From Halapricum desulfuricans (lineage in GTDB: Archaea > Halobacteriota > Halobacteria > Halobacteriales > Haloarculaceae): a stretch of 64,000 nt of DNA. The notes under the pieces were generated by a model. It was not told the origin of the DNA. It saw nothing but the letters and a program-made list of their open reading frames with translations, and did not search any database. The first letter of the stretch is position 1. Every line of letters starts with the position of its first letter. The translations under genes were made by a program, and so were the position numbers. The DNA lies in the NCBI RefSeq assembly GCF_017094525.1, contig NZ_CP064788.1, positions 1,845,030-1,909,029 on the forward strand, in the 5' to 3' direction. Shown piece by piece: positions 1-64,000 of the stretch.

Positions 1-1
1 C

Positions 2-211
2 GGCGTCGAAAAGCAGGTTATCATGGCGCTGCACTCGGGGGTTTCGCCGTTCGACATCCCGGAGTTCGTCGATCGGGACGTCGAACGCGTCGAGGAAATC
101 TTCGACCGGCTGATCGAGTACGACGTCATCGAGGTCGAGCGCGAGCGGACCGAGGTCGCGCTGACGCCCGAGGGTCGGCAGGCCGCCGGCGACTCGATCG
201 GCGATCGGTGA
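2..211 (+). CDS. C-terminal part of a winged-helix-type protein, cut by the window edge
   Basis: The reading frame is open at the left edge, so only the last 69 residues are visible. The helical pattern around DRDVERVEEIFDRLIEYDVIEVE, read as two short pieces, followed by a strand and ALTPEGRQ, resembles the recognition helix and wing of archaeal winged-helix proteins. The TPEG turn before the C-terminus is typical of them. It converges with the glycosyltransferase that begins one base downstream. Nothing more specific can be said without the N-terminus. Confidence 0.6.
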   Translation, partial: GVEKQVIMALHSGVSPFDIPEFVDRDVERVEEIFDRLIEYDVIEVERERTEVALTPEGRQAAGDSIGDR

Positions 212-829
212 CTACACCCTCCGAAGATAGCGCAGCACGTACAGGAGCTGTCTCGCGTGACCCCACGCGATCGAGCGCGGCTTGTCGATCTCGCGGGTTT
301 CGATGGGGACCTCGCCGATCCGCGCGCCGTTGGCCGTCGCTTCGAGCACGAGCGTCCCACAGGTACAGACCGTATCGAGTTCGAGATCGACCGCCAACTC
401 ACGCCGGAGCGCCCGCAGTCCAGTCCCCGAATCGCTAACGGGTACTTTCAGTCGCGTGAGGCGGTTGAGCAACCGCTCGGACGGACGTGGAATGTGCGAG
501 CGCGCGCCCAGCACGAGGTCCAGATCGTGCGTTTCGATCGGTTCGGCGACCCGTCGCACGTCTTCCGGTCGGTGCTCGCCGTCGGCGTCGTAGGTCACCA
601 CGACCCCGGTCTCGGCCTCCCGGAAGCCGCGTTTCAGCGCCGCGATGTATCCCCGGTTGGTCGGCTGTTCGACGACTGTCGCGCCCGCGTCGCGGGCCTC
701 GCTTGCCGTTCCGTCGGTCGATCCGTCGTCGACGACCAGCACCTCGTGGTCCCCGACCAGTTCGTCGACGACTACCCCGATCCGCCCCGCCTCGTTGTGG
801 GCGGGCACGACGACTGTCACGTCTCGCAT
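212..829 (-). CDS. Family 2 glycosyltransferase (DPM1/polyprenyl-phosphate type)
   Basis: A 205-residue GT-A fold glycosyltransferase, expected to move a sugar from a nucleotide donor, often to a polyprenyl phosphate, at the inner face of the membrane. Visible signatures are VVVPAHNEAGRI near the N-terminus, VDDGSTDGT (residues 33-41) for nucleotide binding, and the metal-binding DAD at 81-83. No membrane helices follow, so it is the short soluble form of the dolichyl-phosphate-mannose synthase-like group. The substrate cannot be read from the sequence. It stands alone between convergent and divergent neighbours, so it has no operon context. The ATG at 829 starts exactly at the first beta strand. 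Confidence 0.88.
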   Translation of the reverse strand: MRDVTVVVPAHNEAGRIGVVVDELVGDHEVLVVDDGSTDGTASEARDAGATVVEQPTNRGYIAALKRGFREAETGVVVTYDADGEHRPEDVRRVAEPIETHDLDLVLGARSHIPRPSERLLNRLTRLKVPVSDSGTGLRALRRELAVDLELDTVCTCGTLVLEATANGARIGEVPIETREIDKPRSIAWGHARQLLYVLRYLRRV

Positions 830-916
830 GCTCGGGCGTACTCGTTGTCGGCCCCTGATAGTGGCGATTTGCCCCGGGAGTCGCGGCTTTATCTTCCCGG
901 GCGGTCAAGCAGGGAT

Positions 917-1075
917 ATGCCCGCAACGCTCGAGGTCGCCTGCGAGAACGACGACTGTGAACTTGACATGTTCGAGTTGCACTACACTTACGATATGCCC
1001 GACGACGTGGGCGTCTCGGATTTCCAGTGTCCGTACTGCGGCCGAACCGACTCGCTTCGGGCGATTGAGCTCTGA
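917..1075 (+). CDS. Small zinc-finger-like haloarchaeal protein
   Basis: A 52-residue protein with four cysteines in two pairs, C9/C14 and C38/C41 (CPYCG), a layout able to bind one zinc ion. The C-terminal CPYCGRTDSLRAIEL resembles a truncated rubredoxin-like knuckle. Small proteins of this kind are widespread in haloarchaea and mostly lack a known function. The start was placed at the ATG at 917 because the frame upstream is the shadow of the glycosyltransferase. It is transcribed divergently from the glycosyltransferase. Confidence 0.75.
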   Translation: MPATLEVACENDDCELDMFELHYTYDMPDDVGVSDFQCPYCGRTDSLRAIEL

Positions 1076-1101
1076 GAGTCGCCGAGGAGACTGCCCGATC
1101 G

Positions 1102-1623
1102 TTATCGGTGCTCGGCCAGCGCGTCTTCGACCGCGTCGTAGTTCGGCAGGTCGGGCCACTCGCGGGCCGCCCACGCATACTGGATCGTCCGGTCCTCGTC
1201 GACGAGAAATACTGCGGGTCGCGGCTCGCTGATCCCGGCCATCCCGTCGAGGTCGTGGACCACCCCGTATGATTCGGCGACGCCGTTCTGCGGGTCGCTG
1301 AACAGGCGATACGGAATCCCGCGATCCCCGATGAGCGTCCGGTGTTCGTACGGCGTCGAGATCGACAGCCCGACGATCGTCACGTCGTACGTCTCCTCCC
1401 ACGCCCGATCCCGGAGTTCGTTCCAGATATACGTCGCCGGGAAGCTCCCGTCCATCGGATAGAACACGAGCAGGACCGGGCCGTCGGCCGTCAACTCCGA
1501 CAGTGCGACGTCTTCCCAGTACTCCGAGCCGACGAGCGGGCGGACGAACTCCGGGGCCTGCTCGCCGACCTGTGGATGGTCCGCGTCGCCGAGGTCGACG
1601 ACGTCGAACGCCAGATCCATCAT
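1102..1623 (-). CDS. Redoxin-domain protein with peroxiredoxin fold but no cysteine
   Basis: A 173-residue protein with the AhpC/TSA layout: VGEQAPEF start, the strand LLVFYPMD (51-58), the loop that normally carries the peroxidatic cysteine (about 59-70), and PAVFLVDEDRTIQYAW near the C-terminus. In this protein the loop reads DGSFPATYIWNEL and there is not one cysteine in the whole chain, so classic thiol peroxidase chemistry is impossible. It overlaps the glutaredoxin-like gene by 4 bp (ATGA) and is translated after it, so the two are probably made together. It could be a binding or chaperone derivative of the fold. Family call is firm; function is unknown. Confidence 0.85.
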   Translation of the reverse strand: MMDLAFDVVDLGDADHPQVGEQAPEFVRPLVGSEYWEDVALSELTADGPVLLVFYPMDGSFPATYIWNELRDRAWEETYDVTIVGLSISTPYEHRTLIGDRGIPYRLFSDPQNGVAESYGVVHDLDGMAGISEPRPAVFLVDEDRTIQYAWAAREWPDLPNYDAVEDALAEHR

Positions 1624-1892
1624 CTCGCCTCCCCGTACGTCTGATCGAGATAGTCGACGATGTTGTCGCTCTCGGACATCGTCACGCCGGTGTTCTCGTC
1701 GACGATGGCCGGGACTGCGCGCTGACCGGTGACTCGCTTGACGACGTTGCGCTCGGAGTGCATCGGTTCCACGAAGCGCGAGCGAAACGGGAGGTCGTAC
1801 TCGTGGAGCTTTCGGACGACGCGCTCACAGAACGGGCAGGCCTGCAACCGATACAGCGTGATCGGCTCGTCGAGGCGCTCGGTGTCGCTCAT
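1620..1892 (-). CDS. Glutaredoxin / glutathione-S-transferase N-terminal domain protein
   Basis: A 90-residue thioredoxin-fold protein with the active-site motif CPFC (C19, C22) after the first strand ITLYRLQA, the cis-proline stretch AVPAIVD, and SESDNIVDYLDQ, which is typical of glutaredoxins and GST N-domains. It should catalyse dithiol-disulfide exchange in the cytoplasm; haloarchaea lack glutathione and use gamma-glutamylcysteine instead. The ATG at 1892 was chosen because upstream codons add an arginine-rich tail with no family match. It is the first gene of a two-gene unit with the cysteine-free redoxin. Confidence 0.85.
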   Translation of the reverse strand: MSDTERLDEPITLYRLQACPFCERVVRKLHEYDLPFRSRFVEPMHSERNVVKRVTGQRAVPAIVDENTGVTMSESDNIVDYLDQTYGEAR

Positions 1893-2040
1893 GCTCCGGC
1901 TTTCAGTTCGAAGACGCCTAAGCGCTGTGTTGGCGGCCGTTTTCACGGGTTGTCGTTGCGAGCGGGAGACGCGTTGCTACCACGCACAGAAATGCACACT
2001 CAACACAATTCTTTAGCACGGGCGGAACGAACGTGTGGAC

Positions 2041-3390
2041 ATGGCAGAACCATTCGTCATCGTCGGCGGCGACGCGGCGGGGATGAGCGCGGCGAGCAAG
2101 GCCAGGCGGGAAGCGCCCGATCGGGAGATCGTCGTCCTCGAGCGCGGCAAGTGGGTCTCGTATGGGGCCTGCGGGTTGCCCTACTATGTCAAGGGCGACG
2201 TCGAGTCGCTGGAGGACCTGGTCGCGGTACCGCCGGAGAAGTTCATCGACGAGCGGGACATCGACCTGCGGACCGGCCACGAGGGGATCGCGATCGACAC
2301 CGACGCCGGGACGGTCACCGTCCGGAGCGACGAGGAGACCTACGAGCAGTCCTACGGCGACCTGCTGATCGCGACCGGCGCGCGGGCGCTGGAACCGCCG
2401 ATCGACGGGCTGGATCTCGACGGCGTCTTCACGTTGCACAGCATGGACGCCGGGGCGGAGATCAAGTCCTACGTCGAGAACGGGGACCTCGACAGCGTCG
2501 CGGTGATCGGCGGCGGCTACGTCGGCATCGAGATGGCCGAGGCCTTCGACGCCCACGGGCTGGACGTGACGCTGTTCGAGATGCTTCCGCAGGTCCTGTC
2601 GACCTTCGGCGAGAGCGTCGGCGAGGCCGTCGGCGAACACCTGCGCGAGCAGGGCGTCGACGTCCGCCTCTCGACGCGCGTCGAGCGACTCGCCGGCGAC
2701 GGGACGATCGAGGCCGTCGAGACGGAAGACGGTACAGTCTCGGTCGATGCCGCGCTCGTCGGCGCGGGCGTCGTTCCGAACGCGGAACTGGCCGAGCAGG
2801 CCGGGGTCGAACTGGGCGAGACGGGCGCGATCGCGACCGACGAGTACGGCCGGACGAACGTCGAGAACGTCTACGCCGCGGGCGACGTCGCGGAGATGAC
2901 ACACACCGTGACCGGCGAGCCCGATCACGTCCCGCTGGCGCTGACTGCGAACCGCGCCGGGCGGGCGATCGGCCAGACCGTCACCGGCACGGAGACGCCG
3001 GTGGGCGAGATCGCCGGTACGGCCGTCGTCAAGGCGTTCGATCTCGCGGCCGCGCGAACGGGCATCACCGACGAAGCGGAGGCACGGCAGGCCGGCTTCG
3101 AGCCCGTCTCCGTGACGATCAACGCGCCCTCGCGGGCCCACTACTACCCCGGCGGCGACGAGCTCGAGTTGACGATGGTCGCCGACCGCGAGACCGAGCG
3201 GGTGCTGGGCGCGAGCATCGTCGGCCGCGAGGGCGTCGCCAAGCGGATCGACACGGTCGCAACCGCCTTGCACGAGGGGATGACCGTCGAGGATGTCGAG
3301 TATCTCGACCTCGCGTACGCGCCGCCCTTTAGCCCGACCTGGGACCCGGTACTGACGACGGCGAAGGTGCTGAACGGCCAGCTAGAGTGA
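2041..3390 (+). CDS. FAD/NAD(P)-dependent oxidoreductase, CoA-disulfide reductase / NADH oxidase family
   Basis: A 449-residue two-dinucleotide-domain flavoprotein. The FAD-binding VIVGGDAAGMSAAS is at the N-terminus, the NAD-binding VIGGGYVGIEMAEAF near residue 157, the FAD-contact AAGDVAE near 280, and a C-terminal dimerisation domain ends it. The single redox cysteine sits in SYGACGLPYY (C44), the site used by coenzyme A disulfide reductases and NADH oxidases. It probably reduces low-molecular-weight disulfides or oxygen in the cytoplasm. The ATG at 2041 is preferred; a GTG at 2035 would add two residues. Divergent from the redoxin pair. Confidence 0.88.
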   Translation: MAEPFVIVGGDAAGMSAASKARREAPDREIVVLERGKWVSYGACGLPYYVKGDVESLEDLVAVPPEKFIDERDIDLRTGHEGIAIDTDAGTVTVRSDEETYEQSYGDLLIATGARALEPPIDGLDLDGVFTLHSMDAGAEIKSYVENGDLDSVAVIGGGYVGIEMAEAFDAHGLDVTLFEMLPQVLSTFGESVGEAVGEHLREQGVDVRLSTRVERLAGDGTIEAVETEDGTVSVDAALVGAGVVPNAELAEQAGVELGETGAIATDEYGRTNVENVYAAGDVAEMTHTVTGEPDHVPLALTANRAGRAIGQTVTGTETPVGEIAGTAVVKAFDLAAARTGITDEAEARQAGFEPVSVTINAPSRAHYYPGGDELELTMVADRETERVLGASIVGREGVAKRIDTVATALHEGMTVEDVEYLDLAYAPPFSPTWDPVLTTAKVLNGQLE

Positions 3391-3550
3391 ACGCCTGCGC
3401 GGTCGGGACGCTGCGATCGTCGGGGTCGATCGCCCGAAGTCGAGCGGTCGATCCGGGACAGACCGACAATAATCACTATGAGATCGTAACTTCTCGTCTC
3501 GCGTTCGAAAATCGTCACGACTCGCCCAACACTCGAAACCCGCACAGAGA

Positions 3551-4948
3551 TCAGCGCGCGACATCGACGACCGCCTCGTCGTCGACGACGAGGTTGTACG
3601 CTGCTTCGTCGTCGTTCCACAGCACGAGCACGTTCTCGAAATCGAGCAACGCCCCGTAGGGAGCGTCCGCGAGCGGCCGCGTCAGCGACGAATCGTCGAG
3701 CAGCACGGCGAAGACGTCCTCGTTCTCGCTGCCGTCGCCGACCAGAAAGAGCGGATTGCCACCCTCCGAGAGGTCGTGACTGAGCTTGATCGCGACCAGA
3801 TCGACCCGGTCGGTCACCAGCGACTCAGCCTCCGCGAGCGGCGCGACCCGCGAGCGATCCGGCGTGTACTCGATCCGCCGCTCGCCGTCGGTTCGCAGGA
3901 TCGAGAAGGCGTACTGCACGTCGACGTTCTCGAACGCGCCGGAGTCGAACCGATCGCCGGCCGCCGACTCGAGGCGACGCTGGAAGGGAGGCACCGCCAG
4001 ATCGGGCTTGCGGTCGAACGACCAGCAGTCGCCGTCGGGCGTCCGCCCGGGCCAGAGCCGGCAGGTGGGCGCGTAGATCGTGTACTCGTCCTCGACGGCC
4101 CGCTCGGTCCGGCGCAGTCCCGTCGCCGTGTTCCTGTCGGCGGGCTCGATCGCCACGAGCGACCCGGACGAGGCCAGCGCGGACCGATAGCGACGGAGTA
4201 TCGCCGCCGGATCGTCGAGTTCGTTCAGGACGTTCGCGAACACCAGCAGATCGAACTCACCGTCGGGTTCGAAGGTCTCGGCGCGCTCGCGATGGACGGT
4301 CGGGTAGACGTTCCGGCCGGTCTCTTCCAGCAGGCGCTCGAGCACGTCTGCGTTGTCGCTCGGCTCGACCGCGTGATACTCGACGAGGGTGTCGCCAGGA
4401 AGCAGATCCGTGATCCCGAGCGCCGGCCCGCCGGTCCCGGCCCCGACGTCGAGTACCCTGAGCGGTGAGGAAAGTTTCCCCTCGCTGGCCAGTTCGGCGA
4501 TCACGTACTGAGTGGCCGCGTAGGTATCAGGCAGATGGTAGATCGCATACGCCAGCGCTGTCAGTTCGTCGTATTCGACCGCGCGCTGTTCGAAGTAGGC
4601 GTCTTTCAGCGAGACGAGTCGCTCGCGGAGTCGGTCGCCGCTGGTCTCGTCCGGCCAGCCGGGACCGAACGTCTCGACGAGCAGGTCCTCCAGCGCTCGG
4701 GCATAGCGCTCGGGAAACGCCTCGACGCCGTCGAAATCGACGGAAACGGTCCCTTCGGGCACGGGGACGAACGTGCCGTCCGGTCGTTCGATCAGCCCGA
4801 GTTCGGGGGCCAACTCGCGCAGCGTCGTCCGGACGACGCCGGGGTGGGGCTGGCCCTCGACGTACTCGTAGATCTCCTCGGGATCGATAGGGCGGACGTT
4901 TCGCAGGTACTGAGCGTTCTCGCGGATCGCCTGTCGCTGGTCGTTCAT
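3551..4948 (-). CDS. Rsm22-type SAM-dependent methyltransferase
   Basis: A 465-residue methyltransferase. The SAM site VLDVGAGTGGPALG lies near residue 165, preceded by LAYAIYHLPDTYAATQYVIAEL in two blocks, which corresponds to the conserved TYAA segment of Rsm22-family proteins linked to the small ribosomal subunit. ANVLNELDDP is the expected post-motif acidic segment. N-terminal about 140 residues are helical and C-terminal about 180 form a beta-rich extension. It may act on rRNA or in ribosome assembly, but the archaeal substrate is not established. It overlaps the upstream TyrA-like gene by 4 bp, so both are co-translated. Confidence 0.8.
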   Translation of the reverse strand: MNDQRQAIRENAQYLRNVRPIDPEEIYEYVEGQPHPGVVRTTLRELAPELGLIERPDGTFVPVPEGTVSVDFDGVEAFPERYARALEDLLVETFGPGWPDETSGDRLRERLVSLKDAYFEQRAVEYDELTALAYAIYHLPDTYAATQYVIAELASEGKLSSPLRVLDVGAGTGGPALGITDLLPGDTLVEYHAVEPSDNADVLERLLEETGRNVYPTVHRERAETFEPDGEFDLLVFANVLNELDDPAAILRRYRSALASSGSLVAIEPADRNTATGLRRTERAVEDEYTIYAPTCRLWPGRTPDGDCWSFDRKPDLAVPPFQRRLESAAGDRFDSGAFENVDVQYAFSILRTDGERRIEYTPDRSRVAPLAEAESLVTDRVDLVAIKLSHDLSEGGNPLFLVGDGSENEDVFAVLLDDSSLTRPLADAPYGALLDFENVLVLWNDDEAAYNLVVDDEAVVDVAR

Positions 4949-5691
4949 CCGTCACTCGCCTCCGCGTAGAGGTCCTCGAAGGCGTCCCTGTCGGCGTCGG
5001 CGATCTCGCGGGCGGCGTCCGCGACCGCGTGGGCCCCCTCGAAGGTCTCCTGAATGTCGGCGTAGACCCGCGGATCGTTGCCGGTCACCTGCTCGACGAG
5101 ATCGAACAGCCCGGCCGAGATCGGCGTGTGGAACGGCTGGGGGACCTCGCGGGCGGCCAGCGCGAACGCGAGGACGGCCGCGTGGGCGCTCGCCTGGACG
5201 GTCTCCATCGCCTCGTCGTGAGTCGCGGCGTCAGTTTCGACCCACTCGTTGCCCCGGGCGACGAGCGCGTCCCGGATCGCGCCAGCGACCTCGCCGCCGT
5301 CCTCGACGACCGCCGCGACGTTGCCGGGGGCGTTGTCGGCGGCGAAAAGCGGGTGGAGGCTGATCCGCTCACACTCGGGGACGTGTTCGCTCATCGCCGC
5401 GAGCGGGCCGGCCATGTAGCCGGCCAGATCGGCCATCGCAGCCGTCGCGTTGTCGGCGAACTCGGCGATCACCTCCGGCGTAGCCGGAATGGGAACGGCG
5501 ACACAGACGAGGTCGAACCGCTCGTCGGTGTCAGGCGAGACCGCGCGGGCACCCAGCGCGTCGGCGGCCGCGTCGGCGACGGCCGGGTCGGCGTCGGTGA
5601 CGGCGAGGTCGACCGGCGCGTCGCGACCGTCCCGGAGGGCCTCCCCGAGCCACCGTCCCATCTCACCGGCTCCGACGACGAGGACATTCAT
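4945..5691 (-). CDS. Prephenate dehydrogenase-like protein (TyrA family)
   Basis: A 248-residue protein with N-terminal Rossmann motif MNVLVVGAGEMGRWLG, then CVAVPIPATPEVIAEF and ISLHPLFA, matching the TyrA/arogenate dehydrogenase group that oxidatively decarboxylates prephenate in tyrosine synthesis using NAD(P). The HPLFA segment corresponds to the conserved HPmfG histidine motif. It is shorter than fused bacterial TyrA and has no ACT domain. The ATG at 5691 starts exactly at the first strand; an upstream ATG would add eight residues. First gene of a two-gene unit with the Rsm22-like methyltransferase. Confidence 0.82.
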   Translation of the reverse strand: MNVLVVGAGEMGRWLGEALRDGRDAPVDLAVTDADPAVADAAADALGARAVSPDTDERFDLVCVAVPIPATPEVIAEFADNATAAMADLAGYMAGPLAAMSEHVPECERISLHPLFAADNAPGNVAAVVEDGGEVAGAIRDALVARGNEWVETDAATHDEAMETVQASAHAAVLAFALAAREVPQPFHTPISAGLFDLVEQVTGNDPRVYADIQETFEGAHAVADAAREIADADRDAFEDLYAEASDG

Positions 5692-5814
5692 CGGGAAGGG
5701 GTTTCCGTTCGGCAATCAAAAGCAGTTCGGTCGTCGGACCGACGACGATCACAGTGTTTTATTTTCGTTGGGGGCAGAGAACCACGTACGTCGGGGATTC
5801 CGGCGGTGGATACC

Positions 5815-6060
5815 GTGAGTTCGAAACTGGGATACGTGGAGATCGTCATCGGAACGCTGATCGCGTTCGGGGGGACGGTACAGGTACTGGTCAGACTGGG
5901 CGAAACACAGCAAGTGCTTCTGTGGGGCGTCGCCGTACTCGTCGGGCTGTTCGTCCTCGCGTACGGCGTCGTCACGGTGATGAGTGCGGGCGACTCCGAG
6001 GAGGCGGCCGATCCGAACAAGGCGATCGGCAAGACCGATTCGCGGTTCGGACGCGGCTAG
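5815..6060 (+). CDS. Small membrane protein with two transmembrane helices
   Basis: An 81-residue protein, probably from the GTG at 5815. Two hydrophobic stretches, about residues 7-25 and 33-56, are separated by the polar RLGETQQ, and a charged cytoplasmic tail ends in GKTDSRFGRG. No family was recognised. It is divergent from tyrA and convergent with ctaA, 14 bp from its stop. Start choice is uncertain because no ATG lies near the helix start. Confidence 0.6.
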   Translation: MSSKLGYVEIVIGTLIAFGGTVQVLVRLGETQQVLLWGVAVLVGLFVLAYGVVTVMSAGDSEEAADPNKAIGKTDSRFGRG

Positions 6061-6074
6061 GCCGTCGAGCGCGG

Positions 6075-6917
6075 CTAGCCGACCAGCGAGCCGAGCAGCG
6101 GGAGCTCGGCGTCGGTGGCACGGTGAGCGAACCATGCGGCTCCGAGCAGCGCGACGAACACGAGACCGGCGACGCTGTCGGCCACAAGCAGGCCCTGCGG
6201 ATCGAGTCCGTGACGACCGAGCAGCATCTGGACGGCGAGCAGGGCGGCGGCCAGGAGACTCAGCGTCCCCTGTCGGATCGCGTCCCGATCGCCGACCGAG
6301 CGAGTCCAGGTCCCGACCGCGACCAGCAGCGCAAACAGGACGAGCGCGAGTCCGTAGTAGACGATCTGCACTTCCGGGGTGTAGGGAAAGACCGTCCCGA
6401 AACTGAACAGATGACCCAGCGGAACGAGTGCAAGCGCAACCAAGGCGGCGTCGCGCAGCCGCGTTCGCTCGATCGGTCCGTAACTGCGTGCCGCCGCGTA
6501 GACGACGAGCGTGAAGATCGACAGCGCGGCGAGGTAGTGTGCCGCCTGGACGGGCGGCGAGTACCCCCAGGGGAAGAGCCCGCCCACCGTGACCGTGAGC
6601 GCGCCGAGGCCGATCTGGACCGGGAGCAGCGCGACGGCGGCGACCAGACTGTAACGGACGCGACGGCTCGCGCCGCGCTTCCAGGCTAGTCCCGCAATTC
6701 CGAGCAGGGCGAACCCGGTCACCATCGCGACCAGTCGGTGGAACCACTCGATGAAACTCATCCAGTTCGCGGGAAACAGCCCGAAGACGGCCCCGTCACA
6801 GAACGGCCACCGAGCGCCACAGGTGAGACCCGCACCAGCCCCGGCCGTGTACACGCCCAGCAACATGAGGACGAACGTCAGCCCGGTCGCGCCCGCGAGC
6901 AGTCGCCGGAGTTGCAT
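6075..6917 (-). CDS. ctaA: Heme A synthase, COX15/CtaA family
   Basis: A 280-residue integral membrane protein with about eight helices. Heme-binding signatures are EWFHR (E57, H60) in the second helix and QAAHYLA in a later one. The extracytoplasmic cysteine pair C33/C40 in TCGARWPFCDG matches the loop cysteines of CtaA. The enzyme oxidises the C8 methyl of heme O to make heme A for terminal oxidases. The start at 6917 fits the family start (MQLRRLLAGATG). Divergent from fumC with a 120-bp spacer that carries promoters for both. Confidence 0.9.
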   Translation of the reverse strand: MQLRRLLAGATGLTFVLMLLGVYTAGAGAGLTCGARWPFCDGAVFGLFPANWMSFIEWFHRLVAMVTGFALLGIAGLAWKRGASRRVRYSLVAAVALLPVQIGLGALTVTVGGLFPWGYSPPVQAAHYLAALSIFTLVVYAAARSYGPIERTRLRDAALVALALVPLGHLFSFGTVFPYTPEVQIVYYGLALVLFALLVAVGTWTRSVGDRDAIRQGTLSLLAAALLAVQMLLGRHGLDPQGLLVADSVAGLVFVALLGAAWFAHRATDAELPLLGSLVG

Positions 6918-7037
6918 AGGCGACGCTCGGTGCCCCGGGTACTTAGATGCGTCCGTCGCGTCAATCCAGTCGATCGCGGACGTACCGCCGGCAGTACGAC
7001 CAGTGCTGTTTTGTCGCCGCCGCGAGTGGGTGTGTGC

Positions 7038-8447
<1,410 letters not shown>

Positions 8448-8489
8448 CCGTTGACGCACGAGTGTCGTCAAAGCTGTGCTGACACGGTC

Positions 8490-8762
8490 CTAGCGCGGCC
8501 ACGCGGACGAGACGAGATCAAGCAGCCAGCGGAGGAACGCTTCGGCGGTCTCTGGGAAGTTCGGAACGAAATGCCAGACGATGATCGTCGTCAGGATGCC
8601 GGCGGGGATCCCTAACAGGAACCCGTATACGATATAGTCGGTCCGATCGGCCTCCAGAAGGACGTCTCTGAATTCGCGCTCGTCAGTGACGTCTCGCTCC
8701 TTGACGCCCGGATCGTAACTCGACTCGGTTTCGTCCTCTTCAGGCGGGTCGTAGGAGCTCAT
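8490..8762 (-). CDS. Single-pass membrane protein of unknown function
   Basis: A 90-residue protein with an acidic N-terminal half (SSYDPPEEDETESSYDPG) and one clear membrane helix, about residues 44-67 (YIVYGFLLGIPAGILTTIIV). A shorter amphipathic helix LRWLLDLVSSAW follows. No family was recognised. It lies convergent to fumC and divergent from gatE. Confidence 0.65.
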   Translation of the reverse strand: MSSYDPPEEDETESSYDPGVKERDVTDEREFRDVLLEADRTDYIVYGFLLGIPAGILTTIIVWHFVPNFPETAEAFLRWLLDLVSSAWPR

Positions 8763-8916
8763 CGCGCACTAGTTCGATCGGCACATAATTCATCCTCCGA
8801 CGGCTTATACTATCTCATCTATAAATCCCCTATCATATCGCCGATACGGCGGCCGTCGCGTTTGAAGCCGCAGCGAGACGGTGTGCTTTTTGTTTGTGCC
8901 CTCCCAGCCACCTACA

Positions 8917-10809
8917 ATGACGGAGTTCGATTACGACGATCTGGGGCTGGTGGCCGGTCTTGAGATCCACCAGCAACTCGACACGGCGACGAAGCTCTTC
9001 TGTGAGTGTCCGACCGAGTTGCGCGACCCCGAGGAATCGACCCGGCGACTGACCCGATACCTTCACCCGACCAGAAGCGAGCTGGGCGAACTCGACGAGG
9101 CCGCCCTCGAGGAGAGTCGCGTCGAGCGCGAGTTCGAATATCTGGCCTACGACTCGACGTGTCTGGTCGAGGAGGACGACGAACCGCCTCACCGGATCGA
9201 CGAGGAGGCCACGACCGTCGCGCTGGAGATCGCCCGGCTGCTCGGGATGGAGCCGGTCGATCAGGTCCAGCCGATGCGCAAGCTCGTCATCGACGGCTCG
9301 AACACCTCGGGCTTCCAGCGGACGATGTTGATCGCGGTCGACGGCGAGATCCAGACCGACGACGGACCGGTCGGCGTCGAGGACCTGATGCTCGAAGAGG
9401 AGAGCGCCCAGCGCGTCGAGGAGACCGATTCGGGAGTGCGATACTCGCTGGATCGGCTCGGCATTCCCCTGGTCGAGATCGGTACCGATCCGGACATCCG
9501 GTCGCCCGAGCAGGCCCGGGAGGCCGCCGAACGGATCGGGATGTTATTGCGCTCGACCGGCAAGGTCAAGCGCGGCCTGGGGACGATCCGCCAGGACGTC
9601 AACGTCTCGATCGCCGACGGTGCCCGCGTCGAACTGAAAGGCGTCCAGAGCCTGGACGACATCGACGACATCGTCCGCAACGAGGTGCGCCGGCAGGTCG
9701 AACTGCTGGAGATCGCCGACGAACTCGCGGATCGGAACGCCGGTGTCGGCGATCCCCAGGACGTGACGGCGGTCTTCGAGGGGAGCGATTCGGGCGTGAT
9801 CCAGAGCGCGCTGGCGTCCGGCGGTGTGGTCCGGGCCGTCCGTCTGGAGGGCTTCGACGGACTGGTCGGCCGGGAGATCCAGCCCGATCGTCGTCTCGGG
9901 ACGGAGCTGTCAGACCACGCCAAGCGCCACGGCGCGGGTGGGATCTTCCACACCGACGAACTGCCGGCCTACGGGATCACCGAGTCGGAGGTCGAGGCGC
10001 TGCGCGAGGCCGTCGACGCCCGCGAGGCGCGAAGCGCCCCGGATAGTGCGGGCGACGCCGTCGCGATCGTCGCGGACGATCCGGAGACTTCCGAGTTGGC
10101 GATCGACGCCGTCGTCGAACGCGCCGAGACGGCCCTCGAGGGCGTTCCCGAGGAGACACGGGACGCCAACGAGGACGCGACCTCCCGATACCTGCGCCCG
10201 CTCCCAGGTGCGGCGCGGATGTACCCCGAGACGGACGTGCCACCGGTCGAGCCCGACCCGAGCGAGATCGAGACGCCCGAGTTGCTCACCGAGAAGGTCG
10301 AGCGCTATCAGGACGAACACGGCCTCGACGCCGGGCTCGCCGAGCAGGTCGCCTACGGCGAGTACATGCCCCTGTTCGAGCAGGTTGTCGCCGAGGGCGT
10401 CGATCCGACGCTGGCCGCGGGAACGCTGGAATCGACGCTGACGGCGCTCCGACGCGAGGACGTCCCTGTCGGGGACCTGACCGACGACCACCTCCGGGAC
10501 GCGCTAGCACTGGTTGACGACGGCGAGGTGCCCAACGAGGGGCTGGAGGATCTGCTGACGGCACTGGCCGAGGACCCCTCGCTGACGGCCGAAGCAGCCG
10601 TCGAGCGGGAAGACCTGGGCGGGGTCAGCGAGGACGAGGTCCGCGAGGCCGTCGTCGAGGTCGTCGAGCGCAACGCCGAGCAGGTCGAGGCGGAGGGCAT
10701 GGGCGCGTTCTCCGGGCTGATGGGCGAGTGCATGGGCGCGCTGCGCGGCAAGGCCGACGGCGACCTCGTGAGCGACGTGCTCCGCGAGGAGATCCAGAAG
10801 CGAGCGTAG
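8917..10809 (+). CDS. gatE: Glutamyl-tRNA(Gln) amidotransferase subunit E
   Basis: A 630-residue archaeal GatE, which with GatD converts Glu-tRNA(Gln) to Gln-tRNA(Gln). The N-terminal GLVAGLEIHQQLDTATKLFCECP block carries the GatB/E cradle signature (shown here in parts: GLEIHQQL and LFCECP). VQPMRKLVIDGSNTSGFQR and GTIRQDVNVS follow. An AspRS-like insertion domain spans roughly residues 270-420, and a C-terminal YqeY-type tail that grips tRNA ends in MGAFSGLMGECMG. Length is normal for GatE (about 620) and too long for GatB. GatD is not in the window. The next gene starts one base after its stop. Confidence 0.95.
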   Translation: MTEFDYDDLGLVAGLEIHQQLDTATKLFCECPTELRDPEESTRRLTRYLHPTRSELGELDEAALEESRVEREFEYLAYDSTCLVEEDDEPPHRIDEEATTVALEIARLLGMEPVDQVQPMRKLVIDGSNTSGFQRTMLIAVDGEIQTDDGPVGVEDLMLEEESAQRVEETDSGVRYSLDRLGIPLVEIGTDPDIRSPEQAREAAERIGMLLRSTGKVKRGLGTIRQDVNVSIADGARVELKGVQSLDDIDDIVRNEVRRQVELLEIADELADRNAGVGDPQDVTAVFEGSDSGVIQSALASGGVVRAVRLEGFDGLVGREIQPDRRLGTELSDHAKRHGAGGIFHTDELPAYGITESEVEALREAVDAREARSAPDSAGDAVAIVADDPETSELAIDAVVERAETALEGVPEETRDANEDATSRYLRPLPGAARMYPETDVPPVEPDPSEIETPELLTEKVERYQDEHGLDAGLAEQVAYGEYMPLFEQVVAEGVDPTLAAGTLESTLTALRREDVPVGDLTDDHLRDALALVDDGEVPNEGLEDLLTALAEDPSLTAEAAVEREDLGGVSEDEVREAVVEVVERNAEQVEAEGMGAFSGLMGECMGALRGKADGDLVSDVLREEIQKRA

Positions 10810-10810
10810 C

Positions 10811-11221
10811 GTGTACTCGAAAGCCCACGGTGCGATCTCGCTCGCGCTCGGAGTCGCGCTCGTCGCCGCCGGCGTCACCGTCGTCCATCCTGTCTTCGTC
10901 GTCAGTTATGCGACCGCTGTCGGTGTGCTCGTCGACCTCGATCACTTCCTGTGGGCCCGGTACAACACCGGTGACTGGCGGGCGCTACGGTACGTCCTCG
11001 GTACCCCCCGAGCCGCGTTCACCGACCAGCGGTCGATTTTCCGCGAGCGCGACCTCGAACCGCTCGAACGCCTGCTGAGCCACGTCGTGATCGTCGGGAT
11101 CGCCGTCCCGCTGACTTGGTTGGTCGAGCCCGATATGGGGCTGGTGACCGGCGTGACGCTGTACGCACACGTGCTGGCGGATCTGGTCGAAGACGTCCGT
11201 GAACTCCGTGTGATCCGGTAG
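10811..11221 (+). CDS. Histidine-containing membrane protein, YdjM-like
   Basis: A 136-residue membrane protein starting at a GTG one base after the gatE stop, so translation is probably coupled. Hydrophobic segments occur near residues 8-30, 34-45, 88-105 and 110-125. Histidine/aspartate motifs LVDLDHFLW, LLSHVVIV and YAHVLADL resemble those of the LexA-regulated YdjM / metal-dependent membrane hydrolase group. That match is weak and the function is open. Confidence 0.65.
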   Translation: MYSKAHGAISLALGVALVAAGVTVVHPVFVVSYATAVGVLVDLDHFLWARYNTGDWRALRYVLGTPRAAFTDQRSIFRERDLEPLERLLSHVVIVGIAVPLTWLVEPDMGLVTGVTLYAHVLADLVEDVRELRVIR

Positions 11222-11224
11222 CCG

Positions 11225-11947
11225 TCACTTCTTGCGGCTGTCGATCCGCTGCTGTGCACGCCGGAAGATTCCCCTGAGCGTGACCGCTTCCCGATCGGTC
11301 GGGTGTGCGCGACCGACGAGCCGCCGGAAGAGTCGGCCGGCCTTGTCGCGTTTCTCCTCGGGGTGGTCGATCGCTTCGAGAAACGTCGCGAACTGGTCGT
11401 GCAACCCCTCGATTTCGCGTTCGCTCGCCCGATCGTGAGTCGGGTCTGGGAGCTGGGTCGACTCGAGCGTCAGCGAGCGCATCTCGTAGAGAACGATCGT
11501 CGCGGCCTGTCCGAGGTTCAAGACGGGGTACGCCTCGGAGGCGGGGATCGAGCACACTTCGTCAAGTTCGGCGAGTTCCGCGTTGGTGAGTCCGATACTC
11601 TCGCGGCCGAACACGAGACAGGTGTCGGCCCGAACGTCCGCGAGGCTGTCGGCCAGTTCTCGTGGCGTCCGGAACGGATACCGGACGTGCTTGCGAGCGT
11701 CCTCGTTCGTGACGGCCGTACAGCCGACTGTGTGGTAGTTCTCGATGAGATGCTCGAATGTGACCTCCCGGCTGTTCGGGAGGACGTCCTCACGGGCCTG
11801 TCCGGCGAACCCGTAGGCCTCGCCGTCCGGGTCCAGTTCCGGCGGGTTCACGAGCAACAGCTCCTCGAGGCCGAAGTTCTTCATCGAGCGGGCGATCGTG
11901 CCGACGTTGCCCGGCGTCTCGGCGCCGACGACGGCGACGCTGATCAT
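11225..11947 (-). CDS. SpoU/TrmJ-family RNA methyltransferase
   Basis: A 240-residue SPOUT-class methyltransferase. Signature motifs are VGAETPGNVGTIARSMKNFG (motif 1), CLVFGRESIGLTNAEL (motif 2) and PVLNLGQAATIVLYE (motif 3, knot). This pattern fits TrmJ, which makes 2'-O-methyl at position 32 of tRNA using SAM, and archaeal TrmJ homologues have this length. The helical C-terminus from about 165 is the TrmJ-specific extension. It overlaps the upstream gene at 11944 by 4 bp. Confidence 0.88.
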   Translation of the reverse strand: MISVAVVGAETPGNVGTIARSMKNFGLEELLLVNPPELDPDGEAYGFAGQAREDVLPNSREVTFEHLIENYHTVGCTAVTNEDARKHVRYPFRTPRELADSLADVRADTCLVFGRESIGLTNAELAELDEVCSIPASEAYPVLNLGQAATIVLYEMRSLTLESTQLPDPTHDRASEREIEGLHDQFATFLEAIDHPEEKRDKAGRLFRRLVGRAHPTDREAVTLRGIFRRAQQRIDSRKK

Positions 11948-12462
11948 GTGTCGAGATCGCCCAGGTCCACGTCGAGCGCCTCGCGCTCGCCCTCGTCCAT
12001 CTCCTCGAGTTCCGCCTCGAGAGACGGGATCCCGCCGGCGACCGCCGCGTCAGGAAGCGCGTCCGGTTCGGAGTCGACGTGCTCGATCTCGCCGTAGTCG
12101 TCGGGCGCACGTCCGCCGTCGGCGATCCACTCCAGAAAAGTGTCCGAAAGCGCCGTGCTACCGGCGTATTCCTCGCCGCCGAGTTCGCGGAACCAGTAGA
12201 AGAAGTCCGGCTCGTGCTCCGCACAGAGCAACACCTCGTGCATCGGCTCGCCGTAGACCGCGCTGGCGACGTTACAGTGGCGTTCGTCGTCTTCGAGGAC
12301 CATGCAGACGTCACAGGCGTTGCCGAGAATGGCCGTGAGCCGCGAGACGCGCCGGCGAGGCTCCGGTGGCATCTCCGCGAGCGATTTGATCGCCCCGTTC
12401 GCGTCGAATACGTCCGCCTCGTCGAAGCGCCAGCCCCGCAGTCCGATACTGACCTTGCCCAT
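11944..12462 (-). CDS. Conserved haloarchaeal protein of unknown function
   Basis: A 172-residue acidic protein. Cysteines and histidines in ACDVCMVLEDDERHCN and VLLCAEHEPDF (about residues 49-82) could bind a metal. The C-terminal 60 residues are strongly acidic and low in complexity (EAELEEMDEGEREALD). The start at 12462 gives MGKVSIGLRGWRFDE, a plausible first strand. Its stop overlaps the start of the TrmJ-like gene, so it may help tRNA modification; that is inference from position only. Confidence 0.7.
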   Translation of the reverse strand: MGKVSIGLRGWRFDEADVFDANGAIKSLAEMPPEPRRRVSRLTAILGNACDVCMVLEDDERHCNVASAVYGEPMHEVLLCAEHEPDFFYWFRELGGEEYAGSTALSDTFLEWIADGGRAPDDYGEIEHVDSEPDALPDAAVAGGIPSLEAELEEMDEGEREALDVDLGDLDT

Positions 12463-12549
12463 GTCGACCGCTTGGAGACCCGGCGATAAAAACCGCGTGG
12501 CGCGTTCTGTCCCCCATCGATTTAGTCACTGGCGACGTCAGGTTCGACC

Positions 12550-13167
12550 GTGAAGCGGTCACCCGGAGCCTCGCGCGGGCTGGTACGCCTTATGCAGGCG
12601 GGCCTGGTCGTGATCCTCGCGGCAGGCGTCGCGCTGGGGAACGTCAGCGTGATCGTCAATGCGACGCTCTCGCTGGCCGTGACAGCACTGCCGGCGCTGC
12701 TCGAGCGGGACCACGGTGTCACGCTCGACCCCGTGATCGTCGTCTGGATCACGGTCGCAGTGTTGCTGCACTCGGCGGGCATGATCGGACTCTACGATCG
12801 GGTCTGGTGGTGGGATCATCTCACACATACGCTCTCCGGCGGGCTCGTCGCCATTGCCGGGTACGCCGTGACGAGTGCGATCGACGAACACGCGCCGGAC
12901 GTCACCCTGCCGCCGGCGTTCCTGTGGGTGTTCGTCTTCCTGTTTACCGTCGCCGTCGGCGTCTGCTGGGAACTGCTGGAGATGATCGGCCGGGAACTGG
13001 CGCGAGCGATGGACGTCGAACCGATCCTGATCGTCTACAGCGTCGAGGACACGATGCTCGATCTGGTGTTCAACGTCGTCGGCGCGACGATCGTCGCGGC
13101 GATGGCACGACTCTCCGGCGGACGTGCCGTTCTGGAGCGGCTGGGCGACTCGCTGGCCCGGCAGTGA
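12550..13167 (+). CDS. YjdF/DUF2238-like integral membrane protein
   Basis: A 205-residue protein from a GTG start with about six membrane helices. The conserved motifs WWDHLTHTLSGGLVA (about residues 91-105), VCWELLEMIGRE and YSVEDTMLDLVFNVVGA match the YjdF family, in which the conserved histidine, aspartate and glutamate cluster in the membrane. The activity of the family is unknown. Divergent from the 11944-12462 gene; the next gene lies 53 bp downstream on the same strand. Confidence 0.75.
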   Translation: MKRSPGASRGLVRLMQAGLVVILAAGVALGNVSVIVNATLSLAVTALPALLERDHGVTLDPVIVVWITVAVLLHSAGMIGLYDRVWWWDHLTHTLSGGLVAIAGYAVTSAIDEHAPDVTLPPAFLWVFVFLFTVAVGVCWELLEMIGRELARAMDVEPILIVYSVEDTMLDLVFNVVGATIVAAMARLSGGRAVLERLGDSLARQ

Positions 13168-13220
13168 TCGGCTCAGCGACGACCGACACCGTTTTGCGCG
13201 CGCCACCGCCATATCCGGAT

Positions 13221-13631
13221 ATGGACGGCGGAAACGGCGAGATGACTCTCGCATTCGATCTGGAAGCACTGAAGCGGCTGGCCCACCCGGACACGGTGTT
13301 TTCCGACGCGCGCCAGTGGAGCGAGTACGTCGGCGTCGTCTCCGAGAAGCCGACCTACGTCGTGACGAACTTTACGCGCAAACACCGCATCCGGCAGGAC
13401 TTCTTCTCCGGACCCAGAGGTCGCGACGAGAGCCTCGAGAACGTCCGGGATCAGTTCGATACGCCCCGGTACGTTTACGTCGGAACTGACGAGGACGACG
13501 AGGAACTGGCGACGTCGGTCGGCTGGGAGTATCTTGATATCGTCGAAGCGGCCGACGCCGCCAGCTGGGAACTCGGCGAACCCGAAGTCCCCGGCCAGGA
13601 AAGCGACGACGGCCGCGACGACTGGCCGTAG
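13221..13631 (+). CDS. Conserved haloarchaeal protein of unknown function
   Basis: A 136-residue soluble acidic protein starting at ATG 13221 (a second ATG is seven codons later, MTLAFDL). It opens with a short strand and then ALKRLAHPDTVFSDARQWSEYVG. The centre reads YVVTNFTRKHRIRQDFFSG and then TPRYVYVGTDEDDEELA, suggesting an alternating alpha/beta fold. The last 20 residues are an acidic tail. No catalytic motif was recognised. A TATA-like box lies at its 3' end (13648-13657) and may serve the downstream region. Confidence 0.65.
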   Translation: MDGGNGEMTLAFDLEALKRLAHPDTVFSDARQWSEYVGVVSEKPTYVVTNFTRKHRIRQDFFSGPRGRDESLENVRDQFDTPRYVYVGTDEDDEELATSVGWEYLDIVEAADAASWELGEPEVPGQESDDGRDDWP

Positions 13632-13753
13632 GGCGAACCGGGGACGCGGGTTTTTATATGATCGGTGCCGGAACCGCAGTCTGATGACAGTATGTGACCG
13701 TTCGTACGGTCGAATAGGGTGGGAATCGCAGGCCAACCGCCGGTCCAGCGATC

Positions 13754-13833
13754 ATACTGCCGGCTGTAACAAACTGAAGGAATTCGCCACCCTGGGGTGG
13801 CGAATATCTTTACGAACTTACAGCCGGCAGTAT
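13754..13833. repeat. 80-bp palindromic element, copy A
   Basis: Perfect 16-bp outer inverted repeat ATACTGCCGGCTGTAA (13754-13769) and its complement (13818-13833). A 12-nt left spacer, a 24-nt inner hairpin (arms 13782-13792 and 13795-13805) and a 12-nt right spacer ATCTTTACGAAC lie between. The same 16+12+24+12+16 layout occurs at 34945-35024. It ends 19 bp before the start codon of the next gene, so it may fold in the transcript leader. No target-site duplication is visible. Confidence 0.85.
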
Positions 13834-13852
13834 CAGCTGGTAGGGGGACGCG

Positions 13853-14710
13853 ATGGCCGCTGAGCCGTTCGACGAGCCGGGATCGCGGACGGCCCTCGAC
13901 GTCGGGAGCGTGTTTTCGAACGCCCTCGACGAACTCCTTTCCGTGACCGGCGCGCAGGTCGTCGCCGCGCTGGCGCTGCTCGGGGTCGTGACGACGACGC
14001 TCTGGAACTCGCTGTTCGTGCGAGCGGTCGAGTGGACGCTCGCGACGATCCGCGATGATCTCGCCGAGACCGATCCGGAAGTCGAGGCGGCGTTACAGGA
14101 CCCGCAAGTCCAGGACGGGCTCAGAGAGCTCGAGCGGTCCGTCGAGTCGGTCGGCCCGACGGTCGACGCCCCGGTTCCGGCGATCCTGCTCGGAATACTC
14201 GCGCTCGCGCTGCTCGTGGAGGCGGCCAAGATCGTCGCGACGCGGGCGTTCGCCGCCGACGAACTCGACGGCGTCCCGGCGTCGCTCGCCACGCGTCGTC
14301 TGGCGGTGGCGACGCTGTTCGGCTTTCTCACCGGGCTCGCACTGAAGATCGTGATCACGCTCACCGCCGGGGTGACGTTCTTCCTGCTTGCGATCCCGGC
14401 GCTGTTCGTCTTCGTCGGGACGATGCTCTACCGGCAGGAGATCGCGATCGCCGACAAGGGGCCACTGGCGGCAATCTCCGGGTCCTGGGGGCTTGTGAAG
14501 GGGAACCGATGGCGGATACTCGCCATCGCCGTCGTGCTATTTGTCGTCTGGGCGATCGTCTGGGCCGTCACGACGGCGATTTCGGGAACCGCCGGCGTGA
14601 TCGTCGCGGCGCTGTTGAGTGCTATCGAGGTGACATTCGGCGTGGCCGTCGTGACCGAGGCCTACGTCCGGTTGCGTGGCGAACCTGCGGAGCGACAGCC
14701 ATCGGTTTAA
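13853..14710 (+). CDS. Multi-pass membrane protein of unknown function
   Basis: A 285-residue membrane protein. Helices are visible near residues 34-52, 104-123, 143-165, 168-190 and 215-260. A soluble helical loop of about 45 residues (EWTLATIRDDLAETDPEVEA onwards) lies between the first two. The GPLAAISGSWGLVKGNRWRI segment resembles the interface of DUF-type glycerophosphodiester-phosphodiesterase-like membrane domains, but this is weak. The ATG at 13853 follows the palindromic element by 19 bp. The antiporter gene starts 25 bp after its stop. Confidence 0.7.
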   Translation: MAAEPFDEPGSRTALDVGSVFSNALDELLSVTGAQVVAALALLGVVTTTLWNSLFVRAVEWTLATIRDDLAETDPEVEAALQDPQVQDGLRELERSVESVGPTVDAPVPAILLGILALALLVEAAKIVATRAFAADELDGVPASLATRRLAVATLFGFLTGLALKIVITLTAGVTFFLLAIPALFVFVGTMLYRQEIAIADKGPLAAISGSWGLVKGNRWRILAIAVVLFVVWAIVWAVTTAISGTAGVIVAALLSAIEVTFGVAVVTEAYVRLRGEPAERQPSV

Positions 14711-14735
14711 GAGACTGCCGCCGTTACGCTTGCCT

Positions 14736-16955
14736 GTGTCGGGGACACTCCTGCCGGTTGTCGCGGCGATCCTGATTCTCGGGATCGGCGTGCAGCTGAT
14801 CGCCCGTCGCCTGCGCGTGCCCAGCGTCGTGTTCTACCTGGCCGCGGGCGTCCTGCTCGGACCGGAAGGGCTCGGCCTCGTCACGCTGGAGACGTTCGGC
14901 GACGGCCTGGAGGTCGTCGTCGGGCTCGCAGTGGCGATCATCGTCTTCGACGGGGCCTTTGCCCTGCAGTTCGACCGGGTCCGCGAGGCGTCCCGGACCT
15001 CGCTGCGACTCGTGACGGTCGGTGCCGTAGTGATGTTTCTGGGGACTGCACTGGCCGTCCGGCTGCTGACCGGCGCAGCCTGGGAGATCGCACTGCTCGT
15101 CGGCGCGTTGCTCGTCGCGACCGGGCCGACAGTCATCACACCGATTCTCGAAGTCGTCCGGGTCCGCGAGCACGTCGCTGCGGCACTGGAGACCGAGGGG
15201 ATTGTCAACGACGTGACCGCGGCGATCGGTGCGGTCGTGATATTCGAGACGCTGCTGCTCGATGATCTGGGACTCCCGGCGACGCTGCTGACGTTCCTCG
15301 AGCGCCTCGGAATCGGCGTCGCCGCTGGACTGATCGCGACAGCGGTCATATACGCACTGCTCGAGGCTGACGACGAGCCCAGCCCGGATCAGGGTGTCGT
15401 CATCTGGCTCATCGCCGCCAGCGGAGTCGGATCGGCGTCACTGGCTGGCATCCTGGCGTTCGAAGCCAGGGTAGGAACACCCGACTGGTTCCTGCTGGGC
15501 CTGGCGACGGGGGCCGTCGTGACCGCTGTCACTGCCGGCCTGCTCCGCTACGATATCGGTCCGGAACAGGACGGACGAGTCGGGCTGGCGTTCGGCCTCG
15601 TGGGCGGTGCCGGCGCAGTCGTACTGGTGTGGTCACTTGTCACGGGGACACTCGCTGGCCCCGCCCGGCCCGGTCTCAGCCTCGTGGCGGGAGCGATCGT
15701 CGCCTGGGTCGTTTTCGGGCTCTTTCGCAGCGACGTCGCCCCCGGCACGGAGCCCCAGGCCGCCAGGTTCCTGACGATCGTGGCCGCGATCGGGTCGTTC
15801 GCACTCGCCGAGACAGTCGCCGCCGAGGCCGGGATCGCGGCGGCAGCGACAGCCGGCATCGCGCTCGGCAATCTCGATCTCCCACAGCGGGAGTTGATGG
15901 AGGAGTTCGGCCGGGACGCGACACTGCTCGTGCTCGCGTTCGTGTTCGTCTCGCTGGCGGCCCTGATCGACTTCGATGCGATCGCCGATCTCGGCGTCGC
16001 CGGCGTGGCACTCGCGGCCACAGTCATCCTCGTGCTCCGCCCGATCGTGGCGCTGGTCGCGACGGCGGGCGTCGACCGGTTCACCCGGCCGGAACGGCTG
16101 TTCCTGGCGGCAGTCGGACCGCGGGGGATCATCCCCGCCAGCGTCGCGACGCTGTTCGCGATCGAACTCGCGACGGCGGGCAGTCAACAGGCGGCACAGG
16201 TCCTGCTCGGGACGGTATTCGTCGTCATCCTCGCGACCGTCGCGATCGAAGCGGGACTCGCCAGACAGATCGGCGACTTACTCGGAGTGACACCTATGCG
16301 CACGATACTCGTCGGCGGGGGCCGGGTCGGCCGGGCGCTCGCCACACGACTCGACCGGAGAGGAGAGTTCGTCGTTATCGTCGAAAACGACGAGACAGCC
16401 GCGATCAGGGCACGCGAAGCGGGGTTCACCGTCCACGAGGGCGACGGTACCGAGAGTGACATCCTCCGGGCTGCCGGGATCGAGGACGCGAAGATCGTCG
16501 TCGCGGCGACCGGCGACGACGACGTCAACGCGCTTGTCACGCAACTGGCCGCGACGAAGTTCGACGTCGGGGACATCTACGCCCGCGTGAACCGCCCCGA
16601 GAACGTTGACGCGTTCGATTCCGAGCGGGTGACGGCGATCGACTCCTCAATGGCGGCTGCCTACGCGATCGACAACGAGATCGAGCGGCCCGAACTGGCC
16701 CACTGGATGACCGATATCGGCGACAGCCACGACATCCAGCAGGTCGAAGTCACCGCAGACGAGCTGGTCGGGAGATCCATTCGGGAGTTGAACGACGTCA
16801 TCCCGGGGGGCTGTCTCGTCGCGGAGGTCGGCCGCGGCGAGGACGCCCGCGTGCCCGGACCCGACTACCGGATCGAGGCAGGGGAGGTCATCACCTTCCT
16901 CGGCAGCGGCGAAGCCGTCTCCGAGGCCGTCAGGCGGTTCCATCCACACGATTGA
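14736..16955 (+). CDS. Cation:proton antiporter with TrkA-N and TrkA-C domains
   Basis: A 739-residue transporter: about 12-13 membrane helices (residues 5-520) of the CPA/NhaP-Kef superfamily followed by a cytosolic regulatory region. The latter starts at MRTILVGGGRVGRALATRL, an NAD-binding RCK/TrkA-N domain, and ends with a TrkA-C domain (QQVEVTADELVGRSIREL). FDGAFALQF and ATGPTVITPI mark the antiporter core. It should exchange K+ or Na+ for protons, gated by nucleotide, which suits a salt-adapted cell. The GTG at 14736 was chosen since upstream in-frame codons overlap the previous gene. Confidence 0.9.
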   Translation: MSGTLLPVVAAILILGIGVQLIARRLRVPSVVFYLAAGVLLGPEGLGLVTLETFGDGLEVVVGLAVAIIVFDGAFALQFDRVREASRTSLRLVTVGAVVMFLGTALAVRLLTGAAWEIALLVGALLVATGPTVITPILEVVRVREHVAAALETEGIVNDVTAAIGAVVIFETLLLDDLGLPATLLTFLERLGIGVAAGLIATAVIYALLEADDEPSPDQGVVIWLIAASGVGSASLAGILAFEARVGTPDWFLLGLATGAVVTAVTAGLLRYDIGPEQDGRVGLAFGLVGGAGAVVLVWSLVTGTLAGPARPGLSLVAGAIVAWVVFGLFRSDVAPGTEPQAARFLTIVAAIGSFALAETVAAEAGIAAAATAGIALGNLDLPQRELMEEFGRDATLLVLAFVFVSLAALIDFDAIADLGVAGVALAATVILVLRPIVALVATAGVDRFTRPERLFLAAVGPRGIIPASVATLFAIELATAGSQQAAQVLLGTVFVVILATVAIEAGLARQIGDLLGVTPMRTILVGGGRVGRALATRLDRRGEFVVIVENDETAAIRAREAGFTVHEGDGTESDILRAAGIEDAKIVVAATGDDDVNALVTQLAATKFDVGDIYARVNRPENVDAFDSERVTAIDSSMAAAYAIDNEIERPELAHWMTDIGDSHDIQQVEVTADELVGRSIRELNDVIPGGCLVAEVGRGEDARVPGPDYRIEAGEVITFLGSGEAVSEAVRRFHPHD

Positions 16956-17033
16956 TCGTTGTGGCGTTCGACCGCAGATCGACCGACGCAGGCAGCCGCC
17001 GCGCTTAAGCGCGCAAGCGTCCAACCGGCGGGT

Positions 17034-17567
17034 ATGCCAGAGCCACGCGTCCCCGGCAGCGGCGGCGACCGAATGGAGTTGCCCTGCGGGGAGACAGTCT
17101 CGCCGCGAACGTTCGATCTCGGTCAGCGCGAGTTCGACTGCGACTGCGGGGAGACCCACGCGGTCGTGACCGACGCACATCCGCTCTCGCGGTTCGTCCC
17201 AGAAGACATCGCTGCCCAGCTGCGGACCGTAATCGACACCGACGACGAGTACGAGGAGTTCTCGACCGTCCATCTCATGGGATCGGTGATGGAGGAGTTC
17301 CCCGAGGAGATCGCTGTCGAGGATGTCTCGGAGGACGGGCAGATCGGTGCGGCGCTGATCTGGGTGGCTGACTTCGACTCGCGGCGGCTCCATCGCGTCG
17401 TCGTCGAGCTGCTCGTCGAACTGATGGATCACGCGGTCGGGCACACCGACGACGAGGACCTGCAGGCGGAGTTCGAGTCACAGATGGCCGAGTTCGACGT
17501 CGAGGGGTTCGTCGAGGCCTACCGCGACCAGCGCGACTTCGAGGACGAATACGACCGGCCGGTGTGA
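17034..17567 (+). CDS. Conserved haloarchaeal protein with a cysteine cluster
   Basis: A 177-residue acidic protein. N-terminal cysteines C18, C36 and C38 (LPCGE, FDCDCGETHAVV) suggest a metal-binding ribbon. The rest is mainly helical and rich in acidic residues (DLQAEFESQMAEFDVEGFVE). No enzyme motif was recognised. The ATG at 17034 is preceded by the perfect palindrome GCGCTTAAGCGC (17001-17012), whose TTAA centre lies about 27 bp upstream and probably acts as the TATA element of a leaderless transcript. Confidence 0.7.
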   Translation: MPEPRVPGSGGDRMELPCGETVSPRTFDLGQREFDCDCGETHAVVTDAHPLSRFVPEDIAAQLRTVIDTDDEYEEFSTVHLMGSVMEEFPEEIAVEDVSEDGQIGAALIWVADFDSRRLHRVVVELLVELMDHAVGHTDDEDLQAEFESQMAEFDVEGFVEAYRDQRDFEDEYDRPV

Positions 17568-17736
17568 GAGTGACCGCTGTTCGTGTCCGTCTCGGCCGAG
17601 CCGACCCCGATCGTCGTGTGACGACCCCATGTGATCGTCTGACGTCGCCCCTCCGGCCGCAGTCGTCGATTCTCGGCCGTGAAGCCGTCAGACGCCTGTC
17701 TGACGCCGTTTAATGGTATAGTAGCACATACATACG

Positions 17737-17750
17737 CGTATGCGCATACG
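17737..17750. promoter_or_regulatory. Perfect 14-bp palindrome over a start codon
   Basis: CGTATGCGCATACG is its own reverse complement and includes the ATG (17740) of the small winged-helix gene. A second palindrome TACGCGTA overlaps its left side (17733-17740). This is the expected place for an autoregulatory operator, but binding is inferred. Confidence 0.45.
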
Positions 17751-17970
17751 TCGCGGCGAGTTCGAGCGGATCCGGTCGGTGCTGGAGCAGGCCGACGCCG
17801 ACGAGCCGTTGACGGCGCGCGAGATCCTCGACCTGCTGGACGAGCACGGCGAGGACTTCGACAGCGCCCACCGCGTTGCCACCGTCCTCGGGCGGCGCGC
17901 CCGGGACGGCGACGTCGAGGTCATCCGCGACCAGCCCTACCGGTACCGCTTCCGGGAGGCGAACAACTAG
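17740..17970 (+). CDS. Small winged-helix DNA-binding-like protein
   Basis: A 76-residue protein. LTAREILDLLDEHGEDF and AHRVATVLGRRARDGDVEVIR form a helix-turn-helix and wing pattern, ending in the aromatic strand PYRYRFREA. It is the size of single-domain haloarchaeal regulators. An AT-rich box (TTTAATGGTATAGTAG, 17709-17724) and the palindrome across the start codon suggest a regulated, perhaps self-regulated, promoter. No target gene is indicated; metG follows after 117 bp. Confidence 0.7.
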   Translation: MRIRRGEFERIRSVLEQADADEPLTAREILDLLDEHGEDFDSAHRVATVLGRRARDGDVEVIRDQPYRYRFREANN

Positions 17971-18087
17971 GGCGGTCCCGGCCCGCCGTTCTCAACGCAG
18001 TCACGTCTCTGTATCCGTTGCATACTCGAGGGTTCAATCTCGCCCGAAACCAGCGGGTTTTTGACCCGAATGGCGATAACAAGGGGT

Positions 18088-20250
18088 ATGAGCCACGAGG
18101 AGTTTCCGACCGACGAGCCCGCGGTGGTGACCTGCGGGTTGCCCTACGCCAACGGCGACCTGCACATCGGCCACCTGCGGACCTACGTCGGTGGCGACGT
18201 GTTCAGCCGCGCCCTGGAGAAGTTGGGCCAGCAGACAGCGTTCGTCTGCGGGTCGGACATGCACGGCACGCCGATCGCCGTCCAGTCCATCCAGGAGGGT
18301 GTCGATCCCGAGGAGTTCGCCCTCGAATATCACGAACAGTACCAGGAGACGTTCCCGAAGTTCGCGGTCGAGTTCGACAACTACGGCCACACCCACGAGG
18401 AGACCAACCGCGAGCTGACACACGGGATCGTCCGCACCCTCGAGGAGAAAGGCTACGTCTACGAGAAGGAGATCAAGGTCGCCTGGGATCCGACCGAGGA
18501 CCAGCCCCTGCCCGACCGGTACGTCGAGGGGACCTGTCCCTACTGCGGCGCGAAGGCCCGCGGCGACGAGTGCGACGAGGGCTGTGGTCGCCACCTCGAA
18601 CCCGGCGAGATCGAGGACCCCGTCTCGACGATCACCGGCAATCCCGCCGAGTACCGCGACCGCACGCACAAGTTCTTCGAGGTCTCCGAGCTGTCGGCGT
18701 ATCTCACCGACTTCCTCGACCGACTGGAGGGGACCGCGAACGCTCGCAACCAGCCCCGCCAGTGGATCGAGGATGGCCTGCAGGACTGGTGTATCACCCG
18801 CGACCTGGACTGGGGGTTCGATTACCCCGAGATCGACGGTGACGACGAATCGAGTGCTGAGGATCTCGTTCTGTACGTCTGGGTCGACGCGCCGATCGAG
18901 TACATCGCCTCGACGAAGCAGTACACCGAGCGCGTCGGCGACGACGTCTACGACTGGCAACAGGCCTGGAAGGACGACGGCGAGATCGTCCACGTCATCG
19001 GTCGGGACATCATTCAACACCACACGATCTTCTGGCCGGCGATGTTGCACGTCGCGGAGTACGAGGAGCCCCGGGCCGTGATGGCCAGCGGGTTCATGAC
19101 CCTCAATGGCAAGGGCTTCTCGACCTCGCGCAACCGGGCGGTCTGGGCCCGGGAGTACCTCGAGGAAGGCTTTCACGAGGACCTGCTGCGGTACTACCTC
19201 GCGACGAACGGCGGCTTCCAGCAGGACGTGGACTTCTCGTGGTCGAAGTTCCGCGAGCGCGTCAACGGCGAGCTCGTCGGCACGGTCGGGAACTTCCTCT
19301 ACCGGTCGCTCCTGTTCGCTCACCGCAACTTCGACGGCACGCCCGACGTCTCCGGGTCACATCCGGAGGCCAGCGAGACGGAGTCTCGCCCTGCCGAGGT
19401 CTCCGAGGAAGTTCGGGGCCGGATCGAGACGGCCGTCGAGGCCTATCGCGAGGCGATCAACGACTACTCCATCCGCAAGGCCGGACAGGCGGCGGTCGAA
19501 CTGGCCCAGTTCGGCAACGAGTACATCCAGCGCAACGAACCGTGGAAGCTGACAGACGAAGACCCCGAGCGGGCCGCGCAGGTCATCCGCGACTGCGTGC
19601 AGGTCGCGAAGGCGCTTGCGATCCTGCTGGAGCCGCTCACTCCCGGCAAGGCTCAGCAGCTGTGGGACCAGCTCGGCGAGGACGGAAGCGTCCACGAGGC
19701 GACTGTCGAAGCTGTCCACGAAGCACCACCGGAGACCTTCGGCGAACCCGCGGAACTGTTCGAGAAGATCGAGGCCGAGCGCGTCGAAGCGCTCAACGAG
19801 AAACTCGAATCCCGGGCCGAGGAAGCGACCGACGACGCCGAAACCGGGAGTGACGAGGCCGGCGACGAAACCGAAAGTGACGAGGCCGGCGACGAGGGAA
19901 CTGGGGATATGGACCTGGAACCGCTCGTCGAGGATCGGATCAGTTTCGAGGATTTCGAGGGGATCGACATGCGCGTCGGTCGGATCGAGACTGTCGAGGA
20001 CATCGAGGACTCGGACAAGCTCGTCCGGCTGGAGGTCGACATCGGCATCGAGACCCGACAGGTCGTCGCCGGGATCAAACAGCTCCACGACGTCGACGAA
20101 CTGCCCGGGACGAAGGTGATCCTGCTGGCGAACATGGAGAAAGCCGAACTGTTCGGGTTCGAATCGAACGGTATGATCCTGGCCGCCGGCGACGAGGCCG
20201 ACCTGCTGACGACCCACGAAGACGCCGACGTCGGCCTTCGGATCCAGTAG
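18088..20250 (+). CDS. metG: Methionyl-tRNA synthetase with C-terminal tRNA-binding domain
   Basis: A 720-residue class I synthetase charging tRNA-Met. The HIGH motif is at residues 26-29 and the archaeal version of KMSKS is KGFSTS (342-347). A zinc knuckle is formed by CPYCG and CDEGCGRH near residues 150-170. After the anticodon-binding helical domain comes an acidic low-complexity linker (about 575-610) with the near-repeat GSDEAGDET / ESDEAGDEG. An EMAP/Trbp111-type tRNA-binding domain completes the protein (from DRISFEDFEGIDMRVGRIE). The ATG at 18088 fits the family start; codons upstream to 18061 are not conserved in pattern. Confidence 0.95.
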   Translation: MSHEEFPTDEPAVVTCGLPYANGDLHIGHLRTYVGGDVFSRALEKLGQQTAFVCGSDMHGTPIAVQSIQEGVDPEEFALEYHEQYQETFPKFAVEFDNYGHTHEETNRELTHGIVRTLEEKGYVYEKEIKVAWDPTEDQPLPDRYVEGTCPYCGAKARGDECDEGCGRHLEPGEIEDPVSTITGNPAEYRDRTHKFFEVSELSAYLTDFLDRLEGTANARNQPRQWIEDGLQDWCITRDLDWGFDYPEIDGDDESSAEDLVLYVWVDAPIEYIASTKQYTERVGDDVYDWQQAWKDDGEIVHVIGRDIIQHHTIFWPAMLHVAEYEEPRAVMASGFMTLNGKGFSTSRNRAVWAREYLEEGFHEDLLRYYLATNGGFQQDVDFSWSKFRERVNGELVGTVGNFLYRSLLFAHRNFDGTPDVSGSHPEASETESRPAEVSEEVRGRIETAVEAYREAINDYSIRKAGQAAVELAQFGNEYIQRNEPWKLTDEDPERAAQVIRDCVQVAKALAILLEPLTPGKAQQLWDQLGEDGSVHEATVEAVHEAPPETFGEPAELFEKIEAERVEALNEKLESRAEEATDDAETGSDEAGDETESDEAGDEGTGDMDLEPLVEDRISFEDFEGIDMRVGRIETVEDIEDSDKLVRLEVDIGIETRQVVAGIKQLHDVDELPGTKVILLANMEKAELFGFESNGMILAAGDEADLLTTHEDADVGLRIQ

Positions 20251-20287
20251 CGCCAGCCCTTTTATCGCCGGTCCCGTTGGCTCTCGC

Positions 20288-20608
20288 ATGGTAGACGACG
20301 ACTCCGACTGGGCGTTCGAGACCGAGGAAGTCGGTGACGACAGTGGCAGCGGACGCGACGATCGGAGTGACGGCGAACGCGACACAGTCAGCGGGCCTGA
20401 CGACGGTGAGTGGCGCTTTTCGCTGTCAGACCTCGACGACGACCAGAGCGCCGTCGAGGGCAACGTCTTCGGATCGCCGACCAGCGACACCGAGGTCATC
20501 GAGGCCGGGTCGCCAGATTTGGAGAACGTGTTCTTCCTGCTGGTGGGCGTCCTCCTCGCGCTGGCGTTCTTCCTGCAGTTCTATCTGGCCGGTGCAGGGC
20601 CCGGCTGA
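20288..20608 (+). CDS. Acidic protein with one C-terminal membrane helix
   Basis: A 106-residue protein: a disordered, Asp/Ser-rich N-terminal 75 residues, then one helix ENVFFLLVGVLLALAFFLQF (about 80-99) and a short GAGPG tail, so it is probably tail-anchored with the acidic part in the cytoplasm. No function can be assigned. A TATA-like CCTTTTATC at 20256-20264 lies about 27 bp upstream of the ATG, supporting the start. Confidence 0.65.
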   Translation: MVDDDSDWAFETEEVGDDSGSGRDDRSDGERDTVSGPDDGEWRFSLSDLDDDQSAVEGNVFGSPTSDTEVIEAGSPDLENVFFLLVGVLLALAFFLQFYLAGAGPG

Positions 20609-20630
20609 CGAGCGTGTGGTCCCGCGCTTG

Positions 20631-20712
20631 ATAGTGACCGTTGTGACGATTCGCCGGTGCGACCGCACGACAGCGTGTGGCCGACCCGGAACGGACGTAC
20701 AACGGTCAGTAT
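20631..20712. repeat. Candidate degenerate copy C of the palindromic element
   Basis: Outer arms ATAGTGACCGTTGT (20631-20644) and ACAACGGTCAGTAT (20699-20712) pair with one mismatch over 14 bp. The span is 82 bp, and an inner imperfect hairpin lies around CCGCACG and GCGTGTGG. Ends (ATA.TG and CAGTAT) match copies A and B, but the internal conserved block is weak. Confidence 0.45.
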
Positions 20713-20762
20713 GAATAGCCGGTGACCGAAGGATTATCCAGCCGGAACCCGAAGGGAACGAC

Positions 20763-21323
20763 ATGGTCGAGTTGCTCGGCAATCTGGCGACGCTGTTGTT
20801 ACTTGCCGGTGCCGGACTGATCATCGCCGAGGCGTTCGCGCCGGGTGCACACTTTATCGTCCTCGGGATCGCGCTGCTCGGCGCCGGACTGGTCGGGCTG
20901 GCGTTGCCGGGATCGCTGGGATTGCTCGCCACGACAGTCGTGCTCGCAGCGACGGTCATGATCATCGGCGGGGCAGCGCTGTACGGCTACCGGGAGTTCG
21001 ACATCTACGGGGGGAAAGGGACAGCACAGACGAGCGACTCGGAATCGTTGCGGGGCCAGACCGGCCGCGTGACCGAGCGCGTCACCGCGACCGGGGGCGA
21101 GATCAAACTCGACAAGGGTGGATTCAACCCCTACTATCAGGCCCGTGCGCTGGACGACGAGATCGACGAAGGAACAGAGGTCATCGTCGTCGATCCCGGC
21201 GGCGGCAACGTCCTGACTGTCGAGAACTTCGAAGACATCGAGGAGGACGAAATCGACCGCGAACTCGCCCGGGGACGCGAGCGTGAGGACCGTGAACGCG
21301 AACAGAACGTCGATACCGCCTGA
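20763..21323 (+). CDS. NfeD-family membrane protein
   Basis: A 186-residue protein with an N-terminal membrane region (helices about 8-26, 30-55, 58-75) and a C-terminal soluble OB-like domain. SLRGQTGRVTERVTATGG and TEVIVVDPGGGNVLTVE are the typical NfeDC strands. The acidic/basic tail is charged. NfeD proteins normally work with an SPFH/stomatin protein encoded next door in membrane microdomain upkeep. No such gene follows here, only a 323-bp gap, so its partner must lie elsewhere. Confidence 0.85.
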   Translation: MVELLGNLATLLLLAGAGLIIAEAFAPGAHFIVLGIALLGAGLVGLALPGSLGLLATTVVLAATVMIIGGAALYGYREFDIYGGKGTAQTSDSESLRGQTGRVTERVTATGGEIKLDKGGFNPYYQARALDDEIDEGTEVIVVDPGGGNVLTVENFEDIEEDEIDRELARGREREDREREQNVDTA

Positions 21324-21606
21324 CTGCTCCGTATCGTGACCGTTGTTCGTCGATGTCGTATCGATCGCTAGCGGCGGCAGCGACAACGTCTCCGTCGCGC
21401 TCGTGACGCTCCCGCGCGTGGCCGTCGACTCCCGTGAGGCGGGGTGTCGTACCGGGTTCCTGCCCCGAGGGTGTCGCGGTCGCTACGGAAGCGGCTACAC
21501 ACATCCGTCTGAAAGAGCTCTCGGAGAGCCGTATTTTCCGGTATCTCCAGACGAAACGCATATCGGCGCCAAGAGAGTCGAAGCGGCGTACTGACGCGGC
21601 GAACAC
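21324..21606. other. Intergenic stretch without a supported gene
   Basis: About 280 bp after nfeD contain only unsupported overlapping frames. A short hairpin GCTCTCGGAGAGC is visible at 21518-21530. I see no RNA gene or repeat in it. Confidence 0.5.
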
Positions 21607-21621
21607 AATATTTAATCACGT
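21607..21621 (+). promoter_or_regulatory. TATA-box promoter of the RecA-fold gene
   Basis: The AT-rich AATATTTAATCACG lies about 30-40 bp upstream of the ATG at 21647, in otherwise GC-rich DNA, as expected for an archaeal TATA box with a short leader. Confidence 0.55.
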
Positions 21622-21646
21622 GCAAAGTCAATATTCGTGACGACCT

Positions 21647-22276
21647 ATGCAGGATCGGCTCCGGACCGGGATAGACGTCCTCGACCGAAAGCTGGACGGA
21701 GGAATCCCGGCCGGAAGCATCGTCGTGTTGAACGCCAATCCGGCGAGTCAGGCGGAGCTGTTTCTCTACGAACTGACGGCGACGCGGGGAACGCTGTACC
21801 TGTCACTGGATCGGTCCGAGCAGGCGATTCGGGACAGCCTCAAGAACTCTCCGACCAACACCGGCGAGCCGACGATCCGACACGTTTCCGGCGAAGCGCC
21901 GCTGGATAACGCCAGCAAGCTCGTCAGCGCGCTCCCGGAGACCTCGAATCTCATCATCGACCCGCTGAACGTCCTCGAAGAGCAGGAACCGCCATCGCGG
22001 TTCCGGAGCTTCATGAACGACCTGCAAAATCACATCTTCAACACGGGGAGTCTCGCAGTGTTGCACTGTCTGGACGGGCGGTCCGTCCCGCCGCTCCGGG
22101 ACACCACCGAGCACTTCGCGGACGTCATCTTTCAGATGGACACGAAAATCGAGGGCGACGAGGTCGAGAACCAGCTGGCGATTCCGAAGTTCCGCGGCGG
22201 GCGTGCGCCGACGAACGTGATCAAGCTCAACCTCGTCGAAGAGGTCTCGATCGACACGAGCCGGGACATCGCCTGA
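21647..22276 (+). CDS. RecA/KaiC-fold protein with a degenerate Walker A motif
   Basis: A 209-residue protein with the RecA/KaiC layout: TGIDVLDRKLDGGIPAGSIVV, then the P-loop position, then TLYLSLDRSE, and the Walker-B-like strand NLIIDPLNVLE. The P-loop position reads LNANPASQAELF and lacks the GKT/S needed to bind ATP phosphate. It is therefore probably a non-hydrolysing relative, comparable to the HTR-like proteins annotated in haloarchaea. It is convergent with radB, 19 bp apart. A regulatory or scaffold role is possible. Confidence 0.8.
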   Translation: MQDRLRTGIDVLDRKLDGGIPAGSIVVLNANPASQAELFLYELTATRGTLYLSLDRSEQAIRDSLKNSPTNTGEPTIRHVSGEAPLDNASKLVSALPETSNLIIDPLNVLEEQEPPSRFRSFMNDLQNHIFNTGSLAVLHCLDGRSVPPLRDTTEHFADVIFQMDTKIEGDEVENQLAIPKFRGGRAPTNVIKLNLVEEVSIDTSRDIA

Positions 22277-22295
22277 TCGCAACGGGCGACGACCG

Positions 22296-22979
22296 TCAGA
22301 ACTCCTCGACGCCTTCGAGTCCGTCGCCTGTGATCTGGAACGTCGCCGTGTCGCCGGCGGCTTTCGACTGGTGCTTTTCGAGCGTCGCACGCCGGTTGCC
22401 GCCACGGAACCGATCGAGTCGGAGGACGACTGCCGACCAGTGGTTGAGCGTGTGGCCGCCGAGCGCGCGCGTCCCGTCGCTCTCGGGATCCGTGTAGACC
22501 TGATTGGTAAAGGCGACCGACAGGTCGTGTTTGCGGGCCTGTGCGAGCAGATGGGTGATCTGGCGTGCGACCGCCCGGAGCGCTTCGCCCTCTTGCTGTT
22601 CGGTCCGTTTCAGCCGGTAGAACCCGGTCGCGCTGTCGAGGACGATCAACTCGACCTGACTCGCGAGTTCGGCGGCGTCTCTGACCGCCTGCTCCTGTTC
22701 CTCGAAGGTCGTCGCTTCCGAGATGATGATGTTCGAGGCGATGGACTCGACATCGCCGCGAGCCGCCGCGAGCTGTTCCATCCGATCGACGGAGACGCCC
22801 TCGGTGTCGACGAACAGTGCCGACGAGCCGCTGGCGGCGACCTCGACGGCAGCGCCAAGCGCGAGATTCGTCTTGCCGGCGGCCGGCTGCCCGTAAATCT
22901 GGGTCGCCGCGCCGCGCGGAAAGCCGCCGTCGAGGAGGTCGTCGATGGGCGAACAGCCCGTCGGAATCGGCTCTGACAC
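22296..22979 (-). CDS. radB: DNA repair and recombination protein RadB
   Basis: A 227-residue RecA-family protein, a RadA paralogue that assists homologous recombination in archaea. Walker A is GQPAAGKT (residues 30-37), Walker B is VELIVLDSATGFY, and the L2-side segment is FTNQVYTDPESDG followed by LGGHTLNHWS. It lacks the N-terminal helix-hairpin-helix domain of RadA, as RadB should. The GTG at 22979 gives the family-like start SEPIPTGCSPIDDLL; an ATG at 23018 would add 13 residues of no clear homology. Confidence 0.92.
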   Translation of the reverse strand: MSEPIPTGCSPIDDLLDGGFPRGAATQIYGQPAAGKTNLALGAAVEVAASGSSALFVDTEGVSVDRMEQLAAARGDVESIASNIIISEATTFEEQEQAVRDAAELASQVELIVLDSATGFYRLKRTEQQEGEALRAVARQITHLLAQARKHDLSVAFTNQVYTDPESDGTRALGGHTLNHWSAVVLRLDRFRGGNRRATLEKHQSKAAGDTATFQITGDGLEGVEEF

Positions 22980-23116
22980 GCTCGCCGGTTCGTCGCCGAC
23001 GCTCAAAAACGCTCTCATGACCGGCGACGCCACGACCCCCCAGTGACTGCCCGGCATACACCAGCAACATTTGGGAGCGTCGAACGGGATATGTGAATTG
23101 ATACCAAAATTCAGTC

Positions 23117-24310
23117 ATGGCGATCGCCCGCCACGGGGCCGGACCCGTTCCTGCGATCCGTGCGCTGGTCTCGCAGGTCCACCCCGTGTTCATGCTCCCG
23201 CCTGTCGCGGTCTCGCTGACCGGGGCGTTGCTCGCCGCTCGGATGGAGGGCACGTTCGCGGCCGTCGTCGCGGTGCTACACGCACTGGCGATTTTCGCGG
23301 CCGTCTACACGGCACACGTCAAGGACGGTTACGTGGATTTCTTCGTCCGTGGCGAGGACGACGACCACCCCCTCTCGGTGAGCGGCTGTCGCGTTGCGCT
23401 GGTCACGGCCGGAGCGGTGTTCGCGGGTGCGCTCGCTGGACTGTGGTCGACGGCCGGGCCCGTCGCCGTCGCGCTGACGGCCCCGACGTGGGCGTTGGGG
23501 TACTTCCACGCACCGCAACTCGACACCGGGCCGATCTCGGCGACCGGGGGCTATCCCGTGGGGATCGGGCTGGCACTGCTCGGCGGTTACGTCGCTCAAG
23601 GTGGGCAGTTCGGATCGACCGTCCTCGGACTGGCCGGCGTGCTCGTCGTCGTCCTGCTCGGCATCAAGGTGATCGACGACGCCCAGGACCTGACGTACGA
23701 CCGTTCGATCGACAAGCGGACGGTCGCGGTCGTCCTCGGTCCGGCCCGTGCCCGACAGCTGGCGTATGCACTGCTGGCAGCGGGCTCCGGTCTCATCGTC
23801 GTTCTGGCGGCTATCGGCGTGTTCCCCACCGGAAGTGTCATGGCCGCGTTCGCGTTCGGTGCCGTGGCGGCGATAAGCCGGCGAGCGGGACCGCGAATGG
23901 CGACGATGCTGCTGATCCGGGGCGCGTACGTCCTCCTGGCGTTACTGCTGGTCGCGCTGTGGTATCGTCCGTTCTCCGGGCCGCAACTCGTCGATATCGG
24001 AATCCTTGGTCCGTACACGTATCTCGCGACCGAGGCCGTCTTCGGCACCGTGGCGCTGGCGTTGCTGATCCGTGCCGACGCACTGACCCGGGCAGTCCGG
24101 ACAATCGCGGTCCTGTACCCGGTCGCGTACGTCTGGGACTGGTACACGCTCGAAGTCGGCGTGTTCGCCATCGAATTGCGTACCGGGATCGATCTCCTGG
24201 GGATCCCCGTCGAAGAGCATCTGTTCATGATCGTCGTGCCCGCGCTGGTGCTCGGCATTCACGAGACGCTAACGTCGATGGACGGGACACTAACGGACGC
24301 TGATCGGTAG
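23117..24310 (+). CDS. UbiA-like prenyltransferase fused to a lycopene-cyclase domain
   Basis: A 397-residue membrane protein with about 11-12 helices. The N-terminal part looks like UbiA prenyltransferases: the acidic motif DDAQDLTYDRSIDKRT (about 186-202) matches the second aspartate motif. The expected first motif is weak (VYTAHVKDGYVDFF). From about residue 300 it becomes a lycopene-cyclase domain (CarR/CrtYcd type): VWDWYTLEVGVFAIE and the diagnostic P364-x-E366-E367 in IPVEEHLFM. It may act on C40 carotenoids or other isoprenoids. Domain order and single cyclase domain are unusual (heterodimeric cyclases have two). Confidence 0.75.
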   Translation: MAIARHGAGPVPAIRALVSQVHPVFMLPPVAVSLTGALLAARMEGTFAAVVAVLHALAIFAAVYTAHVKDGYVDFFVRGEDDDHPLSVSGCRVALVTAGAVFAGALAGLWSTAGPVAVALTAPTWALGYFHAPQLDTGPISATGGYPVGIGLALLGGYVAQGGQFGSTVLGLAGVLVVVLLGIKVIDDAQDLTYDRSIDKRTVAVVLGPARARQLAYALLAAGSGLIVVLAAIGVFPTGSVMAAFAFGAVAAISRRAGPRMATMLLIRGAYVLLALLLVALWYRPFSGPQLVDIGILGPYTYLATEAVFGTVALALLIRADALTRAVRTIAVLYPVAYVWDWYTLEVGVFAIELRTGIDLLGIPVEEHLFMIVVPALVLGIHETLTSMDGTLTDADR

Positions 24311-24336
24311 TTCGCGCACCGAGGGGTCAAACGATG

Positions 24337-24621
24337 CTACGCCTCGACGTCGAGCTCCGCGTCTGTCTCGTCGATCTCGATCGACGCCGCCGGTTCGTCG
24401 TCGGCGAACAGCCGGCGGGCGATCGCCGAGACGACGACCGAGACGACCAGACTCGCCACGACGAGCCGTCGGACGTTCAGTTTCCGGGCAGTCGTCTCCG
24501 GCTCGCCGATCTCGTGGCGCTCGGTGCCGGCCGTCTCCGCGTCAGACGCTTCCTGCATGTCGTTGGTCCCGAGTCGCGCACCGTCCACGTGTACCTCGAA
24601 GAGGGTCAATTTCTGAACCAT
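24337..24621 (-). CDS. Small single-pass membrane protein
   Basis: A 94-residue protein with a soluble N-terminal half and one membrane helix, LVVASLVVSVVVSAIARRL (about 53-71), followed by an acidic tail. On the minus strand a TATA-like TCTATAAG lies about 28 bp before the ATG at 24621, consistent with a leaderless transcript and supporting this start over an internal ATG. No family was recognised. Confidence 0.65.
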   Translation of the reverse strand: MVQKLTLFEVHVDGARLGTNDMQEASDAETAGTERHEIGEPETTARKLNVRRLVVASLVVSVVVSAIARRLFADDEPAASIEIDETDAELDVEA

Positions 24622-24803
24622 GCGAAAACTACGCTACACGCCGTCTTATAGATGGTGTGACACGAAAGAGCACTGTCGGTTCTGTCAACGGCGATCGACA
24701 GCGGAGCAGGCCGAAACAGTTCACTATCGAGAGCGCGTCTGACGGGCGTCTGACCAGTGTGGAAGATTTAACACGCGGTAGTGGCAATATCTACATAGCA
24801 GGT

Positions 24804-25292
24804 ATGACGATCAACCCCAAGGATTACGACCTCGAGGAGTTGCGGAAGATGGCCCACGACCGCGAACGGGGTTCGGTTCCCGACGAGGAGGTCCCGGACG
24901 CGGAGCCGAACCTCGAGTGGAGCGAACTGGAGAGCGGGTCGGCCGCGACCGACGACGGGTTTCGAGCGCGCCTCTATCGGGAACTGATGCCGCTGATGGC
25001 CGGCGACGATCCGTCAAAGCCCTATCTATCGACGTTGCCGGAAGTGCAGGCCGCGGAGTTTCTGCTCTTCGAGTGGCTCGAGTTTCTCCTGCTCCACGGC
25101 GGGTTTCGGGGCGCGCGGGAGGCACTTGACTACTACGAGTCGATCGACTGGATCACCGACGAGGTCGAGTCAGAGCTGGACGACTACCTGATGGGCATCG
25201 AGGAGACCGGTGCCGGCGACGGATCGCAGCTGGACGTCGACGACCACCTGCTGAGTCTCGTCTACATCGCCAAGCTGGCCGCGATGCAGTGA
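24804..25292 (+). CDS. FlaD/FlaE-domain protein
   Basis: A 162-residue protein whose C-terminal half carries the archaellum accessory FlaD/E domain: PYLSTLPEVQAAEFLLFEWL, then EFLLLHGGFRGAREALDYYE, then SIDWITDEVESELDDYL. In archaella, FlaD/E join the cytosolic ring and link to the chemotaxis adaptor. No archaellin, flaH, flaI or flaJ gene is near, so this may be a stand-alone paralogue. It begins a co-directional trio with a coiled-coil protein and a protein of unknown function (91- and 45-bp gaps). The start at 24804 gives MTINPKDYDLEELRKMA. Confidence 0.8.
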   Translation: MTINPKDYDLEELRKMAHDRERGSVPDEEVPDAEPNLEWSELESGSAATDDGFRARLYRELMPLMAGDDPSKPYLSTLPEVQAAEFLLFEWLEFLLLHGGFRGAREALDYYESIDWITDEVESELDDYLMGIEETGAGDGSQLDVDDHLLSLVYIAKLAAMQ

Positions 25293-25383
25293 TCGCCGGG
25301 ACGGCCAGCGGTCCGAAGCGACCAGAACAGCGACTGAGAACCGGGAAGTAACTTTAATACGATGGGTCGACCGAGATGGAAGC

Positions 25384-26649
25384 ATGAGTGATTCACAGAC
25401 GTACGACCCGGTCACGGCGTCGTCGGACGGGGTGACTGTGGCCAAGCGATTCGAGGCCGACGAGTTCCCCGTGCCGGCGATCGCGTTCCGGATCGAATCA
25501 CGCCGTTCGGAGCCAGTGACGATCACGCTGGTCGATACCGTCCCCGAGGACGTGGCGGTCGAGGATCTCGGCTTTCACCCGGAGTACGGAAGCGAACACT
25601 GGACGATCGACGACCAGCGGATCATGTTCGAGCGGGAGATCGAGGCCGAATCCGAGTACACGACCGTCTACGGCATCCGCTCGACGGGGACCGACGACGT
25701 CGAGAGGTTTCTCACGGAACCGACGATCGAACAGGTCGATCCGCCGCTCGAGGAAGGCGACGACGTGCTCGACGAGTCCAGCTCCGACGTCGTCAAGGAC
25801 GTGATCGCCGGCGAGAGCGATAGCGTGCCCGGCCTTGACGACGACGAGGAAGACGACGAGATCGAGACCCTCGATCTCAAAGACCCGAACGACCCGGACG
25901 CACGACAGGCTCAAAGCGCTTCCGGTGACGAGGCGGCTGACGCTGAGGTCGACCAGTCGGACGTGACGACGACGCTTCTCGCGGAGATCCACCACGGGGC
26001 CGTCGACGACGACGTCGTCCGCGCACTCAGACAGGAGCTGTCCCTGGACGGGGCGAGTGCCGGCGGCGGTGCGACGGACGCCAGAATCCAGCACCTCCAG
26101 AACGAGGTCAGCGACCTGACCGCCTACACCGAAGCGCTCGAGCAGTTCCTCGCCGAAAACGGGACGGGCGATCAGCTGATCGAGGACTTCCGGAATCGCC
26201 TGACCTCCTTCGAAGACGAACTCGACCGCGTCCAGAGGTTGACGACGGAGAACGAGGAGGAACTCGACGAAGTCCGGTCCGACGTCGGAGACGTCTCCGA
26301 TCGGGTGTCCGGCGTCGAAGACACTGTCGGGGAGGTCGAGGGCACCGTCCAGGAATTCGAAGGGACCGTCGGGGAGGTCGAAGACACGGTCGAGACGCTG
26401 GACTCGCAGGTCGAATCGATCGATTCGGAGGTCGATTCGCTCGGCGACGACGTCAACGGGATGGACGAACACCTCTCGACGCTCGAAGACGAGATCGATT
26501 CCCTCCGGGACGACATCGAGGACATCGACAGCCGTGTCAGTGACGTCGACGACGTCGGCGGCCGCATCGACGACATCGAGTCGGAGATCAAGGACCTGAA
26601 ACAGTGGCGCGAACAGCTCTCGTCGGTCATCGGTGGTGGCGGCGACTAG
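25384..26649 (+). CDS. Acidic protein with N-terminal beta domain and long C-terminal coiled coil
   Basis: A 421-residue protein. Residues 1-120 look like a beta-sandwich (PVTITLVDTVPEDVAVEDL, HPEYGSEHWTIDDQRIMFE). Residues 120-220 are acidic and low in complexity. From about 230 to 410 there is a regular coiled coil with repeated VGEVEGTV / VGEVEDTV and DSQVESIDSEVDSL heptads. A TATA box CTTTAATAC (25352-25360) lies about 28 bp before the ATG. It could be a structural or signalling partner of the FlaD/E-domain protein. No known family was recognised. Confidence 0.75.
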   Translation: MSDSQTYDPVTASSDGVTVAKRFEADEFPVPAIAFRIESRRSEPVTITLVDTVPEDVAVEDLGFHPEYGSEHWTIDDQRIMFEREIEAESEYTTVYGIRSTGTDDVERFLTEPTIEQVDPPLEEGDDVLDESSSDVVKDVIAGESDSVPGLDDDEEDDEIETLDLKDPNDPDARQAQSASGDEAADAEVDQSDVTTTLLAEIHHGAVDDDVVRALRQELSLDGASAGGGATDARIQHLQNEVSDLTAYTEALEQFLAENGTGDQLIEDFRNRLTSFEDELDRVQRLTTENEEELDEVRSDVGDVSDRVSGVEDTVGEVEGTVQEFEGTVGEVEDTVETLDSQVESIDSEVDSLGDDVNGMDEHLSTLEDEIDSLRDDIEDIDSRVSDVDDVGGRIDDIESEIKDLKQWREQLSSVIGGGGD

Positions 26650-26694
26650 CGTCGAACCGGTCTCGTTTTATTTACCCCGATACTTGAACAGACA

Positions 26695-27594
26695 ATGACG
26701 ACCGTCAGCGTCGCTGTCCCGCGGAAGGGACGGCCGCTCGAAGCGGTGCTCGAACGGATCGCCGACCGCACCGGTGCCACGGACGTGGCCGACCGGATCA
26801 GTTCGACGTTACGCTACGAGAAAGCGATCACGAAAGGTGACCAGTCGGCCGAGGAGGGCGTCTACGATCGCCTCGCGGACTACAGTGACGCGACCGATCC
26901 GACCGAGCCGGAGTATTCGCTACTCCGTGACGACCGGAACGGAATGCCCCGGCGAATCGTATTCGACAGCGTGACGATCCCGACCGACGAGGTCGATGTC
27001 CGATTGATCGGTCGGGAGGAACCGTTTCGGGCGCTTCGAACCCACGAGTTCGCCCTCGGGTTCGACAGCGCGGATCTCGTCCTCGAAGAGGTCGTCGAAC
27101 TCCGCTCCGATCCGCTCGGCGACCTCGACGCGGTGAACGAGCGTATCGATCCGATGGACACCGACGTCCGGGTCCGGGCCGGTCTCGGCGATACGGTCTA
27201 TCACACGCTGCTCTCGACGCCCGACGTCGCGCCGGCCGGGGACGCGCCGCTCGATCGCTCGTTCGTCGCCGACTACACGGGACCGCTGTGTATCTCACCG
27301 CGCTACGAGCGTCTCGTCGAGGCCGTCATCGGGACCGACGCGCTCGACGGCGTCGAGTTCACCTATCCCGACGAGGACCAGACCGAAGAGAAAGCCGTCG
27401 CGAACGCCGGGCTGGGCGTCTATCTGACGGTCACTGGATCGACCGCCCGCGAACACGGACTCGTCGTCGGCCAGTCGCTGTTCCCCAGCGAAACCGTGCT
27501 GCTGGAAAACGACGCCGAACGAACCGACGAGACCGACGTCGTCGCCGACCTCGTTGCCGGAGACGACCTCGAAACTGAACTCGCGATCGCATGA
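26695..27594 (+). CDS. Conserved protein of unknown function next to the FlaD/E-domain gene
   Basis: A 299-residue soluble protein. The opening TVSVAVPRKGRPLEAVLERI and, further on, FALGFDSADLVLEEVVELRS faintly resemble the HisG-type periplasmic-binding fold, where KGRL and a GITGxDLV-like block occur. The phosphate-binding motifs are missing, so I do not call it HisG. TTTTATTTA (26665-26673) is a good TATA box 22-30 bp before the ATG. It ends the trio with 24804 and 25384. Confidence 0.7.
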   Translation: MTTVSVAVPRKGRPLEAVLERIADRTGATDVADRISSTLRYEKAITKGDQSAEEGVYDRLADYSDATDPTEPEYSLLRDDRNGMPRRIVFDSVTIPTDEVDVRLIGREEPFRALRTHEFALGFDSADLVLEEVVELRSDPLGDLDAVNERIDPMDTDVRVRAGLGDTVYHTLLSTPDVAPAGDAPLDRSFVADYTGPLCISPRYERLVEAVIGTDALDGVEFTYPDEDQTEEKAVANAGLGVYLTVTGSTAREHGLVVGQSLFPSETVLLENDAERTDETDVVADLVAGDDLETELAIA

Positions 27595-27685
27595 TCCGGG
27601 CGGGCCGTCACGTGCAGTGGACCCACTACCGAAACCGCAAGACTATTTACAATTCTGTCAGATGTAGTCGACAGGGATCTCGGAG

Positions 27686-28372
27686 ATGAATATCTCGATC
27701 GGGGTGCGTGACGTGCGGTACGTTGTCCCTCCACTTCTCGCGTCTGGCATCGCAAGCGTGGCGTCGAAGGTGACGCCGCATCCGCTTCAGACATCGGTGC
27801 TGCGTGGGCTCGAAGGGGACCTCGTCTCGCTGTTCCAGCAGGTCACGCATCCGGCAGTCACGACGCTGTTCGTCCTCGTCTATGTCGGCCTCTACCCGCT
27901 GTTGTTGGGGCTGACCTACGTCGCTCTCAAGCGCGAACCCGGTAGCCGACACGTCAGGTATGCGTTCACCTACACCGCCGTCATCCTGGCGGCGACCCCG
28001 CTGTTCTATTTCTCCCCTGTCGGTGTCACTGGCTACGCCATCGGGGGCGTCGAACCGCTGCTGTACGAGCACAGTGGCATCGTCGGCGCGGCCGTGACGA
28101 GTATCGACACGCTCCAGAAGGCGATGCCGAGCCTCCATCTTGCACTCGCCGTGACGGCGTCGCTTCACGCCCCGCGAGGGTACGAGTTCATCAGCTGGAG
28201 CGCCACCAGTCTCATCGCGATCTCGACGCTGTACCTCGGCATCCACTGGGTGAGTGATCTGCTCGTCGGCGGCGCGCTCGCGTACGGTTGTTACGTCGCG
28301 CTCCCGGTCGTGCAGGCACACTTCGAGGACAGTCGGGACCCGGCCCCCGTCGACGGCGTTCGAGGCGACTGA
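27686..28372 (+). CDS. PAP2-superfamily membrane phosphatase
   Basis: A 228-residue membrane protein with about six helices. The PAP2 signature is split as in the family: KAMPSLHLALAV (about 146-157, with the catalytic SLH histidine) and YLGIHWVSDLLVGG (about 186-199, with the second histidine). The first KX6RP motif is poorly defined. It should dephosphorylate a lipid phosphate or act as an inositol-lipid-type synthase at the outer face of the membrane. The TATA-like CTATTTACA at 27642-27650 precedes the ATG. Confidence 0.85.
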   Translation: MNISIGVRDVRYVVPPLLASGIASVASKVTPHPLQTSVLRGLEGDLVSLFQQVTHPAVTTLFVLVYVGLYPLLLGLTYVALKREPGSRHVRYAFTYTAVILAATPLFYFSPVGVTGYAIGGVEPLLYEHSGIVGAAVTSIDTLQKAMPSLHLALAVTASLHAPRGYEFISWSATSLIAISTLYLGIHWVSDLLVGGALAYGCYVALPVVQAHFEDSRDPAPVDGVRGD

Positions 28373-28549
28373 CTGGTGTCTGCCCCGCGTCAAGTGCTGG
28401 TCTCTCGCTATGTCGTCGCCACACAGGTATGCGACGCCGTCGCTGTTCACAGAACTTCGCGGCGGATGCCACGGAGTCATCCGGAAATCGAAGATTCTCG
28501 GACGACGTGGATCCGAACGGACAAGGGAGATCCGCACGAACGGTCCCGC

Positions 28550-29839
28550 ATGAGTGAACTTCTCGTTTCGGGCGGGCAGGTCCTGTTGCCCGACCTGTCC
28601 GTCGAGCGCGCGGACGTGCTGCTCGATCGAGACCGCGGCGAGATTGTCGACGTCGGCGACGTCAGCGGTGGCGACGACGAACTCGACGCCGGCGGCGGGC
28701 TCGTGATCCCGGGACTGGTCAACGCACACACCCACGTCGCGATGACGCTGTTGCGCGGCTACGCCGACGACAAGCCCCTCGACGCCTGGCTCCAGGAAGA
28801 CATCTGGCCGGTCGAGGCCGAACTCACCGCCGAGGACGTCCGCGCCGGCGCAACACTCGGACTGGTCGAGATGCTCAAATCGGGCACGACCGCCCTGAAC
28901 GACATGTACTTCTTCATGCCGGAAGTCGTCGACGCCGTCGAGGAGTCCGGCATGCGTGCCCGGCTGGGATACGGTTCGATCACGGTCGGGCGAGACGACG
29001 ACGCCGCTCGCGAGGAGATGCGCGACGGGCTCGCGTTCGCCCGCGAGTACGACGGGGCGGCCGACGGACGGATTCGGACGGCGTTCATGCCCCACTCGCT
29101 GACGACCGTCGGCGAGGCGTACTACCGGGAGTTCGTCTCGGAGGCACGCGAGGCCGGCGTACCGATCCACCTGCACGCAAACGAGACGACCGACGAGGTC
29201 GATCCGATCGTCGACGAGCACGGCGTGCGCCCCCTCAAGTACGCCGCTGATATGGGACTGCTCGAGTCAGAGGACTATCTGGCCCACGGCGTCCACCTCG
29301 ACGACGGCGAGATCGACCTGCTGGCCGAGCGCAGTGCGGGCGTCGTCCACTGCCCGGCCTCGAACATGAAACTCGCCTCGGGGATGGCACCGGTTCAGGA
29401 CCTGCTCGATGCGGGCGTGCCGGTCGGCCTGGGCACCGACGGCGCGGCCTCGAACAACGATCTGGACATGTTCGACGAGATGCGCGACGCCGCGATGCTC
29501 GGCAAACTCGCGGCCGACGACGCCAGCGCGGTCGACGCCGAGAGCGTCGTCGAGATGGCCACTCGCGGCAGTGCCGAGATTCTTGGATTCGACTCGGGCC
29601 GGATCGAACCAGACGCGAACGCCGATCTGGCCGTGATTGATCTCGACGCGCCGCATCTCACGCCCGCACACGACCTCGTGAGCCACCTCGTCTACGCCGC
29701 GCGGGGAAGCGACGTCCGACACACGGTCGCCGACGGGCAGGTGCTGATGCGCAACCGCGAGGTAACGGTCTTTGACGAGCAGGGCGTCCGCGAGCGCGCG
29801 AGCGAACGGGCACAGGCGCTCGTCGAGCGCGCAGAGTGA
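28550..29839 (+). CDS. mtaD: 5-methylthioadenosine / S-adenosylhomocysteine deaminase (amidohydrolase)
   Basis: A 429-residue amidohydrolase. The metal-binding HTHVAM (with LVNAHTH) lies near residue 62, PIHLHANE supplies the next histidine, and VGLGTDGAASNN carries the metal aspartate. The conserved sequence DAWLQEDIWPVEAEL is typical of MTA/SAH deaminases, which turn these by-products of methylation and polyamine metabolism into inosine derivatives. Length and motifs fit well. The ATG at 28550 was chosen because the first beta strand (ELLVSGGQVLLPD) begins right there. Confidence 0.88.
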   Translation: MSELLVSGGQVLLPDLSVERADVLLDRDRGEIVDVGDVSGGDDELDAGGGLVIPGLVNAHTHVAMTLLRGYADDKPLDAWLQEDIWPVEAELTAEDVRAGATLGLVEMLKSGTTALNDMYFFMPEVVDAVEESGMRARLGYGSITVGRDDDAAREEMRDGLAFAREYDGAADGRIRTAFMPHSLTTVGEAYYREFVSEAREAGVPIHLHANETTDEVDPIVDEHGVRPLKYAADMGLLESEDYLAHGVHLDDGEIDLLAERSAGVVHCPASNMKLASGMAPVQDLLDAGVPVGLGTDGAASNNDLDMFDEMRDAAMLGKLAADDASAVDAESVVEMATRGSAEILGFDSGRIEPDANADLAVIDLDAPHLTPAHDLVSHLVYAARGSDVRHTVADGQVLMRNREVTVFDEQGVRERASERAQALVERAE

Positions 29840-29988
29840 CCGGTGTCGAACGCCCCGCGTGTTCTGCGAGACGAGGGCTGTCCCCGCGACGGCCAGCCCG
29901 TCGGTGAGATTGACCGACCGGCCGGACTCGTCAGCCGCCACGCCTTCCGCCTCCCGGCCACCGGCGCCCTCTGCTCGTATCCGACACA

Positions 29989-30004
29989 CTGACTAGTTAG
30001 TCAG
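29989..30004. promoter_or_regulatory. Inverted repeat upstream of the DyP-like gene, operator candidate
   Basis: CTGACTA and TAGTCAG (29989-29995 and 29998-30004) form a 7-bp inverted repeat around GT. It lies about 110 bp upstream of the Tat-exported DyP-like gene and is the only AT-richer block of this gap. A metal-dependent repressor site is conceivable, but it does not match a motif I can name. Confidence 0.4.
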
Positions 30005-30112
30005 GACCTGTTGAGAGATGAAAACGTGACGACATCGCGGCGGATCGAAACGCTACCGGACCGGATTGCAGGGACCGGAACGGACTTTTCCGAGAAGTCC
30101 CGAGAGGGGACG

Positions 30113-31396
30113 ATGACAGAGCGCGGTATCTCGCGGCGAGCGTTCGCAAAAGCGGCCGTGGCGATCGGCGGCGCGAGCGCGCTGGCGGCGTGTCTGGATC
30201 GGGGCGGTTCCGAGCCGATCCCGTCCGGGCCGGACGACCTCTCGACGCTCCCGTCCCGCCAGCACGCCTGGAACGAGTCACTGCCGACCGACGACCACGG
30301 CAACGTCCGGACGCCGTATCATCACCTGTTGCTGTACTACGATTACGACGCCGAGACGACTGACGCCGGCGACGCGACGACGCCGACCGAAGGCGACCGC
30401 GAAACCGTCGAGAACGCCCTGCGAAGTCTGGAACGGGCCTACGAGCACTCCAGCGACGGACTCGTCTTCACGATCGGCTACTCCCGGCGATACTTCGATC
30501 GTTACGACGACTCCCTGCCCGAGAGCGTCGACCTGCCGCGTCCGGAACCGCTCGCGCCGTTCGAGGATCCCGAACCGGACGAACTGGACGCGATCGTCCA
30601 TCTCGCGAGCGACCGACCGGAGGCACTGCTGGAGGCCGAAGAAGCGCTCCGGGGGAACCGCGAGACGGCAAACGACAGCGAGATGCGAGCCGCCCTCTCA
30701 GACGTGTTGACCTTCCGGGAGCGCCGGACGGGGTTCATCGGCGACGGGATGCCCGCCGAGCGCGACGATGTCGACGGAGTGCCGGAGGGGTCTGTCCCCG
30801 ACGACGCGCCGATGTACATGGGGTTCAAGTCGGGTTTCCGTGCCAATCAGGCCACCGAAGACCGGGTGACGATCCAGTCCGGTCCTTTCGAGGGCGGCAC
30901 GACCCAGCACGTCTCGAAGATCAACCTCCACCTCGACCAGTGGTACGAGCAGGACAGCCGCTCTCAGCGGGTGAGCAAGATGTTTTGTCCGGCCCACGCC
31001 GCGGAGGACCGCGTCGAAGGGGCGGGCCACAACCTCGGGGCGGCAAGCGGTGCCAGCGCCTGTCCGGCCCACGCCGATTCCGCCCGCGAGAGCGGCGTCG
31101 TCGGCCACGCCCAGAAGAACGCCGCCGCCCGCGAGGACGGAAGCCCGATTATGCTCCGGCGCGATTTCGACTCGACTGACGACGACCGGGCCGGGCTACA
31201 CTTCCTCGCGTTACAGCGCGATATCAGTGATTTCGTCGAGACCCGCGAGGCGATGAACGGGGCCGACGCCGCCGAGGAAAGCGGTGCCGTCGGGACGCGG
31301 CTCAACAACGGAATCCTCGAGTACATGACCGTCCGACGGCGCGGCAACTATCTACTCCCGCCCCGCCCGAAGCGGGCCCTTCCCCGACCGCGTTGA
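30113..31396 (+). CDS. Tat-exported lipoprotein related to DyP-type peroxidases
   Basis: A 427-residue protein. The twin-arginine signal is ISRRAFAKAA followed by a hydrophobic stretch and the lipobox-like LAAC, so it is exported folded and probably lipid-anchored. The DyP fold is suggested by MGFKSGFRANQATED (from residue 236), MLRRDFDS and the C-terminal GLHFLALQRDISDFVETREA. The family motif GFxDG reads GFKSG here (S240), so the usual catalytic aspartate is missing. Two CPAHA motifs are odd additions. The gene 98 bp downstream is a P19-like iron protein, so heme or iron handling outside the cell is plausible. Confidence 0.72.
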   Translation: MTERGISRRAFAKAAVAIGGASALAACLDRGGSEPIPSGPDDLSTLPSRQHAWNESLPTDDHGNVRTPYHHLLLYYDYDAETTDAGDATTPTEGDRETVENALRSLERAYEHSSDGLVFTIGYSRRYFDRYDDSLPESVDLPRPEPLAPFEDPEPDELDAIVHLASDRPEALLEAEEALRGNRETANDSEMRAALSDVLTFRERRTGFIGDGMPAERDDVDGVPEGSVPDDAPMYMGFKSGFRANQATEDRVTIQSGPFEGGTTQHVSKINLHLDQWYEQDSRSQRVSKMFCPAHAAEDRVEGAGHNLGAASGASACPAHADSARESGVVGHAQKNAAAREDGSPIMLRRDFDSTDDDRAGLHFLALQRDISDFVETREAMNGADAAEESGAVGTRLNNGILEYMTVRRRGNYLLPPRPKRALPRPR

Positions 31397-31494
31397 CCGC
31401 TGGCTTGTGAGGACCATCCGTCAGTGCGGTCGATTTCCCCCACGGGATAACCGCCACCGCATAGCTATTGACGGTCCGGCCCGGAGTACCGCCG

Positions 31495-32517
31495 ATGAAC
31501 CGACGCACGTTCCTGCAGGCGGGGTCCGTCGGCCTCGCCGGCGGGCTGGCCGGCTGTAGCGACCTGTTCGCACAGCGATCGACGGCTCGTATCCCGCCCG
31601 TCCTCGACGATCGGCCCGACGCCGTCTACCGGCCGACGCACATCGAGGGCATGAACATGATCGGGACTGAGACCGTCGGAGACCGCACTGTCGGTCTCTT
31701 CTACTCGTTTCCCCACCGGTTCTGGACGGTCGCAGGGACCACCAGCCGCGTCGAGATCCGGGACGCCCACAGCGTTCACCTGATGGCCTCGATGTGGGAC
31801 CGAGAGACCGAGACGGTGGTTCCGGTGCTGGATCGGCCGCGGTTTGCCGTCTCCCGAAACGGCGACAGCGTCGACGAAAAGCGCGCCTGGCCGATGCTCA
31901 GCCAGAACATGGGCTTTCACTTCGGGGAGAACATCGCGCTCGAGGGCGACGGTACCTACACCGTCGAGGTCGGGGTCCTGCCGATCGGGATCGAGACGGT
32001 CGGCGCGTTCGACGGCCGCTTCGAGTCCGAACACACGGCGACGTTCACGTTCGACTTTGCCGAGAGCGATCTCGAGGCGATCTCCTTCGAGGAATACCCG
32101 GGTGCAGCCGGCGAGCGCGCGGCCGTCGATCCCATGGCGATGGAGATGCCGCTGTCGTATGCACCCCCTGTCGAGGAGTTGCCCGGATCGCCGGCGACCG
32201 TCGGCAGCGTCGGCGACGCCGAGTTCGTCGCGACCGTCGTCGGGGAGACGCTGATCGTCTCCCCGCGGACGCCGTACAACCGCTTTTCGATCCCCGGGTT
32301 CGCGCTGTCAGCGACTGTCGAGAGCGTCGGGTTCGACGACATCCTCACGAGTGCTATCGGGCCGACGCTCGGCGCCCACTACCGCGCCGACCTCGACGAC
32401 CAACCCGCGAGCGGCGACACCGTGACGGTAACCGTCGACGGGCCGAACTCGCTGTCCCGCCACGAGGGCTACGAGACGGCGTTTCTCGAACGCGGGTCGG
32501 CCTCGACGACGCTGTAG
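31495..32517 (+). CDS. Tat lipoprotein, P19/Tp34-like iron-transport domain
   Basis: A 340-residue exported protein. MNRRTFLQAGSVGLAGGLAG followed by CSD is a Tat signal with lipobox. Residues 45-190 resemble the P19/Tp34 periplasmic iron protein: methionine- and histidine-rich EGMNMIGTET, DAHSVHLMASMWD, and NMGFHFGENIALEGDGTYTV. A second beta-rich domain follows. P19 binds Cu/Fe and supports ferric iron uptake with an FTR1-type permease. No permease lies nearby. The DyP-like gene upstream makes the pair look like the EfeB/P19 type of iron system. Confidence 0.7.
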   Translation: MNRRTFLQAGSVGLAGGLAGCSDLFAQRSTARIPPVLDDRPDAVYRPTHIEGMNMIGTETVGDRTVGLFYSFPHRFWTVAGTTSRVEIRDAHSVHLMASMWDRETETVVPVLDRPRFAVSRNGDSVDEKRAWPMLSQNMGFHFGENIALEGDGTYTVEVGVLPIGIETVGAFDGRFESEHTATFTFDFAESDLEAISFEEYPGAAGERAAVDPMAMEMPLSYAPPVEELPGSPATVGSVGDAEFVATVVGETLIVSPRTPYNRFSIPGFALSATVESVGFDDILTSAIGPTLGAHYRADLDDQPASGDTVTVTVDGPNSLSRHEGYETAFLERGSASTTL

Positions 32518-32623
32518 CGTCCGTCACCGGACGGGCTGTCAGGGAACTCGCAGGCTGTCGTTCCCCACGTGATCTCTCGACGGAGTCGGGACGCTGAAGA
32601 CCCGCCGAACCGTCTCTCGACGC

Positions 32624-32872
32624 ATGGAAGCGACGAAGCGCGGCGACGTCGCCATCGGCTACGATCGCGTCGGTCCCGAGGACGGCGAGACGATCGTCTT
32701 TCTGTAGCGGCTGGGCTACAGCCGCTGGATGTGGAACTGGCAACGTCAGGACTTCGAAGACAGCTACCATCTCATCATTCCCGACAACCGCGGGACCGGC
32801 ACGTCGAGCGAACCGGCCGGCCCGTACACGATCGACGAGCGTCTCGCCCCCAGCCCCGAGACGAGACTTTAA
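32624..32872 (+). pseudogene. Alpha/beta hydrolase remnant
   Basis: The start codon at 32624 opens MEATKRGDVAIGYDRVGPED, then GETIVFL, where TAG at 32705-32707 interrupts the frame. The same frame continues RLGYSRWMWNWQRQDF and YHLIIPDNRGTGTSSEP, the strand and D-x-R-G-x-G-x-S block that follows the oxyanion loop of alpha/beta hydrolases. It then runs into unrelated sequence and TAA at 32870. The nucleophile and histidine regions are absent, so this is a truncated gene with a nonsense mutation. Confidence 0.8.
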
Positions 32873-32897
32873 GTTGTTCAAGAAAATATAGAAGAAT

Positions 32898-33065
32898 ATG
32901 TCGATCACTCAGAAACAGCACTGTCCGTCCTGTGAAGAACAACGAACGTTCATGCAGGTTGCGACGACGAACCTGAACGTCGGCGAGAAAACCAAGTGGC
33001 GCTGTCAGGAGTGCGGGTACCGGGCCGTTCGGATCGGCTCCGCCGTCGATACGGTGACTGCGTGA
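32898..33065 (+). CDS. Small zinc-ribbon protein
   Basis: A 55-residue protein with two CxxC pairs, CPSC (C9, C12) and CQEC (C36, C39), separated by 23 residues with beta-strand character (TFMQVATTNLNVGEKTKWR): a classic one-zinc ribbon. An AT-rich box TTTAAGTTGTTCAAGAAAAT lies just upstream. It is followed after 52 bp by a response-regulator gene. A nucleic-acid-binding or protein-binding role is likely but not shown. Confidence 0.75.
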   Translation: MSITQKQHCPSCEEQRTFMQVATTNLNVGEKTKWRCQECGYRAVRIGSAVDTVTA

Positions 33066-33117
33066 CCGCGTCGTCGATGGTCAAATTACAAGTTTGTGAC
33101 GCTCGTAGTTGGCGTCG

Positions 33118-33504
33118 ATGGCCGACACGATCGCTGTCTTGCTCGTCGACGAGGACACTGACGTACTCGAGTTGACACAGACGTTTCTGGAACTCGAGGA
33201 CGACACCATCTCGGTGACGACCGAAACGAGCGCCCGGGACGCGCTCGACCGACTCGAATCCGAATCGTTCGACTGCGTCGTCAGCGACTACTCGATGCCG
33301 TCGATGTCCGGAATCGAGTTCCTGCAGGAAGTCCGCGACCGCGTCCCCGGCCTGCCCTTTTTCTTCTTCACAGGTAAGGACCGCGAGGAAGTCGAAACCG
33401 AAGCAGGGGACATCGAGATCACCGGCCACGTCCGGAAGGGGACCGGTACCGAGCGGTACGGCGAACTCGCAGACGAGATCAGGTCCGCCGTCGAACGCTC
33501 GTAG
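33118..33504 (+). CDS. Stand-alone response regulator receiver domain
   Basis: A 128-residue CheY-like domain. Acidic pocket D11/D13 (LLVDEDTD), phospho-acceptor D57 (CVVSDYSMP), T85 in FFFFTGKD, and K107 (HVRKG) are all present, so phosphorylation should work. There is no output domain. Haloarchaea carry many such single-domain regulators that act with unlinked histidine kinases. Start ATG at 33118 gives the family start; the frame upstream adds only three residues. Confidence 0.9.
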   Translation: MADTIAVLLVDEDTDVLELTQTFLELEDDTISVTTETSARDALDRLESESFDCVVSDYSMPSMSGIEFLQEVRDRVPGLPFFFFTGKDREEVETEAGDIEITGHVRKGTGTERYGELADEIRSAVERS

Positions 33505-33610
33505 GTGCGACGCCCCGTGGTACGGCGCGTTCCGGAACAGACTTCCAACAGGTGCTGGCCGTCCTACTCGAACAGCAACCTTTTACCGGCTGTGCTGCGC
33601 GCTGTCGGGT

Positions 33611-34924
33611 ATGACAGAGACTGTACTGCTGGTCGGGGGCGGCGGCCGCGAGCACGCGATCGCACGCGCGCTGTCCGGGTCCGACTGTGCCCTGTACGCT
33701 TGTGCCGGCAACAGGAATCCCGGGATCGCCCGACTCGCCGACGGGTTCGAGGCGCTCGATACGACCCATCCGCGCGCGGTGACGACCTACGCCCGGCGCG
33801 TCGAGGCCGATCTGGCGGTCATCGGACCCGAGGCCCCGCTCGAGGCGGGCGTCGCCGACGCGCTCGACGACGCCGGCGTCTACGCGTTCGGCCCGCACGA
33901 GGCCGAAGCGCGCATCGAGACCGACAAGGCGTTCCAGCGGCGGTTCATGCGCGAGCGCGACATCCCCGGTTTCCCCGAATTCGAGACCTTCGAGGACATG
34001 GACGCCGCCTGCGAGTACATCGACACCTACGACGGCGATCTGGCGATCAAACCCGCAGGCCTGACCGGCGGGAAGGGCGTCCGGGTCATGGGCGAGCAGG
34101 TCGACGCCGAAGAAGCCAAGGCGTATCTCCGGGACTCCGATTACGATCGCGTGGTGCTCGAGGAACGGCTCGTCGGCGAGGAGTTCACCGTCCAGGCGCT
34201 GGTGGCCAACGGCGAGGTGCGCGTGACGCCCGCCGTGCAGGACCACAAGCGCGCCTACGAGGGCGACGAAGGCCCCAACACCGGCGGAATGGGGTCGTAC
34301 TCCGACGGCACGCTTGAGTTGCCGTTCATGGACCACGAGGACTACATGGACGCCGTCGAGATCATCGAGGCGACCGCCGAGGCGCTTGCGGGGTACAAGG
34401 GCGTCCTCTACGGGCAGTTCATGCTCACCGCCGACGGCGTCAAGGTCGTGGAGTTCAACGCCCGCTTCGGCGATCCCGAGGCGATGAACACCCTGCCCGT
34501 GCTCAATACGGACTTCCTCGACGTGCTGGTAGCCGCCCGCGACGGCGAGTCGCTGCCGCAGCTGTCCTTCGAGCCGAACGCCACCGTCTGCAAGTACGCC
34601 GTCCCGGAGGGGTATCCGACCGAACCGGAAGCCGGAGCGAAGGTGACCGTCGACGAGGCGGGCGCGCGAGAGATCGCCAGCGAGTACGACGGCGAGGCGT
34701 TGCTGTACTACGCCAGCGTCGACGAGCGCGAGGACGGGATCTACACGACGACCTCTCGGTCGTTCGCGGTCGTCGGCGTCGCCGATGAGATCGCCGCGGC
34801 CGAGGAGATCGCCGAGGCGGTCCTGAACGAGGCCGGCGAAGACGGATTGCGCGTCCGCCACGACATCGGCACCGCCGAGTTGATCCAGCGGCGGATCGAT
34901 CACGTGGCCGAGTTGCGCGGGTAG
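33611..34924 (+). CDS. purD: Phosphoribosylamine-glycine ligase
   Basis: A 437-residue ATP-grasp enzyme making glycinamide ribonucleotide in purine synthesis. Motifs include VLLVGGGGREHAIARAL at the start, the ATP-binding LAIKPAGLTGGKGVRVMGE, GPNTGGMGSYS, and VVEFNARFGDPEAMNTLPVL. Length is normal. The TATA-like CCTTTTACC (33579-33587) stands about 27 bp before the ATG. It stands alone among unrelated neighbours; the palindromic element B lies 20 bp after its stop. Confidence 0.95.
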   Translation: MTETVLLVGGGGREHAIARALSGSDCALYACAGNRNPGIARLADGFEALDTTHPRAVTTYARRVEADLAVIGPEAPLEAGVADALDDAGVYAFGPHEAEARIETDKAFQRRFMRERDIPGFPEFETFEDMDAACEYIDTYDGDLAIKPAGLTGGKGVRVMGEQVDAEEAKAYLRDSDYDRVVLEERLVGEEFTVQALVANGEVRVTPAVQDHKRAYEGDEGPNTGGMGSYSDGTLELPFMDHEDYMDAVEIIEATAEALAGYKGVLYGQFMLTADGVKVVEFNARFGDPEAMNTLPVLNTDFLDVLVAARDGESLPQLSFEPNATVCKYAVPEGYPTEPEAGAKVTVDEAGAREIASEYDGEALLYYASVDEREDGIYTTTSRSFAVVGVADEIAAAEEIAEAVLNEAGEDGLRVRHDIGTAELIQRRIDHVAELRG

Positions 34925-34944
34925 CCGGCGGGATACTCTCGCTG

Positions 34945-35024
34945 ATACTGGTGGCTATACCATTTCGAAATGATCTGGCACGCCGTCGTGCCAGATACCT
35001 TTCCGAACGTATAGCCACCAGTAT
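34945..35024. repeat. 80-bp palindromic element, copy B
   Basis: Perfect 16-bp outer inverted repeat ATACTGGTGGCTATAC (34945-34960) and its complement (35009-35024). The 12-nt left spacer CATTTCGAAATG is itself a palindrome. An inner 24-nt hairpin follows (arms 34973-34982 and 34987-34996), then the right spacer ACCTTTCCGAAC. It matches copy A in every segment length. Four arm positions differ from copy A, and each change is compensated on the other arm. It lies between purD and the metallo-hydrolase gene. Confidence 0.85.
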
Positions 35025-35070
35025 GAATGGCACCGACACGCACAAGCAGCCCCTGGCCGTACGAGCGGAC

Positions 35071-35649
35071 ATGATAACGAACCTCGCGGCTGGCGAACAG
35101 GTCTTTACGAGCAACGTCTTTCTCGTCACTGGCGACCGAACCGTCCTGATCGACGTCGGCAACGACTTCGATGTCTGTGGGGCCGTGCGCGAGCACGTCG
35201 AGGACATCGACGCGGTGGTGCTCACCCACACCCACCCCGATCACGTCGGGAACCTCGAACGCGTCGTCGAGACCTTCGAGGTCGAGGTCTGGGGGTACGA
35301 CCCCGACCAGGCGGGCGTCGATCACGCTATCGCGGACGGCGAGACGGTCCGGATCGGCGACGACGCCTACACCGCGTTGCACACGCCGGGCCACAAGGAC
35401 GATCACCTCTGCTTTTTCGCAGCGGGACCGGGTGTCCTGTTCGCGGGCGATCTGATCTTCGCCAACGGCGGGTTCGGCCGGACCGACCTCGCGGACGGCG
35501 ATCGGGAGTTGTTGATCGAGAGTATCGAGCGAGTTCGGGAGACGACCGACGAGACGCTCGCGGCGTTGTATTGTGGCCACGGCCCGAGCGTCGAGGACCG
35601 TCCGTACGAACACGTCGAACTCGCGGCCCAGGCCGCCCGGTTCGGGTAG
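35071..35649 (+). CDS. MBL-fold metallo-hydrolase
   Basis: A 192-residue metallo-beta-lactamase-fold protein with metal ligands THTHPDHVG (about 49-57), HTPGHKDDH, the bridging aspartate in LFAGDLIFANGG, and CGHGPSVED at the end. This is the short hydroxyacylglutathione-hydrolase-like form; the substrate is unknown. The ATG at 35071 (MITNLAAGEQVFTSN) is typical of haloarchaeal homologues. An alternative ATG at 35023 would overlap the last two bases of palindromic element B and add 16 residues. Confidence 0.88.
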   Translation: MITNLAAGEQVFTSNVFLVTGDRTVLIDVGNDFDVCGAVREHVEDIDAVVLTHTHPDHVGNLERVVETFEVEVWGYDPDQAGVDHAIADGETVRIGDDAYTALHTPGHKDDHLCFFAAGPGVLFAGDLIFANGGFGRTDLADGDRELLIESIERVRETTDETLAALYCGHGPSVEDRPYEHVELAAQAARFG

Positions 35650-35666
35650 CGAGCGCTTGCTAACGA

Positions 35667-36476
35667 TCAGGAACCGGCAGCCGAGAGCATCGCGTCGTAG
35701 GCCGACTCGTAGGCGTCGGCGATCGCGGCCGGATCGTGGCGGACCGATTCGGGCAACGGGGGCAACTCGACAGTCTCGACGGGGTCGATCAGGTCGGTCA
35801 CGTCCGCGACGCGCTCCTCGAGCGTGCCGCGGTCCGGACCGGGCGAACCGCCGGCGATCGAACACCCCTTGTCGTAGCGTCGGCCATCGTAGACGCGAAC
35901 CCGTCGAGGCTCGACGACTGCGACGGCGTCGTGGTCGAGTTCGGAGAGCGGACGGGCGATCGCGCCGTAGGACTCGACGACCGACAGCGGTTGTGCCTCG
36001 ATCTCCGCCAGCAGATCGGACTGGATCGGCTGATGATAGCTTGCCATCACGTCGTTGAACTCCGCCAGTGACTCGACGCTGATCGCCGACGCGATCGGGA
36101 ACGACGACCGGACGAACGCCGGGAGCGTCGTCGTCCCGTTGACGACGTACGTCTCGCCGGCCCGGTCGAGCAGGAACTCCCGGCCGTCCTGTTCGAGCAC
36201 GCCGCCGACGCCACCGGGAAGCGGCCGCCAGAGGCGGTGGACGGCGTTGATGTCGGTCGGCTCGTTGCCGTCGGGGCCGGCCGCAGCCAGCCGCCGGGCG
36301 TCTTTCCCGTAGAGGACGCCGTCTTCGGCGGCCGTCCGAACGTCGTCGTGGCTGTACCAGAAGTCGTTGCCGGCCCGGGGCTTGTAGCCGACCGCGCCGG
36401 TGCGTTCGACCAGCCCGACCGAGAAGGTCGTCTTGCCGGCGTCGAGCTGTTCGGAGCCGGCGACGAGCAGGTTCAT
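35667..36476 (-). CDS. P-loop ATPase or kinase of unknown substrate
   Basis: A 269-residue protein starting at the P-loop: MNLLVAGSEQLDAGKTTFSVG, with the Walker A GSEQLDAGKT at residues 7-16. GYKPRAGNDFWYSHDD follows, a pattern like dethiobiotin-synthetase/CobB-type P-loop enzymes that hold two substrates. The rest has VVNGTTTLPAFVRSS and AVVEPRRVRVYDGRRYDKG. The substrate is not clear. It overlaps the upstream small gene by 4 bp, forming a two-gene unit. Confidence 0.75.
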   Translation of the reverse strand: MNLLVAGSEQLDAGKTTFSVGLVERTGAVGYKPRAGNDFWYSHDDVRTAAEDGVLYGKDARRLAAAGPDGNEPTDINAVHRLWRPLPGGVGGVLEQDGREFLLDRAGETYVVNGTTTLPAFVRSSFPIASAISVESLAEFNDVMASYHQPIQSDLLAEIEAQPLSVVESYGAIARPLSELDHDAVAVVEPRRVRVYDGRRYDKGCSIAGGSPGPDRGTLEERVADVTDLIDPVETVELPPLPESVRHDPAAIADAYESAYDAMLSAAGS

Positions 36477-36742
36477 GCTTCGGCGAGCCCGTAGTGGCCG
36501 GGTTCGGCGTCGTCGGCCGGTTCGGCGAAGACGAACTCCGAGCTGTACTTCAGCATCCACGGGATCGCCCAGTCAAGCAGGACGTTCTCGGTCTCGACGT
36601 CCAGTTCGGCGTCGGGCTCGACGCCCTGCAGGAGGCGGGCGACCTCGTAGATCGTGTACATCTTCTCGGGATCGAGCACCTCGCGCGGTTCGCGGAACTC
36701 AAGCGGTCGCAGATCGTCGAATTCGGCTCGGTCTCTGGGCAT
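36473..36742 (-). CDS. Small conserved haloarchaeal protein
   Basis: An 89-residue acidic protein, mainly helical: PEKMYTIYEVARLLQG and ENVLLDWAIPWMLKY. No metal site or catalytic motif is visible. The ATGA overlap with the P-loop gene indicates joint translation, so it may be a subunit or regulator of that ATPase. This is position-based inference. Confidence 0.7.
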   Translation of the reverse strand: MPRDRAEFDDLRPLEFREPREVLDPEKMYTIYEVARLLQGVEPDAELDVETENVLLDWAIPWMLKYSSEFVFAEPADDAEPGHYGLAEA

Positions 36743-36853
36743 ACGCCCGCTTCGGTCGAGCGACGCCTAAACCTCTCGAAACGGAACGACTGCGCTCTGT
36801 CCCGGAACCGATCCAGATGACATATACCGGACCGGGCCGTACGGTCGACACAG

Positions 36854-38197
36854 ATGGACGACCCCGTCGAGCGAGGATCGACCCGACTGGAGCGACGGGC
36901 CTATCTCTCGGGACTCGGGGCAGCCGCAACGGTCGGACTCGCCGGCTGTGCCACGCTCTCGGCGTCGCCGCCGGCCTACGACCGCACGCAGGCGACCTTC
37001 GATCCGCCGGAACGGTCCTACGACGAGACCTATTCCGGGGGCGACGTCACGATGTTCCGTCGCGGAGTCCGACGGCTCGGCTACTACCCCGACGCGGCGG
37101 TTCCGGACGACCCCACAGTCGAGTGGTCTCATCCGATCAACGCCGTCGGCCACACCGCCGCCAAGTCCAGTCCCCGACCCACGCCGGACGGCGAAGGCAT
37201 CGTGGTCGCGAGCGATACCGGCCGGATGTACGGCTTCGACCTCGACGGCGAGCGACGCTGGACGGCACAGACCGGGGCGACGTATCTCGGGATCCACGGG
37301 ACGCCGACGATCGTCGAGGGGACGGCTATCGTCGGCGGCTACGACGGCTCGATGTACGCCGTCGACGTCGAGACCGGGGATCGTGTCTGGCGGCTCTCCC
37401 GGTCGGCGCTCGATCTCTCCATCGCGATCGGCTCCAGCCCGGCCTACTGGGACGGCGTCCTGTACTTCCAGACCGAGCACAAACACCCCGCCTCCGGGCG
37501 GCTGTGGGCCGTCGACGCCGAGACCGGCGAGCCGCTGTGGACCGACGACCGGGACATTGGCGGGATGCCACATCCCTCGCCGGCAATCGATCCGGCGACG
37601 GAGCGGCTCGTGGCGGGCTCTAACGACGGGATCGTCTACGCCTGGGCGTTCCCGTCGCTGTCGTTCGAATGGTCGTTCGAGACGGGCGGCGAGGTCAAGG
37701 GGACACCGCCGGTCTACGAGGGCAAGACCTACGTCGGCTCCTGGGACGATTCGATCTACTGTCTGGATCTCCTCGACGGGACCGAGCGGTGGTCGTTCGA
37801 GACCGACGGGATCGTGATGTCGAACCCCGGCGTCGATCCCGAGCGCGGGGTCGTCTACGTCGGCAGCGGTGACGGGCGCGTCTACGCGCTCGACGCGGCG
37901 ACGGGCGAGCGACGCTGGTCGACCGGCGTCGGCGGGACGGTGCTCGGATCGCTGACCGTCACGCCCGGGGCGATTCTCGTCGGGTCCTACGACACGAACC
38001 TGTACGCGCTCGATCCGGAAACGGGCGCGATTCGCTGGCGTGTCCCGAACCGCGGGCACGTCACCAGCGAACCCGTCCCGCACGACGGGCGGATCTACTA
38101 CGCCGAACGGGCGGACCTCCGAGACTACTGGAACGACGACCGCGAGACCGAACTCGTCGAGAACGGGCACGTTTACTGTCTCGGACCCGGCGAGTAG
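36854..38197 (+). CDS. Tat-exported PQQ-like beta-propeller lipoprotein
   Basis: A 447-residue exported protein. LERRAYLSGLGAAATVGLAG followed by C is a twin-arginine signal with lipobox. The remainder consists of repeated blades of the PQQ-enzyme type, such as VYALDAATGERRWST, LYALDPETGAIRWRV, MYAVDVETGDRVWRL and WAVDAETGEPLWTD, giving about seven or eight blades. No PQQ- or metal-binding dehydrogenase site is evident, so it is probably a BamB-like or binding scaffold at the cell surface. It stands alone. Confidence 0.88.
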   Translation: MDDPVERGSTRLERRAYLSGLGAAATVGLAGCATLSASPPAYDRTQATFDPPERSYDETYSGGDVTMFRRGVRRLGYYPDAAVPDDPTVEWSHPINAVGHTAAKSSPRPTPDGEGIVVASDTGRMYGFDLDGERRWTAQTGATYLGIHGTPTIVEGTAIVGGYDGSMYAVDVETGDRVWRLSRSALDLSIAIGSSPAYWDGVLYFQTEHKHPASGRLWAVDAETGEPLWTDDRDIGGMPHPSPAIDPATERLVAGSNDGIVYAWAFPSLSFEWSFETGGEVKGTPPVYEGKTYVGSWDDSIYCLDLLDGTERWSFETDGIVMSNPGVDPERGVVYVGSGDGRVYALDAATGERRWSTGVGGTVLGSLTVTPGAILVGSYDTNLYALDPETGAIRWRVPNRGHVTSEPVPHDGRIYYAERADLRDYWNDDRETELVENGHVYCLGPGE

Positions 38198-38285
38198 CTC
38201 GTGCCGTGGCTCTGTTTCGTTCCCGGGCCGGGAGCGCGTCGCCGTGGACGTAAAGCCTATTGTGACAGACGCCGCTGGGTGGCAT

Positions 38286-38645
38286 ATGGGACTCATGAGC
38301 AAAATCCTGGGGGAGACCGGCTCGTCCAGGCAGACCGGCGACTACGTCGAACTCAGCGCCGAGGACTTCGAGACGGACGCGACCGAGGCTGATACAACGG
38401 TTCGGATCGCCCGGATCAGCGATCAGCAAGACGTCATCGACATCAAAGACGCCGTCTACGACGGCGATATCGTCATCGCCGACATCACGCGCCACACCAC
38501 GCAGGACCAGACGATGGAACACATCACGGACGAACTCAAGCAGGTCGCGGGCGAGGTCGGCGGCGACATCGTTCAGAAGGACGACGACCAGTTGATCATC
38601 ACACCTTCCGGCGTGGCGATCAGTCGAGAGCGGCTCGGCCGGTAG
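38286..38645 (+). CDS. sepF: Archaeal cell-division protein SepF
   Basis: A 119-residue protein: an N-terminal amphipathic membrane-targeting segment MGLMSKILG, an acidic linker, then the SepF core VRIARISDQQDVIDIKDAVY, DGDIVIADITRHTTQDQT and GGDIVQKDDDQLIITPSGVAI. In haloarchaea SepF anchors FtsZ to the membrane and is essential for division. The ATG at 38286 is required for the targeting helix. It stands alone upstream of icd. Confidence 0.9.
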   Translation: MGLMSKILGETGSSRQTGDYVELSAEDFETDATEADTTVRIARISDQQDVIDIKDAVYDGDIVIADITRHTTQDQTMEHITDELKQVAGEVGGDIVQKDDDQLIITPSGVAISRERLGR

Positions 38646-38757
38646 GTCCCGGCCACCATCGTTTCTCCGGTCGTCTCCGTGCGAAGCGAGGACCGGCCGC
38701 CAGCACTCGCCGGAATGATAGGCCTTTTAGGAACTCTCGGCGTCTGTGCGAACGATA

Positions 38758-40035
38758 ATGAACTACGACTACGAGAACGTCGAGGTACCGACCGACGGAG
38801 AGCCGATCGAAGTCGTCGACGAGGACGCGGACGAACTCTCGATTCCGGAGACGCCGATTGTTCCCATCATCCACGGGGACGGCATCGGGAAAGACGTGGG
38901 ACCGGCCGCACAGAAGGTGCTCACGGCCGCGGCCCAGGCCACCGGTCACGACATCGCGTGGATGCGCGTCTACGCCGGCGAGTCCGGACGCGAGCGCTAC
39001 GACGAGAACCTGCCCGACGATACGGTCAACGCCATCGACGAGTTCCGGGTCGCCATCAAGGGTCCGCTGACGACGCCGGTCGGCGCGGGCTTCCGGTCGC
39101 TGAACGTCGCGCTGCGACAGACGCTCGATTTCTACGCCAACGTCCGACCGACCTACTACCTCGACGGCGTCCCCTCACCGATGAAAGCGCCCGAGGAGAT
39201 GGACATGGTCACCTTCCGGGAAAACACCGAGGACGTCTACGCCGGCATCGAGTGGGAGGCCGGCACCGACGAGGTCGAGCGAGTCCGGGAGTTCGTCGAA
39301 GACGAGATGGGATTCGACGACGTGATGCACGAGGGCCCGATCGGCATTGGGATCAAGCCGATCACCGAGAAGGGGTCCAAGCGCCTCGTCCGGAAGGCCA
39401 TCGACTACGCGCTGGAGCACGACCGCGACAAGGTCACGCTCGTCCACAAGGGCAACATCATGAAGTTCACCGAGGGGCAGTTCGGCGAGTGGGGCATGGA
39501 AGTCGCCGACGAGGAGTACCCCGACGAGGAGGTCTTCGCCGCGCCCGACTCCCTGTGGGAGACCCAGGATGAGGTCAACATCCCCGAAGACGCGGTGATG
39601 GTCGAAGAACGGCTCGCCGACGCGATGTTGCAGTGGATGCAGCTGCGCACCGACGAGTTCGACGTGCTGGCGATGCCGAACCTCAACGGCGACTACCTCT
39701 CCGATGCCGCCGGGGCCCAGATCGGCGGGCTCGGCATCGCGCCCGGCGCGAACTTCGGCGACGCGCGCGTGCTGGCCGAACCGGTCCACGGCTCGGCCCC
39801 GAAACGCGCCGGCCAGAACATGGCCAACCCGACTGCGATGATCCTCTCCGGCCGGCTCATGTTCGATTACATGGGCTGGGACGACGCCGCGGACCTCGTC
39901 CGGGACGCCGTCGAGGAGACCATCTCCTCGGGTGAGGTCACCTACGACCTCGAACGACAGCTCGAGGACGCCGAGAAACTCGGCACCGACGAGTACGCAG
40001 AGGCGATCGTCGCGAACATCGAAAAACTGGCGTAG
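38758..40035 (+). CDS. icd: Isocitrate dehydrogenase
   Basis: A 425-residue enzyme of the isocitrate/isopropylmalate dehydrogenase family, converting isocitrate to 2-oxoglutarate with NADP in most haloarchaea. IIHGDGIGKDVGPAAQ opens the fold. LRQTLDFYANVRPTYYL binds substrate, VHKGNIMKFTEGQFGEWG carries the catalytic lysine region, and NLNGDYLSDAAGAQIGGLGI is the family signature block. CCTTTTAGG (38723-38731) is a TATA box about 30 bp before the ATG. Confidence 0.95.
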   Translation: MNYDYENVEVPTDGEPIEVVDEDADELSIPETPIVPIIHGDGIGKDVGPAAQKVLTAAAQATGHDIAWMRVYAGESGRERYDENLPDDTVNAIDEFRVAIKGPLTTPVGAGFRSLNVALRQTLDFYANVRPTYYLDGVPSPMKAPEEMDMVTFRENTEDVYAGIEWEAGTDEVERVREFVEDEMGFDDVMHEGPIGIGIKPITEKGSKRLVRKAIDYALEHDRDKVTLVHKGNIMKFTEGQFGEWGMEVADEEYPDEEVFAAPDSLWETQDEVNIPEDAVMVEERLADAMLQWMQLRTDEFDVLAMPNLNGDYLSDAAGAQIGGLGIAPGANFGDARVLAEPVHGSAPKRAGQNMANPTAMILSGRLMFDYMGWDDAADLVRDAVEETISSGEVTYDLERQLEDAEKLGTDEYAEAIVANIEKLA

Positions 40036-40147
40036 CCAGCCTGCCGGGCGAAGGCATCCGAAGACGGGCCGAAACGGATCAACCGACAAACGCCCGCGGG
40101 AGCGACCGTGCGAACACCCTTTTGAGGGGTCCCGTCGAAAGCCGGGT

Positions 40148-41148
<1,001 letters not shown>

Positions 41149-41152
<4 letters not shown>

Positions 41153-41310
41153 CGCTCGCGACGGGCCTGTTCGACCCCTTCCTGGAACCCGGTGACGGTT
41201 CGCCGGAGGAACAGGTACACGAAAAACACGAACCCCAGCAGGACGGCGACGATCGCAACGAGCACCGGATCGACCTCGAAACCGAAGACGCTGACGAGCG
41301 GGTGAACCAT
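41149..41310 (-). CDS. Small single-pass membrane protein
   Basis: A 53-residue protein with one membrane helix, PVLVAIVAVLLGFVFFVYLF (about 15-34), and a basic/charged tail (RRTVTGFQEGVEQARRER). The ATG at 41310 was chosen; an earlier one would add eight residues. The family is common in haloarchaea but of unknown function. It converges with the threonine aldolase with overlapping stop codons. Confidence 0.65.
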
Positions 41311-41437
41311 ACCCGGGTCTTTCCCGGCCCGCAAAAAAGACTTTTCGGGGGCGCTAGCCGTGTTTTAAGATATGTGTGAACACGTATCGTGCGCCGTGAT
41401 ACGGGCCGAAATCGGTACTACAGGTGTAGATACCGAA

Positions 41438-41450
41438 ACTAATATATAGG
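41438..41450 (+). promoter_or_regulatory. Strong TATA box upstream of tfb
   Basis: CTAATATATAGG is an excellent archaeal TATA element. It lies about 85-95 bp before the tfb ATG, predicting a transcript leader of about 65 nt, unlike the leaderless neighbours. An AT-rich TTTTAAGATATG further upstream (41364-41375) may be a second one. Confidence 0.6.
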
Positions 41451-41533
41451 GTTGGAACTAACCGATCGGTCAGCGACTACATTCCGGGTTTTACCAGGTA
41501 TGTTCCTGCCCGGACAGCACCCGCCCTCGAACC

Positions 41534-42496
41534 ATGAGTGAGTCAACACGAACGCGAGCACGATCGACAGTAGAATCGGAGACCGACGAACAGAGCGACC
41601 TGACCTGCCCGGAGTGTGGCGGGAACCTCGTGGCCGACGACGCGCGCGGCGAGACCGTCTGTGACGGCTGCGGACTGGTCGTCGACGCCGACGAGATCGA
41701 CCGCGGGCCGGAGTGGCGCGCGTTCGATTCCAAGGAGAAAGACGAGAAGTCCCGCGTCGGCGCGCCGACGACGAACATGATGCACGACAAGGGACTGTCG
41801 ACGAACATCGACTGGCGCGACAAGGACGCCTACGGTAACTCGCTGTCCTCGAACCAGCGCGAGAAGATGCAGCGCCTGCGCAAATGGAACGAGCGCTTCC
41901 GGACCCGCGACTCCAAGGAGCGCAATCTCAAGCAAGCGCTGGGCGAGATCGACCGCATGGCCTCGGCGCTGGGCCTGCCCGAGAACGTCCGCGAGACCGC
42001 CAGCGTCATCTACCGACGCGCGCTCGACGAGGACCTGTTGCCCGGCCGTTCGATCGAGGGCGTCTCGACCTCCGCGGTCTACGCCGCCGCTCGACAGGCC
42101 GGCGTGCCCCGGTCGCTCGACGAGATTACCGACGTCTCCCGCGTCGGAAAGGACGAGATCGCGCGCACGTACCGGTACGTCGTCCGCGAGCTCGGGCTGG
42201 AGGTCAAGCCCGCTGACCCCGAGAGTTACGTGCCCCGCTTCGCCTCGGACCTTGATCTCTCCGAAGAGGCCGAACATCGCGCCCGCGAACTGCTGATCAA
42301 CGCCAAAGAGCAGGGCGTCCACTCCGGGAAATCCCCCGTCGGACTGGCCGCCGCCGCGGTCTACGCCGCCTCGCTTCTGACCAACGAGAAGACCACCCAG
42401 GCCGCCGTCTCGGAGGTCGCAGACATCTCCGAAGTCACGATCCGCAACCGATATCACGAGCTGCTCGAGGCCGAACAGGGCATCGCGATGGCCTGA
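41534..42496 (+). CDS. tfb: Transcription initiation factor IIB (TFB)
   Basis: A 320-residue basal factor. The zinc ribbon (C25, C28, C43, C46: CPECGG and CDGCGL) is followed by the B-reader/linker (DRGPEWRAF). Two cyclin repeats come next: first from about 125 (LGEIDRMASALGLPENVRET), second from about 218 (YVPRFASDLDLSEEAEHRA). TFB bridges TBP, the BRE and RNA polymerase. Haloarchaea have several TFBs, so this one need not be the main copy. It stands alone with its own promoter. Confidence 0.95.
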   Translation: MSESTRTRARSTVESETDEQSDLTCPECGGNLVADDARGETVCDGCGLVVDADEIDRGPEWRAFDSKEKDEKSRVGAPTTNMMHDKGLSTNIDWRDKDAYGNSLSSNQREKMQRLRKWNERFRTRDSKERNLKQALGEIDRMASALGLPENVRETASVIYRRALDEDLLPGRSIEGVSTSAVYAAARQAGVPRSLDEITDVSRVGKDEIARTYRYVVRELGLEVKPADPESYVPRFASDLDLSEEAEHRARELLINAKEQGVHSGKSPVGLAAAAVYAASLLTNEKTTQAAVSEVADISEVTIRNRYHELLEAEQGIAMA

Positions 42497-42573
42497 CATC
42501 TTCCGACGAGTCCTATCAGCCCTGATAACTGCGGAGTCACGTTTAATCCGGCGGGACACGCGGATGGAGATAT

Positions 42574-43458
42574 ATGGTCTCAGATACGGGCGGTCTCGAC
42601 GAGGAGTTCGAGATGGCCAGCACCGACGCGTCCGACCTGGGAGGCGCGATCGACGAACTGCTGCGCGCGTCCGAGAACGTCTCACAGAGTTCCCAGCAGA
42701 TCAGCGATCTCGCCCAGGAGCAGTCGGACAACATGCGCGAGGTCGCGAGCGAGGTGTCGAATCTCAGCGCGACCGTCGAGGAGGTCGCCTCAAGCGCCAA
42801 CGAGGTGAAGTCGATCAGCCAGCAGGCCCGCCAGCTGGCCGACGACGGCCGGGACGTCGCCGACGAGGCGATCGAGGCGATGGAGGCCGTCGACGACGCC
42901 AACGAGGACGTCAGCGAGGACGTCACGCAGCTGCGCGACCGCATCGACGAGATCGACGAGATCGTCGAGGTAATCAACGACATCGCCGACCAGACGAACA
43001 TGCTGGCGTTGAACGCCTCGATCGAGGCCGCTCGTGCGGGTGAGGCGGGTGAAGGATTCGCCGTCGTCGCCGACGAGGTGAAATCGCTGGCCGAGGAGTC
43101 CCAGCAGAACGCCGCGGAGATCGAATCGATGGTCGCGGACATCAAACACGACACCGAGAGCACCGTCGAATCCATTCAGGACGCAAACGAGCAGGTCGAG
43201 GCCGGGATCGAACAGGTCGACGAGGCCGTCGAGATCCTCAAGAAGATCGACCAGGCTGTCAGCGAAGCCGCTCAGGGTGCCGAAGAGGTCGCCGAGGCCA
43301 CCGACGACCAGGCCGCCTCGACCGAGGAAGTCGCCAGTATGGTCGACGAGACCGCCGAGTCCGCCGAACGCGTCGCCGACGAGATCGAGCAGATCGCCGC
43401 CGCCAACGAGCAACAGGCCGCCAAGGTCAACGAGATTCAGCGAATGTTCGACCGGTGA
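42574..43458 (+). CDS. Soluble chemotaxis-transducer signalling domain without sensor
   Basis: A 294-residue, almost wholly coiled-coil protein. The hairpin tip of methyl-accepting transducers is clear: [20 protein letters not shown] followed by [22 protein letters not shown]-rich methylation-type heptads ([20 protein letters not shown]) lie near the C-terminus. There is no membrane helix, HAMP, PAS or other input domain. It should bind CheA/CheW in the cytoplasm, perhaps joining arrays of other transducers. No che gene is adjacent. The start may be the GTG/ATG at 42574. Confidence 0.9.
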
Positions 43459-43569
43459 ACGGCGACAGGCACGCACCGAACGCGCGTCGACTGTCGCCCT
43501 GGAAGACGCGTGTCAGACAATTCGTGGCCGACCGCAACGGCTTTTTCCGTCGAGTCGGATCCCATAGCC

Positions 43570-44223
43570 ATGCGTTTCGGCGTCGACGAAGCCGGCAAGG
43601 GGCCGGTCCTGGGTTCGATGTTCGCCGCGGCAGTGCTGGCTGACCCCGATGCGCTCCCCGGAGACGTCGGTGACTCCAAGACCGTCGCCCCGGCACGGCG
43701 GGTCGAGATGGCCGACGAGATTCGAACGGCTGCTGACCGAGTCGCCGTCGCCGAGATCACAGTCGAGGAGATCGACGACGAGGAGACCGACATGAACACC
43801 CTGACCGTCGAGGCCCACGCGAGAGCGCTGTCGAAACTGCTTGCGGGACGGGATACGGGCACGGAGGTCTCGGGGTTCGTCGACGCCGGCGACACCAACG
43901 CCGTGCGATTCGGCCAGCGCCTGCGCGACCGACTCGACGCCGACGTCGATCTGCGAGCCGAACACGAGGCCGACGCCACCTACCGGATCGTCGGCGCGGC
44001 CAGCGTGATCGCAAAAGTCGCCCGTGACGCCCACGTGCGGGCGCTAAGCGCCAAATACGGCGACATCGGGAGTGGCTATCCGTCCGACCCGGCCACCCGT
44101 ACGTTTCTGGACGACTACGTCGAGACCTACGGCGAACTCCCTGCGTGTGCGCGCGAGTCCTGGCAGACCAGCAAGGACGCGCTCGCGGCCGCAGCCCAGG
44201 CCAGCCTCGACGCCTTCGAGTGA
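43570..44223 (+). CDS. rnhB: Ribonuclease HII
   Basis: A 217-residue RNase HII that removes RNA from DNA:RNA hybrids. The start MRFGVDEAGKGPVLGS supplies catalytic D6 and E7. The GSGYPSDPATRTFLDDY block with preceding ASVIAKVARDAH is the C-terminal signature. The ATG at 43570 is fixed by the first active-site strand; upstream codons in frame overlap noncoding sequence. It converges with the thioredoxin-fold DUF255 gene, five bases apart. Confidence 0.93.
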   Translation: MRFGVDEAGKGPVLGSMFAAAVLADPDALPGDVGDSKTVAPARRVEMADEIRTAADRVAVAEITVEEIDDEETDMNTLTVEAHARALSKLLAGRDTGTEVSGFVDAGDTNAVRFGQRLRDRLDADVDLRAEHEADATYRIVGAASVIAKVARDAHVRALSAKYGDIGSGYPSDPATRTFLDDYVETYGELPACARESWQTSKDALAAAAQASLDAFE

Positions 44224-44228
44224 CTGCG

Positions 44229-45842
44229 TCACCCCCCGGTCAGTACCGACTCCAGTCCTGCCGGCGTTTCGGCAGTCCCGACCGGTGTCTCGCCGTCGAT
44301 CACGGTCGCCGACGCGCCACCGACGCCGGGAACGACGACGGCCTCGTGGTCGGCGAGCCGCAACGCGGCCCGATGGAGATCGCTCCCTGCCGGCGGACCG
44401 ACCCGGATCGTCCGCGGCTCCAGCACGCGGGCGACGGCCGTGGCGTACTCGGCCGCCTCGACGCCCATCCGATCGGCGGCATTGGCGTAGGTCGCGACTG
44501 TCTTGCGGGCGTGCTCCCGGTAAGCCGGCTCTTCGGCGAGGGCAGCCAGGTCGAGCGCGGCACTGGCGAACTCGACGGCATAATCGAACGGATACAGCGG
44601 TCGATCCAGCAGTCCCGTCCCGCCGGACGGACCGTCACGAAGTGGACCGTCCGCCGCGAGGTGCTCGAGCGTCCAGTCGGCGACTGCCCGGGCCGGCCCG
44701 GGGTCGCCCAGCACCTGCCAGACAGTCGTCAACCCGGCGAGGACGCGAGCCTGATCGATGAGCAGCCCGCGAGGACTCTCCGCGCCCGAAAAGTGTTCGA
44801 CTGCGCCGTCCTCGTCGATCAGTTCGACCACCGCCTCGAGCGCGCGCTCGGCGAACCGTCGCGAGCGGCCGTCGTCGGTGTACGCATAATAGGTACACAG
44901 CGCGTCGACCGCCAGCGCGTTGCGGTCCGCGAAGGCGGTCCCATCGACCGGCGGCGGATCGGCGTCCTCTCGGTCAGTCGCGTCCAGTCGATAGTAGCGC
45001 GCCTCGCCGGCCTGACTGGCCGCGAACGCACCGCTTGCGCCCGGTGCGTCGTCGGTCCACAGCGTCGTTGTCAGGTACTCGATCCCCCGCTCGGCGGCCT
45101 CCCGATATGCCTCCTCGCCGGTGTAGCGATAGCCGTGAGCGAACGCCCGGATCAGCGCCGCGTTGTCATCGAGCAGTTTTGCCCGACGAGGATCCGACCA
45201 GTCGCGCTCGGTCGCGTGGCGGTAGAACCCCCCGTCGTAGGTGTCCAACAGGTGCGTCCGGACGGCCTCGAGCGTGCGCGTGGCCTGCTCGCGAGCGCGC
45301 ACCAGCGCGAACTCGATCGTCCGGGGGAGCGGGAACTTCACGTCCGTCCCCCAGCCGCCGAACTCCTCGTCGTAGGCCGCCAGCAGCTGTTCGACCATCC
45401 GCTCTTCGATCCGTGGCGACAGCGATCCGCCAGGCGGGTCGGTCTCCCGGAGCTGGCGCGGGACCGAGCCACCGGACTCGCCGTTGGCGTCCCAGGTCTC
45501 GCGAACGCGATCGAGGATGTCGCGGAAGCCGTCGATGCCCAGATACGTCGCGCCGGTGAGTACCTGTCCGGAGGGTGTCAGAAAGACCGTCGAGGGGAAC
45601 CCGCCCATCGCGTACCGGTCGCGGACGCGCGGCCGGCGGTCGGCGTCGACCCGGACGGGGACGAACCCGTCGTTGACGTGGGCGGCGATCCGCGGCTCGG
45701 CATAGGTGGTGGCGTCCATCGCCGCACACTCGGGCGACCACGGCGCGACGAGCGACAGTAGGACCGGCGAGCCCGACTGCTCCGCCGCCGCGAACGCCTC
45801 GGGCCCCCACTCGCGCCACTCGACTTTCGGCTGTTCGTCCAT
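44229..45842 (-). CDS. DUF255 / YyaL-like protein with thioredoxin domain
   Basis: A 537-residue protein of the group including human SPATA20: an N-terminal thioredoxin-like domain (about 1-120) and a six-hairpin-like helical domain. The thioredoxin site, usually CxxC as in CHWCHVM, reads APWSPECAAMD here, with only the second cysteine. The GGFPSTVFLTPSG strand block is intact. The helical part has FGGWGTDVKFPLPRTIEFAL and the late GGASATVIDG. It may act on sugars or be a redox chaperone. Stop-to-stop convergence with rnhB. The start at 45842 gives MDEQPKVEWREWGPEAF. Confidence 0.85.
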   Translation of the reverse strand: MDEQPKVEWREWGPEAFAAAEQSGSPVLLSLVAPWSPECAAMDATTYAEPRIAAHVNDGFVPVRVDADRRPRVRDRYAMGGFPSTVFLTPSGQVLTGATYLGIDGFRDILDRVRETWDANGESGGSVPRQLRETDPPGGSLSPRIEERMVEQLLAAYDEEFGGWGTDVKFPLPRTIEFALVRAREQATRTLEAVRTHLLDTYDGGFYRHATERDWSDPRRAKLLDDNAALIRAFAHGYRYTGEEAYREAAERGIEYLTTTLWTDDAPGASGAFAASQAGEARYYRLDATDREDADPPPVDGTAFADRNALAVDALCTYYAYTDDGRSRRFAERALEAVVELIDEDGAVEHFSGAESPRGLLIDQARVLAGLTTVWQVLGDPGPARAVADWTLEHLAADGPLRDGPSGGTGLLDRPLYPFDYAVEFASAALDLAALAEEPAYREHARKTVATYANAADRMGVEAAEYATAVARVLEPRTIRVGPPAGSDLHRAALRLADHEAVVVPGVGGASATVIDGETPVGTAETPAGLESVLTGG

Positions 45843-45933
45843 GCCACGCTCTGCGTGACGCGGGGAAAAGAACGCTTGCACTCGCTTCGGGACTCGAAAA
45901 GGTTGATACATCGGGGGCCGGTAGAGAGAGACG

Positions 45934-46458
45934 ATGCTTCGGCTGATCGCGGTCCTGCTGCTCATCCCGCTTCTGGACATCATGCTACTGCTCGCGGTCG
46001 CGGGCGTCATCGGCGGGCTCGAGACGGTCCTGCTGGTCGTGTTGACCGCGCTCGTCGGAATGTTGCTGGCTCGCGCCGAGGGGCGACACACCATTTCGAA
46101 GATCCAGCGCAAGCTCGCGCAGGGCGAGCCACCGACCGACGAGTTGATCGACGGCGGGCTGTTGATCGCCGCGGGCGCGTTCCTGCTGACGCCCGGGCTG
46201 GTGACGGACCTGGTCGGCCTGCTGCTGGTCGTGCCGTTGACCCGCTATCCGATCCGTCTGGCGCTGAAAAAGTGGGTCATCACGCCCTACGTCGACAGCA
46301 AGACCGGCGGGTTCGCAACCGGAGAGGTCTACACTGTCGGGTTCCCCGGCGACGGCGAGCGGATTGACTTCGGTGGTCGGGGCGGAGACAGCGACACGTA
46401 CGACGTCGGCGACGACGATTACGACATCGGCGGGGACAGCACAGACGACAACCGCTGA
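45934..46458 (+). CDS. fxsA: FxsA-family membrane protein
   Basis: A 174-residue protein. The first 110 residues form about three membrane helices with the FxsA hallmarks LRLIAVLLLIPLLDIMLLL, RAEGRHTISKIQRKLAQGE and LLTPGLVTDLVGLLLVVPL. The C-terminal tail is acidic and Gly/Asp-rich. FxsA modulates phage exclusion in E. coli when overproduced; the archaeal role is unknown. Divergent from the DUF255 gene, upstream of tRNA-Ile. Confidence 0.9.
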   Translation: MLRLIAVLLLIPLLDIMLLLAVAGVIGGLETVLLVVLTALVGMLLARAEGRHTISKIQRKLAQGEPPTDELIDGGLLIAAGAFLLTPGLVTDLVGLLLVVPLTRYPIRLALKKWVITPYVDSKTGGFATGEVYTVGFPGDGERIDFGGRGGDSDTYDVGDDDYDIGGDSTDDNR

Positions 46459-46492
46459 CACGGGAGCCGTCCCCGAGACTGGATCGAAAGGC

Positions 46493-46505
46493 AACGTTTA
46501 AAACT
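46493..46505 (+). promoter_or_regulatory. tRNA promoter (TATA box)
   Basis: ACGTTTAAAACTA lies about 35 bp upstream of the first tRNA base (46537), at the spacing and with the sequence expected of an archaeal tRNA promoter. Confidence 0.6.
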
Positions 46506-46536
46506 ACCTACCCAGTACACGGAAATGCGCTCGCCT

Positions 46537-46610
46537 GGGCCAATAGCTCAGTCAGGTTGAGCGCTCGGCTGATAACCGGGAGGTCCGCGGTTCAAATCCG
46601 CGTTGGCCCA
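46537..46610 (+). tRNA. tRNA-Ile (anticodon GAT)
   Basis: A 74-nt cloverleaf. The acceptor stem pairs GGGCCAA with TTGGCCC (46603-46609), the discriminator is A46610, the D-loop region is TAGCTCAGTCAGGTTGAGC, and the anticodon stem CTCGG/CCGGG encloses loop CTGATAA with anticodon GAT. The T-arm has GCGG, TTCAAAT and CCGC. CCA is not encoded, as usual in haloarchaea. It marks the left side of an accessory region. Confidence 0.97.
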
Positions 46611-46686
46611 TCATTTTGCTGCGAACAAAACTGTGAGCAGTAAATGCGGTATCCGAGCGGATTTGAACGATGCACGGCCGACAGTG

Positions 46687-47070
46687 TTAGCCGTCCACTT
46701 TGTGATCGAATTCCGCGTCCCACCAGAGGAGTGCATTGACGGCCGGACGCAGGGCCGCCCCGCACTCGGTAAGTGAGTACTCGACCCGGACCGGCTGGTC
46801 GCTGACGAGCTCCCGGCAGACGAGTCGGTGCTCTTCCAGCAACGAGAGGCTCTCGGAGAGCATCTTCGACGAGACGCCGTCGAGCGCATCCTTGAGGTCG
46901 CTGAACCCCAGTGGCCCGGACTCGAGCAGGTGGTACACGATCCGGAGGTTCCATTTCCGGCCGGTGATCGCCTGGATGGAATCGAACGCCTCGCCTGGAT
47001 CGACGAACCGGGGCGGGGTCACACCCGTCTCGTCAGCGGCCGCCGTCGGTGTATACGCGTCTGAACTCAT
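46687..47070 (-). CDS. HxlR-family transcription regulator
   Basis: A 127-residue winged-helix regulator. ITGRKWNLRIVYHLLESGPL opens the HxlR domain, then FSDLKDALDGVSSKMLSESL is the recognition region, and YSLTECGAALRPAVNALLWW is the family C-terminus. An N-terminal extension of about 30 residues precedes it. A single cysteine before VRVEYSL (VCRELV) could serve redox sensing, as in some HxlR proteins, but this is inference. No clear target gene; it lies beyond the tRNA in an accessory stretch. Confidence 0.9.
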   Translation of the reverse strand: MSSDAYTPTAAADETGVTPPRFVDPGEAFDSIQAITGRKWNLRIVYHLLESGPLGFSDLKDALDGVSSKMLSESLSLLEEHRLVCRELVSDQPVRVEYSLTECGAALRPAVNALLWWDAEFDHKVDG

Positions 47071-47156
47071 GCTGTATAGTCTACTGGGATGGCTGGCATA
47101 CTCAAGATACGTCGGACGGGGACAGCAGGCACGGGTCAGCGCAAGAGTTAAATCCG

Positions 47157-47768
47157 TTATTTGTCTCGTCCGTCTGTGAACCGTTCCCAGAACACGGTGT
47201 CGAGACGCTCGTCGTGGTCCGCATCGAGGTATTCGGCTTTCGTGAGATTGGCTTCCTCGATCAGCGATGCGGCCTCGCCGGCCCAGACGTAAAAGCCCGT
47301 CAGCGTCTCCCGGCGCATTTCATCTAGATCGACGGAGTGGTACACTGAGACGAAGCCGCCACCCTCGCGGTTGAGCTGGGACTTCTCGAGCAGACCGAGA
47401 TCGACGAGTTCGTTGAGATACGTCCGCACAGTGCTCTCGTCGTAGTCCAGTTCGGCGGCGACTTCCGCCGGAGAGAGCGGTCCCTCGCCGATGACACACA
47501 GACAGATGTCGAGACCGGCCTTCGGGAGGCCGAAGGCGTCGAGCAGGACTTCTCGAATGTCCGGTGGCTCGACGTCCATCGCGGTTTCCTCGACCCGCTC
47601 CATCGGCTCGCCGTGGCAGGTCATCCCGCCGTCGCAGTCCTGCATCGAGAGGACCACGTTCTGACAGTCCGTGCACCGATAGATGGCATAGGGACGATCG
47701 GCGAGCCGCCCGTCTTCGGGTGCCTGAGAGCGAAACGGTACCTCACCCCCGGATGACTCCTGGCTCAT
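47157..47768 (-). CDS. Winged-helix regulator with N-terminal zinc-binding region
   Basis: A 203-residue protein. N-terminal YRCTDCQNVVLSMQDCDGGM followed by TCHGEP (cysteines about 32, 35, 44 and 51 plus H52) can bind zinc. From about residue 75 a TrmB/MarR-like winged helix follows (LCVIGEGPLSPAEVAAELDY and ESTVRTYLNELVDLGLLEKS). Both halves are intact. Such two-part regulators occur near redox or respiratory genes in haloarchaea, but no target is visible here. Confidence 0.8.
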   Translation of the reverse strand: MSQESSGGEVPFRSQAPEDGRLADRPYAIYRCTDCQNVVLSMQDCDGGMTCHGEPMERVEETAMDVEPPDIREVLLDAFGLPKAGLDICLCVIGEGPLSPAEVAAELDYDESTVRTYLNELVDLGLLEKSQLNREGGGFVSVYHSVDLDEMRRETLTGFYVWAGEAASLIEEANLTKAEYLDADHDERLDTVFWERFTDGRDK

Positions 47769-47849
47769 CGTACCGACTCGAATGTCACCAATCCGTAAAG
47801 AGTTTGCGCAGTAGTCAACGGATGCCGGTTCGCACAGCGCCGTCGGGAT

Positions 47850-48116
47850 TCACGATCGCGGATCGCCGTCGATGTCCACGATGAACGGGCCACACTCCGC
47901 CTCGAAGTCGAGGAACTCCCGGCCGGTGACGGTCGGTCGGTACCCGCCGTCGGCCGGCGCGAGCAGTTCGCAGTCGACCAGGCGTGACAGCCGAGTCCCG
48001 ACGGCTGACTCTCTCTGCTGGAGAGCGGACGCGATCGACGCCGCGGTCACGGGCTGGCCAGTCGTGTCGTAGCGTTCGGCCGCCGCCGCCAGCACCGGAC
48101 AGTTCGGTTCGTCCAT
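47850..48116 (-). CDS. Small winged-helix protein
   Basis: An 88-residue protein: VTAASIASALQQRESAVGTR is a helix-turn-helix, followed by LSRLVDCELLAPADGGYRPT (wing) and a short acidic end. The start at the ATG 48116 is tentative; an in-frame ATG at 48185 would add 23 polar residues. It is the third DNA-binding protein in 1.5 kb on the same strand, but the genes are not overlapping. Confidence 0.65.
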   Translation of the reverse strand: MDEPNCPVLAAAAERYDTTGQPVTAASIASALQQRESAVGTRLSRLVDCELLAPADGGYRPTVTGREFLDFEAECGPFIVDIDGDPRS

Positions 48117-48363
48117 CAGAGGGTCCGTGTCGCTTCGGGAGCCTTGACCGTGTGTCTCACCAGTGTCTTCGGTCGCCCGAATCACGATACCGACATCGAC
48201 GGCACGACACCCATAACGTCTTGCTGAACTGAGCGAAACGAGGTCACGAGAACGTAAGCGTTCCGACGGTACGTTACTCTCGGGTGACTGTATCTATTTA
48301 CTGGGGGATGGTATCGTTACTGGTATAAGCGACGGAACAGATCTCCACGAGTACGAAGTCGTC

Positions 48364-49353
48364 GTGGTCGGGGGCGGTCCTGCGGGCATGACGGCGGCGC
48401 TATACAGCACACGACTCGGCCACCGGACGGCGATCGTCTCCCGCGGCGGCGGCCGTGCGGCGATGATGCAGGAAGTGCATAACCTGCTTGGCATCCGCGA
48501 AGAAACCAGCGGGATGGAATTGCTCCAGATCGGCCAGGAGCAGCTCGACGCGTACGGCTGTGACAGCTACCGCGACATGATCACCTCCTGCTCCCGCCCG
48601 GAGGACGAGAAGCACTTCCAACTGTCGGGCAACAGCGCCGACTACGTCGCCGAGATGGTCGTGCTCGCGACGGGGTTCAACGACGTCCGTCCGGATCCGC
48701 CGTTGCCACGGACCGGCCGGGGATTGCACTACTGCCTGCACTGTGACGCACACATGTTCGTCGACGAACCTGTGTACGTGATGGGTCACGGCGAGAGTGC
48801 CGTTCACGTCGCCGCGATTATGCTGAACTTCACCGACGAGGTGGACCTGTTGATCCGCGGCAAAGAGCCCGAGTGGAGCGACGAGAGCGCCGCCGTCCTG
48901 GAGAACCATCCCATCGATGTGATCCACGCGGACATCACTGGCGTCCAGAACGGCGAAGACGGCTGGCTGAAAGCGCTCGAGTTCGAAGACGGGCAGACTC
49001 GCGAGTACAGGGGCGGCTTCGCGATGTACGGTGCGGAGTACAACAACGGTCTGGCCCGGGAACTCGGCTGTGCGATCAACGACGACGGCACGATCCAGGT
49101 CGGCGACCACGGCGAGACGTCGGTCGACGGTGTCTATGCGGTGGGCGACTGCACACCGGGGCACAACCAGCTCCCGATCGCGCTCGGACAGGGAGCGAAA
49201 GCCGGCATCGATATCCACTTCCAGTTGCGTGACTTCCCTCGCGAACCCGAGCAACTCGACGACCTGGGACCCGTCCGCGCCGAGGAGGTCCCCGGCATCC
49301 CGGACGAGCTACTGGAACAGGCGATCGACTTCCATACCTACGAGCGACAGTAG
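48364..49353 (+). CDS. Thioredoxin-reductase-like FAD/NAD(P) oxidoreductase, start unclear
   Basis: About 330 residues of a thioredoxin-reductase-type flavoprotein: FAD motif GGGPAGMTAALYST, redox pair C-L-H-C in LHYCLHCDAHMF, a modified NAD motif VYVMGHGESAVHVAA (GHGES rather than GxGxxA), and AVGDCTPGHNQLPIALGQG. The first beta strand (EYEVVVV) is encoded upstream at 48349-48363. The open frame there, back past 48300, has no ATG, GTG or TTG; the GTG at 48364 would cut the Rossmann strand. An ATG at 48308 is in another frame. It may be a frameshifted or unusually started gene. Confidence 0.72.
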   Translation: MVGGGPAGMTAALYSTRLGHRTAIVSRGGGRAAMMQEVHNLLGIREETSGMELLQIGQEQLDAYGCDSYRDMITSCSRPEDEKHFQLSGNSADYVAEMVVLATGFNDVRPDPPLPRTGRGLHYCLHCDAHMFVDEPVYVMGHGESAVHVAAIMLNFTDEVDLLIRGKEPEWSDESAAVLENHPIDVIHADITGVQNGEDGWLKALEFEDGQTREYRGGFAMYGAEYNNGLARELGCAINDDGTIQVGDHGETSVDGVYAVGDCTPGHNQLPIALGQGAKAGIDIHFQLRDFPREPEQLDDLGPVRAEEVPGIPDELLEQAIDFHTYERQ

Positions 49354-49534
49354 CACACGAAATTCACATCCCTTCGTGCCGGTTCGCTCGCTCGTGAATT
49401 CGCTCGCTGCACGGGCGCGAGGGGCGCTCGTTCGATCGTCGAACAGATCGGCCTTTGTGGCGTGAGGAGGCTGCATTCGAAGGGTGTGAAATACACCGAA
49501 AGACACAGTAATCTGTATATCCATAGATTTCTGT

Positions 49535-49774
49535 ATACCCAGTATCACCGTCAACGTTGACGACAATCTTAAAGAGCGAATGAACAACCACCCGGAAATC
49601 AACTGGAGTGAAGTCACGCGACAGGCCATCCAGGAGAAGATCGAAACACTGGAACTGATGGCGGAACTGACCAGCGAGAGCGAACTCACTGACAGCGAGG
49701 TCCAGGACATCGCCCGGAAGATCAACGAGCGGGGACGCAAGCGAGCTGACGACGAGTTGGGAAAGACCGAATGA
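49535..49774 (+). CDS. VapB-type antitoxin, start codon apparently lost
   Basis: The frame from ATA at 49535 encodes (I)PSITVNVDDNLKERMNNHPE then INWSEVTRQAIQEKIETLEL, a ribbon-helix-helix antitoxin as found before vapC in haloarchaea. The expected ATG is ATA. The first standard start is ATG 49580, which would remove the DNA-binding strand. A 4-bp ATGA overlap with the toxin frame is intact. Since the toxin has a nonsense codon, the pair is probably decaying. AT-rich DNA upstream (49500-49535) may be its promoter. Confidence 0.6.
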   Translation: MPSITVNVDDNLKERMNNHPEINWSEVTRQAIQEKIETLELMAELTSESELTDSEVQDIARKINERGRKRADDELGKTE

Positions 49775-50292
49775 AGCTGGTCATCGACGCCAACGTTGTC
49801 ATCTCCGCCCTCATCGCCGATGCGAAAACGCGGGAGCTCATCGTGACGCTTGAGCCCAAACTTCTGACGCCCGCGTTCGTCTCCGACGAGATCGAGAACT
49901 ACGAGGCGATGATCGCGGAGAAGTCCGGGATGGAACCGGACCGAGTGGCATAGTTCATCGATCTCCCGTTCCAGTATATCGACGTTGTCCCGGCGGAAGA
50001 CTTCCACCCGGCCATCGAGCGCGCAGACGAGGCGATCGGCGACACCGATCCCGACGACGTGCTCTATCTGGCGTGTGCGATTGCCAGCGATGGGGGCATC
50101 TGGAGTGACGATGCTAACTTCGATCAGCAGAATCTGGTCGAGACGTACTCGACAAGCGAAGTGATCGAGTCGTCCGACAAGCTCGCTCCTCACGATCGCA
50201 CCCAGAAAATCGCCGCGACGGCCGATCGGCTTGCCGGCCTCGTCGAGGTCGCCGACACGGAGACCGTCAAGGAAGTCGAACCGGACATCTAG
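49771..50292 (+). pseudogene. VapC-like PIN-domain toxin with an internal stop codon
   Basis: MKLVIDANVVISALIADAKT carries the first PIN aspartate (D6), and TPAFVSDEIENYEAMIAEKS the next conserved acid. The frame ends at TAG 49951-49953 but continues without shift: FIDLPFQYIDVVPAEDFHPA, DTDPDDVLYLACAIASDGGI, then WSDDANF with the last acidic residues. A single codon change therefore inactivates an otherwise complete RNase toxin. About 40 extra residues after the PIN domain are unexplained. Confidence 0.82.
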
Positions 50293-50450
50293 ACTGCCTT
50301 TGACAGTATCGACGACCTCACGCGGACTACAGACAGCGATGTCTCTGATTCAGAAACTCGGACTATCCTTCTTTATCGGTCCGAATGAAAGACACCAATA
50401 ATGCCGGTTGAATAACAACTATCGGGATATTTGATGACACGAATATCTTC

Positions 50451-51560
50451 ATGTCTTTGTCCAGAGTGATACTAATCGCCAGAGCCGAGTGGAAACGTCA
50501 CCGGCGAGCATACGGCTCAATATTCACGGCTCGACCTATCTTGCTTGCTATTATCGGCGTCACTGGAGTTCTTCTTGGCTGGTTCGCATATTTTATCGGA
50601 CACCGGTTTACCACAGCTCAGTCACTACCGTATGCCCGGCTGAGCGCGCTCGTGAGTGGTGCGTTCGTCTGGCTGGTCTGGCGCAGTTCGAAATACACCC
50701 ATACCAGATTCGAACAGGTAAACTCCGATCTGCTGTTGACGACTGTGCCTGCAAGCACAGCCTCTCTCGGACTGCTTGGCTTCGTCTATGTGCGCTTGCT
50801 TGCAACACTCGCCCTCCCAACATTGGGCATCGCGATCGGAACGGCCGTTGGACTCGGGTCAGTACTGATCGCGTTCACCGTTATTTTCGCTATCGGAAGT
50901 ATGGCAGCAGCAGCCACCGTCGTTGGGACGGCGAGTAGACTCGTTGTTCGTCTTGTTGCACTCCGGGCCGTCCGCGTACGATTCTATCGCGATTTCTTGA
51001 TCGTGTTCGGTTGGATCCAACTCGTCATCGGGGCCATGCTCTTGCAGGAACTGTCGGTATCGCTGGTCCCGCTCATCGCGGTTTTCGACGCGATACCACT
51101 CGCTTGGTTCGTCGATCTAGCACTCCTCGGCAGTATAGATGCTGAACTCGGATCGCCAGTCCGTGCGCTGGGTGCAATTGCTGTCGTCGCCGTCACCGTT
51201 CCGGTTCTCGCACTCCTGACGACCGTCTTCGCCCGTCGCGTGTGGGAAAGCGAACCCACGAGTGCGATAGGAACACGCGGCTCACATTCGTTGCTTGATG
51301 AAGGCGTTCTAGAGCGGTTCACTGGCGACCGACTCCCCCGTGCAGTGTACACCGTCGCCCGAGAGCGATGGCTCATCGAACGGCGTGTTCCACGTGGGTT
51401 GCTGTCTTCGGGGTATGCCCTGCTGTTCATGGGCGTGTTCGGGTTCCCGCTGGTCGCGCTTGCAGGAAGTCCGACTGCACTCCTGTTATTCGTCGCTGTC
51501 ACGATCGGCCCCACTGCAGGCATTGCCTTCGGCTCGGATCCAATCGGGACGGAATATCGG
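50451..51560 (+). pseudogene. Membrane permease-like gene truncated by CRISPR array 1
   Basis: About 369 codons of a membrane protein with roughly ten hydrophobic segments, a basic N-terminus (RVILIARAEWKRHRRAYGSI) and ERWLIERRVPRGLLSSGYA before the last two helices. The layout is like ABC-2-type exporter permeases. The last native-looking residues are FGSDPIGTEYRT, after which the frame runs straight into the first CRISPR repeat and stays open until 52130 by chance. So the 3' end of the gene is missing. No ATPase partner lies upstream; 50293-50450 is AT-richer and empty. Confidence 0.7.
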
Positions 51561-54142
51561 ACAATCCCGGTCTGGGTTTTCTCCCTGCTGCGACATCCGG
51601 TCTGGATATTGCAGGCATCCGCGTCATCAGACGTTTCAATCCCGGTCTGGGTTTTCTCCCTGCTGCGACAGGACGGTGACATCGGGTACTTCGAGGAGCA
51701 GGGCGGTTTCAATCCCGGTCTGGGTTTTCTCCCTGCTGCGACCGGATCTACGGCGCTCGGGCGCGGATCGAAAACATCGTTTCAATCCCGGTCTGGGTTT
51801 TCTCCCTGCTGCGACCCGGCGGATTCCGCTACCGAGAGCGTGCCGGAGTGGTTTCAATCCCGGTCTGGGTTTTCTCCCTGCTGCGACAACCGGGCGGCCT
51901 TCAATAGCGTTGTATGCTTGCCGTTTCAATCCCGGTCTGGGTTTTCTCCCTGCTGCGACGAGTGCACTGAAAGACGAGTTGAACGTTCTCGGCGTTTCAA
52001 TCCCGTCGTGGGTTTTCTCCCTGCTGCGACCCCTCTTTGTCCTCGGGGTGGTTTGGGACGATCTCCCCGTTTCAATCCCGTCGTGGGTTTTCTCCCTGCT
52101 GCGACGCTATGGTCGTTCTGTAAGCGATGAATCTTCCAGATCGTTTCAATCCCGTCGTGGGTTTTCTCCCTGCTGCGACTATAGACTTCAACGCGGTGCG
52201 TGACGGCTTTATGCGTTTCAATCCCGTCGTGGGTTTTCTCCCTGCTGCGACGACAGCATTGAGTTTTACACTGTTCTATCCAGTGCGTTTCAATCCCGTC
52301 GTGGGTTTTCTCCCTGCTGCGACAACAAGCGCTACCTCCAACTCGTCGGCGACGTCAAGTTTCAATCCCGTCGTGGGTTTTCTCCCTGCTGCGACGGTAC
52401 ATCGACGCTCCCGTGGTCGTAGTGCATGCTAGTTTCAATCCCGTCGTGGGTTTTCTCCCTGCTGCGACCATATCGTGCTGTTCCAGCGCGGCCTTGAGAT
52501 GGTGTTTCAATCCCGTCGTGGGTTTTCTCCCTGCTGCGACTGTTGATGATGGCCAGGATGAGCCAGAGGTGCAAGAGTTTCAATCCCGTCGTGGGTTTTC
52601 TCCCTGCTGCGACCGACGACCCTCGCGATGGGCGTCGCGCTCGCCCTGTTTCAATCCCGTCGTGGGTTTTCTCCCTGCTGCGACCAGAAACTTTCCTAAG
52701 GTGATCTCAATGACTATCAAGTTTCAATCCCGTCGTGGGTTTTCTCCCTGCTGCGACACGGCGACGGCGATCGCCACTACGTCGAGAACCCGGTGTTTCA
52801 ATCCCGTCGTGGGTTTTCTCCCTGCTGCGACTCGTCTCCGGCGCGGACGGCGTCCCTGTTCTTGATGTTTCAATCCCGTCGTGGGTTTTCTCCCTGCTGC
52901 GACCTGGGTGACGGCTACTGGCAAGGAGTTCCTCCGCGAGTTTCAATCCCGTCGTGGGTTTTCTCCCTGCTGCGACCTGGGTGACGGCTACTGGCAAGGA
53001 GTTCCTCCGCGAGTTTCAATCCCGTCGTGGGTTTTCTCCCTGCTGCGACCTGACAGCTAGCGTCAGCGTTCCCGTGACCGCCAGGTTTCAATCCCGTCGT
53101 GGGTTTTCTCCCTGCTGCGACGCGACGCTCCACATCAAGGCGCCCGAGCACCAGCGTTTCAATCCCGTCGTGGGTTTTCTCCCTGCTGCGACAGTCTCGC
53201 GGACCTGGATATCGTACTGGCCGTAGTCAATGTTTCAATCCCGTCGTGGGTTTTCTCCCTGCTGCGACGCGCCAACAGGAACTCCTGCACCTCCTGCCAG
53301 CCTCGTTTCAATCCCGTCGTGGGTTTTCTCCCTGCTGCGACACGCAGACAGTCGCGATCGCGTCGTCCGCGAGTTGATGTTTCAATCCCGTCGTGGGTTT
53401 TCTCCCTGCTGCGACCCGACGCCTTCGGTGGTGTGATCGACCGGTTTAGTTTCAATCCCGTCGTGGGTTTTCTCCCTGCTGCGACGTCATTCAGCTCTCG
53501 GAGGAACTCTTCGATCACATGTTTCAATCCCGTCGTGGGTTTTCTCCCTGCTGCGACGACGCTCTGCACGACTCGCCGAGCGTAGCCCGCCGTGTTTCAA
53601 TCCCGTCGTGGGTTTTCTCCCTGCTGCGACGCCGCATTACAGCGGCGACGACGGCCACGTAGATAAGGTTTCAATCCCGTCGTGGGTTTTCTCCCTGCTG
53701 CGACTCCATTACCTCGCGGCAGTGTCGGCAGGCGGCGATGTTTCAATCCCGTCGTGGGTTTTCTCCCTGCTGCGACACGACGGCAGGGACTGATCGCCAT
53801 GTCCGGGACTGATGTTTCAATCCCGTCGTGGGTTTTCTCCCTGCTGCGACGACGCTGGTCCTGGGCGACGTGCTCGCGACAGATCGGTTTCAATCCCGTC
53901 GTGGGTTTTCTCCCTGCTGCGACCGGACGTCCTCGCGGGATCGCTCGGCGGCGTCGCGATGTTTCAATCCCGTCGTGGGTTTTCTCCCTGCTGCGACGGG
54001 AGAATCAGTTTGACGTACGGCGCGAGCGGGAGCGTTTCAATCCCGTCGTGGGTTTTCTCCCTGCTGCGACGATCTCGGCCGTTTCAGGCTCTCTACTTGT
54101 GTGTGGTTTCAATCCCGTCGTGGGTTTTCTCCCTGCTGCGAC
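51558..54142 (-). CRISPR. CRISPR array 1: 36 repeats, 35 spacers, leader on the right
   Basis: Thirty-six 37-bp repeats spaced by 34-38-bp spacers. On the plus strand they read GTTTCAATCCC ... GGGTTTTCTCCCTGCTGCGAC; transcription is leftward from the leader at 54143. Repeats 1-6 (51558-51959) have GTTTCAATCCC then GGTCTGGG. Repeats 7-36 (51994-54142) have GTCGTGGG instead. The leader-distal repeat (51558-51594) has lost its outer four bases and abuts a truncated permease gene. Spacers at 52904-52939 and 52977-53012 are identical. The 5' handle left by Cas6 would be ATTGAAAC. Confidence 0.98.
52904..53012 (-). repeat. Duplicated spacer-repeat unit in array 1
   Basis: The 36-bp spacers 52904-52939 and 52977-53012 are identical, separated by the repeat 52940-52976. 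This is a tandem duplication of one unit, most simply by unequal recombination. Confidence 0.95.
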
Positions 54143-54259
54143 AGGGGGTCGAAATCCGTCCAGAGCGAGTATAAATCTTGCTCCGCTCGTGAATTTCGCG
54201 CCCCTGTTCGTCGACCGGGGCCGTACAGAGACTTCAAAAAGGTCCACGAAGATATCGAC
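54143..54259 (-). promoter_or_regulatory. Leader of CRISPR array 1
   Basis: About 112 bp next to the newest repeat are nearly identical to 63749-63860 in inverted orientation, with about ten differences, eight of them outside the ends. In the direction of transcription it contains GATTTATACT (TATA box, around 54170-54179), about 30 nt before the first repeat, so transcripts should begin at or near the repeat. Conserved leader-end sequence TTTCGACCCCCT touches the repeat and is the likely recognition site for Cas1-Cas2 integration. Confidence 0.85.
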
Positions 54260-54922
54260 TCAGGTCTGCAATGACCAGGCCTTCGATAGTAGCTCACCCG
54301 AGAACGAAACCCTGACTTGTTTGGCTTTTTCACTCGTGTCCGCCTCGACGACTTCGGCCTCTTCGAGAGCATTGACGTGTCGAATGACGGTGCTTTTTGA
54401 TTGGCCGGTCCCGTCGGCAATCCCCGTGAGCGTCTGCCACCCGTCGCCGATGACGATCGATTCAAATGTTTTCTGCGTGCGCTCGGGCACTCGCGCGGTC
54501 AGCTCCGGTAACGACAGTGGACGGACATCCTGGTCGATATCACTGAAAAACAGCGCCTGATCGACACGGTGTGAAAAAACGAGCGACGCGATCGTCAACG
54601 GAAGCAAGATATCCCGCGCACCACCGCCAAGGGAAACGATCGTCTCGGACTCGTCCGGGACTGACTCCAGTATAGCACAGCACTCCCGAACCGTCTTTTC
54701 GAAACCCTCTGTCGAGACTCGCTCGATGGTGTGATCTGCAGCTGCTTCGATCTCCTGCAGTAGCGACTCGACGTCTGCAATTGCTCGGTTCGCTCGTTCA
54801 GTATCGGATTCCTCGTCTGGACGGATCATTACGACCGTATCGTCCGCGCTGAGGCCAGTCGTGACGACTGGGCGGGTCACCCGCCGCGTGTCGTAGCCGA
54901 TCGGCGAAACATAGGTCCGCAT
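54260..54922 (-). CDS. csa3: Csa3-family CARF-domain transcription regulator
   Basis: A 220-residue protein: an N-terminal CARF Rossmann-like domain (MRTYVSPIGYDTRRVTRPVV, VSLGGGARDILLPLTIASLV) and a C-terminal winged helix (about 155-215; LTGIADGTGQSKSTVIRHVN). Csa3 proteins bind cyclic tetra-adenylate and regulate cas operons or spacer acquisition. The gene lies between the array 1 leader and the cas operon, divergent from cas6. TTTACTCC on the minus strand about 25 bp upstream is a TATA-like site. The ATG at 54922 was chosen over 55009, which adds 29 residues of no CARF pattern. Confidence 0.85.
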   Translation of the reverse strand: MRTYVSPIGYDTRRVTRPVVTTGLSADDTVVMIRPDEESDTERANRAIADVESLLQEIEAAADHTIERVSTEGFEKTVRECCAILESVPDESETIVSLGGGARDILLPLTIASLVFSHRVDQALFFSDIDQDVRPLSLPELTARVPERTQKTFESIVIGDGWQTLTGIADGTGQSKSTVIRHVNALEEAEVVEADTSEKAKQVRVSFSGELLSKAWSLQT

Positions 54923-55024
54923 GCGTTGTCTCTGCGCGGCCTGGAGTAAATGCGTGTCGCTGCACTCTGTCGAAGTGGCCCGCCAAAAGTTGCGCCGTCG
55001 CGCATACATCTGATTACTTCCAAA

Positions 55025-55040
55025 TAAGTTTTAAGTGCTT
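55025..55040 (+). promoter_or_regulatory. Promoter of the cas operon
   Basis: TAAGTTTTAAGTGC, about 25-30 bp upstream of the cas6 ATG (55060), is a TATA box predicting a leaderless transcript. It sits in the 137-bp divergent region with csa3, the likely place for Csa3 binding. Confidence 0.55.
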
Positions 55041-55059
55041 ATCGTGTGAACGGCGGGCC

Positions 55060-55950
55060 ATGGCACTTACCGACGGGCTGGACGGCCAAGCCAGTCCGAG
55101 GGTCCGACGAGTGACCGCGACGCTGACGCCCGACTCACGGTTTCCCGTTCCGCAGTCTGACGGATACTCCGTGTATTCGGCACTGCTATCGATCTTGTCG
55201 GATACTGACGAGGATGTCGGTTCGAGCGTCCACGACTCTGAGTTGGGGAGCCTCCACTGCAGCGGGTTACAGGGGCGGTTCGGCGAGAGTGACCGGCCGC
55301 ATCACAAGACGCTGCTTCCGGGCGAAACCTACGAGCTTTCGCTTGGGATCGTTCACCCCGACGACGAGGCCGTCTTTCAGGCACTCGTGAACGCGCTCGT
55401 GCTGGAAGGCGAATCGATCAAATTGAGTCACGGATCGCTCACTGTCGAGCGCTTCGAGAGCGAGAACGCGAGTCCCGAGGAGCTGCTGGAACAGGCGAGC
55501 GAGTACGACGATCCGACGATCGAGATCACGTTCGAGACGCCGACGTGTATCGAGGAGAGCGGGGAAGTAACGACGATGTTCCCCCACAGGTGGGCGGTGT
55601 TCAACTCGCTGCAGGGCAAGTGGAACAAGTCCTGTCCCGAGGATCTGGAACTCGACCTCTCACGGAAAGACGTCGAAGCGCACGTGATTGAGAAGCCAGA
55701 TCCGGGACAGCATGACGGATACTGTCTCGACACCCACAGCGTGCTGGTCAATCGCGTCAAGAACGACGACGGGGAAAACCGGAACCTCTTCTCGCAAGGG
55801 TTCACAGGCACGTGCGCCTACGAGTTCAAGGACGCGAGCGAGAGCGTCGAGAATGCGGTGACGGCCCTGGCGCTGTTCGGGGAGTACAGTGGTATCGGGA
55901 GTGCGGTTGCAAGAGGGTGCGGAGATGTGGAGGTCGAAATAGATTCATGA
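55060..55950 (+). CDS. cas6: CRISPR pre-crRNA endoribonuclease Cas6
   Basis: A 296-residue RAMP protein expected to cut the repeat 8 nt before the spacer. The final GIGSAVARGCGDVEV is the glycine-rich loop of Cas6. H-bearing segments include RPHHKTLLPGETYEL and the candidate catalytic histidine in LSHGSLTVER; which histidine is catalytic is not certain. SFLWxxK-like segment WAVFNSLQGKWNKSCPE lies mid-chain. It heads the operon and its TGA overlaps the cas10d ATG (ATGA). Both repeat types in the window keep the same 3' handle, so one Cas6 can serve both. Confidence 0.88.
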   Translation: MALTDGLDGQASPRVRRVTATLTPDSRFPVPQSDGYSVYSALLSILSDTDEDVGSSVHDSELGSLHCSGLQGRFGESDRPHHKTLLPGETYELSLGIVHPDDEAVFQALVNALVLEGESIKLSHGSLTVERFESENASPEELLEQASEYDDPTIEITFETPTCIEESGEVTTMFPHRWAVFNSLQGKWNKSCPEDLELDLSRKDVEAHVIEKPDPGQHDGYCLDTHSVLVNRVKNDDGENRNLFSQGFTGTCAYEFKDASESVENAVTALALFGEYSGIGSAVARGCGDVEVEIDS

Positions 55951-58370
55951 ATCAAAAGACAAAACACTCGATAGAAGCGGCTGAAAACGCCCATCGCTGG
56001 CTCGTCGACAGTAGCCTCTATTCGAACGTCCTCACGAGTGCGGGTGAATACGACTCCAAAATCGAACCGGAAGAAAACGCGTCGCTTGCTGCACACGTCC
56101 TGAACGCGGTCACCGTCGCGGTGAACTCCTTCGTCTACGATGCGTTCTCGCCAGGGGACGACATCGAAGACTACGAGGAGGAGATTCGAGTCCTTGCGTC
56201 CGCGACGGCCCTCCACGACACGAACAAGTACGTCCGCGAAGCGTACGAGTTCGAGGCTGACGACAACACGGGAGCGGCCTTCGAGGTTTACTTTGGCGAC
56301 CACGACGAGGTCGACAACGAAGGGGACGACTTCGGAATCGAGGAGTTTCTCGGTGAGGGATACCGTGAGGATCTCCTCTATCTCGTTCAGCGGTGTGAGA
56401 TCGGCGAGGATAGCCGAGAAACCCGACGGATGGACACCGAGTTCCGCGGTCTGGAGCGGTACTGCAGGATCGGCGATCAAGTCGCGTCGATCGCACAGCG
56501 AGATGGCGTCAACGCGGTGTACGAGAAACTCGTCGAGAAGTTCGACGAGCGAACCGTCCATCACCTGTCGTTCGATGCGCTCGAACAGCCAGTCCTGAAC
56601 GACCTCCTCGTTGGATCGGTCAAGGAAGTCCTGAGCGGAGACGGCGACAGAGAGGCGTTCGGTGTTCCGATTGGAAGTACGGCCGATACGGTGGTTTACC
56701 TCGGGGACGATATCAATCGCAAGGAGCTACGGACTCAGGTCGAGGAAATCGTTCCGAGCAAGGTCAACGAGGAATTCGACTTTTCCTGCAAGCTCAATTG
56801 GAACGCCTTCGATTACGACATCCTCGCCGAAGTCGGCATTCCAGTGGCCGAAAAGGAGGAGATCATCGCCGACGCATTCCGCGACCTGCTTCACGATGGA
56901 ACGGCGGGTGTCGAGGGGTTCGAACACATCCCTGAGGAGTTCGATCAGTACTTCCCGGTCCTTGCAAAAGCGATCTATCTCGACGGTCGGTCGGAATTCG
57001 ACGATGAATCGATCCAGGATGCCTATGACGAAATCCGCGAGAACCAAGGGGCACAGAAAGCCAAAATTCACTTCATCGCCTACCTGATCCGAGAGTTCGA
57101 CGACGTTCAGCCGTTCTTACAGACGCTTCTCGAAGAGCTTGAGCCGGATCTTCATGAGGAACTCGAACCGGAAAGTGACGCTATCGGCACCGCCATTGAT
57201 CGGTTCTTCGGTAAAACCGCCGTTCGGACACTCGGAACGAAAGACGAGATGTGTTTCCTCTGTGGCGAACAGACCGAAACCAAGTATCAGAAGGGTCTGA
57301 GCGCAATCTACCGGACTCAGGAGTACTCGCGGCGGGTCGAACCACACGCCAAGTACAAGTCGATCTGTGAGGTGTGCAACCTGGAATACGCACTCCTCGC
57401 CGATATCTGCGACCGGAGTGGCATCAGTACGAACAACGACCTCGAAGTGGCATATTTCTACTTCGACGACTTTCTCGGCGACGTTCGACTCCGGGGTCGT
57501 CGATCGGGGAGCATCGTGCAGGGCGATACGATCGACATCGACGACCCGGAGATCACGAGGAGTTTGATCGGTCCGCAGTACTTCATCCAGCCGTTCTACA
57601 TCATCGACGAGAATCACCGGATGTCGGTTGTCCGCCAGATCATGCAGACGGCCAGGGACTCTGGGATGAAGGTGGTCATCGGACGCCCGTTCACGCGCTT
57701 CCAGAGCGCGGACGAGGTTTTCACTGACGAGGAGGCCACCCGACCACAAGAACTCTTGGGACTCGACGAAGCGCGACGGTTCGGACCGCTTCCCGACTTC
57801 GTCGATTGGACAGACGACTCGCATCTCCGACGAGCACTCGCGCTGTTCAAGATCATGAGCATGGTCGGGCAGGATGCGAACATGTCGAATCCGTACATTC
57901 ACCTCGACAGAGACACCTTCCACAGCATCGCGAATTACGCAGTCGTCAACCACGACAATGCAACTGGACTGTCAGATATCAGATCGTACTTCGAGACGTA
58001 TCACACGGAGGCATTCATGAACATGCAAACGGTCGCTGAACGAGGGATCGACCTCTTCGGCGAGCAATACGACAGCAAGTACAAGAAAACGAAGGTCTTC
58101 CGCGAGGCGCTGGACGCGTTCCTCAGCGGCATGCACCAGGATATGGACGACGAGGAGTTACTCGAATACGTTGCGAGCCAGGTGTACGCCGCCGCGGACC
58201 GGGAGGACTACGCAGGCCACGTCGAAACCGAAGACGCGAAGGCCTTCGTCGAAGCGCTCCGGTCGTATCTGGTCGAGAACGACCTGCACGACCTGAAGAA
58301 ACTGTCCGACTGGGAAGACGCACTGGTGAACTCGTACTACTACGCGTACGACCAACTGCTGTACGACTAA
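55947..58370 (+). CDS. cas10d: Cas10d, large subunit of the type I-D effector, with HD nuclease domain
   Basis: An 807-residue protein. N-terminal HD domain: H50 in SLAAHVLN and the doublet H90-D91 in ATALHDTNKYV, followed by K94. Zinc-binding pairs C436/C439 (MCFLCGEQ) and C474/C477 (CEVCN) lie mid-chain, as in Cas10 proteins. No GGDD cyclase motif is seen; the palm-like region has YFYFDDFLGDVRL. This is the signature gene of subtype I-D (also called csc3). It recognises target DNA in the effector, and its HD domain is the presumed nuclease. It starts within the cas6 stop and ends 2 bp before csc2. Confidence 0.87.
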   Translation: MNQKTKHSIEAAENAHRWLVDSSLYSNVLTSAGEYDSKIEPEENASLAAHVLNAVTVAVNSFVYDAFSPGDDIEDYEEEIRVLASATALHDTNKYVREAYEFEADDNTGAAFEVYFGDHDEVDNEGDDFGIEEFLGEGYREDLLYLVQRCEIGEDSRETRRMDTEFRGLERYCRIGDQVASIAQRDGVNAVYEKLVEKFDERTVHHLSFDALEQPVLNDLLVGSVKEVLSGDGDREAFGVPIGSTADTVVYLGDDINRKELRTQVEEIVPSKVNEEFDFSCKLNWNAFDYDILAEVGIPVAEKEEIIADAFRDLLHDGTAGVEGFEHIPEEFDQYFPVLAKAIYLDGRSEFDDESIQDAYDEIRENQGAQKAKIHFIAYLIREFDDVQPFLQTLLEELEPDLHEELEPESDAIGTAIDRFFGKTAVRTLGTKDEMCFLCGEQTETKYQKGLSAIYRTQEYSRRVEPHAKYKSICEVCNLEYALLADICDRSGISTNNDLEVAYFYFDDFLGDVRLRGRRSGSIVQGDTIDIDDPEITRSLIGPQYFIQPFYIIDENHRMSVVRQIMQTARDSGMKVVIGRPFTRFQSADEVFTDEEATRPQELLGLDEARRFGPLPDFVDWTDDSHLRRALALFKIMSMVGQDANMSNPYIHLDRDTFHSIANYAVVNHDNATGLSDIRSYFETYHTEAFMNMQTVAERGIDLFGEQYDSKYKKTKVFREALDAFLSGMHQDMDDEELLEYVASQVYAAADREDYAGHVETEDAKAFVEALRSYLVENDLHDLKKLSDWEDALVNSYYYAYDQLLYD

Positions 58371-58372
58371 CA

Positions 58373-59317
58373 ATGACACTCGAAACCCCCGACAAAGGCC
58401 TCGTTGAATCGTTCGACATCTACCGCAAGCGCAAGCCCTCGGTGACGCTCGTCGTTCGGCGCGAGATCCTCGAACCGACGCTGTTCCGAAACTCCAACCA
58501 CGATCGTGCGGAAACCCAGGAGTTCGGTGACAAACTCCACGCACAGGTGAATGGAGAGAAGTTCACGAGCAAGGAGCGGCTGACCGGTCTCGACCTGCTC
58601 CGACGCCTGGATGACGACCTTGTGGACGACGCCTACGCGTACAACGAGCCGACCAACCTAGAGGAATCGCTTAACGTCGATACGGTGACCTACGGGCTTG
58701 CGGGGACCGGTGATCAGGACTTCGCCGTCAAATCCCGCGTCGTCGAGGGATACACCTACACGACAGAGGAGTACGACCTGATGAACAAGGAAACTCGCAA
58801 TGCGGTCCACGAGTCCGGGACGATGCGCGACGAGAAGGGCGAACAGTCCGAAGCGCTGTTCGATTTCGTCAAAGTCCAGCCTGGGAACGATCTCGTCCAC
58901 TTCATTACGCTCGAGGCAGCGACGTCCGAGATGCTGCTGTACACTCTGCACAACGTACTGAACACGGGGAAGTACGGAGCTCGCGAAACCCGGACCGGGC
59001 GAAACGTCCGGAACGAAATTCTCGGCGTGGTCCTCGGAGATCACGACACCTCCCTCTCGACTGGCGAACTCCTGATGGAATATCACGAACCCGGCGACGA
59101 CCTGACCGACAGCATCGGGTCATACGTCAGTGAGGTTCGGCAGTCGGACTGGGACGTGTACGGCGATATCGCCGGAGCCGATCCAAGTCCGTCGTGGTTC
59201 GATCGCATGGTCGCCGTTGCCGGACGGGAAACTGACGACGCCGACGAAATCCTTCGAGAGGAGTTCGAGTCGCTGACCGCAGCTGCTCGTGACACCTTCG
59301 GCGTCGACAATGATTGA
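58373..59317 (+). CDS. csc2: Csc2, the Cas7 backbone subunit of type I-D
   Basis: A 314-residue RAMP protein that should polymerise along the crRNA. Csc2-like features are RREILEPTLFRNSNHDRAET near the N-terminus, KSRVVEGYTYTTEEYD centrally, and the block FITLEAATSEMLLYTLHNVL followed by NTGKYGARETRTGRNVRNEI. The first AUG stands 2 bp after the cas10d stop, so it is coupled. Its last 8 bp overlap csc1. Confidence 0.87.
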   Translation: MTLETPDKGLVESFDIYRKRKPSVTLVVRREILEPTLFRNSNHDRAETQEFGDKLHAQVNGEKFTSKERLTGLDLLRRLDDDLVDDAYAYNEPTNLEESLNVDTVTYGLAGTGDQDFAVKSRVVEGYTYTTEEYDLMNKETRNAVHESGTMRDEKGEQSEALFDFVKVQPGNDLVHFITLEAATSEMLLYTLHNVLNTGKYGARETRTGRNVRNEILGVVLGDHDTSLSTGELLMEYHEPGDDLTDSIGSYVSEVRQSDWDVYGDIAGADPSPSWFDRMVAVAGRETDDADEILREEFESLTAAARDTFGVDND

Positions 59318-60011
59318 ACGGACCTACGAGGCAACGCTGTACGCACCGCTCTTCTATTCGAGTTCGGAAGGGCGGTCGATCCGGACCCAGCCGACGCTCT
59401 CGGCAACTGCGCTCATGCACGCGCTCGGCTACCGGTACTTTGGGCTCGAAAAGCGATACGCCGAACGCGGCGACGAGGCGACGAGTCCCGATTACAGCCA
59501 TCTCGTCGAACAGCCGTACTTCGTCACCGACATGCGGCCGGTCAGCGTGGAGACCGACGAACGAACGTTTCGAAGCACGGACTACCGATCTGAGCGGCAC
59601 TTCACGACGAACGACAAGGACGTAGCTGAACGAATCAACGGCAAGAAGGCCGTTCCAAACATCCTCGAAACCTCCGGCGCAGCGTGGCAAACCATTCGGA
59701 ACTACGTCGGAATCGCGCCAGGGTCGACCTTTGAGTTCACGATCTGGAGTGACGATCCGCTCCCAGACCGGCCGTTCTTCCGGATGGGTGTCAAACAGAC
59801 CGGTGAGTTCAGAGCGCAAGAACGGTCCCTCAGTACGATTGTTCTCAACAAGTTTCTGCTCTCCGAAGTCTACGGTCTTCCGGATGATCTGCTGACCGAA
59901 GCGATGAAACGGAGTGCATCTTTCAACCGCGGCAACGATCCACGACTCCAGCACTTCGTCAGCGTCGATCCGTCGTTCGTTCGCGACCGGATCGTTCCGG
60001 AGGTGGTCTGA
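59310..60011 (+). CDS. csc1: Csc1, the Cas5-like subunit of type I-D
   Basis: A 233-residue RAMP protein expected to cap the crRNA 5' handle. The start MIERTYEATLYAPLFYSSSE with EGRSIRTQPTLSATALMHAL matches the N-terminal Csc1 pattern. TFEFTIWSDDPLPDRPFFRM and GVKQTGEFRAQE follow. The ATG at 59310 overlaps the csc2 stop by 8 bp; an upstream in-frame codon at 59289 would lengthen this overlap. Its TGA shares a base with the cas3' ATG (TGATG). Confidence 0.85.
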   Translation: MIERTYEATLYAPLFYSSSEGRSIRTQPTLSATALMHALGYRYFGLEKRYAERGDEATSPDYSHLVEQPYFVTDMRPVSVETDERTFRSTDYRSERHFTTNDKDVAERINGKKAVPNILETSGAAWQTIRNYVGIAPGSTFEFTIWSDDPLPDRPFFRMGVKQTGEFRAQERSLSTIVLNKFLLSEVYGLPDDLLTEAMKRSASFNRGNDPRLQHFVSVDPSFVRDRIVPEVV

Positions 60012-61882
60012 TGCGAATTCGTGGGGCGAATCTGGCGACCGAAGAGCCAAAATATGGTTTTGAGGATCGAGGATTCGACTACGCCAGGGCGTTTCAGAAC
60101 CGCGTTGCTGAGTGGGTTCACGAGGGTAACGAACCGGTCGCTGTCCTTCGTGCACCGACTGGCGCGGGGAAGACCGCCACCTTTCACGAACTCATCGAGG
60201 CCAATGACATCACACTACTCGTCTATCCGACGAACGCATTATTGAAGCAACAGGCCAGCCGGTTCGAAGACGAAGGCGTGGCCACGAAAGTACTCACGGG
60301 CGACACACTCGAAGGTCACCACCGCGAACGCACGGAAAATCTCCTCCAAGCCGTCACGAAATACGCGAGCGATCACGATGTAGTCGTCACGAACCCGGAC
60401 ATCCTCCAAGCCATTGTCCAGGACATGTATTCCGGCGGCCAGGCGATGGAGTTTTTCGATCGGTTCGACGCGATCGTCTACGACGAATTCCATTTTTACG
60501 GAGATCTAGCCGCTAGTGGTCTCCTCCTGCAAACGCGGATCATCGCGGATCGCAATCCGACTGCTCAGATCTTGCTTGCCTCGGCCACGCCAAACGAAGC
60601 CTTCGTCGAGTTCGTTCAGTCGGTTTTCGAACTCCCTGTCGAAACAATTGACTCGGAATATGACTCCAAGGGCGATCGATTTCGACATGAGGTCCAACTT
60701 GACCGTCGTGAAGCTGACCGGATCATGGATGATCGTGAGGCCGTCGTCGAGCGACTCCGGGATGCCATCGATGGTGTCGAACCAGGGGAAACCCGAGCAG
60801 TCGTGGTCTTCAATAGCGTGAAAGACAGCAACGACTTCCACGCGTATATCGAATCGAACCATCCAGATCTCTTTGAACGTGTCGAGAAGGACAATGGGTT
60901 CGACACGAACGATCCGGATTTCGATATCAGAGAGCGGGAATTTTCCATCCTCAACACCACGAGCAAGGGCGAAGTCGGACTCGATTACGACATTCGGACC
61001 CTGATCATGGAAACACCTCGGGGACCGACAGCGGCCAGCGATTTCCTCCAGCGGTTCGGTCGTGCTGGTCGAGAGGCAAACGCCTCGGTGGACGTGTATG
61101 GGCTCGGTCAGGTCTCCTGGAGCGATGAGATGTCGTTCCCGGAGTTTGCTTCCGAGATCTATTCGACGTTGAACGACTCGAAGATGGATCTCGATGGCCT
61201 AGCCGATCTCGTTGCACTTCGAGCCGCGTACGCACTTCACGTCCGCAATCACGGATATAACCCCGAACTTAGAGACGACTTCGCCGCCGTAGATGGATAT
61301 GATCGCTGGCGTGGCTTCATCGTGTCCGTACAGGAAGCGCTCAACGATGTCGGTGGTCTCGGGGCCTCTCTTCAGAGCAACGATTTAGAAGCGAAATTTC
61401 TCACATTCACCCACCACTGCTTCGATGTCTTCCGAGGACTTCGAGGTCGATCACTCTCTGGGGACGTGAAATATCCACGCGGAGATCGAGTCGCGCTGAC
61501 AAATTACGATCTTCTGACGACGCTCAGACACTACGATATCGCTGGTATCGAAGGAGATGACGTAATCGTTCTCAAGAAGGTCCGCGGCGAGCACCCGATG
61601 CAAGTAACGGCCCATTTGCCAGGATACGAATCTCGACCGCGAGATTACGGCTCCTCGATCGGTGATATCGAGGAGCGACTCAGTCAGTGGGTTCACCGCG
61701 AAATTGACCGAGGGGATTTCAACTCGACCGCCGATGTGAGCGCAGAACTCCTCCATTTGTTCTTCAAACGGATTCGCATTACTGAGGCAGTCGTCCCTGA
61801 ACTCGTTCGCTGTGGGAAGTTTGAGATCGACGTCGAAAATGAGGGTATTCCATCGATTTCGGCCCATAAACGGAATGTATGA
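60011..61882 (+). CDS. cas3: Cas3' helicase of type I-D, without HD domain
   Basis: A 623-residue superfamily 2 helicase. Walker A APTGAGKTATF (K54), DEFH box at 158-161, LLASATPNEA (motif III), and FLQRFGRAGRE (motif VI). There is no HD nuclease domain at either end, as expected for I-D, where it resides in Cas10d. It would unwind target DNA after recruitment. GC content looks lower than in the surrounding chromosome, and a long C-terminal helical domain (about 400-620) ends the protein. Its TGA overlaps the cas4 ATG by 4 bp. Confidence 0.9.
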   Translation: MRIRGANLATEEPKYGFEDRGFDYARAFQNRVAEWVHEGNEPVAVLRAPTGAGKTATFHELIEANDITLLVYPTNALLKQQASRFEDEGVATKVLTGDTLEGHHRERTENLLQAVTKYASDHDVVVTNPDILQAIVQDMYSGGQAMEFFDRFDAIVYDEFHFYGDLAASGLLLQTRIIADRNPTAQILLASATPNEAFVEFVQSVFELPVETIDSEYDSKGDRFRHEVQLDRREADRIMDDREAVVERLRDAIDGVEPGETRAVVVFNSVKDSNDFHAYIESNHPDLFERVEKDNGFDTNDPDFDIREREFSILNTTSKGEVGLDYDIRTLIMETPRGPTAASDFLQRFGRAGREANASVDVYGLGQVSWSDEMSFPEFASEIYSTLNDSKMDLDGLADLVALRAAYALHVRNHGYNPELRDDFAAVDGYDRWRGFIVSVQEALNDVGGLGASLQSNDLEAKFLTFTHHCFDVFRGLRGRSLSGDVKYPRGDRVALTNYDLLTTLRHYDIAGIEGDDVIVLKKVRGEHPMQVTAHLPGYESRPRDYGSSIGDIEERLSQWVHREIDRGDFNSTADVSAELLHLFFKRIRITEAVVPELVRCGKFEIDVENEGIPSISAHKRNV

Positions 61883-62472
61883 CTGACGAACTTGTCAACG
61901 TCTCCGATCTGAATCAGTTTCAGTACTGTCCGCGAAGATACTGGTATCTTCACTTCTTCGACACTCAGGGCCGAAACTATCAAAGGGTAGAGGGAAAGAC
62001 TCGTCACGAGAACCAAGCCACTCGGGGAGACTGGGTAAACGAACTCTATCTCGAATCCGAATCGATCGGACTCAAAGGAAAAATCGACGTGTTGGACCTC
62101 GAAGATGGCCGTAAGGTCCCTGTCGAGCGAAAGCGGGCGAGAAGCGGCGAGTATCACTGGAACGATGAGGTTCAGATCGCAGGCTACTGTCTCCTGCTTG
62201 AAGACCACATCGGCGAACCCGTCCATGAAGGTGCGATCTATCTCTACGAAACCGATCAACGAATGCACGTGCCGATTACACAAGACCACCGAAATGCAGT
62301 CAAAGACACCATCGAAGACATGCGATCAATGTCACCCGACAGTGTTCCATCCCTCGTCGACAACCCCAACAAGTGCGAAAAGTGCTCAACCCGCGAATAC
62401 TGCATGCCTGCCGAAACAGCCCAACTTGAGCCCGAACGCGCCCAAGGCACGGGCTGGGAGGATCACATATGA
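61879..62472 (+). CDS. cas4: Cas4 RecB-like exonuclease
   Basis: A 197-residue Fe-S nuclease that trims prespacers to the right PAM and length. Cluster cysteines are C17 (QYCPRR) and C166, C169, C175 (CEKCSTREYC). The nuclease core has GKIDVLDLEDGRKVPVERKR (D and E-x-K) and DEVQIAGYCLLLE (Q-x3-Y). Overlaps on both sides (4 bp with cas3', 4 bp with cas1) show strict translational coupling with the adaptation genes. Confidence 0.93.
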   Translation: MTDELVNVSDLNQFQYCPRRYWYLHFFDTQGRNYQRVEGKTRHENQATRGDWVNELYLESESIGLKGKIDVLDLEDGRKVPVERKRARSGEYHWNDEVQIAGYCLLLEDHIGEPVHEGAIYLYETDQRMHVPITQDHRNAVKDTIEDMRSMSPDSVPSLVDNPNKCEKCSTREYCMPAETAQLEPERAQGTGWEDHI

Positions 62473-63473
62473 AGGCCACCGAGGGAATGTTCGACGAGTC
62501 GGTCGTCTACGTCACCAAGCAGGGGACGCAGGTCCGCACCGACGAGGGAAGAATCGTCGTCTGGGATGTCGACGCCGAGGAAGACGAAGACCCGGAACTC
62601 GCCACCTATCCCAAAGAGAAACTGGACACGATCAACGTCTTCGGAGGCGTGAACTTCTCGACGCCGTTCGTCGCGGAGGCCAACGAACACGGGATCGTCC
62701 TCAACTACTTCACCCAGAACGGCAAGTACCGCGGGAGTTTCGTCCCGGAAAAGAACACCATCGCCGAGATTCGCCGCGCCCAGTACGCCCTGGGATATCC
62801 AGAAGAGCTTGCTATAGCAAAGGAAATCATCACAGCGAAGATTCGCAACCAGCGGACACTCCTCTCACGAAAGGGAGTCCATGGGACGGATGTACTCAAA
62901 GATCTCGGCGAGCGCGCTCAAAGCGTCTCGGACAAGGACGATCTTCGTGGCGTCGAAGGCGAAGCCGCCGAACGATACTTCGACTGTCTCGACGAGACGC
63001 TCGTCTCGGGTTGGACCTTCGAGAAACGAACGAAACGACCACCAGAGGATCACGTCAACTCACTACTGTCGTTGACCTATACCTTCATGAAAAACGAGGC
63101 GATGAGTGCATTGCGACAGTACAATCTCGATCCGTTTCTCGGGATTTTGCACGCGGACCGCCACGGCCGACCGTCACTTGCGCTGGATCTCGAAGAGGAG
63201 TTTCGACCGATCTTCTGTGACGCGTTCGTGACGCGACTGATCAATCGTGGTGTGTTCACGCACGATGACTTCACAACGGACAACCATCTGAGCGACGATG
63301 CGTTCAAGACCTATCTGTCGAAATTCGACGACTTCATGCAAGAGGAGTTGACCCACCCGTACTTCGAATACACAGTGACACGGCGAAAGGCGATCCGTCA
63401 GCAAGCGATCCTGCTTCGAAAGGCGATTACAGACGAACTCGACGCGTATCACGCACTCACATTCGACCGATAA
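62469..63473 (+). CDS. cas1: Cas1 integrase
   Basis: A 334-residue Cas1. Metal ligands are E163 (RGVEGEAAERYF), H228 (GILHADRHGRPS) and E243 (LDLEEEFRPIF), all intact. The N-terminal beta domain starts SVVYVTKQGTQV and the all-helical part begins near residue 95. Together with Cas2 it inserts new spacers at the leader end. It overlaps cas4 by 4 bp. Confidence 0.96.
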   Translation: MKATEGMFDESVVYVTKQGTQVRTDEGRIVVWDVDAEEDEDPELATYPKEKLDTINVFGGVNFSTPFVAEANEHGIVLNYFTQNGKYRGSFVPEKNTIAEIRRAQYALGYPEELAIAKEIITAKIRNQRTLLSRKGVHGTDVLKDLGERAQSVSDKDDLRGVEGEAAERYFDCLDETLVSGWTFEKRTKRPPEDHVNSLLSLTYTFMKNEAMSALRQYNLDPFLGILHADRHGRPSLALDLEEEFRPIFCDAFVTRLINRGVFTHDDFTTDNHLSDDAFKTYLSKFDDFMQEELTHPYFEYTVTRRKAIRQQAILLRKAITDELDAYHALTFDR

Positions 63474-63475
63474 CC

Positions 63476-63748
63476 ATGCGACTCGCTGTCGCCTACGACG
63501 TTAGTTCGGATTCGAACCGCCGGCAAGTCTATCGGACGCTCCAGCGATACGGTGCCTGGAAGCAGTACAGCGTCTTCGAGCTGGAGGTTAACAAAACCGA
63601 GCGCGTGGAACTCGAAGACGAACTCGAGTCTCACATTAACCCTGACGACGGCGACAGGATTCGAATCTACCGACTGTGCGATTCGTGTCTGGATGATATC
63701 TCTGACATCGGGGCAGAGCCACCTGACGAACAGTCGAACGTACTGTAG
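63476..63748 (+). CDS. cas2: Cas2 adaptation protein
   Basis: A 90-residue ferredoxin-fold protein. The first strand RLAVAYDVSSDSNRRQVYRT carries D8, and GDRIRIYRLCDSCLDDI the last strand. Length matches the family. It bridges two Cas1 dimers in the integrase. It begins 2 bp after cas1 and ends at the start of the array 2 leader, so operon transcripts may run into array 2. Confidence 0.95.
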   Translation: MRLAVAYDVSSDSNRRQVYRTLQRYGAWKQYSVFELEVNKTERVELEDELESHINPDDGDRIRIYRLCDSCLDDISDIGAEPPDEQSNVL

Positions 63749-63860
63749 AATTTTCGTGGACCTTTTTGAAGTCTCTGTACAGCCCCGGTCGACGAACAGG
63801 GACGCGAAATTCACGAGCAGAGCAAGATTTATGATCCCTCTGGACGGATTTCGACCCCCT
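63749..63860 (+). promoter_or_regulatory. Leader of CRISPR array 2
   Basis: About 112 bp between cas2 and the first repeat, matching the array 1 leader in inverted orientation. It includes the T-tract CCTTTTTGAAG, the stretch CCCGGTCGACGAACAGG and the TATA-like GATTTATG (63826-63833), about 28 nt before the repeat. TTTCGACCCCCT touches the first repeat. Confidence 0.85.
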
Positions 63861-64000
63861 GTCGCAGCAGGGAGAAAACCCAGACCGGGATTGAAACCTG
63901 GGGTTCGCAGAGGCGACCTGGCTGAATCTCGGGTCGCAGCAGGGAGAAAACCCAGACCGGGATTGAAACCAAATGTCTGAGCTAGTCATGTACGCCGAGG
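63861..64000 (+). CRISPR. CRISPR array 2, truncated by window end
   Basis: Two full 37-bp repeats (63861-63897 and 63933-63969) with a 35-bp spacer and the first 31 bp of a second spacer. Both repeats have AAAACCCAGACCGGG, i.e. the type found only in the oldest six repeats of array 1. Orientation is rightward from the leader. The array continues beyond the window. Confidence 0.96.

Follow-up and report, generated by a model that had tools for sequence, protein, structure and literature searches.

Short repeats of bacteria such as RUP and ERIC are attributed to enzymes of the IS630/Tc1-mariner type, for which the textbook rule in IS630 is a 2-bp TA target duplication. Transposition by Y1 enzymes, on the other hand, produces no target repeat. 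In Methanosarcina mazei, five copies of an 89-bp ISMma9-related MITE, with a 16-bp terminal repeat and an IS630 relationship, have been listed (PMC3852290), and this kind of element is therefore already known. The SMR-A and SMR-B elements of Haloquadratum walsbyi are described as having no target duplication and ends unrelated to transposons, and as preferring other mobile elements (PMC3119063). Fot elements, which belong to the wider IS630-Tc1-mariner group, are reported to make three-base TAA duplications (PMC7386202). Our literature search found no paper joining IS630, TNA and target site.

The window analysed here is a stretch of 64,000 nucleotides from Halapricum desulfuricans. It contains two 80-bp palindromes, at 13754-13833 and 34945-35024, which we interpret, with a probability of about 0.86, as copies of a MITE built from IS630-type (DDE_3) ends, which is moved in trans, inserts at TNA and tends to survive in stop codons. 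The 80 bp consist of a 78-bp unit (13755-13832 in the first copy) and the adjoining A and T. The features of the window are:

13752-13754, no strand: left TCA target repeat of the first copy, recognised from the equal TNA flanks of most copies and the empty site in the sister species G001
13755-13832, + strand: 78-bp MITE of subfamily A, TACTGCCGGCTGTAA...TTACAGCCGGCAGTA, recognised from the genome copies and its absence at the orthologous G001 site
13833-13835, no strand: right TCA target repeat of the first copy, recognised from flank comparison and the G001 empty site
20632-20711, no strand: MITE of sister family D, TAGTGACCGTTGT...ACGGTCAGTA, the third in the window and missed in the original prediction, with the same layout and absent at the orthologous G001 site
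34943-34945, no strand: left TGA target repeat of the second copy, recognised from flank comparison
34946-35023, + strand: 78-bp MITE of subfamily B, TACTGGTGGCTATAC...GTATAGCCACCAGTA, recognised from the pattern and covariance-model copies
35024-35026, no strand: right TGA target repeat of the second copy, recognised from flank comparison

Structure, copy number and related families

The layout given in the original prediction was reproduced on both copies. Each is 80 bp long and divided 16-12-24-12-16, with a perfect outer stem of 16 bp and a separate inner hairpin within bases 29-52 (stem of 11 bp in the 13754 copy and 10 bp in the 34945 copy). The four outer-stem differences between them (positions 7, 8, 13 and 16), all of them compensated on the opposite arm, were also recovered, as was the conservation of the right spacer in 10 of 12 bases (ATCTTTACGAAC in the 13754 copy, ACCTTTCCGAAC in the 34945 copy). 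The inner hairpins had been described as unrelated. This is true of the two main subfamilies but not throughout, since the copies at 888981 and 1712921 are intermediates, with ends of the first type and a core resembling the second. At the right edge of the 34945 copy, two element bases (35023-35024) and G35025 of the TGA form an ATG in frame with ORF 34951-35649. The ORF downstream of this copy (35023-35649) carries a metallo-beta-lactamase-like HTHPDHVG motif.

In the host genome, a single chromosome of 2.89 Mb, a gapped pattern derived from the two palindromes had 50 exact matches, and the reversed control had none. The genome-wide covariance search that had been proposed as a check, made with a model built from 16 variants, located the repeat after inspection at at least 100 distinct places in the host chromosome. 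As scoring covered only 150 candidates, this number is a minimum, and the many further copies cannot be attributed to chance. The 16-bp outer inverted repeat was perfect in 49 of 90 copies. Fourteen host copies were identical to one another, which suggests recent spread. The element is thus transposase-free, short (78 bp), multicopy (about 100 host places) and bounded by terminal inverted repeats of 16 bp, as MITEs are. The repeat model matched 28 of 59 genomes, nearly all of them in the host's family, with a range from 0 to at least 79 matches per genome. A BLAST search of the repeat against phage records gave no match. Lone ends in low-copy genomes were considered as possible IS ends and rejected, as they had the appearance of decayed copies.

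A search of the host DNA examined for TNA-flanked palindromes recovered sister families of equal size and layout with other outer stems (ATACGGTCGGTTGTA, 81 bp; ATAGTGACCGTTGTA, 82 bp; ATCGTGGTTGCTGTA, 82 bp). Their spacers also differ from those of the two palindromes and are common among themselves. The MITE at 20631-20712 in the window belongs to one of these families. The ATAGTGACCGTTGTA family had 55 end matches in the host. A chimeric repeat (L404:1401-1478), in which the left half of this group is joined at the inner hairpin to the right half of family C, suggests recombination between families at the hairpin. A TNA-flanked palindrome of 99 bp in genome G002 (L102:995-1093), whose ends are different (TAGGGATTATCGTAG...), is possibly a further MITE family. 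Three pairs of MITEs lie one base apart in the host (658664/658745, 2375698/2375779 and 1395639/1395720), with the N of the target triplet common to both members, as if one had entered the TNA repeat of the other. Two MITE copies (L095 / host 2844056 and 193434) were broken just after the GAAC(G) of the right spacer, and the interrupting sequence resembles an ISH8-like end (CATCCGT).

Target repeats, empty sites and stop codons

It had been stated that no target duplication was visible. This was incorrect, as the 13754 copy is flanked by a TCA repeat and the 34945 copy by a TGA repeat. Of the 76 host copies with intact ends, 73 have identical bases on the two sides of the element within T-N...N-A, against 30 expected from composition. 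In the host copies this N nearly always has a T before it and an A after it, and a filled site reads TNA-TACTG…CAGTA-TNA. Since nearly all intact copies have identical TNA flanks, the mobile unit is 78 bp long; the 3-bp length of the duplication assumes that the flanking A and T belong to the target, the sequence alone proving a duplication of at least N. The target consensus is palindromic, roughly GACTNAGTC. The family D MITE (20631-20712) has a TGA target repeat at 20629-20631 and 20712-20714.

An independent set of 72 units was collected by exact motif from GTDB genomes, namely those of Halomicrobium katesii, Haloarcula vallismortis, Haloarcula mannanilytica, one Haloarcula MAG and several Halobacteriales MAGs. 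Sixty-eight of these units were exactly 78 bp long and 69 had an identical TNA on both sides. Among 76 GTDB loci, two long-range pairs were without matching triplets, one of them being the chimeric L404, and those loci yielded no IS630 gene.

Three copies, from different subfamilies, share one insertion point in a family-C repeat, and uninterrupted family-C repeats elsewhere in the host hold a single TAA at that point. In the sister species G001, flanks with 89-97% identity align straight across the 13754 and 20631 sites and leave one triplet at each (CCA at the 13754 site, through a T-to-C difference). The orthologous site of the 34945 copy was not found among the relatives examined. The five empty sites (three in family C and two in G001) show precise insertion, and because none of them has a second TA, the classical IS630 reading of a TA duplication is excluded. 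A target duplication and precise empty sites are further properties of a MITE. Together with the copies at 100 or more places and the patchy occurrence, they bear out the earlier suggestion of a mobile miniature element.

The position of the copies relative to genes showed a regularity that was not expected. Among the 80 host copies with a clean repeat, 30 overlapped a gene of a simple codon-usage model, in each case by a single base, which is the first or the last of the 80 bp and completes a TGA or TAA stop. This is the original stop, because the empty site has the same triplet in the same frame. On the Halomicrobium plasmid pLC1Hm-01 (RefSeq annotation), five of 11 copies ended in a stop codon and none was inside a gene, and in the GTDB set 24 of 55 copies were in a stop codon and one was inside a gene. 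Four more plasmid copies (Haloarcula, Halomicrobium) showed the one-base overlap, though these were chosen because a gene lay under the match.

We observed 52 stop-codon copies where 23.8 were expected from a uniform choice among the TNA sites of the same gap. One sub-question within the MITE reading, rather than an alternative to it, is whether the pattern is wholly one of survival, with random TNA insertion followed by loss from genes and promoters. We lean towards this account, as only one of the tested copies was inside a called CDS and the excess in convergent gaps, which have no promoters, was small (19 observed, 13.9 expected with the target-preference model). Against it, over all gaps the 52 copies still exceeded the 30.7 expected with the element's target matrix (P about 1e-9), and the excess remained after promoter-proximal DNA had been left out (P 5e-4 to 2e-3). 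From these counts, target preference and the avoidance of harm in coding DNA account for a large part of the stop-codon pattern, though not for all of it, and active targeting is only a possibility. A stronger proposal is that a lineage of haloarchaeal IS630-type transposons and their MITEs evolved TNA-specific integration, with stop codons, regenerated by the 3-bp duplication, as preferred safe harbours beyond local sequence preference. We consider it rather unlikely.

Candidate source of the ends

A family-wide search for DDE_3 transposases recovered L295, a 1114-bp autonomous element from a genome (G016) that belongs to the host's family but to another genus and in which the repeat model itself matched 55 times. 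L295 has TCA on both sides and inverted repeats of at least 27 bp (TACTATCGGCTGAAAGTTCGTGAGCAG), and encodes a single frame of 340 aa, a DDE_3 transposase (NF033545 (IS630), 241 bits with a cut-off of 100; PF13358 (DDE_3), 111 bits). Its end CACGAACTTTCAGCCGATAGTAT agrees with the right end of the MITE, TACGAACTTACAGCCGGCAGTAT, in 22 of 32 bases, a value that no shuffle reached (n=20,000). Both ends of L306 are identical to the MITE end in 21 of 32 bases, again without an equally good shuffle (n=20,000). The MITE therefore has ends in common with an autonomous transposon, but because the identity is partial and not near-identical, L295 is a relative and not the parent.

Ten further haloarchaeal IS630-type elements had TNA repeats and TAC or TAG ends. 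They include L332 (Haloarcula sinaiiensis) and L334 (Halorubrum salinarum); one relative, L333, was without a matching triplet. The TA duplication of IS630 is absent here, since the empty sites hold one TNA and the autonomous relatives likewise have TNA. The element is consequently classified as having "IS630-type ends" and not as a canonical IS630 MITE.

Given the end match with L295 and the relatives that make TNA repeats, the repeat is best read as fused left and right ends. We suggest that the MITE represents the two ends of an IS630-type element, about 40 bp each, in a head-to-head fusion. The transposase is predicted to recognise, as ends, the outer 16 bp (TACTG...) together with the subterminal CGAAC. 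The conserved right spacer, with its CGAAC, is the inner part of the transposon end, and the inner hairpin would consist of two inner end segments facing each other. We infer that an IS630-type transposase moves or moved these copies. Acting in trans, it would excise the unit and insert it at T-N-A, favouring the palindromic consensus and duplicating the TNA triplet. TGA and TAA stops are TNA sites in the favoured context, where the duplication rebuilds the stop, so that insertion there would be harmless and such copies would survive and accumulate.

The host genome yielded no DDE_3 gene bearing such ends, and G001 has many MITE copies and no DDE_3 match whatever. As neither genome yielded a transposase that has these ends, mobilisation in the host is putative or past. 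The mobilising enzyme may have been lost, may be too divergent or may reside on an element outside these assemblies; in G001 the family is apparently orphaned. IS4/IS5-type transposases of the host and its relatives (PF01609, PF13586) were rejected as a source, as none had these ends, and so was L095, which is an ISH8-like IS inside a MITE. L261, where an IS630 gene lies between family-D ends at 1.19 kb, was rejected as the parent. Three other copies of that IS are without these ends, and L261 is therefore an IS that entered a family-D MITE at its hairpin loop.

A 1113-bp IS630-family element was present in the host near 131 kb, 235 kb, 2231 kb and 2819 kb (L261:2044-3156, L264, L268 and L271), with the TIR GAGTGGTC and a transposase in two overlapping frames. 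All four copies were at the centre of a palindrome, without obvious target duplication, and the element seems to pick hairpin loops.

Alternative readings and comparison with known systems

Selection on structure had been proposed from the matched stem differences. An RNA leader, a terminator or a nucleoid site whose folding is maintained by selection would be consistent with the perfect outer stem and its two-sided subfamily differences, the inner hairpin and the mostly intergenic copies. However, among the 80-bp copies of the two subfamilies, private substitutions were as common in the outer stem (0.018 and 0.016 per site) as in the spacers (0.010-0.024), and of the 63 private changes at paired sites, 54 disrupt the pairing. 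Structure passes to each new copy and then decays. The paired outer-stem differences distinguish the subfamilies within a terminal inverted repeat, as expected where one enzyme has to recognise both ends. Copies were found after, before and between genes in mixed orientation, and the only favoured gene-relative place, the stop codon, is occupied in both orientations. The only Rfam match over the gathering score in the window was a tRNA at 46537-46610, with none at the repeat. Selection on folding, and with it the suggested nucleoid or termination site or RNA leader, is thus unsupported, and the target repeats and empty sites also argue against it. We give it a very small probability.

Two other kinds of mobile repeat were considered. 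Repeats of the REP/REPIN kind, for which the mobilising enzyme is a tyrosine transposase (RAYT, IS200-type), are also numerous, palindromic and intergenic, and the adjacent inverted pairs seen here (658664/658745) are like BIMEs. A target repeat with a variable N is nevertheless at odds with Y1 transposition, and the ends match DDE-type elements, which makes this the least probable of the explanations. A small mobile repeat of the Haloquadratum type (SMR), with a mechanism unrelated to any transposon, would agree in size (about 110 bp, with HqIRS41 at 80 bp), in having inverted terminal repeats and many copies, and in lacking a transposase (PMC3119063). By description, however, SMRs have no target duplication and transposon-unlike ends, and the present repeat is the opposite on both points; on this comparison, made by description only, we assign the SMR explanation a low probability.

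Under the MITE reading, a palindrome that had no explanation becomes a defined family, and since its autonomous relatives occur in haloarchaea that are in culture (Haloarcula, Halorubrum), transposition is testable. It documents an IS630-type branch with TNA instead of TA duplication and points to a simple route by which a mobile element could become nearly harmless, namely by entering a stop codon and rebuilding the stop. It would also account for dozens to hundreds of 80-bp palindromes in the genomes of this family, which could pass for RNA or regulatory elements.

Among the known systems, RUP and ERIC are likewise short palindromic MITEs, but they are bacterial, have other sequences and make a TA duplication. 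REP/REPIN elements resemble the present repeats as many-copy intergenic palindromes with paired inverted neighbours and differ in being moved by tyrosine transposases without the target duplication that is present here. SMR-A and SMR-B are similar in size (80-110 bp), inverted terminal repeats, copy number and lack of a transposase; the TNA duplication, the IS630-type ends and the mostly intergenic or stop-codon positions set our elements apart from the SMR description. The haloarchaeal IS630 elements L295, L332 and L334 have in common with them a terminal TACTnnCGGCTG or similar, a subterminal GTTCGTGA-like motif and the TNA repeat, whereas they are 1.07-1.11 kb long with a transposase gene and the MITEs encode nothing. 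The ISMma9-related MITE of M. mazei is alike in being very short and without a transposase, with 16-bp terminal inverted repeats and IS630-type ends. It is found in a different host and has no recorded duplication, while the present family has about 20 times more copies, a TNA duplication and stop-codon positions.
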